A DNA stretch of 64,000 nt from Planomonospora sp. ID67723 (lineage in GTDB: Bacteria; Actinomycetota; Actinomycetes; Streptosporangiales; Streptosporangiaceae). Both the position numbers and the translations under genes were made by a program. Numbering within the stretch: the stretch's first letter is position 1; each line of letters opens with the position of its first letter. The DNA lies in assembly GCF_015711605.1 (NCBI RefSeq), contig NZ_JABTEZ010000004.1, positions 1 through 64,000 on the forward strand, written 5' to 3'. A model generated the notes under the pieces. The model did not search any database and was not told the DNA's origin. It saw nothing but the letters and a program-made list of their open reading frames with translations. Of this stretch, positions 1-64,000 are shown piece by piece.

Positions 1-454
1 CGGCCACGGTGTAGGTGGTGGTGCCGGGGGTGAGTTGATCCAGAAACCACAGCCGTTGCTGGGCCGATGACAGCGGGATCCGTTCGGGCCGCGCACCCTC
101 CCACAGTGCCGACCGTTCCCCTCCACGTGGCGTCGGCCGTTCCTCCTCGCGCGGACCGGCCTCGTCCCCCTCACCCACAGCAGGTCGTTCATCCTGTTGC
201 ATGATGAAAGCCGCTTGGCGGGCCAGATCGGCCAGAGGCGTCCCGGCGAGCATGTCGGCGACGGGAAGCGACACGCCCAGGGAGGTCTCGACGCGGTGCT
301 GGAGGGTGACCGCCATCAGGGAGTCGAAACCCAGGCTGACCAGCGACCGGTCGGTGGCGACCCGATCCTCGGGGATGTCCAACGCCTCACCGACCGCCGC
401 CCGCAGGTAAGCCTCGATGGCTGCGGCGTCGAGCGACGAAACGATCTCGGTCAT
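1..454 (-). CDS. NRPS, N-terminal part: acyl/peptidyl carrier domain then condensation domain (runs off the window)
   Basis: Only the first 151 residues lie in the window. Residues 8-85 form a carrier domain with the phosphopantetheine motif LGFDSL (Ser45). An acidic, charged linker follows (about 87-125), and then the first condensation-domain motif, SSAQQRLWFLDQL, at 129-141. A carrier domain ahead of a C domain, directly downstream of a fatty acyl-AMP ligase, is the usual layout of lipo-initiation: the ligase loads a fatty acid on the carrier and the C domain joins it to the first amino acid. The ATG overlaps the ligase stop by one base (TGATG), so translation is probably coupled. The number of modules and the product cannot be seen from here. 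Confidence 0.9.
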   Translation of the reverse strand, partial: MTEIVSSLDAAAIEAYLRAAVGEALDIPEDRVATDRSLVSLGFDSLMAVTLQHRVETSLGVSLPVADMLAGTPLADLARQAAFIMQQDERPAVGEGDEAGPREEERPTPRGGERSALWEGARPERIPLSSAQQRLWFLDQLTPGTTTYTVA

Positions 455-2166
455 CAGGCCACGTCCTCTCCGGCTTGCGCCACCGGCAAGACGGGCAACT
501 TCTCTTCGAGGAAGAGCCGGCGACACAGGCCGCGCTGGAGTTTCCCGTTGGAGGTCTTCGGCACCGATCTGCTGCGGACCAGCGTCACCGCGTGCAGGGA
601 CAGGCCGTGCTCCTCCGCCACGGCTTGCCTGATGGCCGAGCGAACCTCCTCGATCCGCGCCGGGTCATGGCTCGGGGAGAGTTCCGCGACGACCACCAGT
701 TGCTCGCTGCCGTCCACTTCGACGGTGAAGGCCGCGACGCCGCGCGGACGCACCGTCGGGTGGGCGCGCGTCACGCAGTCCTCGATGTCCTGCGGGTAGT
801 GGTTGCGACCCCTGATGATCAGAACGTCCTTCACCCGGCCGGTGACGAACAGCTGCCCCTGCCACAGGAAGCCGAGGTCCCCGGTCCGGAGGAAGTCGCC
901 GGTGACTCCCGGCAACCTGGTCTGGAACGCCTCCTGCCCCTTGTCGTTCCAGTAGCCCGCGGCCACGCTCTCGCCCGCCACGACGATCTCGCCGATGCGT
1001 CCGTCGGGCAGCGGTTCGAAGGTCGAGGTGTCGACGATCCGCACGTCCAGCTCGGGGGCGGGACCGCCGCATCCGACCAGCCAGGTGTCGCCCGCCTCGT
1101 CGGGCTCGAAGGAACGTTCCTCCAGGGATCTGACGGAGGTCCGCGCGGTGACGGTCGGCGCCCCGGCCGGGCCGCCGGAGATGAACAGGGTCGTCTCGGC
1201 CATGCCGTAGCACGGGTACCACGCCTCAGGGCGGAATCCCGACGACGCGAAGCACGCGGCGAACTGGTCGAACGTCCGCTTCCTGATCGGCTCGGAGCCG
1301 GAGAACGCGATCGACCATGTGCTCAGGTCCAGTGGGGCCGTCGTTCCCTCCTGGAAGCGCCGCACGCACAGCTCGAACGCGAAGTCGGGTCCACCGCTCA
1401 CCGTGGCGCCGTACTGGGAGATCAGCTCCAGCCAGTGCAGCGGCCGCTGCAAGAAGTCGAGCGGCGTCATCAGGACGGCGGGGAACCCCCGGTACAGCGG
1501 TTGCAGGATCCCGCCGACGAGCCCCATATCGTGGTACGGCGGCAGCCAGCTCACGCACACCGACTCCTCGGTCACGCCCATCCGCGAGGCGATGACGGAG
1601 GAGTTGTGCATCAGGTTGCCGTGCGTCACCACGACGCCCTTGGGATCACCGGTCGACCCGGACGTGTACTGCAGGAACGCGATGTCACCCGGCACGGGCA
1701 GCGGGCCGGTGAGCTCCTCGTCGGCGGCGAACGCGAAGTCCTCGACGGCCACTTGGCGCAGGCCCCGTAGCGGGCCTTCCCCGGCCTGCGCCGAGACCAG
1801 GGCGAGCACCGGCGCGTCGGCCAGCAGGACGCTCGGCGACGCGTCGTCGACGATCCCCAGCAGCCGGGACAGGCTGCGGCTGTTGGTCGGCGGGTACACG
1901 GGAACCGCGATGAGCCCGGCGTAGAGCGAGGCGGCGAACGCCACGACGAAGTGGGCGCCGGGGGAGCACATGACGAGGACGCGGTCGCCGGGCTCCGCCA
2001 TCTGCCGCAGGCCGACGGCCAGCGCCCGGGCCCGGCGCTCCAGCTCGCGGTAGGTCAGTTCTCCCGAACTCGCGTCGGTGGGGAAGAGATAGGCCTTTCC
2101 GCCGCCGCTCTCGTGTGCGCGGTGGCGAATGATGTCGACCAGAGTGCTCGGCCGGAAACTCGTCAT
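454..2166 (-). CDS. Fatty acyl-AMP ligase (FAAL-type adenylating enzyme)
   Basis: A 570-residue ANL-superfamily enzyme that would activate a fatty acid as acyl-AMP and pass it to a carrier protein. The P-loop-like adenylation motif YTSGSTGDPKG is at 167-177, followed by the THGNL element. An acyl-adenylate core reading GYWND and RTGDLGFL and a C-terminal subdomain with KDVLIIRGRNHYPQDIE and the catalytic-lysine region KTSNGKLQR are present. The N-terminus (STLVDIIRHRA) and the RGRNHYPQDIE hinge are typical of FAALs rather than of acyl-CoA ligases. It lies 12 bp after the dioxygenase gene and overlaps the carrier-C NRPS gene, so the three genes form one operon. Chain length is unknown. Confidence 0.92.
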   Translation of the reverse strand: MTSFRPSTLVDIIRHRAHESGGGKAYLFPTDASSGELTYRELERRARALAVGLRQMAEPGDRVLVMCSPGAHFVVAFAASLYAGLIAVPVYPPTNSRSLSRLLGIVDDASPSVLLADAPVLALVSAQAGEGPLRGLRQVAVEDFAFAADEELTGPLPVPGDIAFLQYTSGSTGDPKGVVVTHGNLMHNSSVIASRMGVTEESVCVSWLPPYHDMGLVGGILQPLYRGFPAVLMTPLDFLQRPLHWLELISQYGATVSGGPDFAFELCVRRFQEGTTAPLDLSTWSIAFSGSEPIRKRTFDQFAACFASSGFRPEAWYPCYGMAETTLFISGGPAGAPTVTARTSVRSLEERSFEPDEAGDTWLVGCGGPAPELDVRIVDTSTFEPLPDGRIGEIVVAGESVAAGYWNDKGQEAFQTRLPGVTGDFLRTGDLGFLWQGQLFVTGRVKDVLIIRGRNHYPQDIEDCVTRAHPTVRPRGVAAFTVEVDGSEQLVVVAELSPSHDPARIEEVRSAIRQAVAEEHGLSLHAVTLVRSRSVPKTSNGKLQRGLCRRLFLEEKLPVLPVAQAGEDVA

Positions 2167-2178
2167 CTTGTCATTCCC

Positions 2179-3399
2179 CTAATCCCGGAACCATTCGAGC
2201 TGACCAAGGGCGATCGAGAGATCGCCGTCGACGGAGAGGGCTCCCCTGCCGAACGCGTCGACGGGATCGGCCTTGCCGCCGGTGATCATCAAGTAGTCGC
2301 GGAGCGTCGTGGTGATCTTGACGTCGGCGCGCTCCTCGCCACCGGGCACGGCCAGGCAGCGGCTGCCCGAGACCTGGATCTGCCAGCGGTGGGTGCCGGA
2401 CTCCGAGACGAGGCGGTACTCGATCACCGCGTCCTCCCCGACCGCCTTCTCCGGGCGGAAGGAGTCCTGCATGTTGTTGAAGATGCCGGCGAGCACGACG
2501 TGCTCCCTGTCGCGCTGCCCTTGCGGGGGGATCCGGACATACCGCGAGGCGGTGAACTCGGGGATCTCGCCCCCGGCGCGTTCCACCGTCCGCACGGCTT
2601 CCGGCACGTCGACCCACTCGCCCGTCGACCAGTCGCGCGACAGCTCGTCCCAGCCGGGCACCGGGCCGTGCATGTGGGGGAGCAGCGCGTCGGCGGGGAG
2701 CGGTTGCGCGGCCGACTGCCAGCGGTAGTCCCCTGACAGGCGCAGCCGTTCTGTCGTGTTGGGCAGCGCTGCGTGCGCCGTGAGGCAGTGGAAGATCAGC
2801 ACGTCCCCGACTCGGTAGTCCGTGGTGGCCCAGGCGTCGTCGTCGAGGTCCACCCGGTGCAGGCGCGCCACGACGCCCTCGTTCTGGGACCCGGTGAGGA
2901 TCGCCAGCCCGCCGAGGTCCCGCGGGCAGTCGACGAAGGGGATCCACGAGGTGAACATGTCGGGCACGCCCTCGACCACGAAGTCCTGGTGGGCGTAGAT
3001 GCCGGGCGTCGTGCCCAGGCGGGTGGGCCACACCATCCGGCCGACCTTGCGCGGGTGCGAGAAGACATCGTCACCGATCAGGTCGCGCATCACCGCGGTC
3101 AGGGCGGGCTGGTGGACCAGCGCGTGAAAGTACTCGTGCCGCTGCAGCGCGATGTAGCCGCCGAAAAAATTGGCGTTCTTGAAATCCCGGGCCGGCGGCT
3201 CCAGCGGGGCCTCGTCCGGTGGGAAGCCGTCCTTCAGCCACCCTTCGGCCTGAAGTGCGGAAAGTGTGTCGAGCGCGAGTCCCCTGATCGGCTCCGGATC
3301 GAGAAGTCCGCGAAAGAAAAGGTATCCGTCCTCCGCGATCCTCTGCCTCATCGCCTGCGGGTCGCGAATAATTCCGGATGATTCTTTCAGATCGCGCAT
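2179..3399 (-). CDS. Phytanoyl-CoA dioxygenase (PhyH)-like Fe(II)/2-oxoglutarate oxygenase with C-terminal SCP2-like domain
   Basis: First gene of the biosynthetic operon, 406 aa. The PhyH-type metal triad is visible: His137 and Asp139 in YAHQDF, and a distal His209 in LTAHAALPN, followed by Arg218/Arg220 for 2-oxoglutarate. The last 100 residues or so (RLVSESGTHRWQIQVSG ... DVKITTTLRDYLMITGGK) resemble an SCP2/sterol-carrier fold, which binds hydrophobic ligands. The fusion suggests hydroxylation of a lipid-bearing or acyl substrate, perhaps the fatty acid used by the adjacent ligase; this is inference. The ATG is preceded by AAAGGAA at good spacing. Confidence 0.85.
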   Translation of the reverse strand: MRDLKESSGIIRDPQAMRQRIAEDGYLFFRGLLDPEPIRGLALDTLSALQAEGWLKDGFPPDEAPLEPPARDFKNANFFGGYIALQRHEYFHALVHQPALTAVMRDLIGDDVFSHPRKVGRMVWPTRLGTTPGIYAHQDFVVEGVPDMFTSWIPFVDCPRDLGGLAILTGSQNEGVVARLHRVDLDDDAWATTDYRVGDVLIFHCLTAHAALPNTTERLRLSGDYRWQSAAQPLPADALLPHMHGPVPGWDELSRDWSTGEWVDVPEAVRTVERAGGEIPEFTASRYVRIPPQGQRDREHVVLAGIFNNMQDSFRPEKAVGEDAVIEYRLVSESGTHRWQIQVSGSRCLAVPGGEERADVKITTTLRDYLMITGGKADPVDAFGRGALSVDGDLSIALGQLEWFRD

Positions 3400-3751
3400 C
3401 TGGTTCCTTTCGTTACTCGGCCGTGTTCAGCCGACCGTGCGACCGGCAGCGCTCACATCGTGAAAACGTGAATGATCCGAATTCTTCAGTCATGGAATTC
3501 GATGGGCTGCGGCATCTTCTGGTGGGCAGCCGACGTCGCGGTCAGCGTAGCGGGGGGTCGGGCCGGGGAGTAGTTAGGGAAAACCCTGAGGAGTCCGGAC
3601 CGGCTTCTGGGCCGCCTGCGGGCGTGGGCCCAAAGCGGGTGTTTCTGCAGGAAGAAGCATTTCGGTGATGAAGGTTGAAGCATTGATTAATGACTCCGCG
3701 TAATGGCGGCCATCTATTTGAGTCATCATCCGACGTCGCCGCTAATCTTCA

Positions 3752-3780
3752 TTGACAAGCCTGAAGATGTCATGCATGAT
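3752..3780 (+). promoter_or_regulatory. Candidate sigma-70-type promoter for the LAL regulator
   Basis: TTGACA, 17 bp, CATGAT, about 130 bp ahead of the regulator start. It lies in the 512-bp divergent region (3400-3911) between the biosynthetic operon and the LAL gene. That region is clearly more AT-rich than its surroundings around 3660-3780 and holds no convincing ORF. A promoter for the minus-strand operon must also be here, but no clear hexamer pair was found. Confidence 0.4.
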
Positions 3781-3911
3781 CCCGGAGTTAGATCTTGTGG
3801 TACTGATTTCCATGGGGGCGCGGCAGGTGGCCGTGTGATTTCCATCTCGATTGACAGCGCGTCGCGAGAATCGCTTTAGCTGTCTGATGGAGTGATAGGG
3901 CTGGACCAGGG

Positions 3912-6749
3912 ATGCGGGGAGTAGAGCGGACGATGATCGGCCGCAAGAGAGAGCTTGAGGTTCTCATGCAGGCGCTCGACGGCCTGCATGACAGAACGAT
4001 GAGGGGCGTCGAGATCGCAGGTGATCCCGGTGTGGGCAAGACGCTGCTGCTGACCGAGTTCGCCAGGGGGGCGGGAATCCGCGGTCAGGTCGTGCTGGCA
4101 AGCCGCGCCTGCGAGCAGCAGCACCACAGGCCGCTCGGCATGGTGATGAGCGCGGTCGACGACCACACGGGACGGCTGGGGAACAGCCCGCAGCGATGGG
4201 TCGGCTCCGGCCTCGCCGACGTCCTGTCGAGGGTCTTCCCCACGCTGGTCGGACCGGCCACCCAGCCGTGGCCGGAGCCTCGGCGCGCGGCCCTGTTCCG
4301 TGAGGTGCGCGTGCTCTTCGAGGAACTCGCCGAGCCCGACGGCCTGGTGCTGATCTTCGACGACGTGCACTGGGCCGACGAGACCTCCGCCCGGCTCATC
4401 GCCCATCTGCTGGAAGACCCGCCGCGCGGGCCCGTGCTCATGGCCGTGGCCCACCGCCCCCGGCAGCTTCCCCCCTTCCTGCGTGCGGCGCTGGCCGGTG
4501 CGGGACGCCTCGCCTCCCTCGAACTCGGCCCGCTGAGCGAGAGGGAGGCCCACGAGCTGCTCGGGCCGTGCTTGAGCAGAACCCAACGCCGCACGCTGTA
4601 CCAAGCCAGCGGCGGCGTTCCCTTCTACCTGGAGGGGCTGGCCGCCGGGCGGGACGAGCCCAGCGGGCTGTCGACGACGGCGGCGGCGGCCGTACGCGCT
4701 GAGCTCGCCGGGCTCTCACCGCAGCAGCTCCTGGTGGCCCAGGCGGCGGCGGTGGTGGACGACCAGTTCGGCCCGCCTCTGGTGGCCGAGCTGGTCCAGC
4801 TCCCCTTGCCCGAGGTCCGGGAGATCTTCGCGTCGCTGACCCGACGCGACCTGATCCGCGAGACCGAACCCGCCGGCTTCTCCTACCGGCACCCGCTCGT
4901 CCGCCAGGTGGTCTACGAGACGACGGGTGTGGCCTGGCGGCTGGCCGCCCACGCCAGGGCTGCCAGCGTGCTGGGGGACGGGGAGAACTCGGTGGTGACC
5001 CGCGCGCGGCACGTGGAGCTGGTCGCCAACGTAGGCGACGAGCAGGCGGCCGCGACGCTTGTCGAGGCCGCCAGCAGGATGGTCTCCCGAGCGCCCGCCG
5101 AGGCGGCCAACTGGCTGCGCAGCGCGCTCCGCCTCCTTCCCGACTCCGCGGAGGTCTCCTGGCGGCAGGTGGATCTGATGACCGCATTCGCCAAGGCGCT
5201 CGCCGCGGGCGGGCGGCTCCAGGAGAGCGGGGACACACTCCACGAGGTCGTCCGCCGCCTGCCCCACGACCAGAAGGTACGGCGGGTGCATGCGGTGGCC
5301 ATGTGGGCGATGATGCAGCGGCTGCTCGGCCGCCACCGGAAGGCGCGCGCCCTGCTGCTCAAGGAATTGGAGGGCTTCCCCGCCGGGGGCGTGCCCGAGA
5401 CGGCCGCCCTCAAGCTGGAACTCGTCGCCGCCGCCCTGCTCGGCGAGGTGGGCGTCGCCGAGCAGGAGCAGCTCAAGGAGCTGGTGACCGCGGTGGACAG
5501 CCATCCCGACCCGGTGCTGCGGGCCGCCGGTCTCGCCCTGGTCGCCCTGGTCGGCAGCGTCATAGGCCGGTTCGAGCAGAGCGAGACCACGCTCTCCCGG
5601 GCCGCGCGGATGGTCGACGACCTGTCCGACGACCAGCTCGCCCGCAGGATCGACACCGTCATCTGGGTGGGCTGGGGAGAGATCTTCAACGACCGCTACA
5701 TCAGAGCCAAGCGTCATCTCAACCGAGGACTGAACCTGGCCCGCTCCTCCGGCTCCGCCTCCGGCCTGCCGCGGCTGCTGGTCGCCCTGGCCCGGCTGCA
5801 CATGACGCTGGGCTGGCTGCCGGAGGCGGCCGAACTCGTCGATGAGGCACTGGAGCTGGCCGAGCTCTCCGGCAGCGACGACCTGCGCACGATGGCGCTG
5901 ACCGTACAGTGCCAGCTCGCCGCCGCGAGCGGAGACCTCGATACGGCGCTCCGTGCCGGCGGCCAGGCGACGGAGACGGGCCGGTGGGTCAAGGGCCGGT
6001 GGTGGACGTTCGCCTGGCTGGCACTGGCCGAGGCCCGGCTGCTGGCGGGTGACGCGAAGGGCTGCCTGGAGGCGATCGAGCTCGTGGGGGGCGGCCCCGA
6101 GCTGCCGGGGGTGGTCGCGGCCGCAAGGCCCGAGGTATTCGAGATGCTCACCCGGGCCGAGCTGGCGGTCGGGCGGCCGGAACGGGCCGAGATGTGGGCC
6201 GACCGGGCGGAGGCGGCGGCGGAACGGGGCGCGGCGAGCGGCAAGGCGTTCGCCCTGCTGGCGCAGTCCCGGACGCTGGTCGAGCTCGTCCCCGGCCTGG
6301 CCGCCGAGCGGGCCACGACCGCGGCGTCGGCCTTCGCCAGGCTGGGGCGCCACATCGACGCCGGGCGCGCGCGGCTCATGGCGGGCCTGGCGTACACCGC
6401 GGCCGGACAGCAGGTGCAGGCCGAGAACGAGCTCGATCGGGCCGAAGTCCTGTTCGAGCAGGCTCAGGCGCGATCCCTGCTGGAGCAGGCTCGCCAGGAG
6501 CGGAGCAGGCTCCTCGAGCACACCCCACGGTCGCGCGGCGCGGCCGCCCGGCTCGGCCTGCTGACCAAGCGGGAGACCCAGGTCGCCACGCTGGTCAGCG
6601 AGGGCTATACCAACCGCCAGATCGCCCAGCGGCTCGGCGTCACCGACAAAACCGTCGAGGCCCACCTGGCCCGGGTCTTCGCCAAGCTCGGCGTCGCCTC
6701 CCGAGCGGCGGTCGCAGTCCTGGTCGTCCAGACGGTCGAGGCGGTGTAG
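3912..6749 (+). CDS. LAL-family LuxR-type transcriptional regulator with AAA/NB-ARC-like ATPase
   Basis: A 945-aa regulator of the MalT/LAL type. The N-terminal ATPase has Walker A GDPGVGKT (37-44) and a Walker B stretch LVLIFDDVHWADE (about 147-159). A long helical-repeat middle region follows, and the C-terminus (about 880-940) is a LuxR HTH: LTKRETQVATLVSEGYTNRQIA then KTVEAHLARVFAKLGV. Such proteins are usual pathway-specific activators beside polyketide and NRPS clusters. Its divergent position next to the FAAL/NRPS operon suggests it controls that operon. Two ATGs are possible, 3912 (preceded by AGGG) and 3933 (MIGRKREL, preceded by GGAG), so the first seven residues are uncertain. Confidence 0.93.
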   Translation: MRGVERTMIGRKRELEVLMQALDGLHDRTMRGVEIAGDPGVGKTLLLTEFARGAGIRGQVVLASRACEQQHHRPLGMVMSAVDDHTGRLGNSPQRWVGSGLADVLSRVFPTLVGPATQPWPEPRRAALFREVRVLFEELAEPDGLVLIFDDVHWADETSARLIAHLLEDPPRGPVLMAVAHRPRQLPPFLRAALAGAGRLASLELGPLSEREAHELLGPCLSRTQRRTLYQASGGVPFYLEGLAAGRDEPSGLSTTAAAAVRAELAGLSPQQLLVAQAAAVVDDQFGPPLVAELVQLPLPEVREIFASLTRRDLIRETEPAGFSYRHPLVRQVVYETTGVAWRLAAHARAASVLGDGENSVVTRARHVELVANVGDEQAAATLVEAASRMVSRAPAEAANWLRSALRLLPDSAEVSWRQVDLMTAFAKALAAGGRLQESGDTLHEVVRRLPHDQKVRRVHAVAMWAMMQRLLGRHRKARALLLKELEGFPAGGVPETAALKLELVAAALLGEVGVAEQEQLKELVTAVDSHPDPVLRAAGLALVALVGSVIGRFEQSETTLSRAARMVDDLSDDQLARRIDTVIWVGWGEIFNDRYIRAKRHLNRGLNLARSSGSASGLPRLLVALARLHMTLGWLPEAAELVDEALELAELSGSDDLRTMALTVQCQLAAASGDLDTALRAGGQATETGRWVKGRWWTFAWLALAEARLLAGDAKGCLEAIELVGGGPELPGVVAAARPEVFEMLTRAELAVGRPERAEMWADRAEAAAERGAASGKAFALLAQSRTLVELVPGLAAERATTAASAFARLGRHIDAGRARLMAGLAYTAAGQQVQAENELDRAEVLFEQAQARSLLEQARQERSRLLEHTPRSRGAAARLGLLTKRETQVATLVSEGYTNRQIAQRLGVTDKTVEAHLARVFAKLGVASRAAVAVLVVQTVEAV

Positions 6750-6806
6750 GTGAATTCAGTCATGGAGTCCGCCCGGACGACCGGGGCGGTGTGAGGGGAA
6801 TTGTCT

Positions 6807-8096
6807 GTGGAGCTCGGGGATGCCGTTTTGTGGTTCGGGCACGTTGCGGCCATTCTGCTGGTCAGCATGGGGGTCGCCTTCGTAGGCGGGAGGCTTGCCC
6901 GCGTGCTCGGCCAGCCGGTGGTGATCGGTGAGGTGGGGGTGGGGCTGCTCGCCGGCCCCGCGCTGCTCGCGGTCGGCGGGCCCGAGTTCACGGCGGCCCT
7001 GCTGCCGCCCGGACCGCTGGACGCGGTGCGGGCGGTGGGACATGCCGGGCTGCTGCTGTTCCTGGTGGGGGTCGCGCACGAACTGCGGGCGGGATCGATC
7101 ACCGTGCACGGGCGTTCCCTGTGGTGGGCGGTGGCCGGATCGCTCGGACTACCGCTCGTCGTGGGCTGCCTGCTGGCCGGGTGGATCATCTGGAGCGGCG
7201 ACGCCGAGCTGCGCGGGCCGGCACCAGACCCGGCCCTCGTGCTGCTGGTGGCGATCTCGCTCGCCGTGACCGCGGTGCCCGTGCTGTCGCGGATCCTGAC
7301 CGACCGGGAGATCATGCACACGGTCGTGGCCCGCCTGTCCGTGGCCTCCGCGGTGATCATCGATGCGGTCGCGTGGATTCTCCTGTCCGTGGCGATCGGC
7401 CTGACCGAAGGGGAAGGAACGGGCAAGGTGGCCGCCCTCGCCGCACTGGCCGTCGGGGGCGGTGCGGCCGCCGTTCTCGCGCACCGGGAACTGGCCCGCG
7501 ACGGGGCGGTCGGGTTCGGCAGACGATTTCCCCGGCTGGCCGCGACGCTTGCCGCGGCCTGCGCGCTCGGCGCCTCCGCCGCCATGGGGCAGTGGGGGAT
7601 GACGGATATCTTCGGAGCCTTATTGGTCGGATTCGCCCTGCCGGCGGGCGGGAACTCGGCGGGTGAGGGCTCGCCCTGGGGTGAGGCCGCGCATCGGGTC
7701 GCGCGGGTGGGGCGGATGCTTGTGCCCGTGTTCTTCGTCGTGGTCGGTGTCACGGTCTTCGCCGTCCCTTCGGTGACCTTCCCGTGGATGGCGATCGGCG
7801 TGGTCACGGTGGCGGGCATCCTCGCCAAAGTGGGCGGCGGGTACCTCGGCGGTCGGCTGGGCGGACTCTCCCACCGGGCGGGGCTGCAGCTCGGCGTGCT
7901 GATGAACACCCGCGGGCTGACCGAGCTCGTCGTCCTGCAGGCCGGATACACGGCGAGGATCCTGACGGCGCCGCTGTTCCTGGCCCTGGCGGTCATGACG
8001 CTGGTGACCACGGCGATGACGGGTCCGCTCTACGCCCTCCTCGACAGATCCGTCCGATCGGCCGCCCCGGCCACCGTACTGAAGGGCTCGCGATGA
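6807..8096 (+). CDS. Cation/proton antiporter (Kef/CPA2-type membrane protein)
   Basis: About 429 residues with roughly 11-13 hydrophobic segments and no soluble C-terminal domain. The N-terminal pattern (GQPVVIGEVGVGLLAGP) and the SLAVTAVPVLSRIL segment are typical of Na+/H+ exchanger-like CPA2 proteins. It probably exchanges monovalent cations for protons at the cytoplasmic membrane. A GAGGGG ribosome site at 6793-6798 is 8 bp from the GTG at 6807 but only 2 bp from a TTG at 6801, so the GTG is preferred. The stop overlaps the next start by 4 nt (ATGA), giving translational coupling with the DUF885 gene. A role in exporting the neighbouring cluster's product is not supported by any motif. 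Confidence 0.88.
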   Translation: MELGDAVLWFGHVAAILLVSMGVAFVGGRLARVLGQPVVIGEVGVGLLAGPALLAVGGPEFTAALLPPGPLDAVRAVGHAGLLLFLVGVAHELRAGSITVHGRSLWWAVAGSLGLPLVVGCLLAGWIIWSGDAELRGPAPDPALVLLVAISLAVTAVPVLSRILTDREIMHTVVARLSVASAVIIDAVAWILLSVAIGLTEGEGTGKVAALAALAVGGGAAAVLAHRELARDGAVGFGRRFPRLAATLAAACALGASAAMGQWGMTDIFGALLVGFALPAGGNSAGEGSPWGEAAHRVARVGRMLVPVFFVVVGVTVFAVPSVTFPWMAIGVVTVAGILAKVGGGYLGGRLGGLSHRAGLQLGVLMNTRGLTELVVLQAGYTARILTAPLFLALAVMTLVTTAMTGPLYALLDRSVRSAAPATVLKGSR

Positions 8097-9712
8097 TTCA
8101 GGACTCCCCGCTCGACCGGCTGGCCGATGCGCACCACGAAGCGCAGTGCCGTCTGGACCCCGTGCGCGCGACCCTGTCCGGAACGACGGGGTTCGACGAC
8201 GCCCTGCCGGACTACTCGCCCGACGGCTGGGCCGAGCGGCTGTCCTTGTGCGAGGCCACTCTGGCCGGGCTCGACGCCCTGCCCGCCGTACAGGACGCTC
8301 CGGCAGCCGCGATCCTGCGCGAGCGGCTGGAGGCGGAGGCGGCCTACTTGGGCTCCGGCCTGGCCGCGTCGCTCAACGTCGTGGTCAGCCCGCCCATGCT
8401 GATCCGCGAGTGCCTGGGCCAGGCCGACACCGCGGGCGAAGCCGGGGCGCGAAACCTGGAGGCCCGGCTGCGGGCCGTACCCGCCGCCCTGGACGGCTAC
8501 CTGAGCATGATCGTGGAGGAGGCGGGCAGGGGACGGCCCCCGGCGCGGGAGCAGGCCGAGGTCGTGGCGCTGATCGCCCGGTCCTGGTCGACCGATGCGA
8601 TGTTCACCGATCTCGCCGCGGACGCGGCGGCCCGGGGCGCCGCGGGCTCGCCTGCGCTCGGCCGCGCGCTCGCCGCCGCCGCCGAGGCGGCGACCGCCGC
8701 GTACGCGGACTTCGCGGACGGCCTGGAACGGCGGGCGCTGCCCCGCGCGGTCGACGACGACACCGCGGGTCCGCAGGCCTACGGCATGGCGGCCCGCTAC
8801 TTCCTCGGGGTCGATATCGACGTGCAGGAGACCTACGCCTGGCTCGCCGAGCGCCTGCATGAGGTGGAGGCGCAGACCCTGGCCCTGGCCGGGGAGTTCG
8901 GACCCGGCGCGAACCCGCGCGAGGTCGCCGCCCACCTCGACGCCGACCCGGCCTGGCAGATCGGTGCCGACCGGCTGGAGGGCTGGCTTCGCGAACGGCT
9001 CGACCTCGCGTCCGATCTCGTCGGCCGCCACGTGATCGACGTGCCGGTGGAGCTGAAGGCGGTCGAGGCGGTCGTGTCAGGAGAGGGGGGCCCGATCCGC
9101 TATCTGCCGCCGACCGCCGACCTCTCCCGCCCCGGCCGGGTGATCTGGCCCTCGTCCGGTGAACCGGCCGTCCCGGTCTGGAGCCAGGTGACGGTCGTGC
9201 ACCACGAGGGCGTGCCGGGACACCACCTCCAGATGGGGGCCGCTGTCCTCGATCCGGCCCTGCCCGTCTGGCGGCGGCACACCCACGTGCCAGGTCACGC
9301 GGAGGGCTGGGCGGTGTACGCGGAGGGTCTCATGTTCGAGCTCGGCGCGCTCGACGGGCCGCCCGCGCTGGGCTACCTGATGGGTCTGCGGGCCAACCTC
9401 GCGGTGGCCCTCGCCGACGTCGGCGCCCACACCAGGCTGCCCATGATCTCCGGCGAGCCGTGGACGCGGGACCGGACCGCGGCCTTCCTCCGCGCGCACT
9501 CCACGATCGCCGAGCCGATGCTCGACTTCACCGTGCTGCGGGGCAGGGCGTGGCCGGGCCAGGCGCTGACCTACGCGTACGGCGCCAGAGTCTGGCACGA
9601 CGCCCGCGAGGCCGCGCGTCGGCGGCTGGGTGCCGGATTCGACTCCCGGGCTTTCCACTCCCAGATGCTGGGACTGGGACCGTGCGGCCTGTCGGTGATC
9701 GCTGCCGCCTGA
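8093..9712 (+). CDS. DUF885 family protein (putative metallopeptidase-like)
   Basis: A 539-aa protein starting at the ATG that overlaps the antiporter stop. It shows the DUF885 hallmark HHEGVPGHHLQ at about residues 369-379, followed by THVPGHAEGWAVYAEGLMFELG, another conserved block of the family. The His/Glu-rich motif suggests metal binding and a peptidase-like fold, but the physiological substrate of these proteins is generally unknown. There is no signal peptide, so it is probably cytoplasmic. The tight coupling to an antiporter gene is unusual and may only reflect compact gene order. Confidence 0.85.
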   Translation: MIQDSPLDRLADAHHEAQCRLDPVRATLSGTTGFDDALPDYSPDGWAERLSLCEATLAGLDALPAVQDAPAAAILRERLEAEAAYLGSGLAASLNVVVSPPMLIRECLGQADTAGEAGARNLEARLRAVPAALDGYLSMIVEEAGRGRPPAREQAEVVALIARSWSTDAMFTDLAADAAARGAAGSPALGRALAAAAEAATAAYADFADGLERRALPRAVDDDTAGPQAYGMAARYFLGVDIDVQETYAWLAERLHEVEAQTLALAGEFGPGANPREVAAHLDADPAWQIGADRLEGWLRERLDLASDLVGRHVIDVPVELKAVEAVVSGEGGPIRYLPPTADLSRPGRVIWPSSGEPAVPVWSQVTVVHHEGVPGHHLQMGAAVLDPALPVWRRHTHVPGHAEGWAVYAEGLMFELGALDGPPALGYLMGLRANLAVALADVGAHTRLPMISGEPWTRDRTAAFLRAHSTIAEPMLDFTVLRGRAWPGQALTYAYGARVWHDAREAARRRLGAGFDSRAFHSQMLGLGPCGLSVIAAA

Positions 9713-9842
9713 CGTCCGCATGCACCGGGTACTACAGACGTACCCCGAGGCGCCCGCCATCACCGCGTCGAACGACGCGTCGTCGTCGCGGCCCCGCCGA
9801 GCAGTTCCTCTCACTTCCGGACCTCCTCCGGGGCGGCAGACT

Positions 9843-10442
9843 CTAACCCGCCGGGTGCCTGACCCGGACGACGCCGGGAACGGTGCGGGCCAGCAGGTCG
9901 GCGATCCGGTCGGCGTGCTCGCCGCAGCGGCCGTGCAGCTCCGCCACACCGTCCCGGACGGAGACCTCCCACGTGGGCCCGGAAGGGTAGTGCTCGTGCA
10001 GCGCGGCGAGCACGTCGGCGCGCAGGTCCTCGTCGGACCGGGCCAGCACGGCCAGCAGGTCGCGGCGGCTGACCATGCCCACCAGGCGCCCGTGCTCGAC
10101 CACCGGCACGCTCTTGACCCTCTTGCCGACCATGAGGTCGATCAGCGTCACCGCGTCGGTGGCCGGGGTCACGGTCGCCACCTCGGCGGTCATGACCTCC
10201 TCGACCAGGAACGGCACGGGCTCGCCGTGTCCCAGCACGGCCCGGGCGCTCGCCCGGGGGTCGCGCTGGAACTCCCCGCGCAGCAGATCCATCTCGCTGA
10301 CGACGCCCGCCAGGCGTCCGTCCTCGTCCAGGACGGGCGCGGCGGTGACGTCGGCCGCGTACAGCACCCGGACGGCCTGCCGTACCGGATCGGTACGGCG
10401 GACCGTGATGACCTGATCGGTCATGACTTCGCGGACCAGCAT
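9843..10442 (-). CDS. CBS-domain pair plus BON domain protein
   Basis: About 199 residues. Two CBS motifs (MLVREVMTDQVITV ... APVLDEDGRLAGVVSEMDLL and VEEVMTAEVATVTPA ... VPVVEHGRLVGMVSRRDLL) form a Bateman module that senses an adenine nucleotide or similar ligand. The C-terminal 60 residues (WEVSVRDGVAELHGRCGEHADR ... VPGVVRVRH) are a BON-type fold. The start at 10442 is chosen because GGAGGGAG lies 8 bp upstream; an ATG 48 bp further out (10490) lacks this. CBS proteins of this type (for example mycobacterial Hrp1) belong to the DosR dormancy regulon, and the divergent neighbour is also a DosR-regulon family. Confidence 0.88.
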   Translation of the reverse strand: MLVREVMTDQVITVRRTDPVRQAVRVLYAADVTAAPVLDEDGRLAGVVSEMDLLRGEFQRDPRASARAVLGHGEPVPFLVEEVMTAEVATVTPATDAVTLIDLMVGKRVKSVPVVEHGRLVGMVSRRDLLAVLARSDEDLRADVLAALHEHYPSGPTWEVSVRDGVAELHGRCGEHADRIADLLARTVPGVVRVRHPAG

Positions 10443-10514
10443 GGCCACGGCTCCCTCCGGCGTTCGCTCTCCTGCCATCCCATCATCCACCGGGGCTCCG
10501 CGCAGAGGCCGCAG

Positions 10515-10540
10515 GTCCCTGCCGGCAGGGACTTTCGACC
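10515..10540. promoter_or_regulatory. DosR/DevR-like box overlapping an 18-bp perfect palindrome
   Basis: GTCCCTGCC followed by GGCAGGGAC is a perfect 18-bp palindrome (10515-10532). The right half runs into GGGACTTTCGACC (10528-10540), which matches the GGGACT-WW-left half of the mycobacterial DosR consensus and has a weaker right half. It lies between the divergent CBS-BON and Acg-like genes, both members of families controlled by DosR in mycobacteria. Binding by a DosR-like regulator is inferred from sequence and context only. Confidence 0.55.
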
Positions 10541-10621
10541 ACCGCGAGGCGACGGGGAGGTCGCAGGCGGGCGGGACGGCGGCCCCGCTCGCGCGGGAGG
10601 GGCCGTAAGGCCCTCCTGCCC

Positions 10622-10634
10622 GGGACCTTCGGCG
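10622..10634. promoter_or_regulatory. Second DosR/DevR-like box (GGGACCTTCGGCG)
   Basis: GGGACCTTCGGCG sits 51 bp ahead of the nitroreductase ATG. It has the same GGGAC-Y-TTC-G core as the site at 10528. An imperfect inverted repeat (GGAGGGGCC, GTAA, GGCCCTCC) lies just upstream at about 10596-10617. Two similarly built boxes in a 242-bp divergent region strengthen the case for a shared hypoxia/redox-type operator. Confidence 0.5.
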
Positions 10635-10684
10635 TCTGTCGCTCGCGGGTCCGCCGGGAAATCCTGACGGGGAGGAGGCAGATC

Positions 10685-11692
10685 ATGAAGAGCACGCAGT
10701 TCACCGCCCACCTCGGTGGGGAGGCCGCCTTCGCGCTCCGTGCGGCGGTGGAGGCCGCCGTGCGGGCGCCGTCGGTGCACAACACCCAGCCGTGGACCTT
10801 CGTCATCGAGGACGGGGAGATCGCCCTGCGCGCCGACGCCGACAGGAAGCTCACGCTCAGCGACCCGGCGGGCCGGGAGCTCCTGATCAGTTGCGGCGCG
10901 GCCCTGTTCACCGTACGGCTCACGCTGCGCGGGTTCGGCTACGAACCGCTGGTGCGGGTGCTGCCCGACCCCGACCGCCCGTCCCTGGTGGCGACGGTCC
11001 GGCTGGGGGAGAGGGGCGAACCCGACGAGCACACCCGGATGCTCCGCGCCGAGATCGAGCGCCGCCGCACCCACCGGGCGGGGTTCACCGAGCTGCCCGT
11101 GCCGGACCGGCTCGTCGAGGCGCTCGTCCTCCAGGCGGGTGCCGAGGGGGCGAAACTGACGCCGGTCCGGTCACCGGCGGCTGTCCGGGTGCTTGCGGCG
11201 CTCACCTGCGCCGCCCAGGACGTGCAGTCCCAGGACCGCGCGTTCAGCCTGGAGGGGATCCGCTGGGCCCTCCCGCCGGACAGCTCCCGCAAGGACGGCG
11301 TCCCGGCGGGGAGCTACCCGAGGGAGGCCGAGCGCACCAGCCCGCACTTCGCCCAGCGGGACTACGCCCACGGCCACCCGTGGGGCAACGACAACGACCA
11401 GTCCATGTCCGCATCCACCGGGGTGGTCGTGCTGCTGACCACGCGCGGCGACTCCCGCGAGGACTGGGTCGCGGCGGGGCAGGCGATGCAGCGCGCCCTG
11501 CTGCACGCCTCCGCCCACGGGACCGACGCGGCCTTCCACACCCAGGCGCTGGAGATGTTCCACCTGCGGGAGTTCCTGCGTCAGGAGCTCTGCTCGGGAG
11601 ACTATCCGCAGATGATCATCAGGCTGGGTTTCTCCTTCGACGAGACCGTGAGTGTCCGGCGCCCGGTCGCCGAGGTACTCCAGGAGCGCTGA
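10685..11692 (+). CDS. Acg-type nitroreductase-fold protein
   Basis: 335 aa, in the nitroreductase-like family of mycobacterial Acg (Rv2032). The N-terminal AAVRAPSVHNTQPWTF block is the family signature, normally contacting flavin. ERRRTHRAGFTE and the C-terminal QMIIRLGFSFDET follow. Acg proteins bind FMN in a closed pocket and may store flavin or act in stress survival rather than reduce nitro compounds. A strong GGAGGAGG ribosome site precedes the ATG. It is divergent from the CBS-BON gene across two DosR-like boxes, so control by low oxygen or redox stress is likely but inferred. It converges with the next gene with only 21 bp between stops. Confidence 0.85.
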   Translation: MKSTQFTAHLGGEAAFALRAAVEAAVRAPSVHNTQPWTFVIEDGEIALRADADRKLTLSDPAGRELLISCGAALFTVRLTLRGFGYEPLVRVLPDPDRPSLVATVRLGERGEPDEHTRMLRAEIERRRTHRAGFTELPVPDRLVEALVLQAGAEGAKLTPVRSPAAVRVLAALTCAAQDVQSQDRAFSLEGIRWALPPDSSRKDGVPAGSYPREAERTSPHFAQRDYAHGHPWGNDNDQSMSASTGVVVLLTTRGDSREDWVAAGQAMQRALLHASAHGTDAAFHTQALEMFHLREFLRQELCSGDYPQMIIRLGFSFDETVSVRRPVAEVLQER

Positions 11693-11713
11693 CCGGTCCT
11701 TGCTGGAGACCGC

Positions 11714-12262
11714 TCACCGGGGAACGTGCTCCCAGGAGGGGTCGCGGTAGAGCACCACGGAGGTGCCGCGGAGCAGCTCGTCCGGGGCGGAGACCATGAC
11801 CAGCTCGCCGGAGGCCTCCAGCCCGCGCAGGATGTCGCGGACCCGGGGCCCGACGGGCAGCCGGCCGACCGGCAGGCCGAGGGCGTCACGCACGGCGTCG
11901 GCGACCTCGGAGAGGCGGAACGGCCCGGCCAGCGGGGCGATCACCGCCCGGACGGCCTCGACGCCGATCGCTGTTTCGGCCTCGGCGTGGGCGAGCTGCC
12001 ACTGCAGCTGCGTCCTGCGCCGGCCGCTCCCCGCGCAGGACGTGCAGCCCTGGCTGTAGCCCGGCACGATGTCCTCGGTCTTGGAACCCAGGCACGTGGT
12101 GCACTGGCCGGTCTCCATGGCGTGCAGCTCGGCCGCGGTCCGGTCGCGCAGTTGCGTCCCGCACAGGCAGAGGTAGACCCGGAAGCCGCCGCGGACCAGG
12201 ACCAGGTCGTCGGCGTCGTCGGGGATCTCCTCCCAGAGCGCGGTGATCGTGTGTTCTCTCAT
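11714..12262 (-). CDS. Unknown protein with DnaJ-like CxxC zinc-binding motifs
   Basis: 182 aa from the ATG at 12262. A cluster of cysteines (CLCG, CTTCLGS, GCTSCAGSG at about residues 34-80) resembles a DnaJ-type zinc ribbon, and the C-terminal half looks helical. A longer form could begin at a GTG at 12301 that overlaps the endonuclease V stop as GTGA; neither start has a good ribosome site, so the N-terminus is uncertain. The tight spacing suggests cotranscription with endonuclease V. The family is not recognised; a role in nucleic-acid or protein quality control would be a guess. Confidence 0.7.
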   Translation of the reverse strand: MREHTITALWEEIPDDADDLVLVRGGFRVYLCLCGTQLRDRTAAELHAMETGQCTTCLGSKTEDIVPGYSQGCTSCAGSGRRRTQLQWQLAHAEAETAIGVEAVRAVIAPLAGPFRLSEVADAVRDALGLPVGRLPVGPRVRDILRGLEASGELVMVSAPDELLRGTSVVLYRDPSWEHVPR

Positions 12263-12297
12263 GACTCGTGTGACTCTACCGAGTGGTCGGGGCGGCT

Positions 12298-12960
12298 TCA
12301 CCGATCGCCGGCGAGCGTGGCGCGTGAAAGGCGGTCGGCGACGCGGGTGGTCTCCGGCAGCCGGTAGGCGGGGGTCAGGTCGAGTACGTTGCGGCAGGCC
12401 GTCTCGAGGTCCGTCCGGTGGCCGACGGAGACGAAGACCGGCTTGACGCCGTCGCGGGTGCGCAGGACCCGGCCGACGACCTCGCCGTCCAGGGTCAGCT
12501 CCGTCCAGGAGCCCCTTTCCGGCGCCGGGTCGCGGTAGGCGCCGACGAACGCGGTCTTGCCCACGCCGATCGCGGGCAGGCCGGTGAGCACGCCCAGATG
12601 GCAGGCCAGGCCGAAACGGCGGGGGTGGGCCAGGCCGTACCCGTCGCAGACGACCAGCTCCGGGACGACGGTCAGGCGCTCCAGGGCGTCGAGCAGGGCC
12701 GGGAGCTCGCGGAAGGCGAGCAGGCCCGGGACGTACTCGAACGCCGTCCGGCCGGTGACGGTCACCTCCTCGAGGACCTCCAGCGTGGCCCCGTCGAGCA
12801 CGGCCACCGCCGCCGCCAGCCGGTCACCGTCGTAGGCCACGTCCACCCCGGCGACGGTGGCGGGCCGGAGGGGACCGGGCCCGGTCAGGTCCAGCAGCGG
12901 CCGGAGCTCGTCCTGGATCGCCTCGGCCTCGGCGGGGGTGCGGGGCATGCGTACCTTCAT
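12298..12960 (-). CDS. nfi: Endonuclease V (deoxyinosine 3' endonuclease)
   Basis: A 220-aa protein of the usual length for bacterial endonuclease V, which nicks DNA one base 3' of deoxyinosine to start repair of deaminated adenine. Family motifs are visible: VAGVDVAY with a catalytic Asp near residue 40, FEYVPGLLAFRE, VVCDGYGLAHPRRFGLACHLG with a second Asp, and the glycine-rich IGVGKT. It has no adjacent repair genes. The gene immediately downstream, with a CxxC-rich product, may share its transcript. Confidence 0.93.
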   Translation of the reverse strand: MKVRMPRTPAEAEAIQDELRPLLDLTGPGPLRPATVAGVDVAYDGDRLAAAVAVLDGATLEVLEEVTVTGRTAFEYVPGLLAFRELPALLDALERLTVVPELVVCDGYGLAHPRRFGLACHLGVLTGLPAIGVGKTAFVGAYRDPAPERGSWTELTLDGEVVGRVLRTRDGVKPVFVSVGHRTDLETACRNVLDLTPAYRLPETTRVADRLSRATLAGDR

Positions 12961-13018
12961 GCAGCAATGATCGCCCTTCCCGGGGACGGCGGTCGCGGCG
13001 GACTACTCCCGGGTGAAG

Positions 13019-13045
13019 GCGAGCCGGGCGAGCCGGGCGAGCCGG
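13019..13045. repeat. Three tandem copies of the 9-mer GCGAGCCGG
   Basis: Perfect 9-bp triplicate in the 233-bp intergenic region between endonuclease V and the TauE/SafE-like gene. No function is visible; it may be a replication-slippage product. Confidence 0.8.
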
Positions 13046-13193
13046 CCCTGCTCGCCCGAGGCCCAGCAGCCGTGGGCGGCCGCTGGCCGCGCCGCCGGGA
13101 CAGGCCGGACCGTGCCGAGGCCGGAGCCCGGTACGGACCGCTCACCCCCAAGGGCCGTAGGGTGCGAACGCTGGACGGAAGGGGGAGGGGAGC

Positions 13194-14015
13194 GTGGACG
13201 ACGGCCTGGTGCCCGCCCGTGCGGTGCGCTCGGCGCCGCTGGTGTTCGCCGCCGGGGCGGCGGTGGGCGTGCTGGGAGGGGTGATCGGCCTGGGCGGTGC
13301 GGAGTTCCGGCTGCCGCTGCTGATCGGGGTGTTCGGGTTCGCCGCGCTGTCGGCGGTCATCGTCAACAAGGCGATGAGCCTGATCGTGGTGCTCACCGCG
13401 TTGCCCGCCCGCCTGGGCGCCGTCTCGGCGGCGGACCTGGGCGCGCACTGGAGTGTGGTGGTCAACCTGCTGGCCGGGAGCCTGATCGGGGCCTGGGCCG
13501 GGGCGTCCTGGGCGGTACGGATGCGCAGTGCGACCTTGTGCAAGGTGCTGGCGGCCCTGATGGTGCTCATGGCCGGCGCTCTGGTGCTCACCCACACCAC
13601 CGCTCTGGGCACGCCGACCCTGCCCGGCCCGCTTCAGGCGGTCATCGGAGCCGTGGCCGGGTTCGGCATCGGCGTGGTAGCGGCGATCATGGGCGTGGCC
13701 GGCGGCGAGTTGCTGATCCCCACGATCGTGCTGCTGTATCCGGTGGACATCAAGACCGCCGGCAGCCTGTCGCTGCTGGTGTCCCTGCCCACCATGCTGG
13801 TCGCCTTCGCCCGCTACAGCCGCGATGGCAGCTTCGCCGTCCTGGGCGCCAGCCCGCGCTTCATCGCGGTCATGGCCGCAGGCTCGATCACCGGCGCACT
13901 GCTGGGGGGGCTGCTGCTCGGCGTCATCCCCGACCTGGTCCTCATCCCCGTCCTCGCCGTCGTCCTCCTGGTCTCGGCGGTCAAGCTGGCCCGCCACGCT
14001 CCTCCAGCGGTGTGA
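13194..14015 (+). CDS. TauE/SafE-family membrane permease (putative anion exporter)
   Basis: 273 aa with about eight hydrophobic segments and the two-fold repeat typical of TauE/SafE proteins: GVLGGVIGLGGAEFRLPLL near residue 25 and GVVAAIMGVAGGELLIPTIVLL near residue 165. These transport sulfite, sulfoacetate or other organic anions. The start is a GTG with a very strong GGGGGAGGGGAG site. It lies directly upstream of the ArsR/aquaporin/ArsC genes on the same strand, so it may contribute to arsenic or anion export, but it stands ahead of the arsR operator and may be transcribed separately. Confidence 0.82.
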   Translation: MDDGLVPARAVRSAPLVFAAGAAVGVLGGVIGLGGAEFRLPLLIGVFGFAALSAVIVNKAMSLIVVLTALPARLGAVSAADLGAHWSVVVNLLAGSLIGAWAGASWAVRMRSATLCKVLAALMVLMAGALVLTHTTALGTPTLPGPLQAVIGAVAGFGIGVVAAIMGVAGGELLIPTIVLLYPVDIKTAGSLSLLVSLPTMLVAFARYSRDGSFAVLGASPRFIAVMAAGSITGALLGGLLLGVIPDLVLIPVLAVVLLVSAVKLARHAPPAV

Positions 14016-14146
14016 ACCCCGGCCCGCCGGGTGCCTCTGCCGAGGCCGAGATCGCCACCTTCCTGCCGCTGCCGGCCGCGTTGGAGATGCCGGTCGCGTG
14101 AGCGGTCCGGCCGCCGAGCCCGCTGTCGATCCGGCCATCGATGTGT

Positions 14147-14158
14147 GTCAATATAGAC
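14147..14158. promoter_or_regulatory. Candidate ArsR operator (GTC-AATATA-GAC)
   Basis: A small inverted repeat with an AT-rich core, GTCAATATAGAC, within ATCGATGTGTGTCAATATAGACGG. It lies 43 bp ahead of the arsR start. The position, the AT-rich centre in GC-rich DNA and the imperfect dyad fit the SmtB/ArsR type of autoregulatory operator. Confidence 0.5.
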
Positions 14159-14201
14159 GGCGGGTGAACCCGCCAGGCCAAGACGCTGAGCAGGGAGTTC
14201 G

Positions 14202-14549
14202 ATGGAGCTGCTGGAGTGCTGCGCGCCGTTGGCGCGTGAGCCGATCGGCGCCGAGCAGTCGGGTGCCGTGGCGCGGGTGTTCAAGGCCCTGGGCGATCCG
14301 GTCCGGCTGCGCATCCTGTCGATCGTGGCCAGCCACGTCGACGGCGAGGCGTGCGTGTGCGACCTGAGTGCGGCCTTCGATCTGTCCCAGCCCACCATCA
14401 GCCACCACCTCAAAGTGCTCAAAGACGTCGGCCTGCTCACCTCCGAGCGGCGCGCGTCCTGGGTGTACTACCGGGTGGTGCCCGAGCGGCTGGCCGAGCT
14501 GTCGGCGCTGCTGAGCCTGCCCGCCGGCGTGTCCGGAGCGGTCTCGTGA
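14202..14549 (+). CDS. arsR: ArsR/SmtB-family arsenite-responsive repressor
   Basis: 115 aa winged-helix protein. DPVRLRILSIV and the recognition region FDLSQPTISHHLKVLKDVGLL are typical of ArsR. The ACVCDL segment matches the ELCVCDL arsenite-binding loop, and two further cysteines sit at the N-terminus (LLECCAP), which could add a third thiol. It would repress this operon until As(III) or Sb(III) binds. Its stop overlaps the aquaporin GTG by 4 nt, so the two are coupled. Confidence 0.93.
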   Translation: MELLECCAPLAREPIGAEQSGAVARVFKALGDPVRLRILSIVASHVDGEACVCDLSAAFDLSQPTISHHLKVLKDVGLLTSERRASWVYYRVVPERLAELSALLSLPAGVSGAVS

Positions 14550-15274
14550 TCCCGCTGCCGCGCCGGCTGCTGGCCGAGTTCCTGGGCACCGCACTGCTGG
14601 TGGCCGTGGTGGTCGGCTCCGGAATCATGGCCCAGACCCTGTCCCCGCAGGATGTCGGCCTGCAGCTGCTGGAGAACGCCCTGGCCACGGTGTTCGGCCT
14701 GGGTGTGCTGATCGTCGTTCTCGGACCGGTCTCCGGCGCGCACTTCAACCCGGTGGTCTCCCTGGCCGAGTGGTGGCAGACACGCGGCACCGGCACCGGA
14801 TTGGCCGCCCGCGAGCTGGCCGCCTACACGATCGCCCAGACCGGCGGCGCGATCGGCGGGGCGGTGCTGGCCAACGCCATGTTCGACAGGGCGCCGATCA
14901 GCTGGGCGGCGACCGAGCGGGCCGCGGGACATCTGTGGCTGGGCGAGGTGGTGGCCACCGCCGGCCTGGTCCTGGTCATCTTCTGCCTGGTGCGTTCCGG
15001 TCGCGGCGCGCTCGCCCCGGTGGCGGTGGCCTGCTACATCGGCGCCGCCTACTGGTTCACCTCCTCCACCAGCTTCGCCAACCCCGCCGTCACCGTCGGG
15101 CGGGCCTTCTCCGACTCCTTCGCCGGTATCGCCCCGGCCTCGGTGCCCGCCTTCGTCGCCGCGCAACTGGCCGGTGGGGTGATCGGTCTGCTGCTGGTGG
15201 CCGGATTGTTCGGCCGCGCCCCGGCGGGCCGGGAGCAGGAGGCGGTCATGCCGCATCCGGCGCCGCGGCCGTGA
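14546..15274 (+). CDS. Aquaporin/MIP-family channel of an arsenic operon (AqpS-like)
   Basis: 242 aa, six predicted membrane segments, GTG start overlapping the arsR stop. The two pore motifs are present: an altered first one, HFNPVVS (NPV), and a standard second one, FANPAVT (NPA). In Sinorhizobium meliloti an arsR-aqpS-arsC arrangement lets arsenite formed by ArsC leave through the channel. The same gene order here suggests the same downhill arsenite efflux. No ArsB or ACR3 pump is encoded in this operon. Confidence 0.88.
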   Translation: MIPLPRRLLAEFLGTALLVAVVVGSGIMAQTLSPQDVGLQLLENALATVFGLGVLIVVLGPVSGAHFNPVVSLAEWWQTRGTGTGLAARELAAYTIAQTGGAIGGAVLANAMFDRAPISWAATERAAGHLWLGEVVATAGLVLVIFCLVRSGRGALAPVAVACYIGAAYWFTSSTSFANPAVTVGRAFSDSFAGIAPASVPAFVAAQLAGGVIGLLLVAGLFGRAPAGREQEAVMPHPAPRP

Positions 15275-15332
15275 CCGGCCGGAGCCGCCTTCACCCGCCG
15301 CATCCGGCGGCCTACGGAGAGGATTGCAAGAG

Positions 15333-15737
15333 ATGAGCGACAAGCCCAGCGTGTTGTTCGTGTGCGTGCACAACGCCGGACGCTCCCAGATGGCCGCCGG
15401 CTGGCTGACCCATCTGGCCGCGGACAAGATCGAGGTCCGCTCCGCCGGGTCGGCGCCGGCCGAGACGATCAACCCCGTCGCCGTCGAAGCGATGGCCGAG
15501 GTCGGCGTCGACATCACCGCCGAAAAGCCCAAGGTGCTCACCACCGAGGCCGTGCAGGACTCCGACGTGGTCATCACCATGGGCTGCGGGGATGCCTGTC
15601 CGTTCTTCCCCGGCAAGCGGTATGAGGACTGGAAGCTGGAGGACCCGGCCGGCCAGGGCATCGAGGCCGTACGGCCCATCCGTGACGAGATCCGCACCCG
15701 GATCGAGAAGCTCATCTCCGAACTGCTTCCCGCCTGA
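15333..15737 (+). CDS. arsC: Arsenate reductase, low-molecular-weight phosphatase fold
   Basis: 134 aa. The CVHNAGRSQ loop near the N-terminus is the CX5R phosphate/arsenate-binding P-loop with its nucleophilic Cys. A second thiol region, MGCGDACPFFPGK, is at about 82-94, and the following DW(K)LEDPAGQ matches the family. It reduces As(V) to As(III) using thioredoxin or, as usual in actinobacteria, mycothiol/mycoredoxin; which donor is used cannot be decided here. The start at 15333 has GGAGAGG about 10 bp upstream; a TTG at 15324 is too close to that site. Confidence 0.93.
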   Translation: MSDKPSVLFVCVHNAGRSQMAAGWLTHLAADKIEVRSAGSAPAETINPVAVEAMAEVGVDITAEKPKVLTTEAVQDSDVVITMGCGDACPFFPGKRYEDWKLEDPAGQGIEAVRPIRDEIRTRIEKLISELLPA

Positions 15738-15780
15738 TGCCGTGATCACGGTCATGCTGACGATGACGGCGCAGGCCCTC

Positions 15781-15813
15781 GCCCTCGGCCGGGCAACCGG
15801 CCCCGCCGAGGGC
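15781..15813. terminator. Strong hairpin after arsC
   Basis: GCCCTCGGC and GCCGAGGGC form a perfect 9-bp outer stem with an inner alternative stem (GGCCGG/CCGGCC). There is no T-run. Its place between two convergent genes (arsC and a VOC protein) fits a bidirectional terminator. Confidence 0.6.
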
Positions 15814-15928
15814 GGGAGTCGCTGACATCGATTCCGCGCAAGCAGCCGACGGGTTCAGGCTCTGACCCGCTTCCGGTGATCGGTGACTCAAGGTGAACTC
15901 GGAGAGCGCTGATGCGTACTGCGGCCGG

Positions 15929-16291
15929 CTATTTCTGGTGGATCTGGATCCGGTGGCCGTCCGGACCGTCTACATGCGCATATGTGCCCCACGGTTCTTC
16001 GACCGGGTCTGTGACCGTGACCCCCGCGTTCCGGAGTTCACCGACCGTCGCCTGGATGTCGTCGCACGTGAAGGTGAGGTAGGCCCCCTCTCCGGGCTGC
16101 TTGCCGAATGCCGCGGCGTCGTGGATGGCTATCGATGTCTGGCCGTTCGGCGGAGTCACCTCGATCCAGCGCGTTCCCTCGAACATTTCTGCGTCGGTGG
16201 TCTTCTTGAAACCGAGCTTTTCGACATAGAAGTCCACGGACTCCTGCTGATCGCTGACGTAAAGCACGGCCACGCCGATATGCGTGATCAC
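15929..16291 (-). CDS. VOC-superfamily (glyoxalase/bleomycin-resistance-like) protein
   Basis: 120 aa, one compact VOC domain of two beta-alpha-beta-beta-beta units. The pattern ITHIGVAVLYVSDQQESVDFYVEKLGFK at the N-terminus and HVDGPDGHRIQIHQ at the C-terminus are characteristic. Such proteins bind a divalent metal and act on small electrophiles or sequester drugs. The substrate is unknown. It converges with the arsenic operon, and no operon partner is seen. Confidence 0.85.
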   Translation of the reverse strand: MITHIGVAVLYVSDQQESVDFYVEKLGFKKTTDAEMFEGTRWIEVTPPNGQTSIAIHDAAAFGKQPGEGAYLTFTCDDIQATVGELRNAGVTVTDPVEEPWGTYAHVDGPDGHRIQIHQK

Positions 16292-16499
16292 GGCGGCTCC
16301 CGAAGTCGAGATCTTGAGAGGAGATGCCAGGGTACGACATCCATCGGTGCCGGGCAGGCTCCCGCCGACATCGGCACCGGCGGTGGCTCATTGCGTCGAG
16401 GGGACGGGTCCTCCCGGCACCACAGCCGTAGACCGCGTCGGTGACCTGCGGTGACGCTGGATGCAGGGCGGCCACCCGGTTTGGACGCGGCCTGATGAT

Positions 16500-16685
16500 C
16501 TATCGTGAGTGGGAGTGCCGGTGCGGCGTCCCGGCCTGGTGGCATAAGCAGGGCACCGTGCTGCGCGCTTCGAGATCGGTCGGCATGTGCTGTTCGAGGA
16601 ATCGGACGTGCGGGCCCGGACCAAGGCGCACCTGCCGAGCCCCGCTGCCGGGCGTCGCAAGGACGCTGACCGCGGGACGGGGTGA
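16500..16685 (+). pseudogene. Excisionase-like HTH protein remnant, frameshifted
   Basis: Two reading frames give pieces of a short excisionase/MerR-like DNA-binding protein. VPAWWHKQGT is in one frame; after a shift near 16560 comes AARFEIGRHVLFEESDVRAR, the usual C-terminal half of such domains, then a stop at 16683-16685. No intact frame joins them. It lies in the 515-bp region between the VOC and RibD-like genes, the rest of which shows nothing recognisable. With the Tn3 remnant 1 kb away it suggests an old integration site. Confidence 0.5.
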
Positions 16686-16806
16686 TGACCGATGCACCGG
16701 GCGAGACGGTCGACGAGTATGAAGCCGGGTGCCGTCGCGGCGATGAGTCCGCCGACGCCCACAGGTCTCCCCCCGACCGAGACAACCAACTCAACAGGAG
16801 TAAGGC

Positions 16807-17451
16807 ATGGGCCTCATCCACATCGAGCTGTTCGCAACCCTCGACCTCATCGGGCAGTCGCCCGGCAGCCCCGACGAGGACCCGGTGGGGTTCCCGTTCG
16901 GCGGCTGGCAGGCGCCCCTGCTGGACGAGGTCGCCGGAGCGCAGATCGGTGCCGCGTACGAGGGCACGGACGCCCTCCTGCTCGGCCGGCGGACGTATGA
17001 CGTCTTCGCCGCCTACTGGCCGCACCAGAAGGGCGGCGAGGACAACGAGATCGCCACGCTCTTCAACAGCGTCCCGAAGTACGTGGCCTCCCGCGGCAGG
17101 CCCGACCTCTCGTGGGCCGGATCCACGCAGCTCGGCCCGGATCTGGCCGACGCGGTGCGCGAGATCCGTGACCGGCACGAGCACGTGAAGGTCGTCGGGA
17201 GCCTGAATCTGGTGCAGACCCTCCTGCGCGAGAAGCTCTTCGACCGTCTCGACCTCTGGGTGCACCCGATCGTGCTCGGCGTCGGGAAGAAGGTGTTCGA
17301 CGGCGGCGCGGTGCCCACGAACGTCACACTCCTCGAACCGCCGGTAGCCAGTCCGAAGGGCACCGTGTACCTGCGCTACGGGCTCGCCGATGGCACGCCC
17401 GGAACGGGGGACATGAGCGCACCCGATCGCGGTGCCGGGCGTGATGACTGA
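16807..17451 (+). CDS. RibD C-terminal/dihydrofolate-reductase-fold protein
   Basis: 214 aa. It has the LLLGRRTYDVFAAYWP motif and the later DRLDLWVHPIVLGVGKKVFDGG motif, which mark the stand-alone RibD-C (YwjB/DHFR-like) family, plus VKVVGSLNLVQTLLREKL for nucleotide binding. These are NADPH-dependent reductases of mostly unknown substrate. The start follows a CAACAGGAGTAAGGC ribosome region. It stands alone, followed by a decayed intergenic stretch. Confidence 0.87.
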   Translation: MGLIHIELFATLDLIGQSPGSPDEDPVGFPFGGWQAPLLDEVAGAQIGAAYEGTDALLLGRRTYDVFAAYWPHQKGGEDNEIATLFNSVPKYVASRGRPDLSWAGSTQLGPDLADAVREIRDRHEHVKVVGSLNLVQTLLREKLFDRLDLWVHPIVLGVGKKVFDGGAVPTNVTLLEPPVASPKGTVYLRYGLADGTPGTGDMSAPDRGAGRDD

Positions 17452-17654
17452 AGCCGCCCCGCGCCAGGCGGGTCCGTGTCGTCGGCGGTGAACCCACCGG
17501 GTCGGCATTCCGTCACGGCGCCGGCAGTCCGGGGCGCCGACGCCGTGACGAAGTGCCCTGTCGGGCCTCGTACCTCGTCGAGGACGGCGACGAAGAGCGA
17601 CACCTGGTAGGTGAACACCGCCGCGATCGACACACGCGCCGCAACCACATTCAC
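17376..17654 (-). CDS. Possible small membrane protein (uncertain)
   Basis: A 92-codon frame begins at a GTG with a very good AGGGGAGG site 7 bp upstream. It starts with a hydrophobic stretch (ARVSIAAVFTYQVSLFVAVL) that could be one membrane segment. The rest is low-quality sequence and its 3' end runs antisense into the reductase gene, so it may be a truncated gene. No family recognised. Confidence 0.25.
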   Translation of the reverse strand: MNVVAARVSIAAVFTYQVSLFVAVLDEVRGPTGHFVTASAPRTAGAVTECRPGGFTADDTDPPGAGRLQSSRPAPRSGALMSPVPGVPSASP

Positions 17655-17765
17655 TGTTTCGCCTCCCCTGTGTGCGCCACCGTGGCGCTTCTCCGATGAC
17701 GTCGGAGCCGAGCACGCCCACCGGACACCTGCCGCGGTTGTGGTCTCCAGGTTCAGCAGTCCGGC

Positions 17766-17888
17766 GAGCTGGGCGGCGCGCATCTGGTGGTCCCAGCGCG
17801 CCTCCTTGTCCCCGCGGCCCTTCAGGTCGGCGGAATCCAGGCCGAGTTGCTCGGCGAGGTAGTCGACCACGACGGCCGGGGCGTCGGT
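17766..17888 (-). pseudogene. Tn3-family transposase, N-terminal fragment
   Basis: One short frame reads AVVVDYLAEQLGLDSADLKG, then RGDKEARWDHQMRAAQL. This matches the DUF4158 N-terminal domain of Tn3-family transposases. Nothing recognisable of the enzyme follows on either side, so only about 40 of its roughly 1000 codons remain. The surrounding 17452-18004 region contains no other convincing gene. Confidence 0.6.
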
Positions 17889-18004
17889 GGGGCCGTCACG
17901 ATGGGGCTGAGATGCCGGGAACCTGGACACGGGGGGTGCTGCCTGGCGTCGGGGCCGGTGAAGCTCCCGCCTCGCGGACCCGGCAGGGCCTTCGAACCCG
18001 AGGG

Positions 18005-18481
18005 CTACAGGCCGGTCATCACCAGGCTCATGTAGTACCAGTAGTCGCCGCCGAAGATGTGCTGCGGGATGTAGGTGATCTGTCCGGTGGCGAGCGTGGC
18101 GCAGGTGGAGCCCCACGCGGTGACCGAGCCGAGCTGCTTGCCTTGGCCGACGGCGGGCGGGGTGACCTCGCGCAGGCTGAACAGTGCTGATCCGGTGGTG
18201 CCGATGGTGGTGGTCGGGTTGGCGAAGTTGCCGGAATAGGCGCGGTCACCGTTATTCATGGCGACGTACTGGTTGCCGCCGGGGTACATGTACCCGGCGA
18301 GGTTGATCCGGATCTCGTCGCCGTTGTTCTCATCCACGTCGTAGGCGTCCACGTAGTTCAGTTCCACCCGGCACGTGGCGGCCGTGGTCGTCGCGCTGGC
18401 GGGCGAGACCGCGGACACAGTCGCCGAGACGGACAGGCCCGCCGTCAGCGCGAGCGCGAGTATGAGTTTGTGAGACCGCAT
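18005..18481 (-). CDS. Small secreted protein, paralogue of the protein at 21743
   Basis: 158 aa with a clear signal peptide (MRSHKLILALALTAGLSVSA ... SPASA) cleaved near residue 30 and a GAGGGAG ribosome site. The mature part has NNGDEIRINLAG then MYPGGNQYVAMNNGDR. This pattern recurs in the protein at 21743 as ENGRDEVYLEAD then WPSGRYVSMAAGQR. Two cysteines in the mature part may form a disulfide. It is probably a beta-sandwich exported protein; function unknown. Confidence 0.8.
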   Translation of the reverse strand: MRSHKLILALALTAGLSVSATVSAVSPASATTTAATCRVELNYVDAYDVDENNGDEIRINLAGYMYPGGNQYVAMNNGDRAYSGNFANPTTTIGTTGSALFSLREVTPPAVGQGKQLGSVTAWGSTCATLATGQITYIPQHIFGGDYWYYMSLVMTGL

Positions 18482-18689
18482 GCCGTTTCTCCCTCTGTTG
18501 ACCGGCGTTTCATGCCGAAACGCCGGCATCTCAGGGTGCGGCAGGCAGCGTGGGGAGGTCAGCGGCCAAATACGCGCTCCATCCACGCCTTTTTGCGCCG
18601 ACGGGCGAAGGGATCATGTTCGGCGGTGGCGCGGGGAGTCAGGGTTGCGGGCGTGGGTGGTGACGCTCTGGCCGGCACCCTCCGTCGAA

Positions 18690-19055
18690 CTATCGCTGCT
18701 TGAGGCGCTGCGCTTCCTTGCGCACCTCGGCCTGGAGCGACCGCTCGTGCTTCAGCCACTCGGGCTCCTCCGCCTTGATGGCGTCGATCTCGGCGGTGGT
18801 GAGCGGCCCGGTGATGCCGCCCCTGGCCAGGCCCGAGTTGGAGATGCCCAGCTTCACGGCGACGACCTGCCTGGGGTGCGGCCCGTTGCGCCGCAGATCA
18901 GCCAGCCAGGCCGGCGGAGTGGCCTGCAGCGCGTTCAGCTCATCCCTGGACACGACTCCCTCCTGGAACTCGGCGGGAGTGGCCGAGAGGAGCACACCCA
19001 GCTTCTTGGCCGCGGTCGCGGGCTTCATCGTCTGAGTGGTCTTGAGCTTGGTCAT
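18690..19055 (-). CDS. DUF5997 family protein
   Basis: 121 aa, highly charged and helical, no signal peptide or membrane segment. It reads MTKLKTTQTMKPATAAKKLG, PPAWLADLRRNGPHPRQVVAVKLG and ends in a Lys/Gln-rich helix. This agrees with the actinobacterial DUF5997 family, whose function is unknown. It is divergent from a LysR-sensor-like gene 54 bp away, a pairing I recall as common in actinobacteria. The region 18482-18689 after the secreted-protein gene holds nothing visible. Confidence 0.75.
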   Translation of the reverse strand: MTKLKTTQTMKPATAAKKLGVLLSATPAEFQEGVVSRDELNALQATPPAWLADLRRNGPHPRQVVAVKLGISNSGLARGGITGPLTTAEIDAIKAEEPEWLKHERSLQAEVRKEAQRLKQR

Positions 19056-19109
19056 GGTGTCAAGGGTATGGCGCGAAGCCGCTTCCCCTGACATCGGTAC
19101 CCTGAGGAG

Positions 19110-19823
19110 GTGACTGACAGGGAGTTCCGGCTGGCTTACGTGCCCGGGGTGACGCCCGCCAAATGGGTCAACGTCTGGGCCGAGCGTGTGCCCGACGTGC
19201 CACTCGTCCTGGCCTCCGTTGCCGCCGACGAGGTGGTGGAGTTCCTGCGCGACGGCGGCGCCGACGCCGGGTTCGTGCGGCTGCCCGTGGACCGCGAAGG
19301 GCTCAGCGTGATCCCTCTCTATGTCGAGACCACCATGGTCGTGGTGCCGAAGGATCACATGGTGGCCGCCGCCGACGAGGTGACTGTTGCCGATCTCGCC
19401 GACGACGAGGTGTTCCATCCGATGGACGACACCCTTGAGTGGACGGCCCTGCCGGGGCTGCCGGCTTTCACGCGTCCGGACACGACGGCGGAGGCGATCG
19501 AGCTGGTGGCGGCGGGGGCCGGGCTGCTGCTGGTCCCGCAGTCGCTGGCGCGCCTGTATCACCGCAAGGATCTGACCTACCGGCCGGTCGTGGAAGCGCC
19601 GCAGTCGCAGATCGCACTGGCCTGGCCCACGGAGGCGACGACTGATCTGGTGGAGGACTTCATCGGCATTGTCCGTGGACGTACGGTGAACAGCTCGCGG
19701 GGCCGTACCTCCGCACCTGCTCCGGGGAAGGCGCGGAAGCAGCCGTGGAGTCCCGCTCCGGGCGGGTCGGGTCGCCGGGGCGCGCAAACCGGCCGGGGGA
19801 GGAAGGGTCACCGGCCCCGCTGA
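19110..19823 (+). CDS. LysR substrate-binding-domain protein lacking the HTH
   Basis: 237 aa from a GTG preceded by TGAGGAGG. The first 195 residues are a periplasmic-binding-like LysR effector domain: FRLAYVPGVTPAKWVNVWAERVP, ADAGFVRLPVDREGLSVIPLY and AIELVAAGAGLLLVPQSLARL. The usual N-terminal winged helix is absent and there is no coding trace of one upstream, so it cannot bind DNA alone. The last 40 residues are basic and low-complexity, which could allow nucleic-acid contact. It probably works with the divergent DUF5997 protein; this is inference. Confidence 0.8.
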   Translation: MTDREFRLAYVPGVTPAKWVNVWAERVPDVPLVLASVAADEVVEFLRDGGADAGFVRLPVDREGLSVIPLYVETTMVVVPKDHMVAAADEVTVADLADDEVFHPMDDTLEWTALPGLPAFTRPDTTAEAIELVAAGAGLLLVPQSLARLYHRKDLTYRPVVEAPQSQIALAWPTEATTDLVEDFIGIVRGRTVNSSRGRTSAPAPGKARKQPWSPAPGGSGRRGAQTGRGRKGHRPR

Positions 19824-19827
19824 ACCG

Positions 19828-20010
19828 TCATTCCCGGCGCGGAGCCGGCGAACGCCGGCCCACAGGCAGGCGGGCGACCCTGTCCTTGGCGCCTGCCATC
19901 GCGATGACGTGCGCCGACGTCTCGCGCTCCGGGCGGTTGGCCATGATGATCGCGATGGAGAACGGGGCCGGCACGGCCTGTGCGCGCTCCAGCGAAGTGA
20001 CCCCCTTCAC
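19828..20010 (-). CDS. Possible small ORF downstream of the MocR gene
   Basis: A 60-codon frame starts with a GTG 4 nt after the MocR stop. It contains a protein-like stretch, PAPFSIAIIMANRPERE followed by TSAHVIAMAGAKDR, with good codon bias. It could be a translationally coupled small protein or the tail of a deleted gene. No family is recognised and no ribosome site is clear. Confidence 0.35.
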   Translation of the reverse strand: MKGVTSLERAQAVPAPFSIAIIMANRPERETSAHVIAMAGAKDRVARLPVGRRSPAPRRE

Positions 20011-20011
20011 G

Positions 20012-21415
20012 TCAGCCGACGAGGCCGGTGACGAGGGCGTCGATCGCGGCAGCGGTCCGCTCGGTCGGCAGGGCGCCGAATCCGACGAGGAATCCCGTGA
20101 CCGATCCGGGGTCCTGGTAGGTGCGGTGCAGGGAGCCGACAAGGACGCCGTGCCGCGTGAGGGCGTGGGACGGGTCGTCCTGCGACGCCGCGCCCGGACC
20201 GACCACGGCCAGGTGCAGACCGGCGTGGGCCGGCAGCGGTCGGTAACCCGCCGGGAGCCGGTCGAGCAGTTCGCGGTAGATGCGGTGGAAGCGGGGGGTG
20301 TAGGCCGCACGCACCCGCCGCAGGTGACGGCCGAGATGGCCTCCGTCGACGAAGACGGTCAGTGCCTCCTGGAAGGCCAGCGGAGGGCACCAGTCGATTG
20401 CCTGACGCACAGCGAGGACGGCCGGCACCAGCGTCATGGGGGCGGCCAGGAATCCCATCCGCAACGCGGGACTCAGGATCTTGCTGAAGGTGCCGACGTA
20501 GATCACACGCCCGTCGCGGTCGAGGCGGTGCAGGGGTTCGAGCGGGCGCGCGGTGTGCCGGAATTCGCTGTCGTAGTCGTCTTCCACGATGGCCGCGCCG
20601 TGTCGGCCGGCCCAGTGCAGCAGCTCCAGCCGGCGACGGCGGGACAGGACCACGCCGAGCGGGTACTGGTGCGACGGTGTGACGTACACCAGGCGCGCGC
20701 CCGACGGGATCGCGTCGACCACGATGCCGTGTTCGTCGACCGGCACGCCTACCGCGTCGACGCCGTGGGAGCGCAGCAGTTCCCGCACCGGCGGGTATCC
20801 GGGCTCTTCCACGCCGACCACGTCTCCGGGGGAGAGCAGGACTCTGGCCACGAGGTCGACTGCGTGCCCGGTGCCTGCGGTCACCACCACCTGCCCCGGC
20901 GTCACGGTGATGCCCCGCGAGCTGGCCAGCCAGCGCGACAACGCGGCGCGCAGGTCGGCGGTGCCGGCGGGGTCGCCGTATTGGACCGAGGCCTGCCGCA
21001 GGCCGGACAGCACGCACCGGCGCCACGCGACGGCGGGGAACAGGTGTGCGTCGATCCGGCCGGGCCGTAGATCGAAGACGGCCTCGGCCTGCGGGGCGTC
21101 GTCGTAGCGCCGAAGCGCCGCGCTGCGCGGGGTCGGGGCGAGCGCACCGGGCGACGGGCTCTGCGGGTATGGCTGGTGCCCGCCGGCGACGGCGGTACCG
21201 CCGCCGGCCCGGCCTTCGATGTACCCCTCCGCGGCCAGGGATCCGTAGACGTCGGTGACGGTCGAGCGGGCGATGCCGAGTTCGGCGGCCACAGCCCGCG
21301 ACGGCGTCAGGCGCTCGCCCGGGCCCAGCCTTCCGCTCAGGATCGCGTCACGGATCTGTTCGTACAGCTGCCGGGTCACGCCGCGGTCATCGTCGGGATC
21401 GATGAACAGCTCCAT
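20012..21415 (-). CDS. MocR-type regulator (GntR winged helix + PLP aminotransferase domain)
   Basis: 467 aa. Residues 1-75 are a GntR HTH (QLYEQIRDAILSGRLGPGERL ... SRAVAAELGIARSTVTDVYGSLAAEGYIEG). The rest is a fold-type I aminotransferase domain with DDYDSEFRHTARPL and the PLP lysine in GTFSKILSPALRMGFL. MocR proteins sense vitamin B6 or amino-compounds through this domain; PdxR, which activates PLP synthase genes, is the best-known example. No pdxST genes are in the window, so the target is unknown. It could instead be autoregulatory through the 327-bp divergent region. Confidence 0.88.
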   Translation of the reverse strand: MELFIDPDDDRGVTRQLYEQIRDAILSGRLGPGERLTPSRAVAAELGIARSTVTDVYGSLAAEGYIEGRAGGGTAVAGGHQPYPQSPSPGALAPTPRSAALRRYDDAPQAEAVFDLRPGRIDAHLFPAVAWRRCVLSGLRQASVQYGDPAGTADLRAALSRWLASSRGITVTPGQVVVTAGTGHAVDLVARVLLSPGDVVGVEEPGYPPVRELLRSHGVDAVGVPVDEHGIVVDAIPSGARLVYVTPSHQYPLGVVLSRRRRLELLHWAGRHGAAIVEDDYDSEFRHTARPLEPLHRLDRDGRVIYVGTFSKILSPALRMGFLAAPMTLVPAVLAVRQAIDWCPPLAFQEALTVFVDGGHLGRHLRRVRAAYTPRFHRIYRELLDRLPAGYRPLPAHAGLHLAVVGPGAASQDDPSHALTRHGVLVGSLHRTYQDPGSVTGFLVGFGALPTERTAAAIDALVTGLVG

Positions 21416-21742
21416 CGCCCACTCCAACTTGGTCGGGTTGGGAGTGCTGTGCTTGGACCTGTTGAGGAGGCCACCTTCACCGTAGCGTCGAAGTCGAAGA
21501 CGCCGCAGCCCCCGGAGAGCGGTGAAGCCGATCCGAAACGGATCCGAAGAAGCTGACCGCCTGGCTCGCGCCTCATCAGGAGTACGCACATTCCACCCAG
21601 CGCCCGGTGGCAATCGCCGGCGTGATGGGGGAGGGGAGCAACCTCGATGGCAAGGGATAAAGCGTCCACGGCGGCCCAGGCCGCCACGTCCACGCAAACG
21701 ACAGCGGAGAACGCCGCGCTGAGGCGGCGGAAGGGAACTGAC

Positions 21743-22180
21743 ATGCGCACCTGGCGGAAACTGTCGAAGCTCACGGCCGTGGCCGCGGTGGCCGGAGGCC
21801 TCGCGTTCACCGCAACCCCGGCGGCGATCGCCGCCGGTGATTCGGCCCGGGAGAAGGCCGCCGCGCTCACCTGCGGCGGCAACGTGTTCCTCGACGGCAT
21901 CCGGGCCCTCACGATCAGCGAGAACGGCCGCGACGAGGTGTACCTCGAGGCCGATGGCGTCAAGATCTGGCCATCCGGGCGCTACGTGTCGATGGCCGCA
22001 GGCCAGCGGGTCGAGGTCGACAAGTGCGTCCGCCCCCAGGCCGCGCTCCGCCTCATCGAGGTGGACGACCTCGACCCCAACGACCTCATCGGCAGGGTCA
22101 TCCTCGAAGGGGATGTGACCAAGGACTACTACTTCTGCTGTGGTGGCGGCGCCCGATACCGGATCGGGGCCGTCCGATAA
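21743..22180 (+). CDS. Small secreted protein, paralogue of the protein at 18005
   Basis: 145 aa with a typical signal peptide (MRTWRKLSKLTAVAAVAGGL, then ATPAAIAA) and an AAGGGAA ribosome site. The mature chain contains LTISENGRDEVYLEADG, WPSGRYVSMAAGQRVEV and LRLIEVDDLDPNDLIGRVIL, the same skeleton as the secreted protein 3.3 kb away. Four or more cysteines, including a CC pair near the end, could form disulfides. I infer a small exported beta-sandwich; ligand unknown. An alternative upstream ATG at 21647 would bury the signal peptide and is rejected. Confidence 0.8.
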   Translation: MRTWRKLSKLTAVAAVAGGLAFTATPAAIAAGDSAREKAAALTCGGNVFLDGIRALTISENGRDEVYLEADGVKIWPSGRYVSMAAGQRVEVDKCVRPQAALRLIEVDDLDPNDLIGRVILEGDVTKDYYFCCGGGARYRIGAVR

Positions 22181-22322
22181 ATCCGCCCCTCCCGCGATGT
22201 CCGGCGGATGCTACGGCGGCCTCGGACTCTCCTCGCTGTTCACTCTGTGCTGCCAGCTCGGCGCTGTGTTCGGCCCGGCGCGGGCCACCCCGCTGATCAC
22301 GTGAGCCGTACGCGGTCGCTGC

Positions 22323-22745
22323 TCAGCCGTTGTACTCGCTCGCGACGTCCACGACCCAGACGACGCCGAAGCGGTCGGTCAGCATGCCGTAGAGCGGAGC
22401 CCACGGTGCGGGTCCCAGCGGCTGTGCGATGGTCGCCCCGTCGGAGAGCTTCTCCCAGTACGCGATGATCTCCTCCGTGGCCTCGCCGCGGAGGGAAAGG
22501 AAGAACGAGTTCTCACCCCGGTCCCACGGCAGCCGCGAGGGCACGTCGTAGGCCATCACGTGGAAGCCGTCGTCCGCGACCACCTGGCCCCACATCACCT
22601 GGTCTGCCTCGGCCGGGTCCTGCGAGTTCCCGGCGTCCCCGTACGTGACGACGGCGAGGTGACCGCCGAAGACGGACTGGTAGAACTCCAGCGCCGCGCG
22701 GGCGTCGCCCCGGAAGTTCAGATGAGTGACTGACTTGACGGACAT
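22323..22745 (-). CDS. PhnB-like VOC-family protein
   Basis: 140 aa. The N-terminal THLNFRGDARAALEFYQSVFGG and the terminal PWAPLYGMLTDRFGVVWVVDV are hallmarks of the PhnB/3-demethylubiquinone methyltransferase-like VOC group. The enzymatic activity of this group is mostly unknown. It is divergent from a WYL-type regulator fragment, a common partnership, so it probably lost its regulator to the deletion described at 22849-23230. Confidence 0.87.
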   Translation of the reverse strand: MSVKSVTHLNFRGDARAALEFYQSVFGGHLAVVTYGDAGNSQDPAEADQVMWGQVVADDGFHVMAYDVPSRLPWDRGENSFFLSLRGEATEEIIAYWEKLSDGATIAQPLGPAPWAPLYGMLTDRFGVVWVVDVASEYNG

Positions 22746-22848
22746 GTCGTTCCTATCGGTTCTGGATACGGTGCAGCGCCTGATGCGGGACAACAGTCGC
22801 AGGGGTAGCGGTCAGGATGTGGCCGCTACTGCGGGCAAGATGGGAAAC

Positions 22849-22990
22849 GTGCCGAAGACCTCAGCGCGACTGCTGGCGTTGCTCTCGCTGCTCCAGACGC
22901 GCCGGGACTGGCCGGGGGCGCTGCCGGCCGAGCGGCTGGAGGCCAGCCCGCGTACCGTGCGTCGTGACATCGACCGTCTACGTGGCCTGG
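22849..22990 (+). pseudogene. WYL/YafY-type regulator, N-terminal HTH only
   Basis: The frame from the GTG at 22849 reads PKTSARLLALLSLLQTRRDW, PAERLEASPRTVRRDIDRLRGL, the HTH_11 domain that begins DeoR/WYL-family regulators. The WYL sensor half is absent: the sequence jumps into a GNAT fragment in another frame near 22985. A deletion that fused two neighbouring genes is the simplest explanation. Confidence 0.7.
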
Positions 22991-23230
22991 AGCGTCGACC
23001 CGGCCCGCAGGAACGGAACCGTCACACACCTCGCCGTCTCCGCCGAGCACCGTCGGCGCCACGCGGGTATCGCGCTGTGCGAGCACGCCTTCGGTGAGAT
23101 GCGGGCCCTCGGAGCCGATGTGGTCGAGATCGGTACCGGGGGCGATCCCTTCCACGCACCCGCCGGAGCCCTCTACGAGAAGCTCGGGTGCACCCCGCTT
23201 CCGGTCGCCGTCTTACTATCGGAGGCTCTG
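22985..23230 (+). pseudogene. GNAT acetyltransferase, C-terminal fragment
   Basis: The frame reads THLAVSAEHRRRHAGIALCE, then EIGTGGDPFHAPAGALYEKLG and CTPLPVAVLL, the acetyl-CoA-binding and C-terminal half of a GNAT N-acetyltransferase. There is no start or N-terminal half. It is joined out of frame to the WYL-type HTH fragment. A 12-bp perfect hairpin follows directly, probably the original terminator of this gene. Confidence 0.7.
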
Positions 23231-23238
23231 ACCGAACC

Positions 23239-23274
23239 CCTCCGGGACAGCGCCCTCACCGCCTGTCCCGGAGG
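23239..23274. terminator. 12-bp perfect stem-loop after the GNAT fragment
   Basis: CCTCCGGGACAG, a 12-nt loop, then CTGTCCCGGAGG. No T-run follows, as is usual in high-GC actinomycetes. It isolates the decayed genes from the MOSC gene downstream. Confidence 0.75.
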
Positions 23275-23512
23275 AGACGAGCACCTATCCGACGGTGCTG
23301 TTGAAACAGGCCCTCGCCGTACCCAGAGGCGCTGTACGGGACGACTGACACCACGTCCGCGCGCCACGGACAGGACACCACATGTCCGTTCCGCGTGAAG
23401 ACTGACATTTCACCGCGACAACGACCGCACCTGCCGGGCCCGGTCTCTCCGCGCACAGCAGTCGGCCCGTAGCCGTGCCGCAGGAAGGATGGCGGATCGC
23501 TATTTTTGGGGC

Positions 23513-24238
23513 ATGACGACGTATCAGGGGAGTGTCCGGCGGGTGCTGCGGTGGCCGGTGAAGTCACTGCGGGGCGAGGAGGTGGAGCAGGCGCGTCTCG
23601 ACGAGCGAGGCATGGCCGGAGACCGTGCCTACGCGCTGATCGACGAGCGGGACAACCACGCGGGCAAGCGGCTGACCGTACGGCAGCGCGCCGAGATGCT
23701 GCACTGGCGGAGCGGGTACGACGGCGGAGACGCGCCGGTGCTGACGGCGCCGGACGGGACGGACTGGAAATGGGACGACCCCGGACTCGCCGGCGCGCTG
23801 GCCGCGTCGCTGGGCGTCCCGCTGCGCCTGCACGCCGCCGACGGGCAGCAGGACCGGGGGCCGACCGTGCTGGTCACCACCGAGGCCTCCCGGGCCGCGC
23901 TGGAGGAGGAGCTGGGCGATCCGGTGGATCTACGCAGGTTCCGGCCCAACCTGCACCTCGATCTCGACGCCCCCGCCTTCGCCGAGGAGGGCTGGACGGC
24001 CGGCACCGTGCTCTCGGTGGGGGAGACGGAGCTGACGGTGACCGGCGACCACGCGGGTCCGTGCATCAGGTGCGCCGTGCCCAGTTGGGACCCCGACGGC
24101 CGGGAGCGCTGGCCCGAGCTGCAGAAGTGGCTCATCCAGGAGCACGAGAACAAGTTCGGGATCATCATGCGGGTCACCCGGCCCGGCACCGTACGGCGGG
24201 GCGACCGGGTGACGGCCGCTCCGGCGCTCGGTTCGTAG
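23513..24238 (+). CDS. MOSC-domain protein
   Basis: 241 aa with an N-terminal MOSC beta-barrel (VRRVLRWPVKSLRGEEVEQARLDERGMAGDR) and the MOSC core, where GPCIRCAVPSWDP supplies the conserved Cys. MOSC domains carry sulfur to or from the molybdenum cofactor, or act in amidoxime reductases. No partner is adjacent. An in-frame ATG at 23489 has its GGAAGG immediately against it, so the ATG at 23513 is preferred. The following 346 bp (24239-24584) to the convergent kinase gene holds only a short hairpin. Confidence 0.88.
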   Translation: MTTYQGSVRRVLRWPVKSLRGEEVEQARLDERGMAGDRAYALIDERDNHAGKRLTVRQRAEMLHWRSGYDGGDAPVLTAPDGTDWKWDDPGLAGALAASLGVPLRLHAADGQQDRGPTVLVTTEASRAALEEELGDPVDLRRFRPNLHLDLDAPAFAEEGWTAGTVLSVGETELTVTGDHAGPCIRCAVPSWDPDGRERWPELQKWLIQEHENKFGIIMRVTRPGTVRRGDRVTAAPALGS

Positions 24239-24462
24239 GGGTCGGCGGCAGAGGCCGGAGACCCCGCCGCCATCCCCGGATTCCCGGCAGCCGCTCCGGG
24301 ATGCGGGCCGCTCAGCCGAGCCGGACGGCGTCGAAGGGCAGGCTGCCGGAACGGTGCCCGACGGATGGAGGGCCGATGCGGGCGGGCGTCGGTCCCCCTA
24401 CGCTCTCGACGACCACCCGCATCGGAACGGCCGGCCCAGCCGCGGTAGACGGGATCGGCCAG

Positions 24463-24490
24463 CATGGGAAGGAGAAGTCTCGTTCCCATG
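24463..24490. terminator. 8-bp inverted repeat between convergent genes
   Basis: CATGGGAA, 12 nt, TTCCCATG. It lies between the MOSC gene and the convergent MTR-kinase-like gene, and a terminator role is possible. Nothing else is visible in this 346-bp gap. Confidence 0.35.
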
Positions 24491-24584
24491 GGTTGGGAGT
24501 CCGCCTCCGGTCAAGGCTCTGACTTGCCTTCGAGTACGTTTCCGTTCCTCGCGGGCCGGAACCGGGCCGGCGGCGGGTGCGGCT

Positions 24585-25826
24585 TCACACGGATCGGGCA
24601 GCGGAGGTGACCGCTTCGACGGTCGGATATGCCGTGGGCCTGGTGAGCAGATCAGTGGCCAGGCTGACGCAGCGCAACTCGCAAGCGGCCCGGATGTCGT
24701 CATCGGGAATGCTCTGCAGCTCCACAACGTGTGCCAGACCGAAGATCCGCCGGAGGATCTCGGTGCCGCAGAAACCGAGCGTATCGGCCCAGACCTGGTC
24801 CACATACCGTCGGCGTTCCGTGTCCAAGTCCGCGGGGTGCGCGAACAGGGCGCGCGGGTAGGCGTCGCCGTCCGCGCTCCGCTCCCACAGCTGGAGGAAA
24901 CGACGGCTGAAACCGTGCCACAGTTCCTCGATCACCTCCAGGATCCACTCCTGGTACTCGTTGCGCTCTGCATCGGCGGGCTGGTGGCCGGCCCGGGCGA
25001 GGTGGCCGATCAGCAGGTGCGCGAGCAGAGTGCCGAGGTCGAAGCCCATCGGGCCGAAGCATGCGAACTCCTGGTCGATGACCCGGGTGTCGTCCTCGGT
25101 GACCAGGATGGATCCGGTGTGCAGGTCGCCGTGGAGCAGTGCCTGGGCGCAGGTGAGATAGCGCAGCTTCAACCGTGATGCAGCGATCTTGAGTCCGGTG
25201 TCGCTGCGCAGGCGGTCGGCTGCCGCGTCCAACTGCGGGTGGGTCCAGGAGTTGCGCCAGTGTTCCCGGTAGGTCTCGGTGAAGACCATGTCCTCCATAA
25301 TCTGTGTCATCTCGGTGTTACCGCCGAATAGGGTGGCCAGCCGCCGTTTCTCCACCGCCGGGCGAGCCAGGTCGGAGGTGCCGAACATCGATCCGGCCAA
25401 GTACTCGGCGAGCTGCCGGGCCAGCCGCGGATAGCGCACTCCATGCAACAGCCCGTGGCGCAGGACGACGTGCGGTGCGAGGTGCTCCAGGGCGAGGAGG
25501 TTCCTCTCCGGGTCGTAGCCCAGGACTTCCGGGACGCGGGCGGCGACCAGGCGTCCGTGTTCCTGCAGCGCCCGATATTCGTAGTAGGTCCTCCGAGGGG
25601 TCAGCGGCCAGGACTCGCCGACCACACGGACGTACGGCATGGCCTGCTTGACGCAGATCCGACCGGCCGGTCCGCGCACCTCGAAGACATAATTGACGTT
25701 GCCGTCGCCGATCTCCCGGACGCGCCAGTCGCCGGGCCGTCCGCCGAGACGCGCGGCCACCGCGGGGACGCCGTTCAGATGCTCTGCGAGCGCTGGACCT
25801 TCGAGCAACGCATACGTGGCGGCCAT
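24585..25826 (-). CDS. mtnK: S-methyl-5-thioribose kinase-like protein (MtnK family)
   Basis: 413 aa of the usual MtnK length. Family signatures: REIGDGNVNYVFEVRG (glycine-rich nucleotide loop), KQAMPYVRVVGESWPLT, the catalytic loop LLHGDLHTGSI and the metal-binding VIDQEFACFGPMGFDLG. MtnK phosphorylates 5-methylthioribose in methionine salvage. No mtnA or other salvage gene is nearby. Instead, it is 13 bp downstream of a flavin oxidase gene and close to a diiron oxygenase remnant. It may serve a specialised pathway rather than housekeeping salvage. Confidence 0.85.
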   Translation of the reverse strand: MAATYALLEGPALAEHLNGVPAVAARLGGRPGDWRVREIGDGNVNYVFEVRGPAGRICVKQAMPYVRVVGESWPLTPRRTYYEYRALQEHGRLVAARVPEVLGYDPERNLLALEHLAPHVVLRHGLLHGVRYPRLARQLAEYLAGSMFGTSDLARPAVEKRRLATLFGGNTEMTQIMEDMVFTETYREHWRNSWTHPQLDAAADRLRSDTGLKIAASRLKLRYLTCAQALLHGDLHTGSILVTEDDTRVIDQEFACFGPMGFDLGTLLAHLLIGHLARAGHQPADAERNEYQEWILEVIEELWHGFSRRFLQLWERSADGDAYPRALFAHPADLDTERRRYVDQVWADTLGFCGTEILRRIFGLAHVVELQSIPDDDIRAACELRCVSLATDLLTRPTAYPTVEAVTSAARSV

Positions 25827-25839
25827 GGGCTTCTCCCCT

Positions 25840-27369
25840 TCATCTCACATCCCAGCACACCGCGTCCGGGCGTAGCCACACAGGGCGCGGCAGACGGAAT
25901 TCCTCGTGCAGGACACGTTCCGCCGCTTCCAGTACTCCCTCGACCGATCCGGGCCGCGGCGTCCAGCCGTCGCTGATCCACAACACCGGTTCGCCGGGCA
26001 GCGGCCGCCGCATGACCGGGATCACCGCGTCGGCGTCGTACCCCGGGCGCCACACCGGCCATGCCCCGCCGTAGGGATCACCGGACCAGTCCTGCCAACG
26101 GGAGGCGGCGGGCCGCGGTGCCGTGGTGAGGCCGTGGAGCTCCAGCAGCATGTCGTGGGCTCGCTCGACCAGGCGCGGAGAGGCCGGTCCCGGCCTTCTG
26201 CTCGCTGCTGGCCCGAGATCGTCGGCCAATGCCTTCCAATACCGGTGGGCGGCGCCGTCCGCGTACACGGCCAGCAGGGCTCCCGGGCCGTCGCCGTCCG
26301 GTGTGGTCCAATACCACAACTGCCGGACCGGCAGGTCGCTGGTGCTGCGCCCTCTTGCCACGCCGGCCCGGCGCCACCAGGCGACCGGGTAGGTGAGGAA
26401 GAGCTTGGCCGCGGGTACCCGGTGCAGGCTCGCCAAGCCGTGGCGGAACGCGGCGTGATGGAAGGGCAGAGCCTTTGATTCCAGACACTCGACCGCGTGA
26501 GCGGGTAAGGCGAGCAGGACGGCCCGTGCCAGCACCTCACGTTGATCGTCCCCGTCGAACCACAGCCGGTACCCGCCGGTGCGGGTGCGCTCCAGCCGTA
26601 CCAGCCGATGCCCGAAGAAGGTGAGGCCGCCGGCCTGGGTGAAGCGGCGGTGCAAGGAGCGCGGAACTTCCTGGAACCCGCAGCGGAGCCCGAGGTATCC
26701 GCCCTCCGGCGGGGTCTGGAACATGGCGTCCAGGTGGTAGGCCGCGCTACCGGCCGATTCTCGGCCGTCGTAACCGCCGCTGTCCTCCAGGAGCGCTGCG
26801 GCATCGGGACTCAGCACGGCCTCGGTCAGTTCCGTCCAGGGGACCTCGTGCAGCGGACGGCCCTGCCACCTCGCCGCGCGCCGGGCTTGCCGATAGCGCT
26901 CCACCGCCAGAACGGCCGGTCTTCCCCTGCAACCGGCCGACTCCGCGCGCATCGCCGAGAAGCCGGGCATCGCCCGCTCGGCGACCAGATCCACAAGCCC
27001 GTCGCGGGCGAGCCCCAGTTCCTCCGGACGCAGCCGGTAAGGGAGCGTCTGCGCACCCGAATGCAACTGGTGTTCGCGCAGCCGTACGCCGCGGATGTAG
27101 GTCAGGTTCTCCGGTCGTCCGAAGTCGAAGGGGAAGACCTCCTCCTGCAGGCCGAGATGCAGCACGAGGTCGACGAGGACGTGCTCGGTCGCGTCGAAGC
27201 GCATCGCTCCGTACTCGGCCGCCGCCCCCGGCACTCCGGGCAGCGGCGCAGAGCAGAGCCGGCCCCCGACACGCCGAGAGGCCTCGAAAAGCGCCACACG
27301 CTGACCGGCCAGCCGGTAGGCGAGGTAGCAGCCACCGATTCCGGCCCCCACGACGGCGATGTCCCACAT
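25840..27369 (-). CDS. FAD-dependent amine-oxidase-like protein
   Basis: 509 aa. The N-terminus DIAVVGAGIGGCYLAYRLAG is a Rossmann FAD-binding motif, followed by ALFEASRRVGGRL and EYGAMRFD. The end has ILWISDGWTPRPGSVEGVLEA, where amine oxidases normally carry the second flavin contact. The middle is divergent and the substrate cannot be predicted. GGGAAGGG precedes the chosen ATG. An ATG 36 bp upstream is possible. It is cotranscribed with the MtnK-like gene and divergent from an unrecognised protein. Confidence 0.8.
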   Translation of the reverse strand: MWDIAVVGAGIGGCYLAYRLAGQRVALFEASRRVGGRLCSAPLPGVPGAAAEYGAMRFDATEHVLVDLVLHLGLQEEVFPFDFGRPENLTYIRGVRLREHQLHSGAQTLPYRLRPEELGLARDGLVDLVAERAMPGFSAMRAESAGCRGRPAVLAVERYRQARRAARWQGRPLHEVPWTELTEAVLSPDAAALLEDSGGYDGRESAGSAAYHLDAMFQTPPEGGYLGLRCGFQEVPRSLHRRFTQAGGLTFFGHRLVRLERTRTGGYRLWFDGDDQREVLARAVLLALPAHAVECLESKALPFHHAAFRHGLASLHRVPAAKLFLTYPVAWWRRAGVARGRSTSDLPVRQLWYWTTPDGDGPGALLAVYADGAAHRYWKALADDLGPAASRRPGPASPRLVERAHDMLLELHGLTTAPRPAASRWQDWSGDPYGGAWPVWRPGYDADAVIPVMRRPLPGEPVLWISDGWTPRPGSVEGVLEAAERVLHEEFRLPRPVWLRPDAVCWDVR

Positions 27370-27439
27370 AGGCCCTTCCCATCCGTCGAAGCCGCAGCGC
27401 TTCACTCTCGCCTTGCCAGCAAGCCGGACAACACGTAGT

Positions 27440-27455
27440 GTATCAGCTTAAATAC
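27440..27455. promoter_or_regulatory. AT-rich inverted repeat in a divergent promoter
   Basis: GTATCAGCTTAAATAC has GTAT/ATAC arms. It lies in the only AT-rich patch of the 121-bp divergent region between the flavin oxidase and the 27491 gene. It may be an operator or the shared promoter core. Confidence 0.35.
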
Positions 27456-27490
27456 GGAGAGTAGCTATTCTGTCCGCGCAACATGCCGAT

Positions 27491-28273
27491 ATGGCCAAGA
27501 AGACGGGACCGAGGATGACGTTCAGGCATCACACGCCTAGCCGTGCGATCAACGGCTACCGCCAAATGGAGGAGTACTTCTGTGACGTACGCTCCTTCTT
27601 CGAGGTGCTGAACGTCCGCTTCTCCATCCCCGAATACGGAGTGGGGCTTCAGCCGATCGGCGGTCAGGCGCTGTTCTCCAATGCCAACAGCTACCTGCTC
27701 TCGGACGACAGTTCTTATCCCTTCTACCTGTGGCTGCCGACGTGGCTGGGGCGTTTCTACCTCGACCCGACGACCGTTCCGCCCGGCACCGCGGTCGACG
27801 ACTGCCCGATGGGGCAGGCACGGCTGCTGGCCTTCGTCTGGCCCTGGCTGGGCTTCAACGATGCCTACCTCGACGACGCCGAACCCGAATGCTGGTTCGG
27901 CGTATGCGAGCCGTCCCCGGCGGATCTCCACGAGAAGGCGGTGGTGACCGCCGAAAAGATCTTCCTTTACTTCCGGCTCGAACGGACCCGTGAACGGGAA
28001 ACAAACGGCTGGACCACCGGCGGATTCCGGGGCGCCGAGATCGGCTGTGACCTGCAAGGCCGCTGGTTCCTGCGGCGGGTCCCGCTCTCCGAGCTCACGA
28101 CCTACCACGGGATCGAGAAAAACGTGATCGCACCGCTCGGCGAGCTGTTCCACAGGTTGCAGCACCCGGGTGGCGGTGTGCCCCAGCTGACCACCGTCCA
28201 ACTCCCCCAGACCCGGCCCAGGCAGGCCGCCGCCATCCGCTCTGACGGCCAGATCGACGGAGGCGGTAGATGA
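27491..28273 (+). CDS. Unrecognised protein in the kinase/flavin-oxidase/diiron locus
   Basis: 260 aa, soluble, no signal peptide. The composition is aromatic and acidic, with blocks such as SNANSYLLSDDSSYPFYLWL, FVWPWLGFNDAYLDD, ECWFGVCEPSPADLH and IFLYFRLERTRE. I do not recognise the family. The gene's stop overlaps the diiron-oxygenase start by 4 nt, so the two were coupled. An ATG at 27515 has GGGACCGAGG just ahead and could be the true start. Its context suggests a pathway protein rather than a regulator. Confidence 0.75.
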   Translation: MAKKTGPRMTFRHHTPSRAINGYRQMEEYFCDVRSFFEVLNVRFSIPEYGVGLQPIGGQALFSNANSYLLSDDSSYPFYLWLPTWLGRFYLDPTTVPPGTAVDDCPMGQARLLAFVWPWLGFNDAYLDDAEPECWFGVCEPSPADLHEKAVVTAEKIFLYFRLERTRERETNGWTTGGFRGAEIGCDLQGRWFLRRVPLSELTTYHGIEKNVIAPLGELFHRLQHPGGGVPQLTTVQLPQTRPRQAAAIRSDGQIDGGGR

Positions 28274-28955
28274 CGGACGGCCTCTCCTGGCGGCCGCCGC
28301 CGTACGTCCCCGAGAGTCTCCTGCCGGGCACACCCCCATACGACCCGGCCGATCCAGTCGAGAACGCCGTCATCCGGCGACTGGCCGGCAACTGGCACCG
28401 CAGAGCCGCGGTCAAACACAACGCGCCGCTGGCCGAGCAGCAGGTGGTCAATGCGGCTTTCGGCCTCGTGCTGGAAGGCGCGTATCCGGGCGTGCGCGGG
28501 GAGTCGCTGCGCCAGGCCGTCGCGCAAGCCATGGTGGACGAGCAATATCACACCCTGATGCATCTCAACGCCAGCGCACGGACCCGGCGGCGACGCAACC
28601 TCACCGCATCCGGTCTGGATCTACCGGCGCCGTACACCGTACGCGAACATGCGCGCCTGTCCGCCTCGGCCGGGGAGTCCTGGCAGCGACCGTGTATCAC
28701 CATCTCGACGTTCGGCGCCGGCCGTATTTCTTCGACATGCTCGCGCGCGGTCTGGACGCTTTCGCCGCCAACGACTACCTCGCATGGCGTTGGATCATGG
28801 ACCTCACCCGGATCCCGCGAAGCCGCACGATACTCGCGGACTGCCGCTCGGACCCGTCGCGTCGGCGGCTGGTGCGCGACTACACCGGGCTGCGCGCCCT
28901 CACCGACCGGATGGGCGTCACCGGCCGCGTGGACCTCGACTGGCACCCCCGGTGA
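28270..28955 (+). pseudogene. AurF-type diiron N-oxygenase, truncated and frameshifted
   Basis: The first frame (to about residue 140) has E-X33-DEQYH within VDEQYHTLMH, the first half of the EX28-37DEX2H...EX2H diiron signature of AurF-like p-aminobenzoate N-oxygenases. The second half is missing. From about 28640-28690 the coding signal moves to another frame, reading VYHHLDVRRRPYFFDMLARG, then WIMDLTRIPRS and RRRLVRDYTGL, an AurF-like C-terminal end. The total is about 100 residues short of the roughly 330 expected, and the second ligand set is gone. It is probably inactive. Confidence 0.65.
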
Positions 28956-29027
28956 AAGAACGCCGACGCCGCTACCGGCCGCTACGCACTCCTCGTGTGC
29001 TGAGTCTCAAGTCCGCTCAGGGTCGCC

Positions 29028-29290
29028 ATGTCGCTGTCGCGTCCGGGGCCGAAGCTCGCACCGCTGGAACTGACCGTCGAGGAACGCCACGCACCGGTCG
29101 ACGCGGTCGATGGCCCGACAGCTCGGCCTGTCGCAGGCGCATCCGCGTTTCCGCACCCACCTCACCCCGACCGGCGCGTCCTGGCTCAACCTGGTCGAGC
29201 GGTGGTTCGCGGAGCTGACGAACAAGCGGATACGGAGGGGTGAGCACCGGCCGGTCCAGGCGCTGGAGAAGGACATCCGCTATCGAGGCC
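29028..29290 (+). pseudogene. IS630-family transposase, internally deleted
   Basis: An N-terminal piece, MSLSRPGPKLAPLELTVEER, is followed after a deletion and frameshift by FRTHLTPTGASWLNLVERWF and AELTNKRIRRGEHRPVQALE. The latter is the DDE-motif C-terminus of an IS630-type transposase. The whole central domain is missing. It follows the broken diiron oxygenase immediately. Confidence 0.7.
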
Positions 29291-29339
29291 GGGCTGGCGG
29301 CGCTGTGCCGGGCGTTGTGCGCGAGTCTGGCGCCGGCAC

Positions 29340-29403
29340 CGCCATCCAGGCCCCAGCCAAGCTCGCCGGTGGCCGGGCCCTTGGCGGCCAGCGAGATGAC
29401 CAC
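29340..29403 (-). pseudogene. IS256-family transposase scrap
   Basis: About 20 codons read DEVVISLAAKGPATGEL, close to the conserved 'VISLAAKGLTTGE' block of IS256-type transposases. Surrounding sequence shows no further match. The fragment lies between the IS630 remnant and the histidine kinase gene. Confidence 0.4.
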
Positions 29404-29443
29404 CTCATCGGCCAGCCCGGACGAGGCCCGCTCGGGGACGAGC

Positions 29444-30562
29444 CTACGGCGTGCCGGGAAGCCGGACGGTGACGAGGAGACCGCCGTTGGGGCGGGGCGC
29501 GAGGTCGAGGGTCCCGTCGTGGGCGCGGACGATGCTGTTCACGATGGCGAGGCCGAGGCCGGCGCCGACGTGTTCGTCGGTGCGTACGCGTTCTGTTCCG
29601 CGCTGGAAGGGTTCGGTGAGGGTCGGTACCAGGTCGGGTGGGAGCGGGCGACCCGTGTTCTCGACCCGCAGCACGCTGGTGCCGCTGTGCGCTTCGGTGT
29701 GGACCGTCACGGTGCCGCTGGCGGGGAGGTTGTGGATGATGGCGTTCTGGACGAGGTTCGTCGCCATCCGCGCCAGGAGTTCGGCGGAGCCGCTGGTCTG
29801 GGCCGTCCCGCCGGTGACGTCGAGCGTGATTCGGCGCTGTTCGGCGAGGGGGAGCATCGTTTCGGCGGCTTCTTCGGCGATCAGGGAGAGGTCGACGCCC
29901 TCGGGGGTGAAGTGTCTGCGGTCGCCGCGGCTGAGCAGTAGGAGGGCCTCGGTGAGGTCGATCGCCCGCTGATTGACGGCGTGCAAGCGTTCGATGAGTT
30001 CGTCCCGGTGCCGCGTGGGGTCTTTGCGGGCGACGTCGAGGAGCGTCCGGCTGATGGCCAGCGGGGTGCGCAGTTCGTGGGAGGCGTTCGCGGCGAACCT
30101 CTGCTGCTCGGCGACGTGGGACTCGAGCTGTTCGAGCATCGAGTCGAACGCGTCGGAGAGTTCACGGAACTCGTCTTCGTGGCCCTCCATGCGAATCCGG
30201 TGGGACAGTGACCCGTCCGCGGCCATGCGTGTGGCATTCGTGATGCGGGTCAGCGGCGCGAGCATCCGGCCGGCGAGAATCCATCCGCCCAGTAGGCCGA
30301 ATATCAGCAGAAAGGCCAGCACTGCGGCTGCTCTCGGGGCGAAGGCGCAGAGCAGGTCGGCGCGGTTCGGTACGGACATCACGGGGACAGGGAGGCGGGA
30401 GCGGTTGGGTTCGGACATCTCGGGGTTGCCGATCACCTCGGGTACGTAACGCAGCAGGAACACCCACACTGTGACGAGGAGCAAGGCACCTGCCAGCATG
30501 ACGAACCCGGCATAGCTGAGAGTCAGTTTGAGGCGGACGCTCAAACCGGGCTCCCTATCCAC
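29444..30562 (-). CDS. Two-component sensor histidine kinase
   Basis: 372 aa: two membrane segments (about 12-35 and 78-97) around a short external loop of about 40 residues, a HAMP region, the phospho-acceptor block RFAANASHELRTPLA, an N-box (TNLVQNAIIHNL) and G-box (GAGLGLAIV). The very short sensor loop suggests detection of a membrane-proximal signal. It overlaps the response-regulator gene by 8 bp. Upstream are VanZ and DD-peptidase-like genes, so cell-wall stress is a likely input (inference). Confidence 0.93.
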   Translation of the reverse strand: MDREPGLSVRLKLTLSYAGFVMLAGALLLVTVWVFLLRYVPEVIGNPEMSEPNRSRLPVPVMSVPNRADLLCAFAPRAAAVLAFLLIFGLLGGWILAGRMLAPLTRITNATRMAADGSLSHRIRMEGHEDEFRELSDAFDSMLEQLESHVAEQQRFAANASHELRTPLAISRTLLDVARKDPTRHRDELIERLHAVNQRAIDLTEALLLLSRGDRRHFTPEGVDLSLIAEEAAETMLPLAEQRRITLDVTGGTAQTSGSAELLARMATNLVQNAIIHNLPASGTVTVHTEAHSGTSVLRVENTGRPLPPDLVPTLTEPFQRGTERVRTDEHVGAGLGLAIVNSIVRAHDGTLDLAPRPNGGLLVTVRLPGTP

Positions 30563-31250
30563 GGTCGTCTTCCTCCCGCCCGGTGCCGAGTGCTGTGTCG
30601 ATGCGGTAGCCGACGCCGGGCACGGTGGCGATGATCCATGGTTCGCCGAGCCGTTTGCGCAGTGCGGAGACGGTGATGCGCACGGCGTTGGTGAGGGGGT
30701 CGGCGTTCTCGTCCCAGGCCCGTTCCAGCAGCTCCTCGGCGCTGACGACCCCGCCCTCGGCGGTGACGAGGACTTCCAGCACGGCGAACTGCTTGCGGGT
30801 GAGCGCGACGTAGCGTTCGTCGCGGAAGACCTCCCGGCGGAAGGGGTCGAGCCGCAGGCCCGCGATCTCGCGGACCGGGGGCCGGGCGTGCCCGCGTCGG
30901 CGGTCGAGCGCCCTCAGCCGCAGGACGAGTTCCCGCAGCTCGAACGGTTTGGTGAGGTAGTCGTCGGCGCCGAGCTCGAACCCGGAGGCCTTGTCGTCGA
31001 TCCGGTCGGCAGCGGTGAGCATGAGGATCGGGATGCCGCTGCCGGAGGCGACGATGCGCCGGGCGACCTCGTCGCCGGAGGGGCCGGGGATATCGCGGTC
31101 GAGGACCGCGAGGTCGTAGGAGTTGACGCTGAGCAGTTCCAGGGCGCAGTCGCCGTCGCCGGCGATGTCGGCGGCAATCGCCTCCAGCCGCAGACCGTCA
31201 CGGACGGCTTCGGCCAGGTAGGGCTCGTCCTCCACGATCAGTACCCGCAT
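30555..31250 (-). CDS. OmpR-family response regulator
   Basis: 231 aa. The receiver domain has the acidic pair EDE, Asp phosphorylation site in LAVLDRDIPG, Thr in MLTAAD and Lys in DDYLTKPF. The C-terminal winged helix (LTRKQFAVLEVLV ... TNAVRITVSALRKRL ... TVPGVGYRI) is of the OmpR/PhoB class. It is the partner of the overlapping kinase. Possible targets are the VanZ and peptidase genes upstream, which share a 47-bp promoter element. Confidence 0.94.
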   Translation of the reverse strand: MRVLIVEDEPYLAEAVRDGLRLEAIAADIAGDGDCALELLSVNSYDLAVLDRDIPGPSGDEVARRIVASGSGIPILMLTAADRIDDKASGFELGADDYLTKPFELRELVLRLRALDRRRGHARPPVREIAGLRLDPFRREVFRDERYVALTRKQFAVLEVLVTAEGGVVSAEELLERAWDENADPLTNAVRITVSALRKRLGEPWIIATVPGVGYRIDTALGTGREEDDRG

Positions 31251-31308
31251 GCTGGAAGCCTATGGTCAGCGCAAAATAGTGTCGACGTCTGCGCAACGGA
31301 CACGCGAC

Positions 31309-32034
31309 TCAGCTCGCCGGTGCCGGTGCCGGTGCCGGTGCCGGAGCGGGGGAGGGGCGGTCCGATGGCGCCTCCGTCGTTGTCCGCCACCAGGGGCGCG
31401 ACGCCAGCCCGGCCAGCGCGGCGCCTGCGGCGTTGACCAGGACGTCATCCACCGAGGACACCCGGTCCAGGCGCAGGACGTACTGTGCGGTTTCGACCAG
31501 GACCGAGCAGCCTGCCCCGAGCGCCAGGATCCGCGGCACGGACGCCAGCGCGGCGAACCGCATCGGGGCGAAGAACCCCAGCGCCGCGAAGATCAGCAGG
31601 TTGCCGCCGATCCCGATCGGCCCCATCGTGAGCAGGTCTCGCAGCGGGATCAGGCTCATCCGGCCGGGGACGATGCCGGCCCCCGGGCCGGGCATCATGG
31701 TCATCCATACGAACGGCACCGTCCCGTAGACCATCCCCACCTCGGCCAGCGACATCCGCCACGTCGATGTGCCGCCGACAGCACGCCGACGGCGCGCCAG
31801 AGCCCACACCACCAGAGCTGCGAACGGCAGCCCGACCAGCATCATGAGCAACACGCCGTTCTCCGTGTCGTAGCAGCCGTGCCACCGCCCCGCCATGCAC
31901 TGCGGAGCGGACATCATGAGCGGCCGGCGCACGGCGAATGCGACGCTCGCCAGGCCGAGGATCGCCAGGCCGGCGAGCACGATCCTGCGTGTGCGACGGG
32001 GCGGTGCTGACGGGGGTGCGGCGTGGTTGTTCAT
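31309..32034 (-). CDS. VanZ-family membrane protein
   Basis: 241 aa with about five membrane segments; the C-terminal half (LIPLRDLLTM ... GNLLIFAALGFFAPM ... VETAQYVLRLDRVSSVDDVLVNAAGAALA) is the VanZ-like core. VanZ confers low-level teicoplanin resistance by an unknown route. The last 15 residues are a Pro-Ala repeat encoded by a short GGTGCC array. It sits 58 bp upstream of the response regulator on the same strand. Confidence 0.88.
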   Translation of the reverse strand: MNNHAAPPSAPPRRTRRIVLAGLAILGLASVAFAVRRPLMMSAPQCMAGRWHGCYDTENGVLLMMLVGLPFAALVVWALARRRRAVGGTSTWRMSLAEVGMVYGTVPFVWMTMMPGPGAGIVPGRMSLIPLRDLLTMGPIGIGGNLLIFAALGFFAPMRFAALASVPRILALGAGCSVLVETAQYVLRLDRVSSVDDVLVNAAGAALAGLASRPWWRTTTEAPSDRPSPAPAPAPAPAPAS

Positions 32035-32053
32035 GCCCCCATTAGAGGCGGAG

Positions 32054-32100
32054 GACTGTTGCGGTGGCGTATGCGACTTTCCATACATCCGCGATATACG
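32054..32100 (-). promoter_or_regulatory. 47-bp promoter element, copy 1 (upstream of VanZ)
   Basis: About 80% identical to the element at 33638-33684. Within it lies an inverted repeat GTAT-N10-ATAC (minus strand GTATGGAAAGTCGCATAC, about 32069-32086), 35 bp ahead of the VanZ start. Conservation of a non-coding block ahead of two same-strand genes points to a common regulator. Confidence 0.65.
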
Positions 32101-32326
32101 GAATCCGGGCGTCGTCGGGCGCCTCGGCTGCGACCAGCCCCGGAGCCGGCTGTCGACGTTGACGGGCAACCGGGCTCGCGATCGAACAGGTCGAATCGTC
32201 CAGCCCTACTGGGCCAAACGACGAAGCCCCGCTGAACAGCACAGTAATCCACACCCGAGTGGCGCACCGGTCTCGGCATGCCGGGCCCAGGAGGTCCCTG
32301 CTCTTCGCGTCTGCCGCCAGACCGCC

Positions 32327-33559
32327 TCAGCCACCGCCCCCGTCACCGGGCGAAGCCCCGGTGACGGCCTGCAGCTCCCGCCCGATCATCTCCACCAGCG
32401 GCACGTTGTCGCAGTTGCCGAGGATGACGCCGACCCAGCCGGTGTCCGGGTAGATGCTCCAGTTGGCGCAGACACCCGGGTTGCCGCCGGCGCGCTGGAT
32501 CGCCCACTGGCCGCCGATGATTTCGGCCGAAGGCCCGTATGTGCCGAACGAGGCCGGGCCCAGGGGGATCTTGGCTGCGGTGAGTACGTCGGCCCAGGGC
32601 CGGTCCAGCAGCGTGCCGTCGCTCAGCGCGCGGGCGAACCGGATCAGGTCCGGTGCGGTGGCGAAGCCGCCGTCGCCGAGGGCGTCGATGAAGGCGCGGC
32701 CCGGGTTCCTGCCCAGCATGTACGGGAAAGGGCTGCCCTTGTCCAGATTGCGGACCGCATCCACATGGCTGCCGTCGGCCAGCGTCATGTACGGGTGCGC
32801 GATGCGCTTGTCGGTGAGCCACTGCGGCCTGGTGTAGAACGCCGAGCCTGTCATGCCGCAACGCCGGAAGATGTTCTCCTCGACGTAGTCCCAATAGGTC
32901 TTGCCGCTCACGGCCTCCACGATCAGCGCGGGAATGACGGTTTCGGCACCGGCGTGGAACGCGTTGGGAACGCCGGGTGTGCCCACCAGCTTCGACTGCC
33001 GCGCCCACCGTTCCCGGTACTCGTGGACCTCGTCTCGGCTCTGGAAGACCCGCTGGATGTCCTCTTCGGGGGTGTTCATCCCAGAAGTGCCGGAGAGCAT
33101 GTGGTGGATGCTCACCTTCCCGGCGACGTCCCTGGCGAAGCCCTTCAGTTTCAGGTCGCCCACCGTGTCTGTCAGCTTCAGTTTCCCCTGCTGCGCCAGC
33201 TGCAGGATGGCCACCGCGTTGAACGGTTTGCCCGCCGAGCTGAGGGTGAACGCGGTGCCCTCGTGGTTGCGGATTCCTTTCTCCTTGTCGGCCATGCCGT
33301 AGCTGCGTGACAGCACCGTCCGGCCTCGGTGGGACAGCATCACCACGCCGGAGAACTTGCCCTCGGCGGCCAGCCGCGCCACGTACCGGTCGTAGGCCCC
33401 GCCGGGCCGGGCGCCGGGCGGGATCCGGTCGTGCCCGGACGGGTACTGGTCGATCCCAGCGCCCATCAGCGGCACGGCGGCCACCGCGCCGGCGGTCGCC
33501 AATCCGCCCCATTTGACCAGCCGACGCCGGTCGATATCACGTGCGGCATCCGAATCCAT
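32327..33559 (-). CDS. Exported serine hydrolase of the class C beta-lactamase/DD-peptidase family
   Basis: 410 aa. A twin-arginine signal (DIDRRRLVKWGGLATAGAVA) indicates Tat export. The nucleophile region is FTLSSAGKPFNAVAIL (SxxK as SAGK). IHHMLSGTSGM follows, and AFHAGAETVIPALIVEAVSG replaces the usual YSN-type motif with FHAG. It may be a DD-peptidase, esterase or inactive relative rather than a true beta-lactamase. The start has GGGAGAGGAG ahead of it. It belongs to the group with VanZ and the two-component genes. Confidence 0.85.
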   Translation of the reverse strand: MDSDAARDIDRRRLVKWGGLATAGAVAAVPLMGAGIDQYPSGHDRIPPGARPGGAYDRYVARLAAEGKFSGVVMLSHRGRTVLSRSYGMADKEKGIRNHEGTAFTLSSAGKPFNAVAILQLAQQGKLKLTDTVGDLKLKGFARDVAGKVSIHHMLSGTSGMNTPEEDIQRVFQSRDEVHEYRERWARQSKLVGTPGVPNAFHAGAETVIPALIVEAVSGKTYWDYVEENIFRRCGMTGSAFYTRPQWLTDKRIAHPYMTLADGSHVDAVRNLDKGSPFPYMLGRNPGRAFIDALGDGGFATAPDLIRFARALSDGTLLDRPWADVLTAAKIPLGPASFGTYGPSAEIIGGQWAIQRAGGNPGVCANWSIYPDTGWVGVILGNCDNVPLVEMIGRELQAVTGASPGDGGGG

Positions 33560-33637
33560 GATCACGCTCCTCTCCCGGTCGACGAATCTGGCGCTGACAG
33601 TGAGGCGCTCTGGTTCATTCCTGTACTTAATACGCGC

Positions 33638-33684
33638 GACCGTTGCAGTGGCGTATGCGATTTTCGATACGCCCGCGACACACG
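33638..33684 (-). promoter_or_regulatory. 47-bp promoter element, copy 2 (upstream of the serine hydrolase)
   Basis: Second copy of the element at 32054-32100, 79 bp ahead of the hydrolase start. Its core is a better dyad, GCGTAT-N10-ATACGC (33651-33672). Confidence 0.65.
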
Positions 33685-33794
33685 TTCCAGGAAGATCCCT
33701 GGTTGTCGGATGCCGTGGCGATCTCGTGTGCGACCTGTCGCCCATGACAGCGGGTGTCACCGGAGCGCGGAAAGGCCCCGCAACGCGGCGGAGC

Positions 33795-33909
33795 GCCGGC
33801 GAAGGCGCGACGGCCGTCCTGAGCGCTTCGGCGCAGGCAGCAGCGGTTCCAGTACCGTCCGCTGCGCATCGGTCAGGCCGAACCGCCTCGTCGCCGCTAT
33901 GGCGGCCAC
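33795..33909 (-). pseudogene. IS5-family transposase, N-terminal fragment
   Basis: The frame from the GTG at 33909 reads VAAIAATRRFGLTDAQRTVL, EPLLPAPKRSGRPSR, the standard start of an IS5-type transposase. It then ends in unrelated sequence. Only about 38 codons survive. It is part of the 597-bp region 33560-34156, which otherwise shows only the regulatory element and an inverted repeat. Confidence 0.7.
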
Positions 33910-33967
33910 GAGGTCTCCGGTGTTCAGGTCGTCCTTGGTCGATCAACCCTCTTGCCGGAGACCTCGT
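33908..33967. repeat. 13-bp perfect inverted repeat beside the IS5 remnant
   Basis: ACGAGGTCTCCGG (33908-33920) and CCGGAGACCTCGT (33955-33967) flank 34 bp. They begin exactly where the transposase fragment starts. They could be a terminal repeat of the element duplicated in inverse orientation, or a stem-loop. Confidence 0.6.
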
Positions 33968-34156
33968 TCGTTGTCGATCTCCTACGCGCACACGAACTTC
34001 AGAACGGCGGGGCCGCCACAGCAGGCTTTGATACAGGCCCCAGCAGGTTCCGGACGGTGCTGACACCCGACCTCGGTAAGGAGCGCCATCAAGGAGGTAG
34101 GCGGGACGGCCGTACTGTAAGGGATCGAGAGGGTCTCAGGCGGAAAGGAACAGAAC

Positions 34157-34456
34157 ATGTCGGTGCTCGTGGCGTTCAGCGTGACGCCGATCGGATCGGG
34201 TGAGGACGTCGGGGAGATCGTCGCCGAGGCCGTGCGGGTCGTGCGGGCGTCGGGGCTGCCGAACCGCACCGACGCCATGTTCACCACGGTCGAGGGCGAG
34301 AGCTGGGACGAGGTGATGGCGGTCGTCAAGGACGCGGTCGCGGCGGTCGAGGCCCGCTGCGGGCGGGTCAGCCTCGTCCTCAAGGCCGACATCCGCGAGG
34401 GGCGGGGAGGCCGGATGGAGGCCAAGGTCGAGGCCGTGGAGCGGCACCTGGCGTAG
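34157..34456 (+). CDS. MTH1187/YkoF-type thiamine-binding family protein
   Basis: 99 aa. [20 protein letters not shown], the [19 protein letters not shown] block and a ferredoxin-like alpha/beta length are typical of the COG0011 family, members of which bind thiamine or its pyrimidine moiety. No thiamine genes or TPP riboswitch are nearby. A GGCGGAAAGG site precedes the start. A strong hairpin follows it. Confidence 0.85.
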
Positions 34457-34490
34457 TCGGCGCCGGAGTCCTGCCGCCCGTCGTCCGCAG

Positions 34491-34526
34491 GTCGCTCCAC
34501 CGGGCCGTGTGGACCGGTGGAGCGAC
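34491..34526. terminator. 13-bp perfect stem-loop terminator
   Basis: GTCGCTCCACCGG, a 10-nt loop and CCGGTGGAGCGAC. It lies 34 bp after the thiamine-binding-family gene; no T-run. Confidence 0.75.
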
Positions 34527-34665
34527 GGCCCGGTCACTCGCGGGCGGGGCGGCCGGCGTCCTCCGTGAGGAAACCCACTCCCGCCCGGGGAACACCCGAG
34601 CCTGGTGATCAGTTGGACGGAGTGGGCCGGGGGGACCGGGGGCCGAGACTGAAGGAGCGTGCCGG

Positions 34666-35784
34666 ATGGCGGACAGGGGATCGGCGGGGCGGCTGGTCGC
34701 GGGCGGGCTGGCGCTGGCCGCCGCCGGGTGGGCGCTGCGGAACGTCCCGGCGGAGCTCGGCGGCAAGGCCGCGGGGGAGCGGCTGGAGCGCGTGCTGCGC
34801 TCACCGCAGTTCCGCGACGGCGTCTTCCACAACAGCGTGTCCGGCTCCTACGCGCCGCCGGTGGGCAGCCTCCCCAAGCTGATCCGGGACATGATCTTCA
34901 ACCGTGACGGGCGCAAGCCCGCCGGGCCGGTCCCGTTGGTGACCGCCCCGGCCGTCCCGCCCTCCGAGACCGGCCTGAGCGTCATCTGGTACGGCCACGC
35001 CACCACGCTGGTGGAGATCGAGGGACGGCGCGTGCTGTTCGACCCGGTCTGGAGCGACCGCGTCTCGCCCCTCCCCTTCGCGGGTCCTCGGCGTCTCCAC
35101 CCCCTCCCGGCGCCGCTGACGGACCTGCCCGCGATCGACGCCGTGGTGATCTCGCACGACCACTACGACCACCTCGACCGGGCGACGGTCCGCGCGCTCA
35201 CCGCGGCGCAGAGCGCGCCCTTCCTGGTCCCGCTCGGCATCGGCGCCCACCTGGAGCGCTGGGGCGTGCCCGCCGAGCGGATCGTCGAGCTCGACTGGGA
35301 GGAGGAGGCGACCGTGGCGGGCCTGCGCTTCGTCGCCACCGCGGCCCGCCACTTCTCCGGCCGCGCCTTCAAGCGCAACGACACCCTGTGGGGCTCGTGG
35401 GTGGTCGCGGGTGCGAGCAAGCGCGTGTTCTACGCGGGCGACTCCGGCTACTTCGACGGCTACGCCCGCATCGGCGCCGACCACGGGCCCTTCGACCTCA
35501 CCCTCATGCCGATCGGCGCCTACAGCCCGAGCTGGCCCGACATCCACATGGACCCCGAGGAGGCGGTCACCGCCCACCTCGACCTGGGCGGCAAACTGCT
35601 GCTTCCGGTGCACTGGGCCACCTTCACCCTCGCCCTGCACCCCTGGGCCGAGCCCGTCGACCGGCTCCGGCACGAGGCCAAGGCGCACGACGTCCGGCTC
35701 GCGATCCCGCGCCCGGGCGACCGGATCGACACCGCCGACCCGCCGCTGCTCGACCCCTGGTGGGAACTGCTCGAAGGGATCTGA
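34666..35784 (+). CDS. MBL-fold metal-dependent hydrolase (NAPE-PLD/UlaG-like)
   Basis: 372 aa. An N-terminal hydrophobic stretch (about 5-25) may anchor the protein. The metallo-beta-lactamase metal motif SHDHYDHLD (HxHxDH) is at about residues 162-170. The GHAT element, later AARHFSGRAF and GDSGYF, and LLPVHWATF supply the other ligands. The layout matches the bacterial NAPE-PLD-like lipid phosphodiesterase group. The substrate may be a phospholipid-like ester, but this is inference. The gene converges with DUF305. Confidence 0.88.
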   Translation: MADRGSAGRLVAGGLALAAAGWALRNVPAELGGKAAGERLERVLRSPQFRDGVFHNSVSGSYAPPVGSLPKLIRDMIFNRDGRKPAGPVPLVTAPAVPPSETGLSVIWYGHATTLVEIEGRRVLFDPVWSDRVSPLPFAGPRRLHPLPAPLTDLPAIDAVVISHDHYDHLDRATVRALTAAQSAPFLVPLGIGAHLERWGVPAERIVELDWEEEATVAGLRFVATAARHFSGRAFKRNDTLWGSWVVAGASKRVFYAGDSGYFDGYARIGADHGPFDLTLMPIGAYSPSWPDIHMDPEEAVTAHLDLGGKLLLPVHWATFTLALHPWAEPVDRLRHEAKAHDVRLAIPRPGDRIDTADPPLLDPWWELLEGI

Positions 35785-35846
35785 CCGCCCGGAGGGCCCG
35801 GCAGCCCGCCGGTCCCGGGCGCTCAGCGGCGGGCGGACGGGAGGGA

Positions 35847-36470
35847 TCAGCGGCCGAGGGCGGCGAGCAGACCGGCCATCACGGAGATCTCCTTGCGCTG
35901 TTCGGCGATCATGAGCGTGGCCAGAGCCCGCACCTGGGGATGCTCGGCGTGGCGGGCCGCGGCGGTGGCCATGGTCAGACCTCCTTCGTGGTGACGGATC
36001 ATCAGCCTCAGAAACCACATCTCCACGTCCCGGTCGTTGGCCTCGCCCAGGCGGTCGATCTCCTGCTGGGAGGCCATTCCCGGCATCACTCCGTCGGCGC
36101 GGCGGGTATGGCCGTGGTGGCTCGTGCTCATCCAGGTCATCGGCGGGCCGGAGGGGACCTGAGGGGCGTTCCACAGGGCCAGCCACCCCTGCATCTGGCC
36201 GATCTCCTTGATCTGGTTGAGTTCGATCGCGATGGCCAGCCGTGCCACCGGCGGGCTCGTTCGGCCGCGTACCGCCTGGGCCATCGTGACGGCCTGCTGG
36301 TGGTGGGCGACCATGTCCTGGCTGAACCCGATGTCGACCGCACCTGCGGCCGCCGCCCGGGGCGGGTCCGGCGACGGCCCGTCGTCGGGCAGGAGCGTCA
36401 CCGCCCCCGCCCCGATCATCATGAACGCGATGGCCGAGCACACCCGCCCGAAGATGGGTCGGCCGTTCAT
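35847..36470 (-). CDS. DUF305 exported protein
   Basis: 207 aa with a signal peptide or anchor (ICSAIAFMMIG-type segment near residue 15). It carries two ferritin-like DUF305 repeats: QDMVAHHQQAVTMAQ and LMIRHHEGGLTMATAAARHAEHPQVRALA. These HH-Q/E motifs could bind metal; DUF305 proteins often occur with copper-handling genes. It overlaps the LVIVD-protein stop by 4 nt and is its downstream partner. Confidence 0.87.
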   Translation of the reverse strand: MNGRPIFGRVCSAIAFMMIGAGAVTLLPDDGPSPDPPRAAAAGAVDIGFSQDMVAHHQQAVTMAQAVRGRTSPPVARLAIAIELNQIKEIGQMQGWLALWNAPQVPSGPPMTWMSTSHHGHTRRADGVMPGMASQQEIDRLGEANDRDVEMWFLRLMIRHHEGGLTMATAAARHAEHPQVRALATLMIAEQRKEISVMAGLLAALGR

Positions 36471-38017
36471 CGCAGGGGGTAGGCGTTGTTGGTGAACCGC
36501 AGCAGCAGCGCCCCGTTGTCGTCGCACGACACCCACAGCCGGTCACCGTCGAAGCGCGGCGGTGACATGCACCAGTCCGCGGTCATGTCCATCGGCCCGG
36601 TGTACAACGGCGGACCGTCACCGGAGCCGTTCAGGACGTCGGAGAACGACGCGCCGAAGGGGACGAACGCGTGCGCGGAGTTGCGCAGGCGCTTGCGCTT
36701 GCCGACCTGGGCGGGCGGGTTGAAGTAGGCGATCTCACGGGGTCGCCTCAGGTCGCGGATGTCGAACACCCGGATCCCCGACTGCGCCCAGCCGCAGGCC
36801 AGCGCGGTGGGGTCGGACGGGCGGTCGATGGCGCAGTAGTGCGAGTCGTAGCCGAAGATCCCGTTCTTGGCGGTGTCGGCCTCCCGCAGCTTCAGGTGCT
36901 CGGGCCGGTTGATCTCCAGCTTCAGTTGCCGGACGGTCACCGGCCGCCGCTCGTTGGAGATGTCCAGGATCCGCACACCGCCCGAACCCAGCTCGTCGAC
37001 TGCGACCAGGTACGGCCGCCCCCGCCGGGTGAACGGAGTGGCGTGCTGGGTGACCAGGCCGTCGGACCAGGTGGTCTCGGAGATACGGCGCAGTTGCGGG
37101 CGCGGCTTGCGGCGCTGGATGTCTCGGGCGTCGAAAGTGATGACGCCGGTCGGCAGGTTGGCGACATAGATCCGGTTGCCGTCGTGACTCACGCCGACAC
37201 CGTGGTTGGTCAGGCCGGTGGTGCCGTTGTAGACCACCCGAGGGGAGGCCGGGTCGGACATGTCCAGTGCGGCGATGGTGCCGCCCACCGTTCCCGTGGT
37301 CCAGTAGGTGTGGCCGTCGGGTGACCAGCTCGCCTCGTGGCCGGGGAACAGGCCGGGCATCGTCAGCTTCGTTCCGCGGACCCCGTTGAGCAGCCGGGGA
37401 TGGGCGCAGTCGGTCTTGACGTCGTACACCGAGACGAAGAACCCGCCGGTCAGCGCGCCGACCGACACCGCCGCCAGCAGCCCGCGGTCCTGATGGACCT
37501 TGAGCGTCTCCCAGGTCCCGCCGAGCGTCGCGGGGCTGACCAGCGAGTCCGTCAGCCGCGGCCGGCGCGGATCGGACATGTCGATGACGTTGACGCCCGG
37601 CCGCCTGGCCGTCGCCGCGCTCGGCAGGATCGTCCCCAGATACTGGCACGTGCCGTAGGACGCGCCGACGGTCCCCTGTCCCTGCCCCTGGTACCGGCTG
37701 ATCAGCTCCAGGTTGCATCGGTAGCCCCGCTTGCTGCGTCCGCTTTCGCGATCGGCCAGCGGGACCTGGCCCTGCAGGCCGGTCTCCGGCATGGAGCCGG
37801 GCCCACAGACCGATCGAGGCACCCTGGTGTCGACCGGAGCGACCGCCGCAGCCCGCCCGACGCCGCCCGCCGGCACCGTGCCCATCACGGTGACCACCGC
37901 CAGGGCCGTCGCCCCGGCCGCCCGCCGGCGGGGAAGCCGTCTCCGGACGGGATCTCGCCCGGTGGAGGCCGGAGCGTTGACCGGGAACGGCGCAGTCGAG
38001 CGAATCGTGGGGCTCAT
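36467..38017 (-). CDS. Secreted LVIVD-repeat (beta-propeller-like) protein
   Basis: 516 aa with an arginine-rich signal region (RRRLPRRRAAGATALAVVTV). The mature chain repeats a blade pattern ending in 'DxSDPxxPR': VIDMSDPRRPRL, ALDMSDPASPRVV, ILDISNERRPVTV and VFDIRDLRRPREI. This is the LVIVD repeat type, expected to form a propeller on the cell surface. AGGAG precedes the ATG. It is cotranscribed with the DUF305 gene, suggesting an extracytoplasmic pair, perhaps metal-related. No catalytic motif seen. Confidence 0.85.
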   Translation of the reverse strand: MSPTIRSTAPFPVNAPASTGRDPVRRRLPRRRAAGATALAVVTVMGTVPAGGVGRAAAVAPVDTRVPRSVCGPGSMPETGLQGQVPLADRESGRSKRGYRCNLELISRYQGQGQGTVGASYGTCQYLGTILPSAATARRPGVNVIDMSDPRRPRLTDSLVSPATLGGTWETLKVHQDRGLLAAVSVGALTGGFFVSVYDVKTDCAHPRLLNGVRGTKLTMPGLFPGHEASWSPDGHTYWTTGTVGGTIAALDMSDPASPRVVYNGTTGLTNHGVGVSHDGNRIYVANLPTGVITFDARDIQRRKPRPQLRRISETTWSDGLVTQHATPFTRRGRPYLVAVDELGSGGVRILDISNERRPVTVRQLKLEINRPEHLKLREADTAKNGIFGYDSHYCAIDRPSDPTALACGWAQSGIRVFDIRDLRRPREIAYFNPPAQVGKRKRLRNSAHAFVPFGASFSDVLNGSGDGPPLYTGPMDMTADWCMSPPRFDGDRLWVSCDDNGALLLRFTNNAYPLR

Positions 38018-38104
38018 GGCGGCTCCTGAAGGGGGGTGGACACGAGGCCGTATGAGGAACCAGGCCCCTGATGAAACCTCGGCGTTCTCTTGAGCGGCTG
38101 TACT

Positions 38105-38120
38105 GTAAGAGAACACTTAC
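38105..38120. promoter_or_regulatory. Operator-like palindrome GTAAG-N6-CTTAC
   Basis: GTAAGAGAACACTTAC is nearly a perfect dyad, 88 bp ahead of the LVIVD gene. The MarR gene faces away 217 bp further on. The 319-bp region between them shows no other feature. Confidence 0.5.
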
Positions 38121-38336
38121 GTCCTGTGAAGAGGGACGGGTGAGTGTTGTCGGGGGGCTTTTGCGACGATCGCGATAAAAGGCAACGACACGGCGGACCC
38201 GGCTCTCCCCGTCCGCCCACGGTCTTACGGCGTGTTCTGCAATGAGCTCCAAAGGATCCGTCGCAGCTCTTCTGCTTCGGCGCGGCCGTCGCCGGCCAGA
38301 TTGACAGGTAGCTGTCGATATGGCCAGGATTATGGC

Positions 38337-38831
38337 ATGGAGAGTCTTACCGCGTCCGGGCTGATGTTCTCCGAACTGGTCATCGAGGTGTTCCGGGCCA
38401 ACGGGGTGTTGCTCGCAGCTGGGGACGAACTGGCCCGGCCGGCTGGGCTGACCAGTGCCCGATGGCAGGTGCTGGGAGTGGTCGAGCACGGGCCGAGCAC
38501 CATCGCCCAGGTGGCCCGAACGATGGGGCTGACCAGGCAGAGCGTCCGGCAGAGCGCCGAGTCGCTGGCGGCGGACGGATTCGTCGCCTTCGAGGACAAT
38601 CCCGGCGACCGACGGGCCAGGCTGATGAGGCTGACCTCCAAGGGACACGAGGCGCTCGCCTACGTCGAGCGGCACCAGGCCGAGTGGGCCAACCGGATCG
38701 CCGAGCGCGTACCGCCCGGCGAGATGGAGGGGGCCATCGAGGCGCTGCGCCGGATTCGCGCTCTGCTCGACGTGCAGGCGCCGTCCCACTCGCGAAACCA
38801 GGAGAAGGAGGCCGCATGGCCGACGAGGTGA
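38337..38831 (+). CDS. MarR-family transcriptional regulator
   Basis: 164 aa. The winged helix runs LTSARWQVLGVVEHGPSTIA, QVARTMGLTRQSVRQSAESL and the wing FVAFEDNPGDRRARLMRLT. It overlaps the next gene (VOC protein) by 16 bp, so they form an operon and the regulator probably controls resistance to, or turnover of, the VOC protein's ligand. Ligand unknown. Confidence 0.9.
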   Translation: MESLTASGLMFSELVIEVFRANGVLLAAGDELARPAGLTSARWQVLGVVEHGPSTIAQVARTMGLTRQSVRQSAESLAADGFVAFEDNPGDRRARLMRLTSKGHEALAYVERHQAEWANRIAERVPPGEMEGAIEALRRIRALLDVQAPSHSRNQEKEAAWPTR

Positions 38832-39574
38832 CCGTTCCGTTGCTCCCCTGCCGGTCGATCGACGAGATCGTCGAGTTCTACCGGGCGCTGGGCTTCGAGC
38901 CGACCTACCGCCAGACCCGCCCCAACCCCTACACGGCGCTCCAGCGCGAGGACCTCGCCCTGCACTTCTTCGCGCTGGACGGATTCGACCCCGCCAACTC
39001 CTACGGCTCCTGCCTGGTCTTCGTCCCCGACACCGGCACGCTGTTCGAATCCTTTGCCGCCGGCATGCGGGCCGCGTACGGCAAGCTGCTGGTATCCGGC
39101 ATCCCCCGGATGACGCGCCCCCGCAAACGGAAGAACACCGGCGATCTGGCCGGATTCACCGTCGTGGACCCCGGGGGCAACTGGATCCGCATCTTCCCCT
39201 CTTCCGGGCCGGTGACCCGGGACGAGGACCGGTCCGGGATCGCCGGTGCCGAGCAGAGCAGGATCGCCAAGGCGATGGAGAACGCGATCGTGCTGGGGGA
39301 GTCCAGGGGCGACCACCGGCAGGCGGCACGCATCCTCGACGCCACGCTGGCCCGTGTGCAGGACTCCGCGTCCGCCGCGGAGCTCGTCGAAGCGCTGGTC
39401 TACCGGGCGGAGCTGGCGATGCGCCTGGACGACGGCGAGCGTGTCGACGCGCTGCTGGATCGCGTCCGCGACGTGCCTCTCGGCGAGGCCGACCGCGAAG
39501 CGCTCGCCGAGACGCTGGCCGGCGTGCGGGACCTGGAGCAGGCCCGCCGCGCTGACCGGCGCTCAAGCCGCTGA
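38816..39574 (+). CDS. VOC/bleomycin-resistance-like protein with extra helical C-terminal domain
   Basis: 252 aa. Residues 5-125 are a VOC domain (LLPCRSIDEIVEFYRALGFE ... LALHFFALDG ... FTVVDPGGNWIRIF) like bleomycin-binding proteins. The last 115 residues are a helical region (RIAKAMENAIVLGESRGDHRQAARILD) resembling TPR-type helices, not part of usual VOC proteins. The AAGGAGG site lies inside the end of the MarR gene. It may bind and hold a drug-like ligand. Confidence 0.85.
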   Translation: MADEVTVPLLPCRSIDEIVEFYRALGFEPTYRQTRPNPYTALQREDLALHFFALDGFDPANSYGSCLVFVPDTGTLFESFAAGMRAAYGKLLVSGIPRMTRPRKRKNTGDLAGFTVVDPGGNWIRIFPSSGPVTRDEDRSGIAGAEQSRIAKAMENAIVLGESRGDHRQAARILDATLARVQDSASAAELVEALVYRAELAMRLDDGERVDALLDRVRDVPLGEADREALAETLAGVRDLEQARRADRRSSR

Positions 39575-39613
39575 CGATGTTCCGCCGGTGCCTCCGCGCG
39601 CCGTGTCGGCCGC

Positions 39614-40168
39614 TCACGCCTTCGGCCGGGCGTCGACCGGCAGGGACCGGTACTCCTGCCAGGCCTGCATCGCGGCCTGGCGACCGGCTCCGGGGCGGGC
39701 GGCGTGCCAGTCGCGCAAGAAGCGGTTGAGCTCGAACTGGGCGCCGATCTGTGGCTGCTGCACGCCACGCGTCGCGTGCCAGTGCGCCACGGCGTCGCCG
39801 AGCGAGCGACCGGCGCCGGTGGCGATGAAGTCGCGCATCACGCCGTCGAAACGGAACCCCGGGCCGATCCTCTGCTGGAAGAAGACCCGTAGCTGCTGGC
39901 TGCAGCGCTGCCCGTCGGGGATCAGCGTTTCCGGCGTCAGGGGTTCGGGGAGCGGGGCGGTGCGCGGCCTGCGGGCAGCCGGGCGCGGCTCGGGAAGGGG
40001 GTGCCCGTCCAGGACCGCAGCCAGGCGGGCCGTCAGCTCCTGCTTGCCTCCGGCGGCGCTGAGGCCGAGCCGCCGGGCGAAGGCGACCAGCTCGTCCCTG
40101 CGCCAGTACCAGCGCAGCAGGTCGTGGCCGGTCAGGTCGGCGGTGAGGGCCGGGCGGGAATCCGTCAT
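39614..40168 (-). CDS. SAP-domain/DUF6434-type protein
   Basis: 184 aa. Residues 15-55 (HDLLRWYWRRDELVAFARRL then GGKQELTARLAAVL) look like a SAP-type helix-extended-loop-helix nucleic-acid-binding motif. Residues 80-180 (QQLRVFFQQRIGPGFRFDGVM ... GRSLGDAVAHWH) match DUF6434. A role in DNA or chromatin binding is likely but unproven. The 30-codon extension to an upstream ATG is not supported by a ribosome site. Confidence 0.78.
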   Translation of the reverse strand: MTDSRPALTADLTGHDLLRWYWRRDELVAFARRLGLSAAGGKQELTARLAAVLDGHPLPEPRPAARRPRTAPLPEPLTPETLIPDGQRCSQQLRVFFQQRIGPGFRFDGVMRDFIATGAGRSLGDAVAHWHATRGVQQPQIGAQFELNRFLRDWHAARPGAGRQAAMQAWQEYRSLPVDARPKA

Positions 40169-40346
40169 GGCGACAAGCATGGCAAACGCCTCCGACAACG
40201 CCCGGTGCGCCCGGCACCCGGGCACCGGCGGTCGCCGAACCACCGCCGTCATCACCTCACCACGGCAGGCTGACGATCATCCGCGTGCCCGTTTCCGATC
40301 GATACGGCGAGATGCGCTCGGGGGAGACGCCGGTCCTCGCGCCCGT

Positions 40347-40964
40347 TCACACTCGGGGTGCCGGCGCCAGCGAGCGCAGGTAGCCACCGGCCGCGGCGAG
40401 GGCGATACGCAGCCGCTGCGGGTCACGGGTCGTCTTGGCCAGCAGCAGGCCTCCCTGGATCGTGGCGAGCACGGCGTAAGCCGACTGCGCGGTGTCGGCG
40501 TCCGGCCGGAGCAGGCCGCGCTCCCGCAACCGGTCCAGCATCGTGTGCAGCTGCGCCGCCCAGCCGTCGAAGGATCGAGCGAGGTCCTGCCGCGCCGCTT
40601 CGTCGGTGTCGGCGAGCTCGGCGGCGAGTGATCCGATCGGGCATCCGACACGGCAGTTCAGGGCCTCCTGGTGGGCCACGAGCGCCTCGAACCAGGCTTC
40701 CAGGGCCGCCCAGGAGTCGATCTGGGCCAGTCGCTCCGCCATGCCGCCGACGAGGGACGCGGTCTGCCAGGCGATGACCGCGCGGACGAGCGCCTGCTTG
40801 TCGGCGAAGTAGTGGTAGAGCTGGCTCTTGCTGGCCTCGGCCTCGGTCAGCACCTGATCGAGGCTGGTGGCCTCGACGCCCTGGCGTTCGATGAGCCCGG
40901 CAGCGCTGGCCACGATGCGTTCCCGGGTGCGCCGCCCACGCGCGGTCTTCGGTTCTTCCGGCAC
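40347..40964 (-). CDS. TetR-family repressor
   Basis: 205 aa. The N-terminal HTH (RRTRERIVASAAGLIERQGV ... SKSQLYHYFADKQALV) is TetR-type. The C-terminal part has NCRVGCPIGSLAAELAD, as in the YxaF/TetR_C group that controls oxidoreductase genes. Divergent from an SDR gene with two palindromic operators between them, so it most likely represses both. The region 40169-40346 shows nothing. Confidence 0.92.
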   Translation of the reverse strand: MPEEPKTARGRRTRERIVASAAGLIERQGVEATSLDQVLTEAEASKSQLYHYFADKQALVRAVIAWQTASLVGGMAERLAQIDSWAALEAWFEALVAHQEALNCRVGCPIGSLAAELADTDEAARQDLARSFDGWAAQLHTMLDRLRERGLLRPDADTAQSAYAVLATIQGGLLLAKTTRDPQRLRIALAAAGGYLRSLAPAPRV

Positions 40965-40986
40965 GCCTCGGACTCTATCACCGGAG

Positions 40987-41031
40987 TGGACCGTACGGTC
41001 CAGTTGTGATTAGATTGGACCGTTCAGTCCA
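40987..41031. promoter_or_regulatory. Twin TetR operators
   Basis: A perfect 16-bp palindrome TGGACCGTACGGTCCA (40987-41002) and a near copy TGGACCGTTCAGTCCA (41016-41031), centres 29 bp apart. They lie between the tetR-type gene (start 40964) and the SDR gene (start 41056), where they would cover both promoters. Confidence 0.85.
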
Positions 41032-41055
41032 GTTCTTGTGGAACGAGGTCCCCTC

Positions 41056-41793
41056 ATGCAGCTCACCGGATTCCGTGCCCTGGTCACCGGCGCCACCTCC
41101 GGCATCGGCCGCGCCATCGCCGAGGCGTTCGCACGGGAAGGCGCCCACGTTCTCGTCGCCGGGCGCGACGCGGCGCGCGCCACCGAGGTCGTCGACGGCA
41201 TCACCGCCGCGGGCGGGGATGCCTCGCCCGTCATCGCCGACCTCGGCGCGCCGGACGGAGTCGCCGCGCTGGTCGAGGCGGCCAAGGCGCACGGCCCGAT
41301 CGACGTGCTGGTCAACAACGCCGGCATCTACCCGCTCCTGGACACCCCGCAGACCGATGAGAAGACGTTCGAGGCCACCATGAACCTCAACGTGCGGGCG
41401 CCGTTCTTCCTGACCGCGGCGCTGGCCCCGCTCATGGCGGCGCGCGGCCACGGCCGGATCATCAACATCAGCTCGATCGCGGCCCACCTCGGCACGTCCA
41501 CCATGGTGCTGTACGGCGCCTCCAAGGCCGCGCTGGAGTCTTTGACCAAGGCGTGGGCGGCCGAGTTCGGGCCGTCCGGCGTCAACGTGAACGCGATCGC
41601 ACCCGGCCCGACCCGCACTCCCGGCACCGCGCCCCTGGGAGCCGGGCTCGACGAGTTCACCAGCACATTCCCGGCCGGTAGGCCGGGTACGCCGGAGGAG
41701 ATCGCCGGGGCGGCCGTCTACCTCGCCGGCCCGGGGGCGGCGTTCGTGCACGGTGCCACCGTCGTCGTCGACGGCGGCCGGATGGCCATCTGA
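41056..41793 (+). CDS. Short-chain dehydrogenase/reductase
   Basis: 245 aa classical SDR: cofactor loop TGATSGIG near residue 13, NNAG at about 85, catalytic Ser in ISSIA, YGASK for Tyr/Lys and the PGP motif. The start at 41056 has CGAGG 8 bp upstream. Regulated, by inference, by the divergent TetR protein through the two palindromes. Substrate unknown. Confidence 0.93.
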   Translation: MQLTGFRALVTGATSGIGRAIAEAFAREGAHVLVAGRDAARATEVVDGITAAGGDASPVIADLGAPDGVAALVEAAKAHGPIDVLVNNAGIYPLLDTPQTDEKTFEATMNLNVRAPFFLTAALAPLMAARGHGRIINISSIAAHLGTSTMVLYGASKAALESLTKAWAAEFGPSGVNVNAIAPGPTRTPGTAPLGAGLDEFTSTFPAGRPGTPEEIAGAAVYLAGPGAAFVHGATVVVDGGRMAI

Positions 41794-41824
41794 GCCGGGC
41801 CCGATCAGATGGAGCACGACCTCG

Positions 41825-41843
41825 CGGCCGGTGCACCCGGCCG
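41825..41843. terminator. Hairpin between convergent SDR and diguanylate cyclase genes
   Basis: CGGCCGG, TGCAC, CCGGCCG: a 7-bp GC stem in the 69-bp gap, probably serving both genes. Confidence 0.5.
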
Positions 41844-41862
41844 GCACGTGGCCAGGGGCGCC

Positions 41863-43614
41863 TCACGCTGCGCTGGGGGGTGCTCCGGCCTCCGGCTCTC
41901 CAGCCACGCGGACCTGGTTGCGGCCGCCGTGCTTGGCCGCGTACAACGCCTGGTCGGCGGCCTGCAGCAGGTCGTCGGGACTGTGGCCGGGCGCCAGGGC
42001 GGCCACGCCGGCGCTGAAAGTGACCTGCAGAAGACGCCCGTCGGCGTGGACGCTCTCGCCCGCGACCCGCTCCCGTAGCGCGTTGACGCGGGCTCGGGCC
42101 TGGTCGGCGCTGGCGCCGGGAAACACCACGACGAACTCCTCGCCGCCGTAGCGGGCCACGATGTCGCTGCGGCGCACCTCGCCACCGAGCAGCCGGGCGA
42201 AAGCGATCAGCACCTCGTCGCCGGCGCGGTGGCCGTAGCGGTCGTTGACCTGCTTGAAGTGATCGATGTCCAGCAGGGCCAGGCTCAGCGGCTGGTCGCC
42301 CGCGACGGCGGCGGCCATCGTCTGCCGCAGTCCCTCCATCAGGTGACGGCGGTTGTGCAGTCCGGTCAGCGCATCGCGAGTGGCCTGTTCGACCAGGTCG
42401 GCGCGGAGCAGCTCGATGGTGCGCAACTTTTCGTGCAGCTGGGTGTTGCTCTGCTCCAGCTGGCGTTGCTTGTCGTGCAGCCGCCCGTTGACCGCTTCCA
42501 GTTCCTGCTGCTTGTCGTGCAGCCGGGTGTTGCTCTGCTCCAGCTCGGTGCGCTGCTGGAGCAGCTGGGCGTTGGCGTGTTCCAGGTCGCGGCGCTGCCG
42601 GTTGAGCACGGTGACGTCACGGGCCAGGACGGCCCAGCCGGCGTGGCCGCCCCGGCGGTCGTGCAGCACGCTGGCGCGCACGTTCAGATCCACCTCGCGC
42701 CCCGCGCCGTCGGTGAGGGACACCTCCGTCTCCCCGCCGCCGGCCGGGGGCAGACCGCCGAACATGTCGGCCAGCGACAGCCCGATGAGCCGATCGGGAA
42801 GATCGTGCGCCAGCTGCCGCAGCATGCGCTCGGCCGCGGCGTTGAGATCCAGGATCCGGCCCGAGGCGTCGATGGTGGCGACCACGTCGCCGATCATGTC
42901 GAAGACACGTTCACGGGCCACCGGCACCAGCTCGGGCAGGGAGCGGCGCACCAGCGTCCAGTAGATGATGACCGCCGTGACGCAAAAGCCCACCGAGGTC
43001 AGTCCGGTGACCTGCACCAGCCCGGCCAGGCTGGCGACGTTGGCCGCGATGGGGGCGAAAGCCCCGGCCAGGATGGCACCGTACAGTCCCCGCTGGGCAC
43101 GCGGGCCTTTGATCCACGCTTGCATCAGCCGGACCACGGCGGCGGCCAGCAGCAGGTAGCTGTAGGAGGTGTGCGCCCAGAACAGCGGTCCCACCTGGGG
43201 AGTGGAGGTGCCGTAGGGATCGGCCCAGTCGGTGGCCAGGAAGAACCGGTAGTGCCATGGGTTGGTGACGATCGCGGCCAGCAGGAGCACCGGTTCGATG
43301 CCCAGCAGCACGATGGTGCGCCGCGAAGGGCGCCAGCGCCGGTCGACCACGGCCAGCGACAGGCAGCACAGGCCCGCCGGAACCGCGCCGATGGCCAGGA
43401 ACTTGACCGCCTGCAGCACCCGGGCGATCTCGGCGCCGGCGGTCAGGGTCAACAGTGCGTCCGCTGCCGACCATCCGGCGATCCCCGCGGCCAGGAACGC
43501 CAGCGCGCCGACCGCCGGGGCCGCGTGCCGGCGCCGCCAGCCGACGACGGCGACCATGGCGGCCACGATCGCCGACAGAGCGAACAGCAGGATCAACAAC
43601 GGTCGTCCTGCCAT
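41863..43614 (-). CDS. Membrane diguanylate cyclase (7TM-type sensor, PAS, coiled coil, GGDEF)
   Basis: 583 aa. Seven or so hydrophobic segments fill the first 215 residues. A PAS domain (VVATIDASGRILDLNAAAERML) follows. A coiled coil of repeated units (LEQSNTRLHDKQQELEAVNG and LHDKQRQLEQSNTQLHEK) leads to the GGDEF domain. The active site reads RYGGEEF, and RRSD five residues earlier matches the RxxD inhibitory site. It should make c-di-GMP, a brake on actinomycete development, in response to a membrane signal. The ATG with GGGAGAGG upstream is preferred to the one 15 bp earlier. Confidence 0.92.
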   Translation of the reverse strand: MAGRPLLILLFALSAIVAAMVAVVGWRRRHAAPAVGALAFLAAGIAGWSAADALLTLTAGAEIARVLQAVKFLAIGAVPAGLCCLSLAVVDRRWRPSRRTIVLLGIEPVLLLAAIVTNPWHYRFFLATDWADPYGTSTPQVGPLFWAHTSYSYLLLAAAVVRLMQAWIKGPRAQRGLYGAILAGAFAPIAANVASLAGLVQVTGLTSVGFCVTAVIIYWTLVRRSLPELVPVARERVFDMIGDVVATIDASGRILDLNAAAERMLRQLAHDLPDRLIGLSLADMFGGLPPAGGGETEVSLTDGAGREVDLNVRASVLHDRRGGHAGWAVLARDVTVLNRQRRDLEHANAQLLQQRTELEQSNTRLHDKQQELEAVNGRLHDKQRQLEQSNTQLHEKLRTIELLRADLVEQATRDALTGLHNRRHLMEGLRQTMAAAVAGDQPLSLALLDIDHFKQVNDRYGHRAGDEVLIAFARLLGGEVRRSDIVARYGGEEFVVVFPGASADQARARVNALRERVAGESVHADGRLLQVTFSAGVAALAPGHSPDDLLQAADQALYAAKHGGRNQVRVAGEPEAGAPPSAA

Positions 43615-43733
43615 TGCCTCTCCCGTCATGCGGTGGGGGTGATGCCGTGGCCGATCGGCCGGACACGCAGTGACCTGAGGATTTCACCGGCGCTGCGCCC
43701 GGGGCGGCGGCACCGAGGCGATGCGCGAGCGCG

Positions 43734-45307
43734 TCACCCAGCGGCAGGCCGTCCCGGCCCGCGCCACCGGACGGGCTCCGGGGCGGCGGGAAGGACCACC
43801 CGGAAGGCGGAGCCCCGGGCGGGAGCGGTACGCACCTCCACGCGCCCCCCGTGGGCGGAGACGATGGACCGGACGATGGCCAGCCCCAGACCTGCGCCGC
43901 CCCCCGCGGCGCGGCTGCGTGAGTCGTCCGCGCGGTAGAAGCGGTCGAACGCGCGGGCCGCCTGGTCGGCGGTCATCCCGGGGCCCGTGTCCTCGATCAC
44001 GAGCACGGCCTCGCCCCCGGCCGTGCCGACGCCTATCCGCACCGGGGTGCCCGGCGGGGTGTGGGCGACGGCGTTGCCGACGAGATTGGCCGTCACCTGC
44101 CGCAGTCTGGCCTCGTCACCGCGGACCGGAGCCTCCTGGGGAGGACCGCCGTCCGGGCCGGTCAAGGTGATCCGGCGGGCGGGATCCAACCCCTGCAGGT
44201 CGTGGTGGGCGTCGGCGGCGAGGGTACGGAGATCCATCAGGGAGAGGTCCATCGGAAGGGCGCTCTCCCCCTCGTCCAGGCGCGCCAGCAGGAGCAGGTC
44301 CTCGATCAACCGCGCCAGACGTCCCGCCTCGCTCTCGATGCGGCTCATGGTCCAGTCGGTGTCGGGCAGGCCGCCCATCCGGTGCAGTTCGGAGAAGCCC
44401 TTGATGCCGAACAGCGGTGTACGCAGCTCGTGGCTGGCGTCCGCGACGAAGCGCCGCATCCGGGCCTCCGACGCCTCCCTGGCGGCGAAGGCCGCCTCGA
44501 TCTGGCCGAGCATGCCGTTGAGCGCGGCCGACAGGCGTCCCACTTCGGTGCGCGGCGCCAGGCCGGGGACCCGCCGGGACAGGTCGCCTCCGGCGATGGC
44601 GGCCGCGGCCTCCTCGATCCCGCGCAGCGGCCGCAGCCCTGCGCGCACGGCGAACCAGCCGACGACCGCCAGCAGGACCAGCAGCGCGACCGACGTGATC
44701 AGGCAGACCAGGACCAGCCTGGCGAGGGTCGACCTCACCCCGCCCAGTGACGCGGCCACGGCGACGTTGCCGCTCTCTGAGGGAAGTACGCCTCCCGGCG
44801 GCAGCCGCCGCGCGACCCGTGGCATCACGATCACCCGCCAGTTCGCGGCGTCCGCCTTTCCCGGGGCGTCGAAGGGACGTCCGCCGAGCCTGGCGACGGC
44901 CCCGGCGTCGAGCCGCGGGAGCCGCGGGCCCCGCCCCGGATCCCGCGACACCGTGTTCACCTGTTCCTGAACGGTTCCGTCCGGGGCGAGGTAGGTGACA
45001 TGGACCTCATCGATGAGGTCCGTGCCGGGGAGCAGCCGCAGCGCCTGCCTGCCTTCCTGGGACGGCTGCGGCCGGACCAGCTCGGGGGAGAGGCGCGCCA
45101 GCAGCGCCGCGAGCGGCTCCAGTTGCCCGTCCACCCGGCTGACCAGGTGGGATCGGAGGGTGGCGATCGCAACCGTGCTGCTGATCGCCAGTCCGGCCGC
45201 CAGCAGGACCGTCGTGATCAGCAGGAGGCGGCCGCGGAGCGAGAGTCCTCCGGGCCGCCGCTCCGTCCTCCTGGCGCCCGTCGGCACGGCCGTGCTCACT
45301 GCCGTGC

Positions 45308-45311
<4 letters not shown>
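43734..45311 (-). CDS. Two-component sensor histidine kinase
   Basis: 525 aa. Two membrane segments (about 27-50 and 195-220) enclose a 145-residue external sensor. A HAMP domain, the H-box FVADASHELRTPLFGIKGF, N-box (TANLVGNAVAHTP) and G boxes (EDTGPGMT, GAGLGLAIV) follow. The GTG start overlaps the regulator's stop (GTGA), and the first residues are a 12-bp duplicated repeat (VSTAVSTAV). It is the partner of the OmpR-type regulator, downstream of the ABC transporter. Confidence 0.93.
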
Positions 45312-46200
<889 letters not shown>

Positions 46201-46249
46201 TAGGACCGAGTGCGCCGCGCATGCGCCCGGAGCGCACCCCGCGCGGACA

Positions 46250-47029
46250 TCAGACGTCCCGTGAGCGGAAGAGGGCGAACGCGGCCGACAGCAGGGCGAG
46301 CACGGTCACGGCGAGCACGGCGAGCCCCGCGTGGGGCGGGAGGGCGTCGGGGATCGGCGCCTCCGCGAACAGGCGCATTCCCGCACTGGTCGGCCAGTAG
46401 GTCAGCATCGCCCTGGCCAGGGACTCGGGCAGGAGCGATGACATCGCGGGCAGTATCAGCAGGAAGGATCCGAGAGCGATCGCTCCCGCCGTCCTGCGGA
46501 GCAGGAAGCCCATGGCGACGCCGTACAGGGCGATCAGGGTCAGGTACAGGCCGGCGCCGGCGATCGCCCCCGGCACGCCCGGATCCGTCAGAGCGGCGCC
46601 CGGGGCACCCTGAGCGGTGAGCATCGCCTGGCTGACCACGAAGGATCCCAGCGCGATGAGCGTTCCGCAGGGGAGCAGGAGCACGGCGACGACGGCCGCC
46701 TTGCCCGCGAGGAGACGCCCCCGCCGGGGCACGGCCGTCACGCTGGTGGGCATCATCCCCGAGGCGTACTCGGAGGTGACGGCCAGCACGCCCACGGCGC
46801 CGACGAGCAGCTGCACGAGCGCGAGGCCGCGGAACGCGGTGTCCAGGGGATCGAAGGACGTCTGCTCCGCGGGAGAGTCACCCAGGTAGGCTCTGCCGTT
46901 CGCGGTGCCGAAGAGATAGCCGTAGCAGAGAGCGATCACGAAGGCGCCGGCCAGCGTGCATCCGGTGGCGCGGATGGTGCGGAACTTGGTCCACTCCGAG
47001 CGCAGGACACCGGCGGCGGACGCGGTCAC
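46250..47029 (-). CDS. ABC-2-type transporter permease
   Basis: 259 aa with six membrane segments. It begins VTASAAGVLRSEWTKFRTIR, the usual beginning of DUF-type ABC-2 permeases of actinomycetes, and includes EYASGMMPTSVTAVPRRGRLLAGK, a conserved coupling region. The GTG start overlaps the ATPase stop as GTGA. With the ATPase it forms an exporter, likely for a peptide, lipid or drug at the membrane. Confidence 0.9.
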   Translation of the reverse strand: MTASAAGVLRSEWTKFRTIRATGCTLAGAFVIALCYGYLFGTANGRAYLGDSPAEQTSFDPLDTAFRGLALVQLLVGAVGVLAVTSEYASGMMPTSVTAVPRRGRLLAGKAAVVAVLLLPCGTLIALGSFVVSQAMLTAQGAPGAALTDPGVPGAIAGAGLYLTLIALYGVAMGFLLRRTAGAIALGSFLLILPAMSSLLPESLARAMLTYWPTSAGMRLFAEAPIPDALPPHAGLAVLAVTVLALLSAAFALFRSRDV

Positions 47030-47943
47030 CGCCCGCCTCCTTCGGAGGCGCCGAACTCCATGCTGTCCCGGGTGAGCTCCATGTACGCCTCCTCCAGGGA
47101 GGTCCGGTGCGGGGTCAGCTCGTGCAGCACCACTCCGTGGACCATCGCGACCTTTCCGATCGCCGCGCTCTCCATCCCCGTCACCGCCAGCGCGCCCTCC
47201 GCGCCCGGCCGTACGGTCGCACCGGCGTCGCGCAGCCGGTGGGCGAGCTCCTCCGCGTCCGGGGTGCGCACCAGGACGCTCTCCCGCGCGTGGGAGCGCA
47301 TGAACGCCTCCAGCCCGGTGTCGGCGAGCAGCCGGCCGCGGCCGATGATGACCAGGCGGTCGGCGGTCAGCGCCGTCTCGCTCATCAGATGGCTGGAGAC
47401 CAGCACCGTCCGGCCCTCGGCGGCGAGGTCGCGCATGAGGGTGCGGATCCACACGATGCCCTCCGGGTCGAGCCCGTTGACCGGCTCGTCGAGTATCAGC
47501 ACCGCCGGATCCCCGAGCAGGGCCGCGGCGAGGCCGAGCCGCTGGCCCATACCGAGGGACAGCCCGCCCGCACGCCGGCCGGCGGCCTGGACGAGGCCGA
47601 CGAGGCCGAGGACCTCGTCGACCCGGCTGCGGGCGATGCCGTTGCTCTGGGCCAGGCACAGCAGGTGGTCGAAGACGCTCCTGCGCGGATGCACCGCGCG
47701 GGCGTCCAGCAGCGCGCCCACTTCCCGCATCGGCACGGGAAGGTCGGCGTAGCGGCGTCCGCGGATCGTCGCCGTGCCGCTCGTCGGAGCGTCGAGCCCC
47801 AGGATCGCCCGCATCGTGGTCGTCTTGCCTGCGCCGTTCGGGCCGAGGAAACCGGTGACCACGCCCGGCCTGACGTCGAAGCTCAGGTCGCCCACCGCCG
47901 TGACATGGCCGTGGCGCTTGGTCAACCGCCGTAACTCAATCAT
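47026..47943 (-). CDS. ABC transporter ATP-binding protein
   Basis: 305 aa. Walker A GPNGAGKTTTM, a signature GGLSLGMGQRLGLAAALL and Walker B AVLILDEPVNGLDPEG are clear. The C-terminal 80 residues extend past the core, as in drug- and bacitracin-type exporters. It is the first gene of a four-gene minus-strand operon (ATPase, permease, regulator, kinase). This ABC + two-component layout is typical of antimicrobial-peptide sensing and detoxification. Confidence 0.94.
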   Translation of the reverse strand: MIELRRLTKRHGHVTAVGDLSFDVRPGVVTGFLGPNGAGKTTTMRAILGLDAPTSGTATIRGRRYADLPVPMREVGALLDARAVHPRRSVFDHLLCLAQSNGIARSRVDEVLGLVGLVQAAGRRAGGLSLGMGQRLGLAAALLGDPAVLILDEPVNGLDPEGIVWIRTLMRDLAAEGRTVLVSSHLMSETALTADRLVIIGRGRLLADTGLEAFMRSHARESVLVRTPDAEELAHRLRDAGATVRPGAEGALAVTGMESAAIGKVAMVHGVVLHELTPHRTSLEEAYMELTRDSMEFGASEGGGR

Positions 47944-47988
47944 GGGACGGATCCTGGAACAGGCGGCTGCGCGATCTCGGGGAGGGTC

Positions 47989-48005
47989 TGTGAGTCTCCT
48001 GTGAG
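47989..48005. promoter_or_regulatory. TGTGAG direct repeat, period 11 bp
   Basis: TGTGAG at 47989 and again at 48000, exactly 11 bp apart, on the plus strand, 46 bp ahead of the ATPase start. Same hexamer as the cluster at 48072-48099 on the other strand. Confidence 0.6.
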
Positions 48006-48071
48006 CCGCCCGGTCCGCGGGGTGGCGCCGAGACGGTGGCCGGGCCGCGCCGGGCCCCGGCGGCGCCGAAG

Positions 48072-48099
48072 CTCACAGGGAACTCACACGGAACTCACA
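48072..48099. promoter_or_regulatory. Three direct repeats of TGTGAG (minus strand), period 11 bp
   Basis: CTCACA occurs at 48072, 48083 and 48094; read on the minus strand it is TGTGAG followed by TTCC-type spacers. Eleven-base direct repeats are the standard site for tandem OmpR/PhoB-type dimers. It lies 130 bp ahead of an operon that encodes such a regulator. Confidence 0.7.
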
Positions 48100-48153
48100 C
48101 GGTGCGGACGGCGACCACGACGAAGTCCTCCGCTCCAGGAGCCTGGGATGCGC

Positions 48154-48882
48154 CTACGCGGACCCCGCGTCGGCGGGGTCGCGGGGTGTTGAGATGGCCG
48201 GCGAGAGCACGGCACTGAGCGCGGCGGCACCGTCGAGGAGGGCTTTGGAGCGAGCCGTGATGCCGGCGTCTCTGGCAGCCAGCGCGGAGGCGACATCCGC
48301 CAGTCGGCGGGCGCGCCGTAGCTCCGGCATGAGAGCCCGAAGGGGTGCGATGCGGTAACCGGCCCTGCGCAGTTGGTGAACGATCCGTGCATCCCGCACC
48401 TGGGCTGGCGTATATCGTCGCGTTCCTCGCACGGGGTCGCGGTCGGGGACGACAAGATTCTCCGCATCCCAGTGCCGCAAGGTCGAAGGGCGCACGCCGA
48501 GGGCGGCGGCGAGTTCGGAGACGCTCATCGAGTCCGATGCGCGTACGTCTTCGATCGGCTCGCTGGAGATCGCCCGGGTGGCCTCCTCGGCCTGCCTCAA
48601 TTCCGTGCGCTCTGCGTCGAGCCGGGCGTGCGCCGCGTCGAGAAGGGCGAGGACCTGTGAGACGGGGAATCGGTGGACGGCCCGAACGATCTTCTTGGCC
48701 TCGATCGGACCCGCGCCCGCTGCGAGGGCCCGGTAGGCCAGCGCGGACTGCAGATGCATCTCTCCGTAGATCCGGTAGCCCGTGGCCGTGCGCGTCGCCG
48801 GCGGCAGCACACCGTCGCGCTCGAGGTTGCGCACCTGCTGAACGGAGTATCCGGAACGCCGCGCGACATCGATGGTACGCAT
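48154..48882 (-). CDS. Transcriptional regulator with two MerR-type HTH domains
   Basis: 242 aa. A MerR winged helix at the N-terminus (IDVARRSGYSVQQVRNLERDG then TGYRIYGEMHLQSAL) is followed by a coiled linker. A second one is at about 120-185 (VSELAAALGVRPSTLRHWDA, RGTRRYTPAQVRDARIVHQL). Two HTH domains in one chain could bridge two half-sites without dimerising. No effector cysteines are seen. It is divergent from a DUF6194 gene 87 bp away. Confidence 0.85.
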   Translation of the reverse strand: MRTIDVARRSGYSVQQVRNLERDGVLPPATRTATGYRIYGEMHLQSALAYRALAAGAGPIEAKKIVRAVHRFPVSQVLALLDAAHARLDAERTELRQAEEATRAISSEPIEDVRASDSMSVSELAAALGVRPSTLRHWDAENLVVPDRDPVRGTRRYTPAQVRDARIVHQLRRAGYRIAPLRALMPELRRARRLADVASALAARDAGITARSKALLDGAAALSAVLSPAISTPRDPADAGSA

Positions 48883-48969
48883 GTCCCCTGATTTGAGACC
48901 TGACACCCTGAAGCCCCTCAGTCTTCGCCTCAAAGCCTCCACAAGGACCTTAATGCAACGCTGGAGCAC

Positions 48970-49461
48970 ATGACCATAGACGAGATCATCGGCTTCGTAG
49001 ACGGCCTCGACGGCGTCCTGATCGTCAGCCCGGCACCCGGCGACGGCTCGCCGGAGATCAGCTGGGGTGACACGTTCTTCTACTACTCGCCTGACGGCGT
49101 CATCCCGGCAACGACCCAGCCCTTCGCGACGGTCGTGACCAAGAACTACCCCGGCGACGAGGCGTCGAGGCTGGACCGGCCGGACACCTTCCGCGTGAAC
49201 ATCTCCGCAGGGAAGGAGGCGTTCATCCGGTGGACCGGTCACGCGCCACGCGAACCGGCCGCCACCGGGGCCGACCCCAGCGCCGCCGACACCGTGATCG
49301 CGCACCCCGTTTACGGCACCGCCGGCTGGCTGGCCGTGGTGAACCCGGGCTCGCGTACCGAGGCGGCGACCCGTGAGCTGCTGTCCACGGCCTATCGCCT
49401 CGCACGCTCGCGCTATGAGCGCCGCGCGGGGGTGGACCAAAGCCGATCCTCCGCCCGATAG
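48970..49461 (+). CDS. DUF6194 family protein
   Basis: 163 aa, cytosolic. It reads MTIDEIIGFVDGLDGVLIVS, PEISWGDTFFYYSPDGVIP, and has the later TVIAHPVYGTAGWLAVVNPG, all in line with DUF6194. It has no known activity; MmcQ/YjbR-like folds share part of this pattern. It is probably controlled by the divergent double-HTH MerR protein. Confidence 0.78.
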   Translation: MTIDEIIGFVDGLDGVLIVSPAPGDGSPEISWGDTFFYYSPDGVIPATTQPFATVVTKNYPGDEASRLDRPDTFRVNISAGKEAFIRWTGHAPREPAATGADPSAADTVIAHPVYGTAGWLAVVNPGSRTEAATRELLSTAYRLARSRYERRAGVDQSRSSAR

Positions 49462-50158
49462 GGGCCCTCCACCGGCGACTCCCGATCTGACGGGTGGGCA
49501 GACGCGACCTGCACGGACGCCGTCTCATGTAAGGATCTCCGGTGAAGGGGTTGGACCGATCGCTCCCGGCCGCGCGACGCAGGACCCCGCGGCAGCCGGA
49601 TCGCCCGACGCGAGATCGATGTCCTCTCGCCTGCGAATAGCGACAAATGCTGTCTTTTCATCTTGTCGATGGTGACTGGGCGGCCGCAGCGTGATCGTGA
49701 GTTCTGTGATCGCGCCGTAGCGGGAGGCCGTTCCGGTCGGCGCATCCGATGCTTCCGGCGCAATGTGACCCATCTCACTTACGCGGTAAGCGGGCGGTGA
49801 GGAAAACCCTGTCGTGGAAATCCGTCGATCGTGATTACCAGTTTTCATAGAAGGTGCAACCTGGGCGATCCCGGTGAGCGCAGGGGGCGTTCCGCTGTCG
49901 ATGGCCAAGCGCCGGTGACCGGATGTCCGGGCATGATGGGGTGCCTTTTCATTGAGACATCAACTAGTTGGCCGTTTTCGGACAGCGGTCGAGTTGCCCG
50001 ATAGATGCATCCGTCCTAACATCTCCAACCGAAAGGATCTCCGCCTACCGGCGATGGATCCTTAAATATTCCCTCCGAAGAGCAGGGCGACAATTCATCC
50101 TCCCGTCGCCCCGCCGTAACGGGGACCGCGACCGCGGCAGAACCAACTGGAGGCACCG
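49462..50158. other. 697-bp gene-free region
   Basis: No frame here looks coding and no transposase trace was found. GC content falls around 49620-49860 and 49930-50090. A palindrome AACTAGTT lies near 49964-49972, and a possible -10-like TAAATA near 50062 may serve the SSI-type gene. Nothing else is visible. Confidence 0.5.
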
Positions 50159-50587
50159 ATGCGAATTGAACGATCCGTTAACACCCGCCTGGGGCGGCTC
50201 TCGCTGCTCACCGCGGCGATGGCGGCGCCGCTGCTGTGGGCTGCGCCGGCCACGGCCGCACCCGCTGCCCCGAGTAGCCCCACCGGCTCCTACCTGCTGA
50301 CCGTGGAGCCCGAAAAAGGGCTGGGCGTGGCCAGGTCCGCGACCCTGACCTGCGCACCTGACGGCGGTACGCACACCACCGCCGCAACCGCCTGCGACCA
50401 GCTGCGCCGGGCCAGGGGCAAGGTGGCCGCCATCCCCGAAGACCCCGGTCCGTGCACGAAGGAATACGCCCCTGTCCGCGTCACCGCCGTCGGGACCTGG
50501 AAGGGCCAGCAGCGGCGATACACGCAGACTTATTCGAATCACTGTATGGCGGTGCGCGCCACCGGCGGCGTCCTTTTCGCCTTCTGA
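50159..50587 (+). CDS. Subtilisin-inhibitor-like (SSI) secreted protease inhibitor, P1 Lys
   Basis: 142 aa with a signal peptide (LSLLTAAMAAPLLWAAPATA) and a mature region of about 108 residues, the SSI size. Four cysteines are in SSI positions (LTCAPDG, ACDQL, GPCTKEY, NHCMA), giving two disulfides. TVEPEKG and the terminal GGVLFAF are family marks. By alignment to SSI the reactive site is CTK-EYAPV, so P1 is lysine rather than methionine. This predicts inhibition of trypsin-like as well as subtilisin-like proteases. Its ribosome site is CTGGAGG. Confidence 0.9.
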   Translation: MRIERSVNTRLGRLSLLTAAMAAPLLWAAPATAAPAAPSSPTGSYLLTVEPEKGLGVARSATLTCAPDGGTHTTAATACDQLRRARGKVAAIPEDPGPCTKEYAPVRVTAVGTWKGQQRRYTQTYSNHCMAVRATGGVLFAF

Positions 50588-50628
50588 GCAGCCGCTCCGG
50601 AAGCGGAGCGCCTCTCGATAATCCCGGT

Positions 50629-50681
50629 GTCATCGATGCGGCGGACGGCTGTTCACCGCATCGATGACGCACGCCCTTTTT
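50629..50681 (+). terminator. Intrinsic terminator after the SSI gene
   Basis: GTCATCGATGCGG and CCGCATCGATGAC form a perfect 13-bp stem with a 14-nt loop, followed a few bases later by TTTTT (50677-50681). It is one of the few in this window with a real T-run. A smaller hairpin (CGCTCC/GGAGCG) precedes it. Confidence 0.85.
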
Positions 50682-50757
50682 CTTGACGCGCGGACGACAA
50701 TTCACGGAACGCGTGGTAGGAAATCCGGGAATCCCTCCCCTGAAAGGAGAAAGAAGA

Positions 50758-51198
50758 GTGAGGAAGCTGCTCCTCGCCACCGTCCTGGCGGCGATGACGG
50801 CCGGGTCCGCGACGGCGTGGGCCGACACTTCGGCGCCGACCGCGACCGGCCTCGCCGCGACGCAGATCTCATATGAGAAGTCCGGCGGTTTCGCCGGAAT
50901 CAATCGGGAAATCACCGTCACCCGCGACGGTGAAGTGCGCGTCAGCGACACCATGAGAACCGGCCGCTTCCAGGCCGCCGCCGACGAACTCCGCTCCCTG
51001 CGCCGCAAGCTGGACGCCATATCGGCCTGGCGCTCTTCATCGAAGGGCTGTGAGGTCGCCGACCATTTCGCCTACAGGCTGAGCTACCGCGGCCGGCAGG
51101 CCACCCGATGCCATGAACTACCGGCCGACTGGCGGTCCGCGGTCACCCAGCTGGAGGAACTGATCGACCGTGGGCTCGCGGACCGCCCCGCGGAGTGA
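50758..51198 (+). CDS. Secreted emfourin-like protein (putative M4-type protease inhibitor)
   Basis: 146 aa with a GTG start, an AAAGGAGA ribosome site and a signal peptide (RKLLLATVLAAMTAGSATAWA). The mature part opens with ISYEKSGGFAGINREITVTR, resembling the GGFAG-type start of emfourin proteins, which inhibit protealysin-like M4 metalloproteases. Two cysteines (KGCEVAD, TRCHEL) may pair. It directly follows an SSI-type serine-protease inhibitor but has its own promoter region after a terminator. The assignment rests on pattern, not on a search. Confidence 0.6.
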   Translation: MRKLLLATVLAAMTAGSATAWADTSAPTATGLAATQISYEKSGGFAGINREITVTRDGEVRVSDTMRTGRFQAAADELRSLRRKLDAISAWRSSSKGCEVADHFAYRLSYRGRQATRCHELPADWRSAVTQLEELIDRGLADRPAE

Positions 51199-51577
51199 AC
51201 CTGACGGGGGGTCATCCCACCTCGCGGGACGGGCACAGTAGGTGAACACGGCGGCGAGGCCGACGAAGAACGGGAAGCGGTCGGCCTCGCCGCTCGGACG
51301 GCGACGCAGCCACAGCCCGAACCTGACGACTCCCGATCACGGACAGCGGTTCCTCACACGCCGCGAAGGCGGCTCGGGCGTGACGGACCGTAGCCGACAC
51401 CGAACCGGCTCCGCGAGCGCGCGACCGCCGCGGCTACCCGGAGGCGCAGGCTACGGCCGCCGACGGTGCCTGCGGTCCTGTACCTGCCGAAGCACCGGCG
51501 CCGAGCGGTGTGAAGAATCCCCCTCGATATCGAATAGATGCGCTCCGCCTGCTGCGAGGATGCAAGGATGAGCGATC

Positions 51578-51966
51578 ATGGGCAATGCGGGAGCGAGTGT
51601 CGGGCATAACGTGGCGGTGAGCGGCCAGGCGGATGCGCCGACGGCGAGGCCGGCCCACGGGTTCGGCTGTGATCAGAACACCTGGCGGTCGAGCCGGTGC
51701 TGCCGGTCTCCTCGCCGCGTTACATTGACGATGAGAGCTACGGGGGCGGGTTCAGCCGGGCCGACATCGAGGAGCTGCCGGGGTCGATGGACAGCAACCA
51801 CCCGGGCTGGTCTACGGCGGCCGTGCCAGTGATCATGGGCGATCCGGGCCGTCCCGAGCCGAGCCGGAAACCGGCCAACGGTGTCTGCCGCACCGGCCCG
51901 CTGATCGCCCCGCAGGCCGCCGCGGCGATCGCCCCCTTCGCCGCCGAACCCGCCGATCTGCGGTGA
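51578..51966 (+). pseudogene. RsbQ-type alpha/beta hydrolase, internally deleted
   Basis: The first frame reads ASVGHNVAVSGQADAPTARP then AHGFGCDQNTWR, the oxyanion-hole start of RsbQ. From about 51690 a different frame gives VSSPRYIDDESYGGGFSRAD, IEELPGSMDSNHPGW and PVIMGDPGRPE, matching the RsbQ lid region. The nucleophile Ser region and the catalytic Asp/His part are missing, so it cannot be an active hydrolase. The end overlaps the phosphatase start (TGATG), showing that the pair was once coupled. The upstream region 51199-51577 holds nothing recognisable. Confidence 0.75.
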
Positions 51967-53237
51967 TGAGCGCGGCCGGGCGGGAAGCCGGTCAACCCTT
52001 TCCCGAGGACGACCCGCACGCCGAGGCGGCGATGTTCTCGACGCTGCTGGAGGACAGCGCCGAGGACCTGTACGACAACGCGCCCTGCGGCTACCTGTCC
52101 ACGCTGCCGGACGGCCAGATCGCCAAGGTCAACGCCACGCTGCTGCGCTGGCTCGGTTACACCCGCGAGGACCTCGTCGGCCGCCGGACCTTTTCCGACC
52201 TGCTCACCGTCGGCGGCAGGCTCTACTACGAGACCCATTTCGCGCCGCTGCTGAACATGCAGGGTGAGATCGGCGGCGTGGCCCTGGAACTGCGGGCCGC
52301 CGACGGCAGCCGGCTGCCGGTGCTGGTCACCTCCACGGTCAAGACCAGCGCCGACGGCCAACCGCGGCTGATCCGCACCACGATCTTCGACGCCTCCGAC
52401 CGCCGCGCCTACGAACGCGAACTGCTGCGCGCCCGCCAGGAGGCCGATCGGGAACGGGAACGGCTCCAGCGGCTGGTCACCACCTTGCAACACAGCCTGC
52501 TGCCGTCCTCGCTGCCGAAGGTCCCCGGTCTGGAGGCCGCCGCCTACTACCACATCGCCTCCCGTGATGAGGTCAGCGGCGACTTCTACGACCTGTTCCC
52601 GCTGAGTCGCGAGCGGTGGGGCTTCTTCCTGGGTGACGTCTGCGGCAAAGGCGCCGGCGCCGCGGCGATGACCTCGCTGATCCGCTACACCCTGCGCGCG
52701 GCGGCGGTCTACGACCCCGATCCGGTGACCATCCTGGACACCCTCAACACCGCCCTGCACCAGGAGTACCGGGGCGACAACCCCCGGTACTGCACCGCCC
52801 TCTTCGGCATTCTCACCCCTGACGGCGACGGTTTCGCCATCACGCTGGCCGGCGGCGGCCACCCTCCGTGCCTGCTGCTGCGCGCCGACGGCACGGCCGA
52901 CTTCCAGCCCACCCCCGACGGCATGCTGATCGGCATGCTGGCCGATGCCACCTTCACCGCCACGACGATCCGGCTGTCAGCCGGCGACACGCTCCTGCTG
53001 TACACCGACGGGCTGATCGAGGCCCACACCGCCACCACCGGCACCGTCGATGGCCGCTACGGAGACCAAGCCCTGCACACCTTCGCCGTCAAGCTCGCGC
53101 CCACCACCGCGACCGAGACCATCGCCGCGCTGGCCGAGTTGCTCACCGGCTTCGGCGACGGCCTCGACGACGACACCGCCGCCCTGGCGCTCAGCGTGCC
53201 CGCGCACCCGCCCGCCGACGAGCCGACGACCCCGTGA
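51966..53237 (+). CDS. RsbP-like PAS + PP2C serine phosphatase
   Basis: 423 aa. A PAS domain (YDNAPCGYLSTLPDGQIAKVN, LLRWLGYTREDLVG) is followed by a short coiled linker. The PP2C/SpoIIE phosphatase domain has EVSGDFYDLFPL, FFLGDVCGKGAGAAAMTSLI, GGHPP and LLLYTDGLIEA. Bacillus RsbP works with RsbQ to dephosphorylate an anti-anti-sigma factor under energy stress. Here the RsbQ gene is broken, and a STAS gene follows with a 4-nt overlap. The start could be the GTG 3 bp earlier. Confidence 0.9.
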   Translation: MSAAGREAGQPFPEDDPHAEAAMFSTLLEDSAEDLYDNAPCGYLSTLPDGQIAKVNATLLRWLGYTREDLVGRRTFSDLLTVGGRLYYETHFAPLLNMQGEIGGVALELRAADGSRLPVLVTSTVKTSADGQPRLIRTTIFDASDRRAYERELLRARQEADRERERLQRLVTTLQHSLLPSSLPKVPGLEAAAYYHIASRDEVSGDFYDLFPLSRERWGFFLGDVCGKGAGAAAMTSLIRYTLRAAAVYDPDPVTILDTLNTALHQEYRGDNPRYCTALFGILTPDGDGFAITLAGGGHPPCLLLRADGTADFQPTPDGMLIGMLADATFTATTIRLSAGDTLLLYTDGLIEAHTATTGTVDGRYGDQALHTFAVKLAPTTATETIAALAELLTGFGDGLDDDTAALALSVPAHPPADEPTTP

Positions 53238-53590
53238 CCGGCTTGACCCTCACCACCCGGCCCATCGAGCACGGTGTGGTGCTTCAGCTGAGCGGTGAGC
53301 TGGACCACCACACCGCTCCCCGCGTCCTGGAAACGCTCAAGCGCATCACCTTGACGGCCGGCCAGCAGCTCGTCGTCGACCTGTCCCGCCTGAGCTTCTG
53401 CGACTCCAGCGGCATCGCCAGCCTCGTCGCCGCCCGCAACCACGCCCTGGCCGCGGATGCGACGATCGCGTTGGCCGCGCTGCCCGCCTGGCTCACGCGG
53501 GTCTTCCGCATGGTCGGCCTGGACAAGGTCCTGGTTACCTACCCCACCACCCAGGCGGCGGCCGCGGCGTGGAGCCGACGCCTCCGCTGA
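53234..53590 (+). CDS. STAS-domain anti-anti-sigma factor (RsbV-like)
   Basis: 118 aa, GTG start overlapping the phosphatase stop (GTGA). The STAS fold has QLSGELDHHTAPRVLETL and the phosphorylation site region VVDLSRLSFCDSSGIASLV, with adjacent serines in DSSG. It should be the direct substrate of the preceding phosphatase. No RsbW-type kinase gene is in the window. Confidence 0.9.
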   Translation: MTGLTLTTRPIEHGVVLQLSGELDHHTAPRVLETLKRITLTAGQQLVVDLSRLSFCDSSGIASLVAARNHALAADATIALAALPAWLTRVFRMVGLDKVLVTYPTTQAAAAAWSRRLR

Positions 53591-53790
53591 CCGCCCGCCC
53601 GCGCCCATGCCGGACCCGGCCGGTCGGCATCGGCCGTATGGATGGGATCGGTCATCTCCGCCGGCGGAGGCAACAGCAGAAGACATGTCGCAGTCCAACG
53701 GCTCTGCCGTCGACTGCGAGGCGCATGAGAGCAGGGGATCACTGGTAGGAATGGGGGCATGCCTGCCCTGTCCCCTGCACGCAGTCCGCG

Positions 53791-54171
53791 ATGAGCACAC
53801 GCTTCGGCTCCGCCTTCTCCGTCTCCCTGGCCCAGCACGGCGCCGTGATGGTCGCGCACGTCACCGGCGAACTGGACCCCAGCACCGTGCCGACCCTGCG
53901 CGAGAGCCTGCGGCCCCTGTGGGAGCGGAGCGATCTGACCGCGGTGGTGCTGGATACGGCCGGGGTGCCGTTCTGCGACTCGATGGGCGTCAACGGGATC
54001 ATCGGGGTCATGAAGACCTGCCAGGCCGCGGGCAAGCGGTTCCTGCTCAGCGGTGTACACGGCACCCTGGCGCGGTTCCTGACGGCCACCGGTCTGCGCC
54101 GGGCCTTCGAGATCCACGACAGCGCAGACGAGGCGGTTCGGGCCGCAGCTCCCGGCAAGGGCAGCGCGTAA
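53791..54171 (+). CDS. STAS-domain anti-anti-sigma factor
   Basis: 126 aa. VTGELDPSTVPTLRESL, then VVLDTAGVPFCDSMGVNGII, where Ser of DSMG is the usual phosphorylation site. It stands 200 bp after the other STAS gene and has its own start. A second antagonist in the same locus could bind a different anti-sigma kinase. No cotranscribed kinase is seen. Confidence 0.88.
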   Translation: MSTRFGSAFSVSLAQHGAVMVAHVTGELDPSTVPTLRESLRPLWERSDLTAVVLDTAGVPFCDSMGVNGIIGVMKTCQAAGKRFLLSGVHGTLARFLTATGLRRAFEIHDSADEAVRAAAPGKGSA

Positions 54172-54402
54172 GCCGGCGTCCTCCGTGTCAATCATGCGAC
54201 CTCTATAGGGACGTCATCCCTCCTCGCGCTCGTCCGGCAAGGTGCTGATGTCTTCGAACGAGGCCACGCGGACGTTCGGGCTGATCGCGGTCTCCTTCCG
54301 CTGCCGCTGTCTGACCGCGCAGCTCATGAGCACGGGGATGTCATCGCCGCCGGGTGGGGTTTCCCGTTTGAATCGGCTTCCGGCAGTGGGCGACACTGCA
54401 CC

Positions 54403-55038
54403 ATGCACTCCTGTGAGCAGCCCGGGCAGGTCTTCGACGAGGTGGGCGGCCGCGTCTACGCGGCATTGCGCTCCGGCGACCTCGATGCGGACTCTGTCGT
54501 GGAGTTGGCCTGCCTGGTGGAGGAGTGGGGCCGGCGCACCGCCGCCGTACAGGAAGTCCTCGAACGCCCCGCTCCTGATCTGACGGCGGCCGACCTGGCC
54601 CGGCTGGGTGAACGTCTTCTGGACGACATCGGGTTCGAGCCGACCTTCGCCCTCGAACCGGGCCTGTGGGCGACGCTGGAGCAGGCGCTGGGGATCGTGG
54701 AGCGCGATGTCCGCGCCACCGGGATCGCCGGAACGCTCCGGCTGGTCACTCCGGACTGGGACGACAGCGGTCGGGCCTGGGCGGAATTCCGGGGCGGCCA
54801 TCACGGCAACGGCGTCTGGCCCGTCGAGGGAAGAGATCTCCAGGGGGCGCTCGCGAGCGTCGCCGACGCCGCCCAAGAAACGATCATGGAGCTGATCTGG
54901 ACGGTCTGGCCGGCCTGCCCGGTGCACCACCTGGGCCTGCACGCCGAGCTGGAACACGGCGCGGCCGTCTGGCGCTGCGCGGGCGCCGGAGCGCACACCG
55001 TCGCACCCGTGGGCGCGCTCCCTTCCCAGCGCCGCTGA
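54403..55038 (+). CDS. Unrecognised cytosolic protein
   Basis: 211 aa, no signal peptide or membrane segment. The N-terminal half is helical and acidic. The C-terminal third has WTVWPACPVHHLGLHAELEH, AVWRCAGAGAHTVAPVGAL, a CP-H...C pattern that could bind zinc and recurs, to my knowledge, in actinomycete hypothetical proteins. No catalytic motif. It stands between the STAS genes and the ECF41 locus. Confidence 0.7.
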   Translation: MHSCEQPGQVFDEVGGRVYAALRSGDLDADSVVELACLVEEWGRRTAAVQEVLERPAPDLTAADLARLGERLLDDIGFEPTFALEPGLWATLEQALGIVERDVRATGIAGTLRLVTPDWDDSGRAWAEFRGGHHGNGVWPVEGRDLQGALASVADAAQETIMELIWTVWPACPVHHLGLHAELEHGAAVWRCAGAGAHTVAPVGALPSQRR

Positions 55039-55097
55039 CGCCGGATCCGTCGGCTGACGTGCGCCGACGGCCGGGAGACGCAGGTCACATTCCTCCA

Positions 55098-55124
55098 TGT
55101 CACAGGGGGTCGGGCTACCTCGTC
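55098..55124 (+). promoter_or_regulatory. ECF41-type promoter, TGTCACA-N16-CGTC
   Basis: TGTCACA (55098-55104) and CGTC (55121-55124) are separated by exactly 16 bp, the consensus reported for ECF41 sigma factors. It lies 37 bp ahead of the AhpD-like gene, whose neighbour encodes an ECF41 sigma. Confidence 0.85.
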
Positions 55125-55161
55125 TCAGGGGGTGTAGCCACTGACGACAGAGGAGCACACC

Positions 55162-55635
55162 ATGGATGCGCGACTGGACTACTTCACCTCCCCGACCGCC
55201 GGCAAGGTCCTCAAGCACTTCATGTCGGCGGGCAAGGCGCTCAAGGACTCGCCGCTGCCCGCCGCGACGCAGGAGCTGGTGGCGCTTCGCGTCAGTCAGA
55301 TCAACGGCTGCGCCGTCTGCATCGACATGCACACCAAGGAGGCCGCCGCCTCCGGAGAGACCTCGGTACGGCTGAACCTGGTGGCGGCGTGGCGGGAGGC
55401 CGCGGTCTTCACCGAGGCCGAGCGTGCCGCGCTGGAGCTGGCGGAGGAGGGGACCCGGGTCGCGGATGCGGCCGGCGGGGTCAGCGACGAGGTGTGGGCG
55501 CGTGCCGCCAAGCACTACGACGACGAGCAGCTCACCGCCCTGGTGGTCCTGGTCTCCTTCATGAACACGGCGAACCGGCTGAACATCATCACCCGGCAGC
55601 CGGCCGGCAACTACGAGCCCGGCCAGTTCCACTGA
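55162..55635 (+). CDS. Carboxymuconolactone decarboxylase/AhpD-like protein (COE partner of ECF41)
   Basis: 157 aa, single-domain AhpD-like fold. The redox motif CAVCIDMHTKEA has the CxxC and following His found in alkylhydroperoxidase-type members. These proteins are the standard target genes of ECF41 sigma factors. The gene follows a perfect ECF41 promoter and precedes the sigma gene. GAGGAG lies ahead of the ATG. The natural reductant and substrate are unknown. Confidence 0.92.
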   Translation: MDARLDYFTSPTAGKVLKHFMSAGKALKDSPLPAATQELVALRVSQINGCAVCIDMHTKEAAASGETSVRLNLVAAWREAAVFTEAERAALELAEEGTRVADAAGGVSDEVWARAAKHYDDEQLTALVVLVSFMNTANRLNIITRQPAGNYEPGQFH

Positions 55636-55656
55636 ACGGCACCGAGCAACCGGCTC

Positions 55657-55683
55657 GGGGTCCGGTGCGGGCACCGGAACCCC
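55657..55683. terminator. Hairpin between the AhpD-like and sigma genes
   Basis: GGGGTCCGGTGC and GCACCGGAACCCC pair with one bulge and a two-base loop. It may limit read-through from the ECF41-driven gene to the sigma gene. Confidence 0.55.
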
Positions 55684-55792
55684 GGGCTCGGGGGCGTTAC
55701 TCTGGCCTCCCGGTGGTCCGGATGATCATCAGAAGATGTCTGCGCCGGCGAGCACGGCCGCGTGGGAGGGCTTCAAGGGCAGGGGAGTCGGC

Positions 55793-56758
55793 GTGAGCAA
55801 GGTCGAGGAGTTCGAGGAGCTGCGGCCGCTGCTGTTTTCGATTGCCTATCGGATTCTGGGCAGTGTGGGTGAGGCCGAGGACGCGGTGCAGGAGACGTGG
55901 CTGCGCTTTGACGGCTCGGCGACCCGGCCCACGTCGACCAAGGCTTTTCTGTCGGCCGCGGTGACGCGGATCTCGATCGATGTGCTGCGTTCTGCGCGGG
56001 TGCGGCGAGAGGAATACGTGGGCCCGTGGTTTCCCGAGCCGCTGCTGAGCGATCCGTATCAGGATCCGGCGCGGTCGGTGGAGCTGGCCGACTCGGTGTC
56101 GATGGCGGCGCTGCTGCTGCTGGAGCGGCTCAGCCCGCTGGAGCGGGCGGTGTTTGTGCTGCGGGAGGTATTCGGCTTCGGGTTCGACGAGGTCGCGTCG
56201 GCGGTGGAGCGTTCGGAGGCGGCGTGCCGGCAGTTGCTGGTGAGGGCGCGGCGGCACATGGAGGCCGGGCGGCCGCGCTTCGAAGCGGTCCGCAAAGAGC
56301 GGGAGGAACTGGCGTCGAGGTTCTTCGACGCCCTCCGCGAAGGCAACGTCGCCGGCCTGCAGGAACTGCTCGCCGCCGACGTATCGATGGTCGGCGACGG
56401 CGGCGGCAAGGCCCCGCAGCTGGCCAGGGTCGTCATCGGCGCCGGGAAAGTGGCCCGGCTGCTTGCCTCCGTCTTCCCCCAGCTGGCCCGGATCGATGTG
56501 ACGTTCGAGCCGCACGAGGTCAACGGCCAGCCGGGCGCGATCTTCCGTGATCGGGACGGCAAGGTGCTCCACACCCTGGTGCTCGATGTACTCGACGGGC
56601 AGATCCAGACGATCCGCTCAGTGATCAACCCCGACAAGCTCGGGCACGTGGGCCCGGTGGCGGACGCCTGGGCGATCGACCGCGAAGTGAGACAGGCGCG
56701 CCGGCCCCCCCTCCCGGGGTCACCGGCTCGGTCCGGAGCGTGCGGACGACCGCGGTGA
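55793..56758 (+). CDS. ECF41-family RNA polymerase sigma factor with SnoaL-like C-terminal domain
   Basis: 321 aa from a GTG with AGGGGAG upstream. Sigma region 2 (LLFSIAYRILGSVGEAEDAV) and region 4 (VFVLREVFGFGFDEVASAVE) are clear. The ECF41 hallmarks are present: the linker motif WFPEP (usually WLPEP), DGGGK and NPDKL in the SnoaL-like extension, which regulates activity in place of an anti-sigma factor. The AhpD-like gene and a perfect promoter upstream complete the usual pair. The last 35 residues are Arg/Pro-rich and unusual. Confidence 0.94.
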   Translation: MSKVEEFEELRPLLFSIAYRILGSVGEAEDAVQETWLRFDGSATRPTSTKAFLSAAVTRISIDVLRSARVRREEYVGPWFPEPLLSDPYQDPARSVELADSVSMAALLLLERLSPLERAVFVLREVFGFGFDEVASAVERSEAACRQLLVRARRHMEAGRPRFEAVRKEREELASRFFDALREGNVAGLQELLAADVSMVGDGGGKAPQLARVVIGAGKVARLLASVFPQLARIDVTFEPHEVNGQPGAIFRDRDGKVLHTLVLDVLDGQIQTIRSVINPDKLGHVGPVADAWAIDREVRQARRPPLPGSPARSGACGRPR

Positions 56759-56860
56759 ACTCGCCTCTCCGCCGCCGAAACGACCTCAAGAAGATCATCG
56801 CTCTGTACGGCGGGAGCGTGCAGACGACCGGCAACCCGGGCAGGGGCGCCTGCGCGCATG

Positions 56861-57292
56861 TCATGCTGCCGGCTCCGCCGTCTGACCCGCCGTAGGCCGC
56901 TGGGGCGTGGTCGCGCCGGTGTCGGCTGGGAGCGGGTAGACGATGTCCAGGATGTGCTGCAGTGGTCGGGGCGGGGCCTGCAGACGCGTCCGGTCCGCGC
57001 CCACGGTCCTGATCAGGGCTCGCGTGCCGGCCACGTCGATGAAGGTCAGAGCGCTGCCGTCGATGACGAAGGACTCATCGATCCGTGCGGCCTGGACCAG
57101 CGTCTGGGCCACCCTCTCGGTGTTGCAGGCGTCGATCTCACCGATGAGCCGGATGATCGACCGTCCTGCCGATATCCGGCAGACGATGCACAACTGGGTG
57201 TCGGCGTACAACACCTGGTCGGTCACGGCTGGTTCGGCCGCTTGCGGGGCGGGTTGGCCGTGTGGCGGAGTCTGGTTCACCGGCGGGATCAC
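56861..57292 (-). CDS. STAS-domain anti-anti-sigma-like protein
   Basis: 143 aa. A Pro-rich N-terminus of about 35 residues and then a STAS core: IIRLIGEIDACNTERVAQTL, FVIDGSALTFIDVAGTRALI. The usual Ser is replaced: the motif reads DVAGT, so phospho-regulation of the ordinary kind is uncertain. The GTG start has no good ribosome site. It converges with the sigma gene across 102 bp. Confidence 0.8.
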   Translation of the reverse strand: MIPPVNQTPPHGQPAPQAAEPAVTDQVLYADTQLCIVCRISAGRSIIRLIGEIDACNTERVAQTLVQAARIDESFVIDGSALTFIDVAGTRALIRTVGADRTRLQAPPRPLQHILDIVYPLPADTGATTPQRPTAGQTAEPAA

Positions 57293-57448
57293 GGGAAGGG
57301 CGTCTTATGCGCCGTGGTGGTGGGGTGCAGCCGCTTCCGTGCTGGAGGCGGGGCGCATGACGACGGCGGACGTGGTAGCGATCATCGTGTCCCCTCAGAT
57401 GTTCTCGGTCGTGACGTCGGCGGCGGGCGCCGACACGGCAATCCTAAG

Positions 57449-57478
57449 CAGGAAACATGTTACAGGAAATACTTTTCC
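57449..57478. promoter_or_regulatory. Operator-like repeats ahead of the small HTH gene
   Basis: CAGGAAA occurs at 57449 and 57463, 14 bp apart. The second copy also forms a perfect dyad GGAAA-TACT-TTTCC (57465-57478). This is the most AT-rich spot of the 271-bp divergent region between the STAS gene and the HTH gene. It may be the HTH protein's own operator. Confidence 0.45.
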
Positions 57479-57563
57479 GCTTAGGGTCTTCTTGCAGGAT
57501 GACCGACTGGATGCGTTAGCCTGACCAGCGGATCAGCTCGACAAGACAGTGAAGGTGTCCGCG

Positions 57564-57890
57564 ATGACCGGCACGGACGACACCCGCTCCCGGTGGACGT
57601 TCCTGACCAACCATGCCCGCGTCCTGCTGGAGATCGCCCGCGACCCCCAGGCGCGACTGCGTGACATTGCCGCCGCCATCGGCATCACCGAACGCGCCGC
57701 CCAGGGCATCGTGACCGACCTGGAAGAGGCCGGCTACCTGACCCGCGACCGGGTCGGACGCCGCAACCACTACCACGTCAACCCCGACCAGCGGTTCCGG
57801 CACCCCGCCGAGGCCGATACCCCGATCGGTGCCCTGATCGACATCTTCACCCACCGGGAGACGAAGGAAAGCCACTGGCCGCGCCCGTAA
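57564..57890 (+). CDS. Small winged-helix (MarR/ArsR-like) regulator
   Basis: 108 aa. WTFLTNHARVLLEIARDPQA, DIAAAIGITERAAQGIVTDL and the wing GYLTRDRVGRRNHYHVNP make a winged helix. The last 25 residues have no effector-site signature. GAAGG is 8 bp ahead of the ATG. Single-domain proteins of this type are common in actinomycetes, and the target is unknown. Confidence 0.85.
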   Translation: MTGTDDTRSRWTFLTNHARVLLEIARDPQARLRDIAAAIGITERAAQGIVTDLEEAGYLTRDRVGRRNHYHVNPDQRFRHPAEADTPIGALIDIFTHRETKESHWPRP

Positions 57891-57986
57891 CCGGCCGCCT
57901 GACGGCTCGGCCCCGGCTGCCGGTCCCGACGGCCTGACGCTTGCTCCCTCGTGGGACCGCTACGCCCAGCGCTCGGGCGCGATGGC

Positions 57987-58340
57987 ATGCTGAGTCATGT
58001 GGACGATCTCGAACCGCTCCGGCGGGAATTCGACGCGGAAGACGGCTCCTTCCTTCTCCAGCTCCGATCGGACCTCCACTGGGATCGACAGGCGTTCAGC
58101 CGCCTGGAGAAGACAATGCGCCGAGTCTGCGCTCAGCAGGAGACCGAAGACCGACTTGATCGATGGCTGGTCGAAGGCTACTGGTATATGGCCGACTTCG
58201 TTCCGGACTGGACCGGCCACCCGGACTTTCCTCGTCCGGAGCCGACCGAGTACTACGAAGCAGCATTGGAGCGCCTCCGCGACATCCAGAATTGGTTTGT
58301 CACCGGACGCTCTCCGTACCATGCCTGGCCGGATCTCTGA
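57987..58340 (+). CDS. Unrecognised small protein
   Basis: 117 aa, acidic and Trp-rich (DRWLVEGYWYMADFVPDWTG, ETEYYEAALERLRDIQNWF-like ending). No signal peptide or known motif. Its start is supported only weakly, but codon bias is consistent over the whole length. It converges with an SDR gene. Confidence 0.65.
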   Translation: MLSHVDDLEPLRREFDAEDGSFLLQLRSDLHWDRQAFSRLEKTMRRVCAQQETEDRLDRWLVEGYWYMADFVPDWTGHPDFPRPEPTEYYEAALERLRDIQNWFVTGRSPYHAWPDL

Positions 58341-58397
58341 AGCGCTGCGTGCCGATGCACGCCGCTCCGTGCCGCTGGTTCGCCGCGAAGGTTTTTC

Positions 58398-58997
58398 CTA
58401 CGGAAGCGTATAGACCTGGCCGGTCTGTGCGCCTTCGATCGAGCGGACGTAGGCCGCGGTGACGTCGGCGAGGTCTACCGGCAGGAAGCCGGGGAAATAG
58501 CTGCCGTACTCCTTGAGGCTCTCGGTGAAGATCGTGGGACTGACCGCATTGACACGTTGCGGGGCGATCTCGATGGCGGCCGCCCGCACGAACGCCTCCA
58601 CCGCGCCGTTGGCCATGGAGGCGGCGCTCCCCGTGACGACGGGATCGCGTGCCAGCACACCGGTGATCAGGGTGAAGGAGCCGCGTTCGGCGACATGGGA
58701 GACGCCCTGGCGCACCAGCTCGATCTGGCTGAGCACCTTGCCCTGGAAGGCGTCCTGGTAGTCCTGGGGCGTCATCTGCTCGAGCGGCTTCCACGGGACG
58801 TCGCCGGCGGCGCTGACCACCGCGTCCACCGTTCCCGCCGCGGCGTACAGGGCCGTGATCTGCGTCGGATCGGCGATGTCGTGGCGCAGGTCGCCGCCGC
58901 GGCGGCCGACCGTGAGGACTTCGTGGCCGCGCCCGGCCAGCGTCTCATGCAGGACTGTGCCGAGCTTCCCGCCGGCCCCGATCAGAAGGATCTTCAT
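58398..58997 (-). CDS. Short-chain dehydrogenase-like oxidoreductase
   Basis: 199 aa. The cofactor loop LLIGAGGKLGTVLHETLAGR is followed by GRRGGDLRHDIAD, which suggests NADP. It has TLITGVLARDPVVTGSAASM and AIEIAPQRVNAVSP in SDR positions, but the catalytic YxxxK is not conserved (SMANGAVEAF). It may be an NAD(P)-binding sensor-like protein or an atypical reductase. It is divergent from a LysR regulator. Confidence 0.85.
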   Translation of the reverse strand: MKILLIGAGGKLGTVLHETLAGRGHEVLTVGRRGGDLRHDIADPTQITALYAAAGTVDAVVSAAGDVPWKPLEQMTPQDYQDAFQGKVLSQIELVRQGVSHVAERGSFTLITGVLARDPVVTGSAASMANGAVEAFVRAAAIEIAPQRVNAVSPTIFTESLKEYGSYFPGFLPVDLADVTAAYVRSIEGAQTGQVYTLP

Positions 58998-59067
58998 ACT
59001 CGCGACCCTATGGTGCCCTCTCGGGCAGAGGGAAATGCCTTTCAGGCGGCATCTATGCTTGGCACTC

Positions 59068-60045
59068 ATGAATGTGGAGCTGCGTCACCTGCGAGCCCTG
59101 GCAACGATCGGAGACGAGGGCAGTATCACCGACGCCGCGACCGCCCTGCACGTCAGCCAGCCCGCTCTCTCGCGCACCCTGGAGCAGTTGGAGAGCCGCC
59201 TGGGCGTCCGTCTGGTCGAGCGCACCACCCGCCGCCTCGCGCTCACCGAGGCCGGGCGCCGCCTGTGGGAACACGCCCACCGCATCCTCGCCCAGGTGGA
59301 CGCGGCGCTGGACGAAGCGGTCACCGGGGCGTCGCGACCGCTGCGTGTCGCCTTCGCCTGGGCGGCTCTCGGCCGCCACACCGTACCTCTGCTGCGCGCC
59401 TGGCGTGACCGGCACCCCGAGACCCCGGCACAGGTGCGACGGGTGGACGATCCCGAGGCCACCCTGCGGCGAGGCGAGGCCGACGTGGCCTTTCTGCGCA
59501 CCGCGCCCACCGGTGACCCCACATTGGCGTACGCCGCTGTCACCAGCGAGGGACGCCTGGCGGCCGTGCCCGAGACCGACCCGCTCGCCGAGCGCGAGGC
59601 TGTGCGCCTGGCCGACCTCACCGACCGGCCCGTCGTCCTGTGCTCCACCGCCGCCACCACCGGTGCCGACCTGTGGCCCCGGGCGCGGCGCCCCCGAACC
59701 TTCCAGGTGCCGGGTGTGGACGAGTGGCTGACCGCCATCGCCACCGGGGAGGCCGTCGGCGTGACCACCGCGGCCACCGGCTACAGCCACCCCCACCCCG
59801 GCGTCCGCTACCTGCCCCTCGCCGACGCCGCTCCCGTCACCGTTCACCTGGTGTGGCCCAAGAGTCCGGGTCACCCCGCGACCGACGACTTCCGCCGGCT
59901 GGTGCGCCAGCACCTGGCGGCCGCACCGGCGACGACCGCCGACGCCGACGGAGGAGGTCCCGCAGGCCCGTGTGAGACACCTGCTCGCCGCAGTGGCACG
60001 GAGACGATCTCCGGTGCACGGCGGGGTCCTCTCCACCAGGCGTAG
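59068..60045 (+). CDS. LysR-family transcriptional regulator
   Basis: 325 aa. HTH: LRHLRALATIGDEGSITDAA, LHVSQPALSRTLEQLESRLG. The effector domain (RPLRVAFAWAALGRHTVPLL) is followed by a low-complexity C-terminal tail. Divergent by 70 bp from the SDR gene, which it most likely controls. Its stop codon sits in the loop of a strong hairpin. Confidence 0.92.
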   Translation: MNVELRHLRALATIGDEGSITDAATALHVSQPALSRTLEQLESRLGVRLVERTTRRLALTEAGRRLWEHAHRILAQVDAALDEAVTGASRPLRVAFAWAALGRHTVPLLRAWRDRHPETPAQVRRVDDPEATLRRGEADVAFLRTAPTGDPTLAYAAVTSEGRLAAVPETDPLAEREAVRLADLTDRPVVLCSTAATTGADLWPRARRPRTFQVPGVDEWLTAIATGEAVGVTTAATGYSHPHPGVRYLPLADAAPVTVHLVWPKSPGHPATDDFRRLVRQHLAAAPATTADADGGGPAGPCETPARRSGTETISGARRGPLHQA

Positions 60046-60059
60046 AGAGGACCCCGCCG
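60019..60059. terminator. 15-bp perfect stem-loop, probably bidirectional
   Basis: CGGCGGGGTCCTCTC, an 11-nt loop, GAGAGGACCCCGCCG. The LysR stop TAG ends just where the right arm begins. The convergent hydrolase gene ends 93 bp away. Confidence 0.8.
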
Positions 60060-60151
60060 ACCCGATGCCGAGCCGCGTTCTGTCCCTTCGGCGCCCTCCC
60101 GGGTGCCGCACGTCGCGGGTCGACGACCCGCGACGGGATCTCCCCGCTTCC

Positions 60152-60934
60152 TCAGAGCCCGTGCTCGACCAGGAACTTCTCAATCAGCCCCTGCCACTCG
60201 GCGGGCTGCTCGGCCATCACCACGTGCCCTGCGTCCACCTCGGCGTAACGCGCCCCGGGGATATGGTCCGCCAGGTAGCGGGAGTTGGCCGGGTCGACCA
60301 GGATGTCGCGGGTCGCCGCGATGACCAGCGTCGGCACCGTGATCCCGGCCAGGTCCTGCCGCGTGTCGGCGGACCGGCCCAGGGCCGCCTGCTCCACCAC
60401 CCCGAGCGGCAGCCCGGCGGGGCCCAGGTCCAGCAGTTCGGCGAACTGCTCTTCGGGCAGTCCATTGAGGAACTCGACGCTGAAGCCGTTGACCGTGCGC
60501 ATCCTGGCGAAGCCCTCGGCGTCGCCGCGGTTCAGCAGGTGCTCCCAGAGCCCCAGCGACAGGTCGATCTGGTTGTCGGCCTTGGCGAAGCCCGCCGTCA
60601 GCACGAGTCCATGTACCCGTTCCGGGTGACGGGCCGCGGCCCGCACAGCGACGGTGGTGCCCAGGGAGAAGCCGATCACGGTGAAGGTCTCCACCCCGGC
60701 GTTGATCGCGCAGGACACCACCGCGTCGGCCAGCTCGTCCAGGGTGAAGCCTGCGGCCGCCCGGGGAGTGGCGCCCGACCCCGGGTAGTCGGGGCCGACG
60801 ACGGTGTGGTCCTCGGCCAGGACAGGCAGCAGCGTCCCGTAGTTATCAGCCACGCTGCCGCTTGCGCCGTGTGCCAGCAGGATGCCGGGTCCAGAGCCGA
60901 TGACGGTGGTGGCGAGATCAGGAATCTTCTTCAT
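60152..60934 (-). CDS. Alpha/beta-fold hydrolase
   Basis: 260 aa. The nucleophile elbow is GFSLGTT, the oxyanion region LLAHGASGS, an acid at ATRDILVDP and a His in DAGHVV. The sequence resembles small-molecule esterases and haloperoxidase-type hydrolases. It is divergent from a MerR gene whose 18-bp operator lies 17 bp ahead of its ATG, a standard MerR-controlled enzyme pair. Confidence 0.9.
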   Translation of the reverse strand: MKKIPDLATTVIGSGPGILLAHGASGSVADNYGTLLPVLAEDHTVVGPDYPGSGATPRAAAGFTLDELADAVVSCAINAGVETFTVIGFSLGTTVAVRAAARHPERVHGLVLTAGFAKADNQIDLSLGLWEHLLNRGDAEGFARMRTVNGFSVEFLNGLPEEQFAELLDLGPAGLPLGVVEQAALGRSADTRQDLAGITVPTLVIAATRDILVDPANSRYLADHIPGARYAEVDAGHVVMAEQPAEWQGLIEKFLVEHGL

Positions 60935-60950
60935 GCCCAAGAGGTTGAGG

Positions 60951-60968
60951 CTTCACATCGGTGTGAAG
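60951..60968 (-). promoter_or_regulatory. MerR-type operator, CTTCACA-TCGG-TGTGAAG
   Basis: An 18-bp near-perfect palindrome. On the minus strand it is preceded by TTGACC and followed by a -10-like TCAACC at an extended 19-bp spacing, the classic MerR-activated promoter layout. It drives the hydrolase gene; the MerR gene starts 27 bp on the other side. Confidence 0.8.
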
Positions 60969-60994
60969 GTCAAGTCCTCTATGGAGGGAATGTG

Positions 60995-61345
60995 ATGCGG
61001 ATCGGCGAGCTGTCCCGACGGACCGGGGTCAGCACCCGTTTGCTGCGCTACTACGAGGAGCAGGGTCTTCTCCACCCCGAGCGGGACGGCAACGGCTACC
61101 GCCGCTACCGGCCCGAGTCCGTCGAGCGGGTCGGGCGCATCCGCGAACTGCTCGCCGCAGGCCTTCCCACCACCACGATCCGCGATTTCCTGCCCTGCGC
61201 CGAGAACGGGCCGGGGCCTTCCGGCTGCGCCCGCTACACCGACATGCTGGACTCCCATCGCTCCCGCCTCGCCCGGGACATCGCCGAGCTCCAACGCCGC
61301 TACGAGGCCCTGACCGTCTACACCGCCGCTCTGCGCTCAGGCTGA
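60995..61345 (+). CDS. MerR-family regulator
   Basis: 116 aa. IGELSRRTGVSTRLLRYYEE, then GYRRYRPESVERVGRIRELL and a C-terminal helix. A single Cys pair (PCAEN, SGCARY) in the effector loop suggests a redox- or ligand-responsive type rather than mercury binding. GGAGGG lies ahead of the ATG. It should activate the divergent hydrolase through the operator between them. Confidence 0.92.
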   Translation: MRIGELSRRTGVSTRLLRYYEEQGLLHPERDGNGYRRYRPESVERVGRIRELLAAGLPTTTIRDFLPCAENGPGPSGCARYTDMLDSHRSRLARDIAELQRRYEALTVYTAALRSG

Positions 61346-61371
61346 GGAGCGCCGTACCGCGTGCTCGTGAT

Positions 61372-61390
61372 CGCGCCGCTTCACGGCGCG
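61372..61390 (+). terminator. Hairpin after the MerR gene
   Basis: CGCGCCG, CTTCA, CGGCGCG: a 7-bp GC stem 26 bp after the stop. The following region up to 62326 (about 930 bp) contains only a possible small ORF. Confidence 0.55.
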
Positions 61391-61734
61391 TACGGCGGGA
61401 GCCGTACCCGGGATCGCCCCACGTGATCTGTATGCCGGTAAGCAGTCGCTGTTTCACGTGAAGGGCCGGCAGTGTGATGCTGATATCGAGCGACATATCC
61501 GGGTATCGGGGTGTGTTAAATCCCGGCTCATCATGTCCGGGAGCGGCCCTCCCAAGGGTCGGCTCGCCTGGAACGACACGGCGGCCGCCCCCGACGGGAG
61601 CCGCCGTCCGGATCCTGATCCGGCTTCTTGCGGTGACGCCGCGATCTCACACGATGACGAGACCGGTCATCGGCCAGGCGGTCTCTGATCGCCTGTGACC
61701 ACCGGGTGTGACCAGACCTCTCGGACCCACTCGT

Positions 61735-61935
61735 TCAGCTGGGCAGGGCCTCGCGCACCGGTGAAGGGCGGGAGGAAGCGCGGTGACGACCCTGCCTGCG
61801 GGCCACGCGTCCACCCGGAAGGCCGGGGGACTGCGGCGGGGACGCGGCTGAGGACGGCAGGAGTGCGCTTTCCAGCCACTGCATGACCATCAGGCCGATC
61901 AACGCCAGCAACGGAATGCCCAGGATCGCGAGAAT
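61735..61935 (-). CDS. Possible small membrane protein with a rare ATT start
   Basis: A 66-codon frame starts with hydrophobic residues LAILGIPLLALIGLMVMQWL, one membrane segment, followed by a Pro/Arg-rich tail. GGAGG lies 9 bp upstream of an ATT, with no ATG/GTG/TTG in the right place. If real, it uses a rare start or the start has mutated. It is the only coding-like signal in the 61346-62326 region. Confidence 0.3.
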   Translation of the reverse strand: MLAILGIPLLALIGLMVMQWLESALLPSSAASPPQSPGLPGGRVARRQGRHRASSRPSPVREALPS

Positions 61936-62326
61936 GGGAAGTCACCTCCTGCGGTCGGTGCCGCCGCGCGGGCCGCGTCGGCGGTAGACGGGCTCGACCC
62001 TGTGCGCCCACGGCGGCACCGGCCGGACCCGATGCCACCGACAGCGGCGGCCGCCGACGAGGCCGGTCTGACGCCTGCTGAGCGCACCGTGGGAATTTAC
62101 TCGCGCCGAGTTATGTCTGCTTCAGTCGCTTTCCCTCCGTACCGGCTGCTAATCATGCGATCATCAGTTGGGAGTCCGTTCATTCATGGATCGTCCTCTG
62201 CTGCGGATTTTGTGAACGGGACGTGCGTGCCGGCGCGTCCGGCCGACCCGCGGACCGCCGCACCGGAACCGGGCAACCTGAACGGGGCCTCCGAGAGTGC
62301 CCCGGCCCAGGCGCCTTGCTGATGCG

Positions 62327-62677
62327 TCAGCGCGGCAGATTGATCGAGTACGCCTTGCGCAGCGTCTCGTGCACCGTCCAGGTGGTACGGTCGCCCTCAC
62401 GCAGGACGACGAGATCTCCCGGTCCGACCTGGAGCGTCGGCCCGTCTTCGATCTCGATGGTGGCGCGGCCGCTGATGACGACGAAGAGCTCGTCGGCTTC
62501 GGTGTCGGTGACCACGCCGGGTGTGATCTGCCAGATCCCGCGGATTTGCCGTCCGTCGGCGGATTCCCACAGCGTCTTGCCGGAGACCTGGGGAACGCCG
62601 GAGACGATCTGATCCGGGTGGAGGGGATCCGGCTCCAGGTCGGCGTCGGGGATGTGCACGCGGAAGCTGTGAGTCAT
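62327..62677 (-). CDS. Cupin-domain protein
   Basis: 116 aa, a single cupin barrel: ELFVVISGRATIEIEDG and VGPGDLVVLREGDRTTWTVH. Few His ligands of the first cupin motif remain, so metal binding is uncertain. The group often includes ethanolamine-utilisation-like or small-ligand-binding members. It has no operon partner. Confidence 0.85.
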   Translation of the reverse strand: MTHSFRVHIPDADLEPDPLHPDQIVSGVPQVSGKTLWESADGRQIRGIWQITPGVVTDTEADELFVVISGRATIEIEDGPTLQVGPGDLVVLREGDRTTWTVHETLRKAYSINLPR

Positions 62678-63099
62678 ACGTCGAATTCCAACCCGAATGG
62701 TGTCAATTATCTGGTTGAAGGTAGCACCCGCCGGATCACACGCTGAGAGCAGGCCGAGCACACCGGGAAAACCGCGTCGACTCCGGGTGGCCGGACACCT
62801 CACGCCTTGGCTTCACGGCTCAGCGCAGTGTGAGAAGCCCGCGGCCGTAACAGACCTGAGCCGGTGAGGCCGTAGACGGCCGCGGATCAGGGTGCGTAAC
62901 CGATGATCGCGCCCGTTGGTTTCCCGCAGGTCGTTGGTGCAAGGCGGTGGTCGTCGAGATAGACGCCACAGGCACAGTCGAGTGCTTCTTGCGCTGTGCC
63001 GACGGGGTGTCCACTGGGCAGGACGAGTCTCGGCGGCTTTCGCACAGATCGACCCCGGAGGGAATCGGACGGTTTTTCGGCGTCAGCAACGGCCGGGGG

Positions 63100-63309
63100 C
63101 CTCGTACTGTGTCGTGGTCAGCCGGCCGGGGCGGGCGGCGATGGTGTAGGCACCGGCTTCGTCGTTCCGGAGCGCGAGCGGATCGGTGATGTCCGGACAG
63201 CGCTCGGCATGTGCAGAGCACCGGTCACACGGTTCATGGGCCAGCCCAGGGCGGTGGCCAGTTGATCTGCGGTGAGCGGCTTGCCCGCGTGCACGAGCGC
63301 GGCCGGCAC
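63100..63309 (-). pseudogene. HTH-regulator remnant, frameshifted
   Basis: One frame reads LVHAGKPLTADQLATALGWP, MNRVTGAL, an HTH-like stretch. It continues in another frame as HAERCPDITDPLALRNDEAG, AYTIAARPGRL. No intact frame joins them. The region 62820-63100 to its left has no convincing gene. Confidence 0.5.
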
Positions 63310-63379
63310 GGTCAGCGCGTCGTCGGCGGTTTCCGCTCGTCAGCCACGTGCGCGGCCTTGCCGGGAAGTGCGACGGTGA

Positions 63380-63845
63380 AAGGCGCTGGTTCGGCTCGGC
63401 GGGCGTGGCCGACACCGCGACCGGGAGGGTGCGGCTGCCGCCGACCGGTTCCGCATCGGGAGTGCCACCAAGACGTTCGTGGTCACCGTGATGTTGCAAC
63501 TCGCCGCCGAGCACGTGCCGAGCCTGGACGACACCGCGGAGGAGCGGCTTCCCGGCCTGGTTCACGGCAACGCTCACGACGGCAGCAAGATCACCATTCG
63601 GCGGCTGCTCGGCCATACCAGCGGGATAGCCGACTACCTGCGTGACCAGGAGGCGGTCAACCGTTACGAAAGCCCCACCCCCCGGCAGCTCGTCCAGGTC
63701 GCGATGTCCCATCCGGCCTCGTTTCAGCCCGGTGCGAGCTGGGAGTACTGCCAGACCGATCGGCTGCGGCACGGTAGAACAGCACCCGAAGCTCCTGGCT
63801 GGGATGGGTCTGGTCGTGGTGATCAACCCATCCACCGGGAGCTTC
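63380..63845 (+). pseudogene. Beta-lactamase/DD-carboxypeptidase-type serine hydrolase, multiply frameshifted
   Basis: Three frames carry pieces in order. SAGVADTATG comes first, then DRFRIGSATKTFVVTVMLQL with the SxxK nucleophile (SATK) and IRRLLGHTSGIADYLRD. After WEYCQT the sequence shifts and ends with GMGLVVVINPSTGS. The central region, with the YxN motif, is lost. The remainder of the window to 64000 shows no gene. Confidence 0.7.
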
Positions 63846-64000
63846 TCCACGTCGTCAGACGAACGTCCGACTCTCGATCACGCTGTGACCGGAGAGCCGC
63901 CGCCCGGGGACGAAAGGGTTCAACCACCCAGCCGCCCGTAAACGATCCAGGATTTGGCGTCGCGCAGAGGCCGGACGACACCGCACCGGCTTCTTTTGTC

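Follow-up and report, generated by a model that had tools for sequence, protein, structure and literature searches.

A divergent L-amino acid oxidase-type gene and an orphan protein family as the core of a scattered actinobacterial gene module

The window, by which we mean the whole 64,000-nucleotide stretch of Planomonospora sp. ID67723 that was analysed, contains a four-gene locus at 24585-28955 (Table 1). An S-methyl-5-thioribose (MTR) kinase-type gene (MtnK) and an FAD L-amino-acid-oxidase-type gene (LAAO, 13 bp upstream of MtnK) face an orphan gene (UNK) and the remains of an AurF/CmlI-type diiron N-oxygenase gene. The locus as first observed is real: 15 other genomes also have the LAAO-UNK pair, so that it is not a chance arrangement, which bears out the original prediction that a small conserved gene set lies here. 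The LAAO, MtnK and UNK reading frames look intact. LAAO has a longer possible start at 27405 (25840-27405, reverse strand), while its probable start is at 27369. For UNK the original prediction gave a start at 27491; its homologues favour 27515. With starts taken from alignments, the gap between LAAO and UNK spans 76 to 189 bp among 12 relatives.

Table 1. Genes, gene remnants and intergenic region of the locus, with positions in the window
Feature	Positions	Strand	Family model or remark
MtnK, S-methyl-5-thioribose kinase-type, 413 aa, intact	24585..25826	-	TIGR01767
LAAO, FAD L-amino-acid-oxidase-type, 509 aa, intact	25840..27369	-	PF01593
Divergent intergenic region, LAAO/UNK	27370..27514	.	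145 bp
UNK, orphan protein, 252 aa, intact	27515..28273	+	no family in Pfam, NCBIfam, PHROGs
AurF/CmlI-type diiron N-oxygenase gene, N-terminal remnant	28270..28691	+	PF11583
C-terminal remnant, same AurF/CmlI-type gene, other frame	28692..28955	+	PF11583

Homologues of UNK were collected from several samples. A pattern scan of one genome per species (84,980 species), which detects close relatives only, returned 13 UNK loci, 12 in Streptomyces and one in Saccharothrix. Plasmids held one UNK (Embleya), and 394 genomes of the class held the window's own and that of genome G425. A sample of 343 genomes from the genus group of G442, which is the S. cinerochromogenes genome, contained two that were already known, and 100 relatives yielded no UNK except that of the window. 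Counts of loci below refer to the 16 distinct UNK loci that were kept, the window included. LAAO lies divergently beside UNK in 16/16. MtnK lies beside LAAO in nine (the window, L003-L007, L013, L018 and L052) and is missing from the other seven (L008-L012, L014, L015). Since 7/16 loci have no MtnK and 9/16 have no oxygenase of any kind, the full four-gene set is not obligatory; the core is LAAO plus UNK, and MtnK and an exchangeable oxygenase are layers upon it. The expectation that the set would always include MtnK and AurF thus failed, since MtnK occurs in 9/16 loci and AurF in no locus but the window's. It had also been proposed that UNK homologues would not lie apart from their partners; this held for the FAD gene (16/16) but only in part for MtnK and AurF.

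The surroundings of these loci, in which neighbour genes were called with a codon-usage caller, differ between the two groups. A homologue of a cold-shock-domain gene follows LAAO in 6/7 MtnK-less loci and a small DUF5988-type gene follows UNK in 7/7, and MMPL and PH-domain flanking genes are also common to this group. Because of these common flanks, some of the linkage is plain synteny. The flanks of the nine MtnK-bearing loci differ from each other, except for an amino-acid permease common to L003 and L006. A BCCT transporter gene adjoins the module in L013, and TauE and sulfotransferase genes follow it in G425. No common cluster emerged when the neighbourhoods examined in G425 and around the Saccharothrix locus were extended.

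Across the 16 loci the UNK tree mirrors the LAAO tree (r 0.94; none of 2000 label shuffles reached this value), a pattern that linkage alone can give. Both trees, which are unrooted, make the window the sister of the loci that carry a flavin-type oxygenase (support 0.975 and 0.970 for UNK and LAAO, respectively). The MtnK tree disagrees: of the nine module sequences the window's is the first to branch off, and internal support is weak (0.790, 0.372). In the simplest history, MtnK would have joined an LAAO-UNK core first and an oxygenase slot later, the slot being occupied by one or the other of two unrelated enzymes; the oxygenase gene would have been broken twice, independently.

UNK is a genuine orphan family, in keeping with the original prediction that the protein at 27491 belongs to no recognised family. 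The window's UNK had no match in Pfam, NCBIfam or PHROGs, and a sequence search of the PDB returned nothing significant; the L003 homologue gave two non-significant rows in PHROGs (E 0.13 and 0.17). The family is strongly conserved, with 98 of 221 columns invariant in an alignment of 14 sequences. AlphaFold models had a pLDDT of 71 for the window's protein and 78 for the L003 homologue, and both models are of alpha/beta architecture; most of the highly conserved stretch around NANSYLLSD falls below a pLDDT of 50. Foldseek with both models found no match at E 0.001. The top ranks from VIA-align were, for both models, type III secretion chaperones and YbjN proteins, with best Z scores of 6.5 and 6.4, in a range (Z <8) that by the tool's own note may reflect merely a common arrangement. 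The predicted fold thus weakly resembles these non-enzymatic proteins. So far, the family has been found solely beside one clade of oxidases.

LAAO matches PF01593 with E 4.3e-31. Its best NCBIfam model is VioA (E 9.7e-19), with a score of 67.9 bits against a cut-off of 600 that does not place it among the VioA tryptophan oxidases. In violacein, VioE is the small partner protein of VioA, and the layout of an oxidase with a small partner is analogous to that of LAAO and UNK; the systems differ in that UNK matches no named family. Among solved structures, the LAAO family profile was closest to PT-AROD (8T8A, 325 bits; 8JT7, 323 bits), followed by an ancestral L-amino acid oxidase and lysine oxidase (the ancestral L-Lys oxidase 7EIH, 226 bits). 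R57 and K322 of LAAO, which we take to be the carboxylate-binding Arg and the active-site Lys, are invariant in 16/16 and align with PT-AROD; the carboxylate-side Arg and the active-site Lys are features that the module LAAO has in common with both PT-AROD and 7EIH. LAAO therefore carries the amine-oxidase fold together with the Arg and the Lys by which an FAD L-amino acid oxidase would be recognised.

The substrate pocket is where LAAO departs from PT-AROD. PMC11694665 reports tests of Gln350 and Glu493 of PT-AROD as residues of the substrate pocket, in which E493A raised the relative activity on Phe, Leu and Met. In a column-by-column comparison, Q350 corresponds to V318, which is invariant in the module LAAOs, while E493 is matched by V, M, I, L or T. 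Because these selectivity residues differ from PT-AROD while the Arg and Lys are invariant, LAAO is probably an L-amino acid oxidase whose pocket is neutral or hydrophobic. L-Arginine is disfavoured as a substrate, as both PT-AROD selectivity residues are replaced. No UNK-like partner of PT-AROD is mentioned in the available part of that paper. Module-type LAAO occurred in G442 only among the 169 genomes of the genus sample, where the nearest non-module LAAO was in G555 (339 bits, 593 aa); G555 had no UNK match.

The window's MtnK passes TIGR01767 (441.7 bits, cut-off 275) and is the only match to this model in its genome. Against solved structures it scored 356 bits with 2pyw, which we take to be an Arabidopsis protein, and 225 bits with 2olc (MtnK). 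HGDLH and a twin arginine are kept in 38/38 aligned MtnKs, the latter aligned with the RR of 2olc and 2pyw; presumably HGD is the catalytic motif and the twin arginine also has its role in the kinase. In a tree of these 38 proteins (nine module and 29 other MtnKs) the module MtnKs are monophyletic with a support of 1.000, and identity to the window's protein is 53-56% inside the module versus 34-39% to the 29 others. Each of the eight other carriers has exactly one MtnK over the cut-off, the module one (for Embleya this refers to the plasmid record alone). In the genus sample, 29 of 343 genomes have an MtnK over the cut-off, and one of these is of the module type.

The original prediction also described a kinase without salvage genes, and indeed no MtnA was detectable in the window's genome (TIGR00512, E 0.001), so that the MtnA/DrdI by which a salvage locus is recognised was not found. 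MtnA was sought in 14 genomes: four (the window's genome, G001, G425 and G444) had none, and the remaining ten had matches, over the cut-off in nine. None of these matches lay within the module. By comparison, MtnA lies 6.4-6.7 kb from MtnK in 4/4 salvage-type genomes examined (G450, G698, G716, G522). MTA nucleosidase does not discriminate, because it was below the cut-off in all 17 genomes searched, one salvage-type genome included (weaker matches in 13/17; no match at all in the window's genome). The separate clade, the missing MtnA and the content of the locus disfavour ordinary methionine salvage as the role of the module MtnK. We know of no MTR kinase in a biosynthetic role, and the literature search found none. 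A related kinase outside methionine salvage is DrdK, which used both 5-deoxyribose and methylthioribose (PMC6079011) and so sets a precedent for an MtnK-like kinase that also serves 5-deoxyribose.

The fourth gene is dead in the window. The N-terminal and C-terminal remnants match PF11583 with E 1.6e-9 and 1.4e-4, respectively. The former aligns to AurF 96-184 and to residues 76-171 of 5hyg (presumably CmlI), the structure to which the remnant is closest, and the latter to AurF 243-325 and 5hyg 229-311. About 58 residues (AurF 185-242) are thus missing between them besides the lost frame, and for this reason the break is more than a frameshift and not a one-base sequencing slip, in line with the original prediction of a broken diiron gene. 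If, as we assume, the metal ligands of AurF are E101, E136, H139, E196, H223, E227 and H230, the remnant has counterparts of the first three, and the other four fall within the missing stretch. It is the remnant of an AurF/CmlI-type gene and no working member of the family, and it also differs from the CmlI/AurF arylamine N-oxygenases in its neighbours. It also has ∼39% identity to a diiron oxygenase of Rhodococcus plasmids, where pabB and genes for an AMP-binding protein and an MBL-fold protein are among the neighbours. A transposase-like fragment lies ∼150 bp downstream of the remnant. The N-oxygenase described in PMC10724926 belongs to the heme-oxygenase-like diiron family and not to AurF.

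In six relatives (L003-L007, L018) the gene after UNK codes instead for an acyl-CoA-dehydrogenase-fold, flavin-type oxygenase, a gene that is absent from the window's locus. It belongs with the SfnB and DszC/TdsC flavin monooxygenases: it matches the SfnB model weakly (E 2.9e-7; 29.7 bits versus a cut-off of 430.9), and its best PDB matches are 3nf4 and TdsC (5xb8). The copy in L005 is broken by an internal deletion, and no flavin-oxygenase match was found in L013 and L052. In all seven carriers a start codon in the frame of the oxygenase overlaps the UNK stop, as TGATG in the six relatives and as ATGA in the window, where the ATG of the diiron gene is concerned. The AurF pieces gave nothing significant in 13 loci by tblastn, nor in the Embleya record, and the idea that AurF regularly belongs to the set was rejected, as it is absent from the other 15/15 loci. 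AurF-family genes over the cut-off occur somewhere in all 16 genomes searched, and their mere presence in a genome is therefore meaningless; in G425 they are 1.7 Mb away from the module. At E 1e-20, 58 of 199 genomes of the G442 genus group, G442 among them, have a relative of the flavin oxygenase. Five of the other loci were inspected, of which four came from the six closest (279-314 bits) and the fifth was more distant, and contained no hint of a pathway. Two of these five with common neighbours were syntenic with each other.

Taken as a whole, the locus may be a compact, scattered and undescribed specialised-metabolite module built on a core of LAAO and UNK, to which MtnK and the oxygenase were added. 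This is our leading reading, though we hold it tentatively and put it a little short of an even chance. The chemistry, every step of which we infer, would run as follows. LAAO would take a neutral or hydrophobic L-amino acid and oxidise its alpha-amine, giving an imino or keto acid and H2O2, and UNK would act on this labile product or else on LAAO. The module-specific branch of MTR kinases, found in one set of loci, would make a 5-deoxy- or 5-thio-pentose 1-phosphate, which could serve as a building block or in recycling. The oxygenase slot, added last and filled by a flavin monooxygenase or, in the window, by a CmlI-like diiron enzyme, would act on an amine, and this last step would have been lost from the window's genome. 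Amine N-oxygenation is placed last because it is the chemistry common to AurF-type oxygenases and some acyl-CoA-dehydrogenase-fold oxygenases; the exchange of a diiron for a flavin enzyme in the same overlapping slot narrows the chemistry that is possible. Against N-oxygenation, by profile the flavin enzyme is closest to SfnB, to DszC/TdsC-type sulfur enzymes and to acyl-CoA dehydrogenases. The original prediction favoured an amino- or thio-sugar-like substrate, to which only the kinase points; for the whole set such a substrate is conjectural, as the FAD protein resembles L-amino acid oxidases. In a bolder version, UNK would be the first family of a new kind of enzyme that captures the imino acid from LAAO and joins or rearranges it with the 5-deoxy/5-thio-pentose 1-phosphate from MtnK, an MTR kinase turned to biosynthesis, the amine then being N-oxygenated by one or the other of the two unrelated oxygenases. 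We see this version as a long shot, the least probable of the readings considered here; if true, it would mean an undescribed class of actinobacterial metabolite.

The same genes could also form a unit for scavenging sulfur or methionine, in which LAAO would act on methionine or a thioether, MtnK would capture methylthioribose and the flavin enzyme would oxygenate sulfur. The module MtnK passes the MTR-kinase model with its motifs kept, the flavin gene has a weak match to SfnB, a sulfur-acquisition protein, and a likeness to TdsC/DszC, the genes following the module in G425 (TauE, sulfotransferase) fit, and the residues of the LAAO pocket would be compatible with Met. We nevertheless consider scavenging rather unlikely: MtnA is absent from 3/8 module genomes tested, the slot of the flavin gene holds in the window a member of the CmlI/AurF family, known for arylamines, and seven UNK loci lack MtnK altogether. 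Rather than being an enzyme, UNK might serve LAAO as a dedicated partner in folding or regulation, in a unit that yields mainly H2O2 and keto acid and has MtnK and the oxygenase as accessories. This would agree with the position of UNK beside LAAO in 16/16 loci, with the mirrored UNK and LAAO trees and with the chaperones and YbjN proteins at the top of the structural ranking. However, Z scores of 6.5 and 6.4 may reflect a common arrangement merely, and the invariant columns of UNK, many of them polar or aromatic, seem to be more numerous than would be expected of a chaperone, so that we judge a partner role unlikely.

A further doubt concerns the AurF gene alone, which might be an unrelated passenger or relic behind UNK and thus uninformative about the chemistry of the module. 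It is absent from every other locus and dead, a transposase-like fragment lies close downstream, and the MtnK tree does not group the window with the oxygenase-bearing clade. On the other hand, its ATG overlaps the UNK stop in the manner of the flavin oxygenase start of six relatives, and the UNK and LAAO trees make the window the sister of that very clade, so that a passenger seems improbable to us. The specialised-metabolite module stays our preferred reading. No published description of the combination of LAAO, UNK, MtnK and oxygenase was found in a literature search that covered few subscription journals. The locus defines a testable gene unit, in which an orphan family stands beside an oxidase and an MTR kinase occurs away from any salvage locus. 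Three named strains, Streptomyces cinerochromogenes (L003), S. cellostaticus (L004) and Embleya sp. NBC_00896 (L018), carry sets whose oxygenase frame is intact, so that a product can be sought directly.

The oxygenase position of the module, where the gene start overlaps the stop of the orphan-protein gene, has been broken independently a second time, besides the loss of the diiron gene in the window. In the Streptomyces locus L005, ∼85 internal residues of the flavin oxygenase are gone and the frame is lost. In the window, a DDE-type transposase-like fragment lies ∼150 bp downstream of the end of the dead diiron gene, and this fragment is possibly a cause or a sign of the decay at this locus. 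The genome of the window carries two further AurF-family matches, and genes of this family were also found in all of the other genomes searched (15/15).

Coordinates of the features
Feature	Source	Position	Strand	Remark
Transposase-like fragment	window	29110-29286	+	PF13358, E 0.0011, below cut-off
Broken flavin oxygenase gene	L005, Streptomyces sp. APSN-46.1	8720-9437
AurF-family match	G000:C3	404968-405819		near full length
AurF-family match	G000:C3	704691-705500		near full length
Genes after MtnK	L052 (genome G425)	13214-17668

The genes that follow MtnK in L052 encode a GMC oxidoreductase, a class III aminotransferase, a sulfotransferase and a TauE-type transporter, and possibly represent additional pathway steps. 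In the loci without MtnK (L008-L012, L014, L015), the orphan-protein gene is followed by a DUF5988-type gene (7/7), and in six of the seven the L-amino-acid-oxidase-type gene is followed by one for a long-tailed cold-shock-domain protein. One genome of this MtnK-less group carries a salvage-type MtnK together with MtnA, both elsewhere (G450:C118, locus L051).
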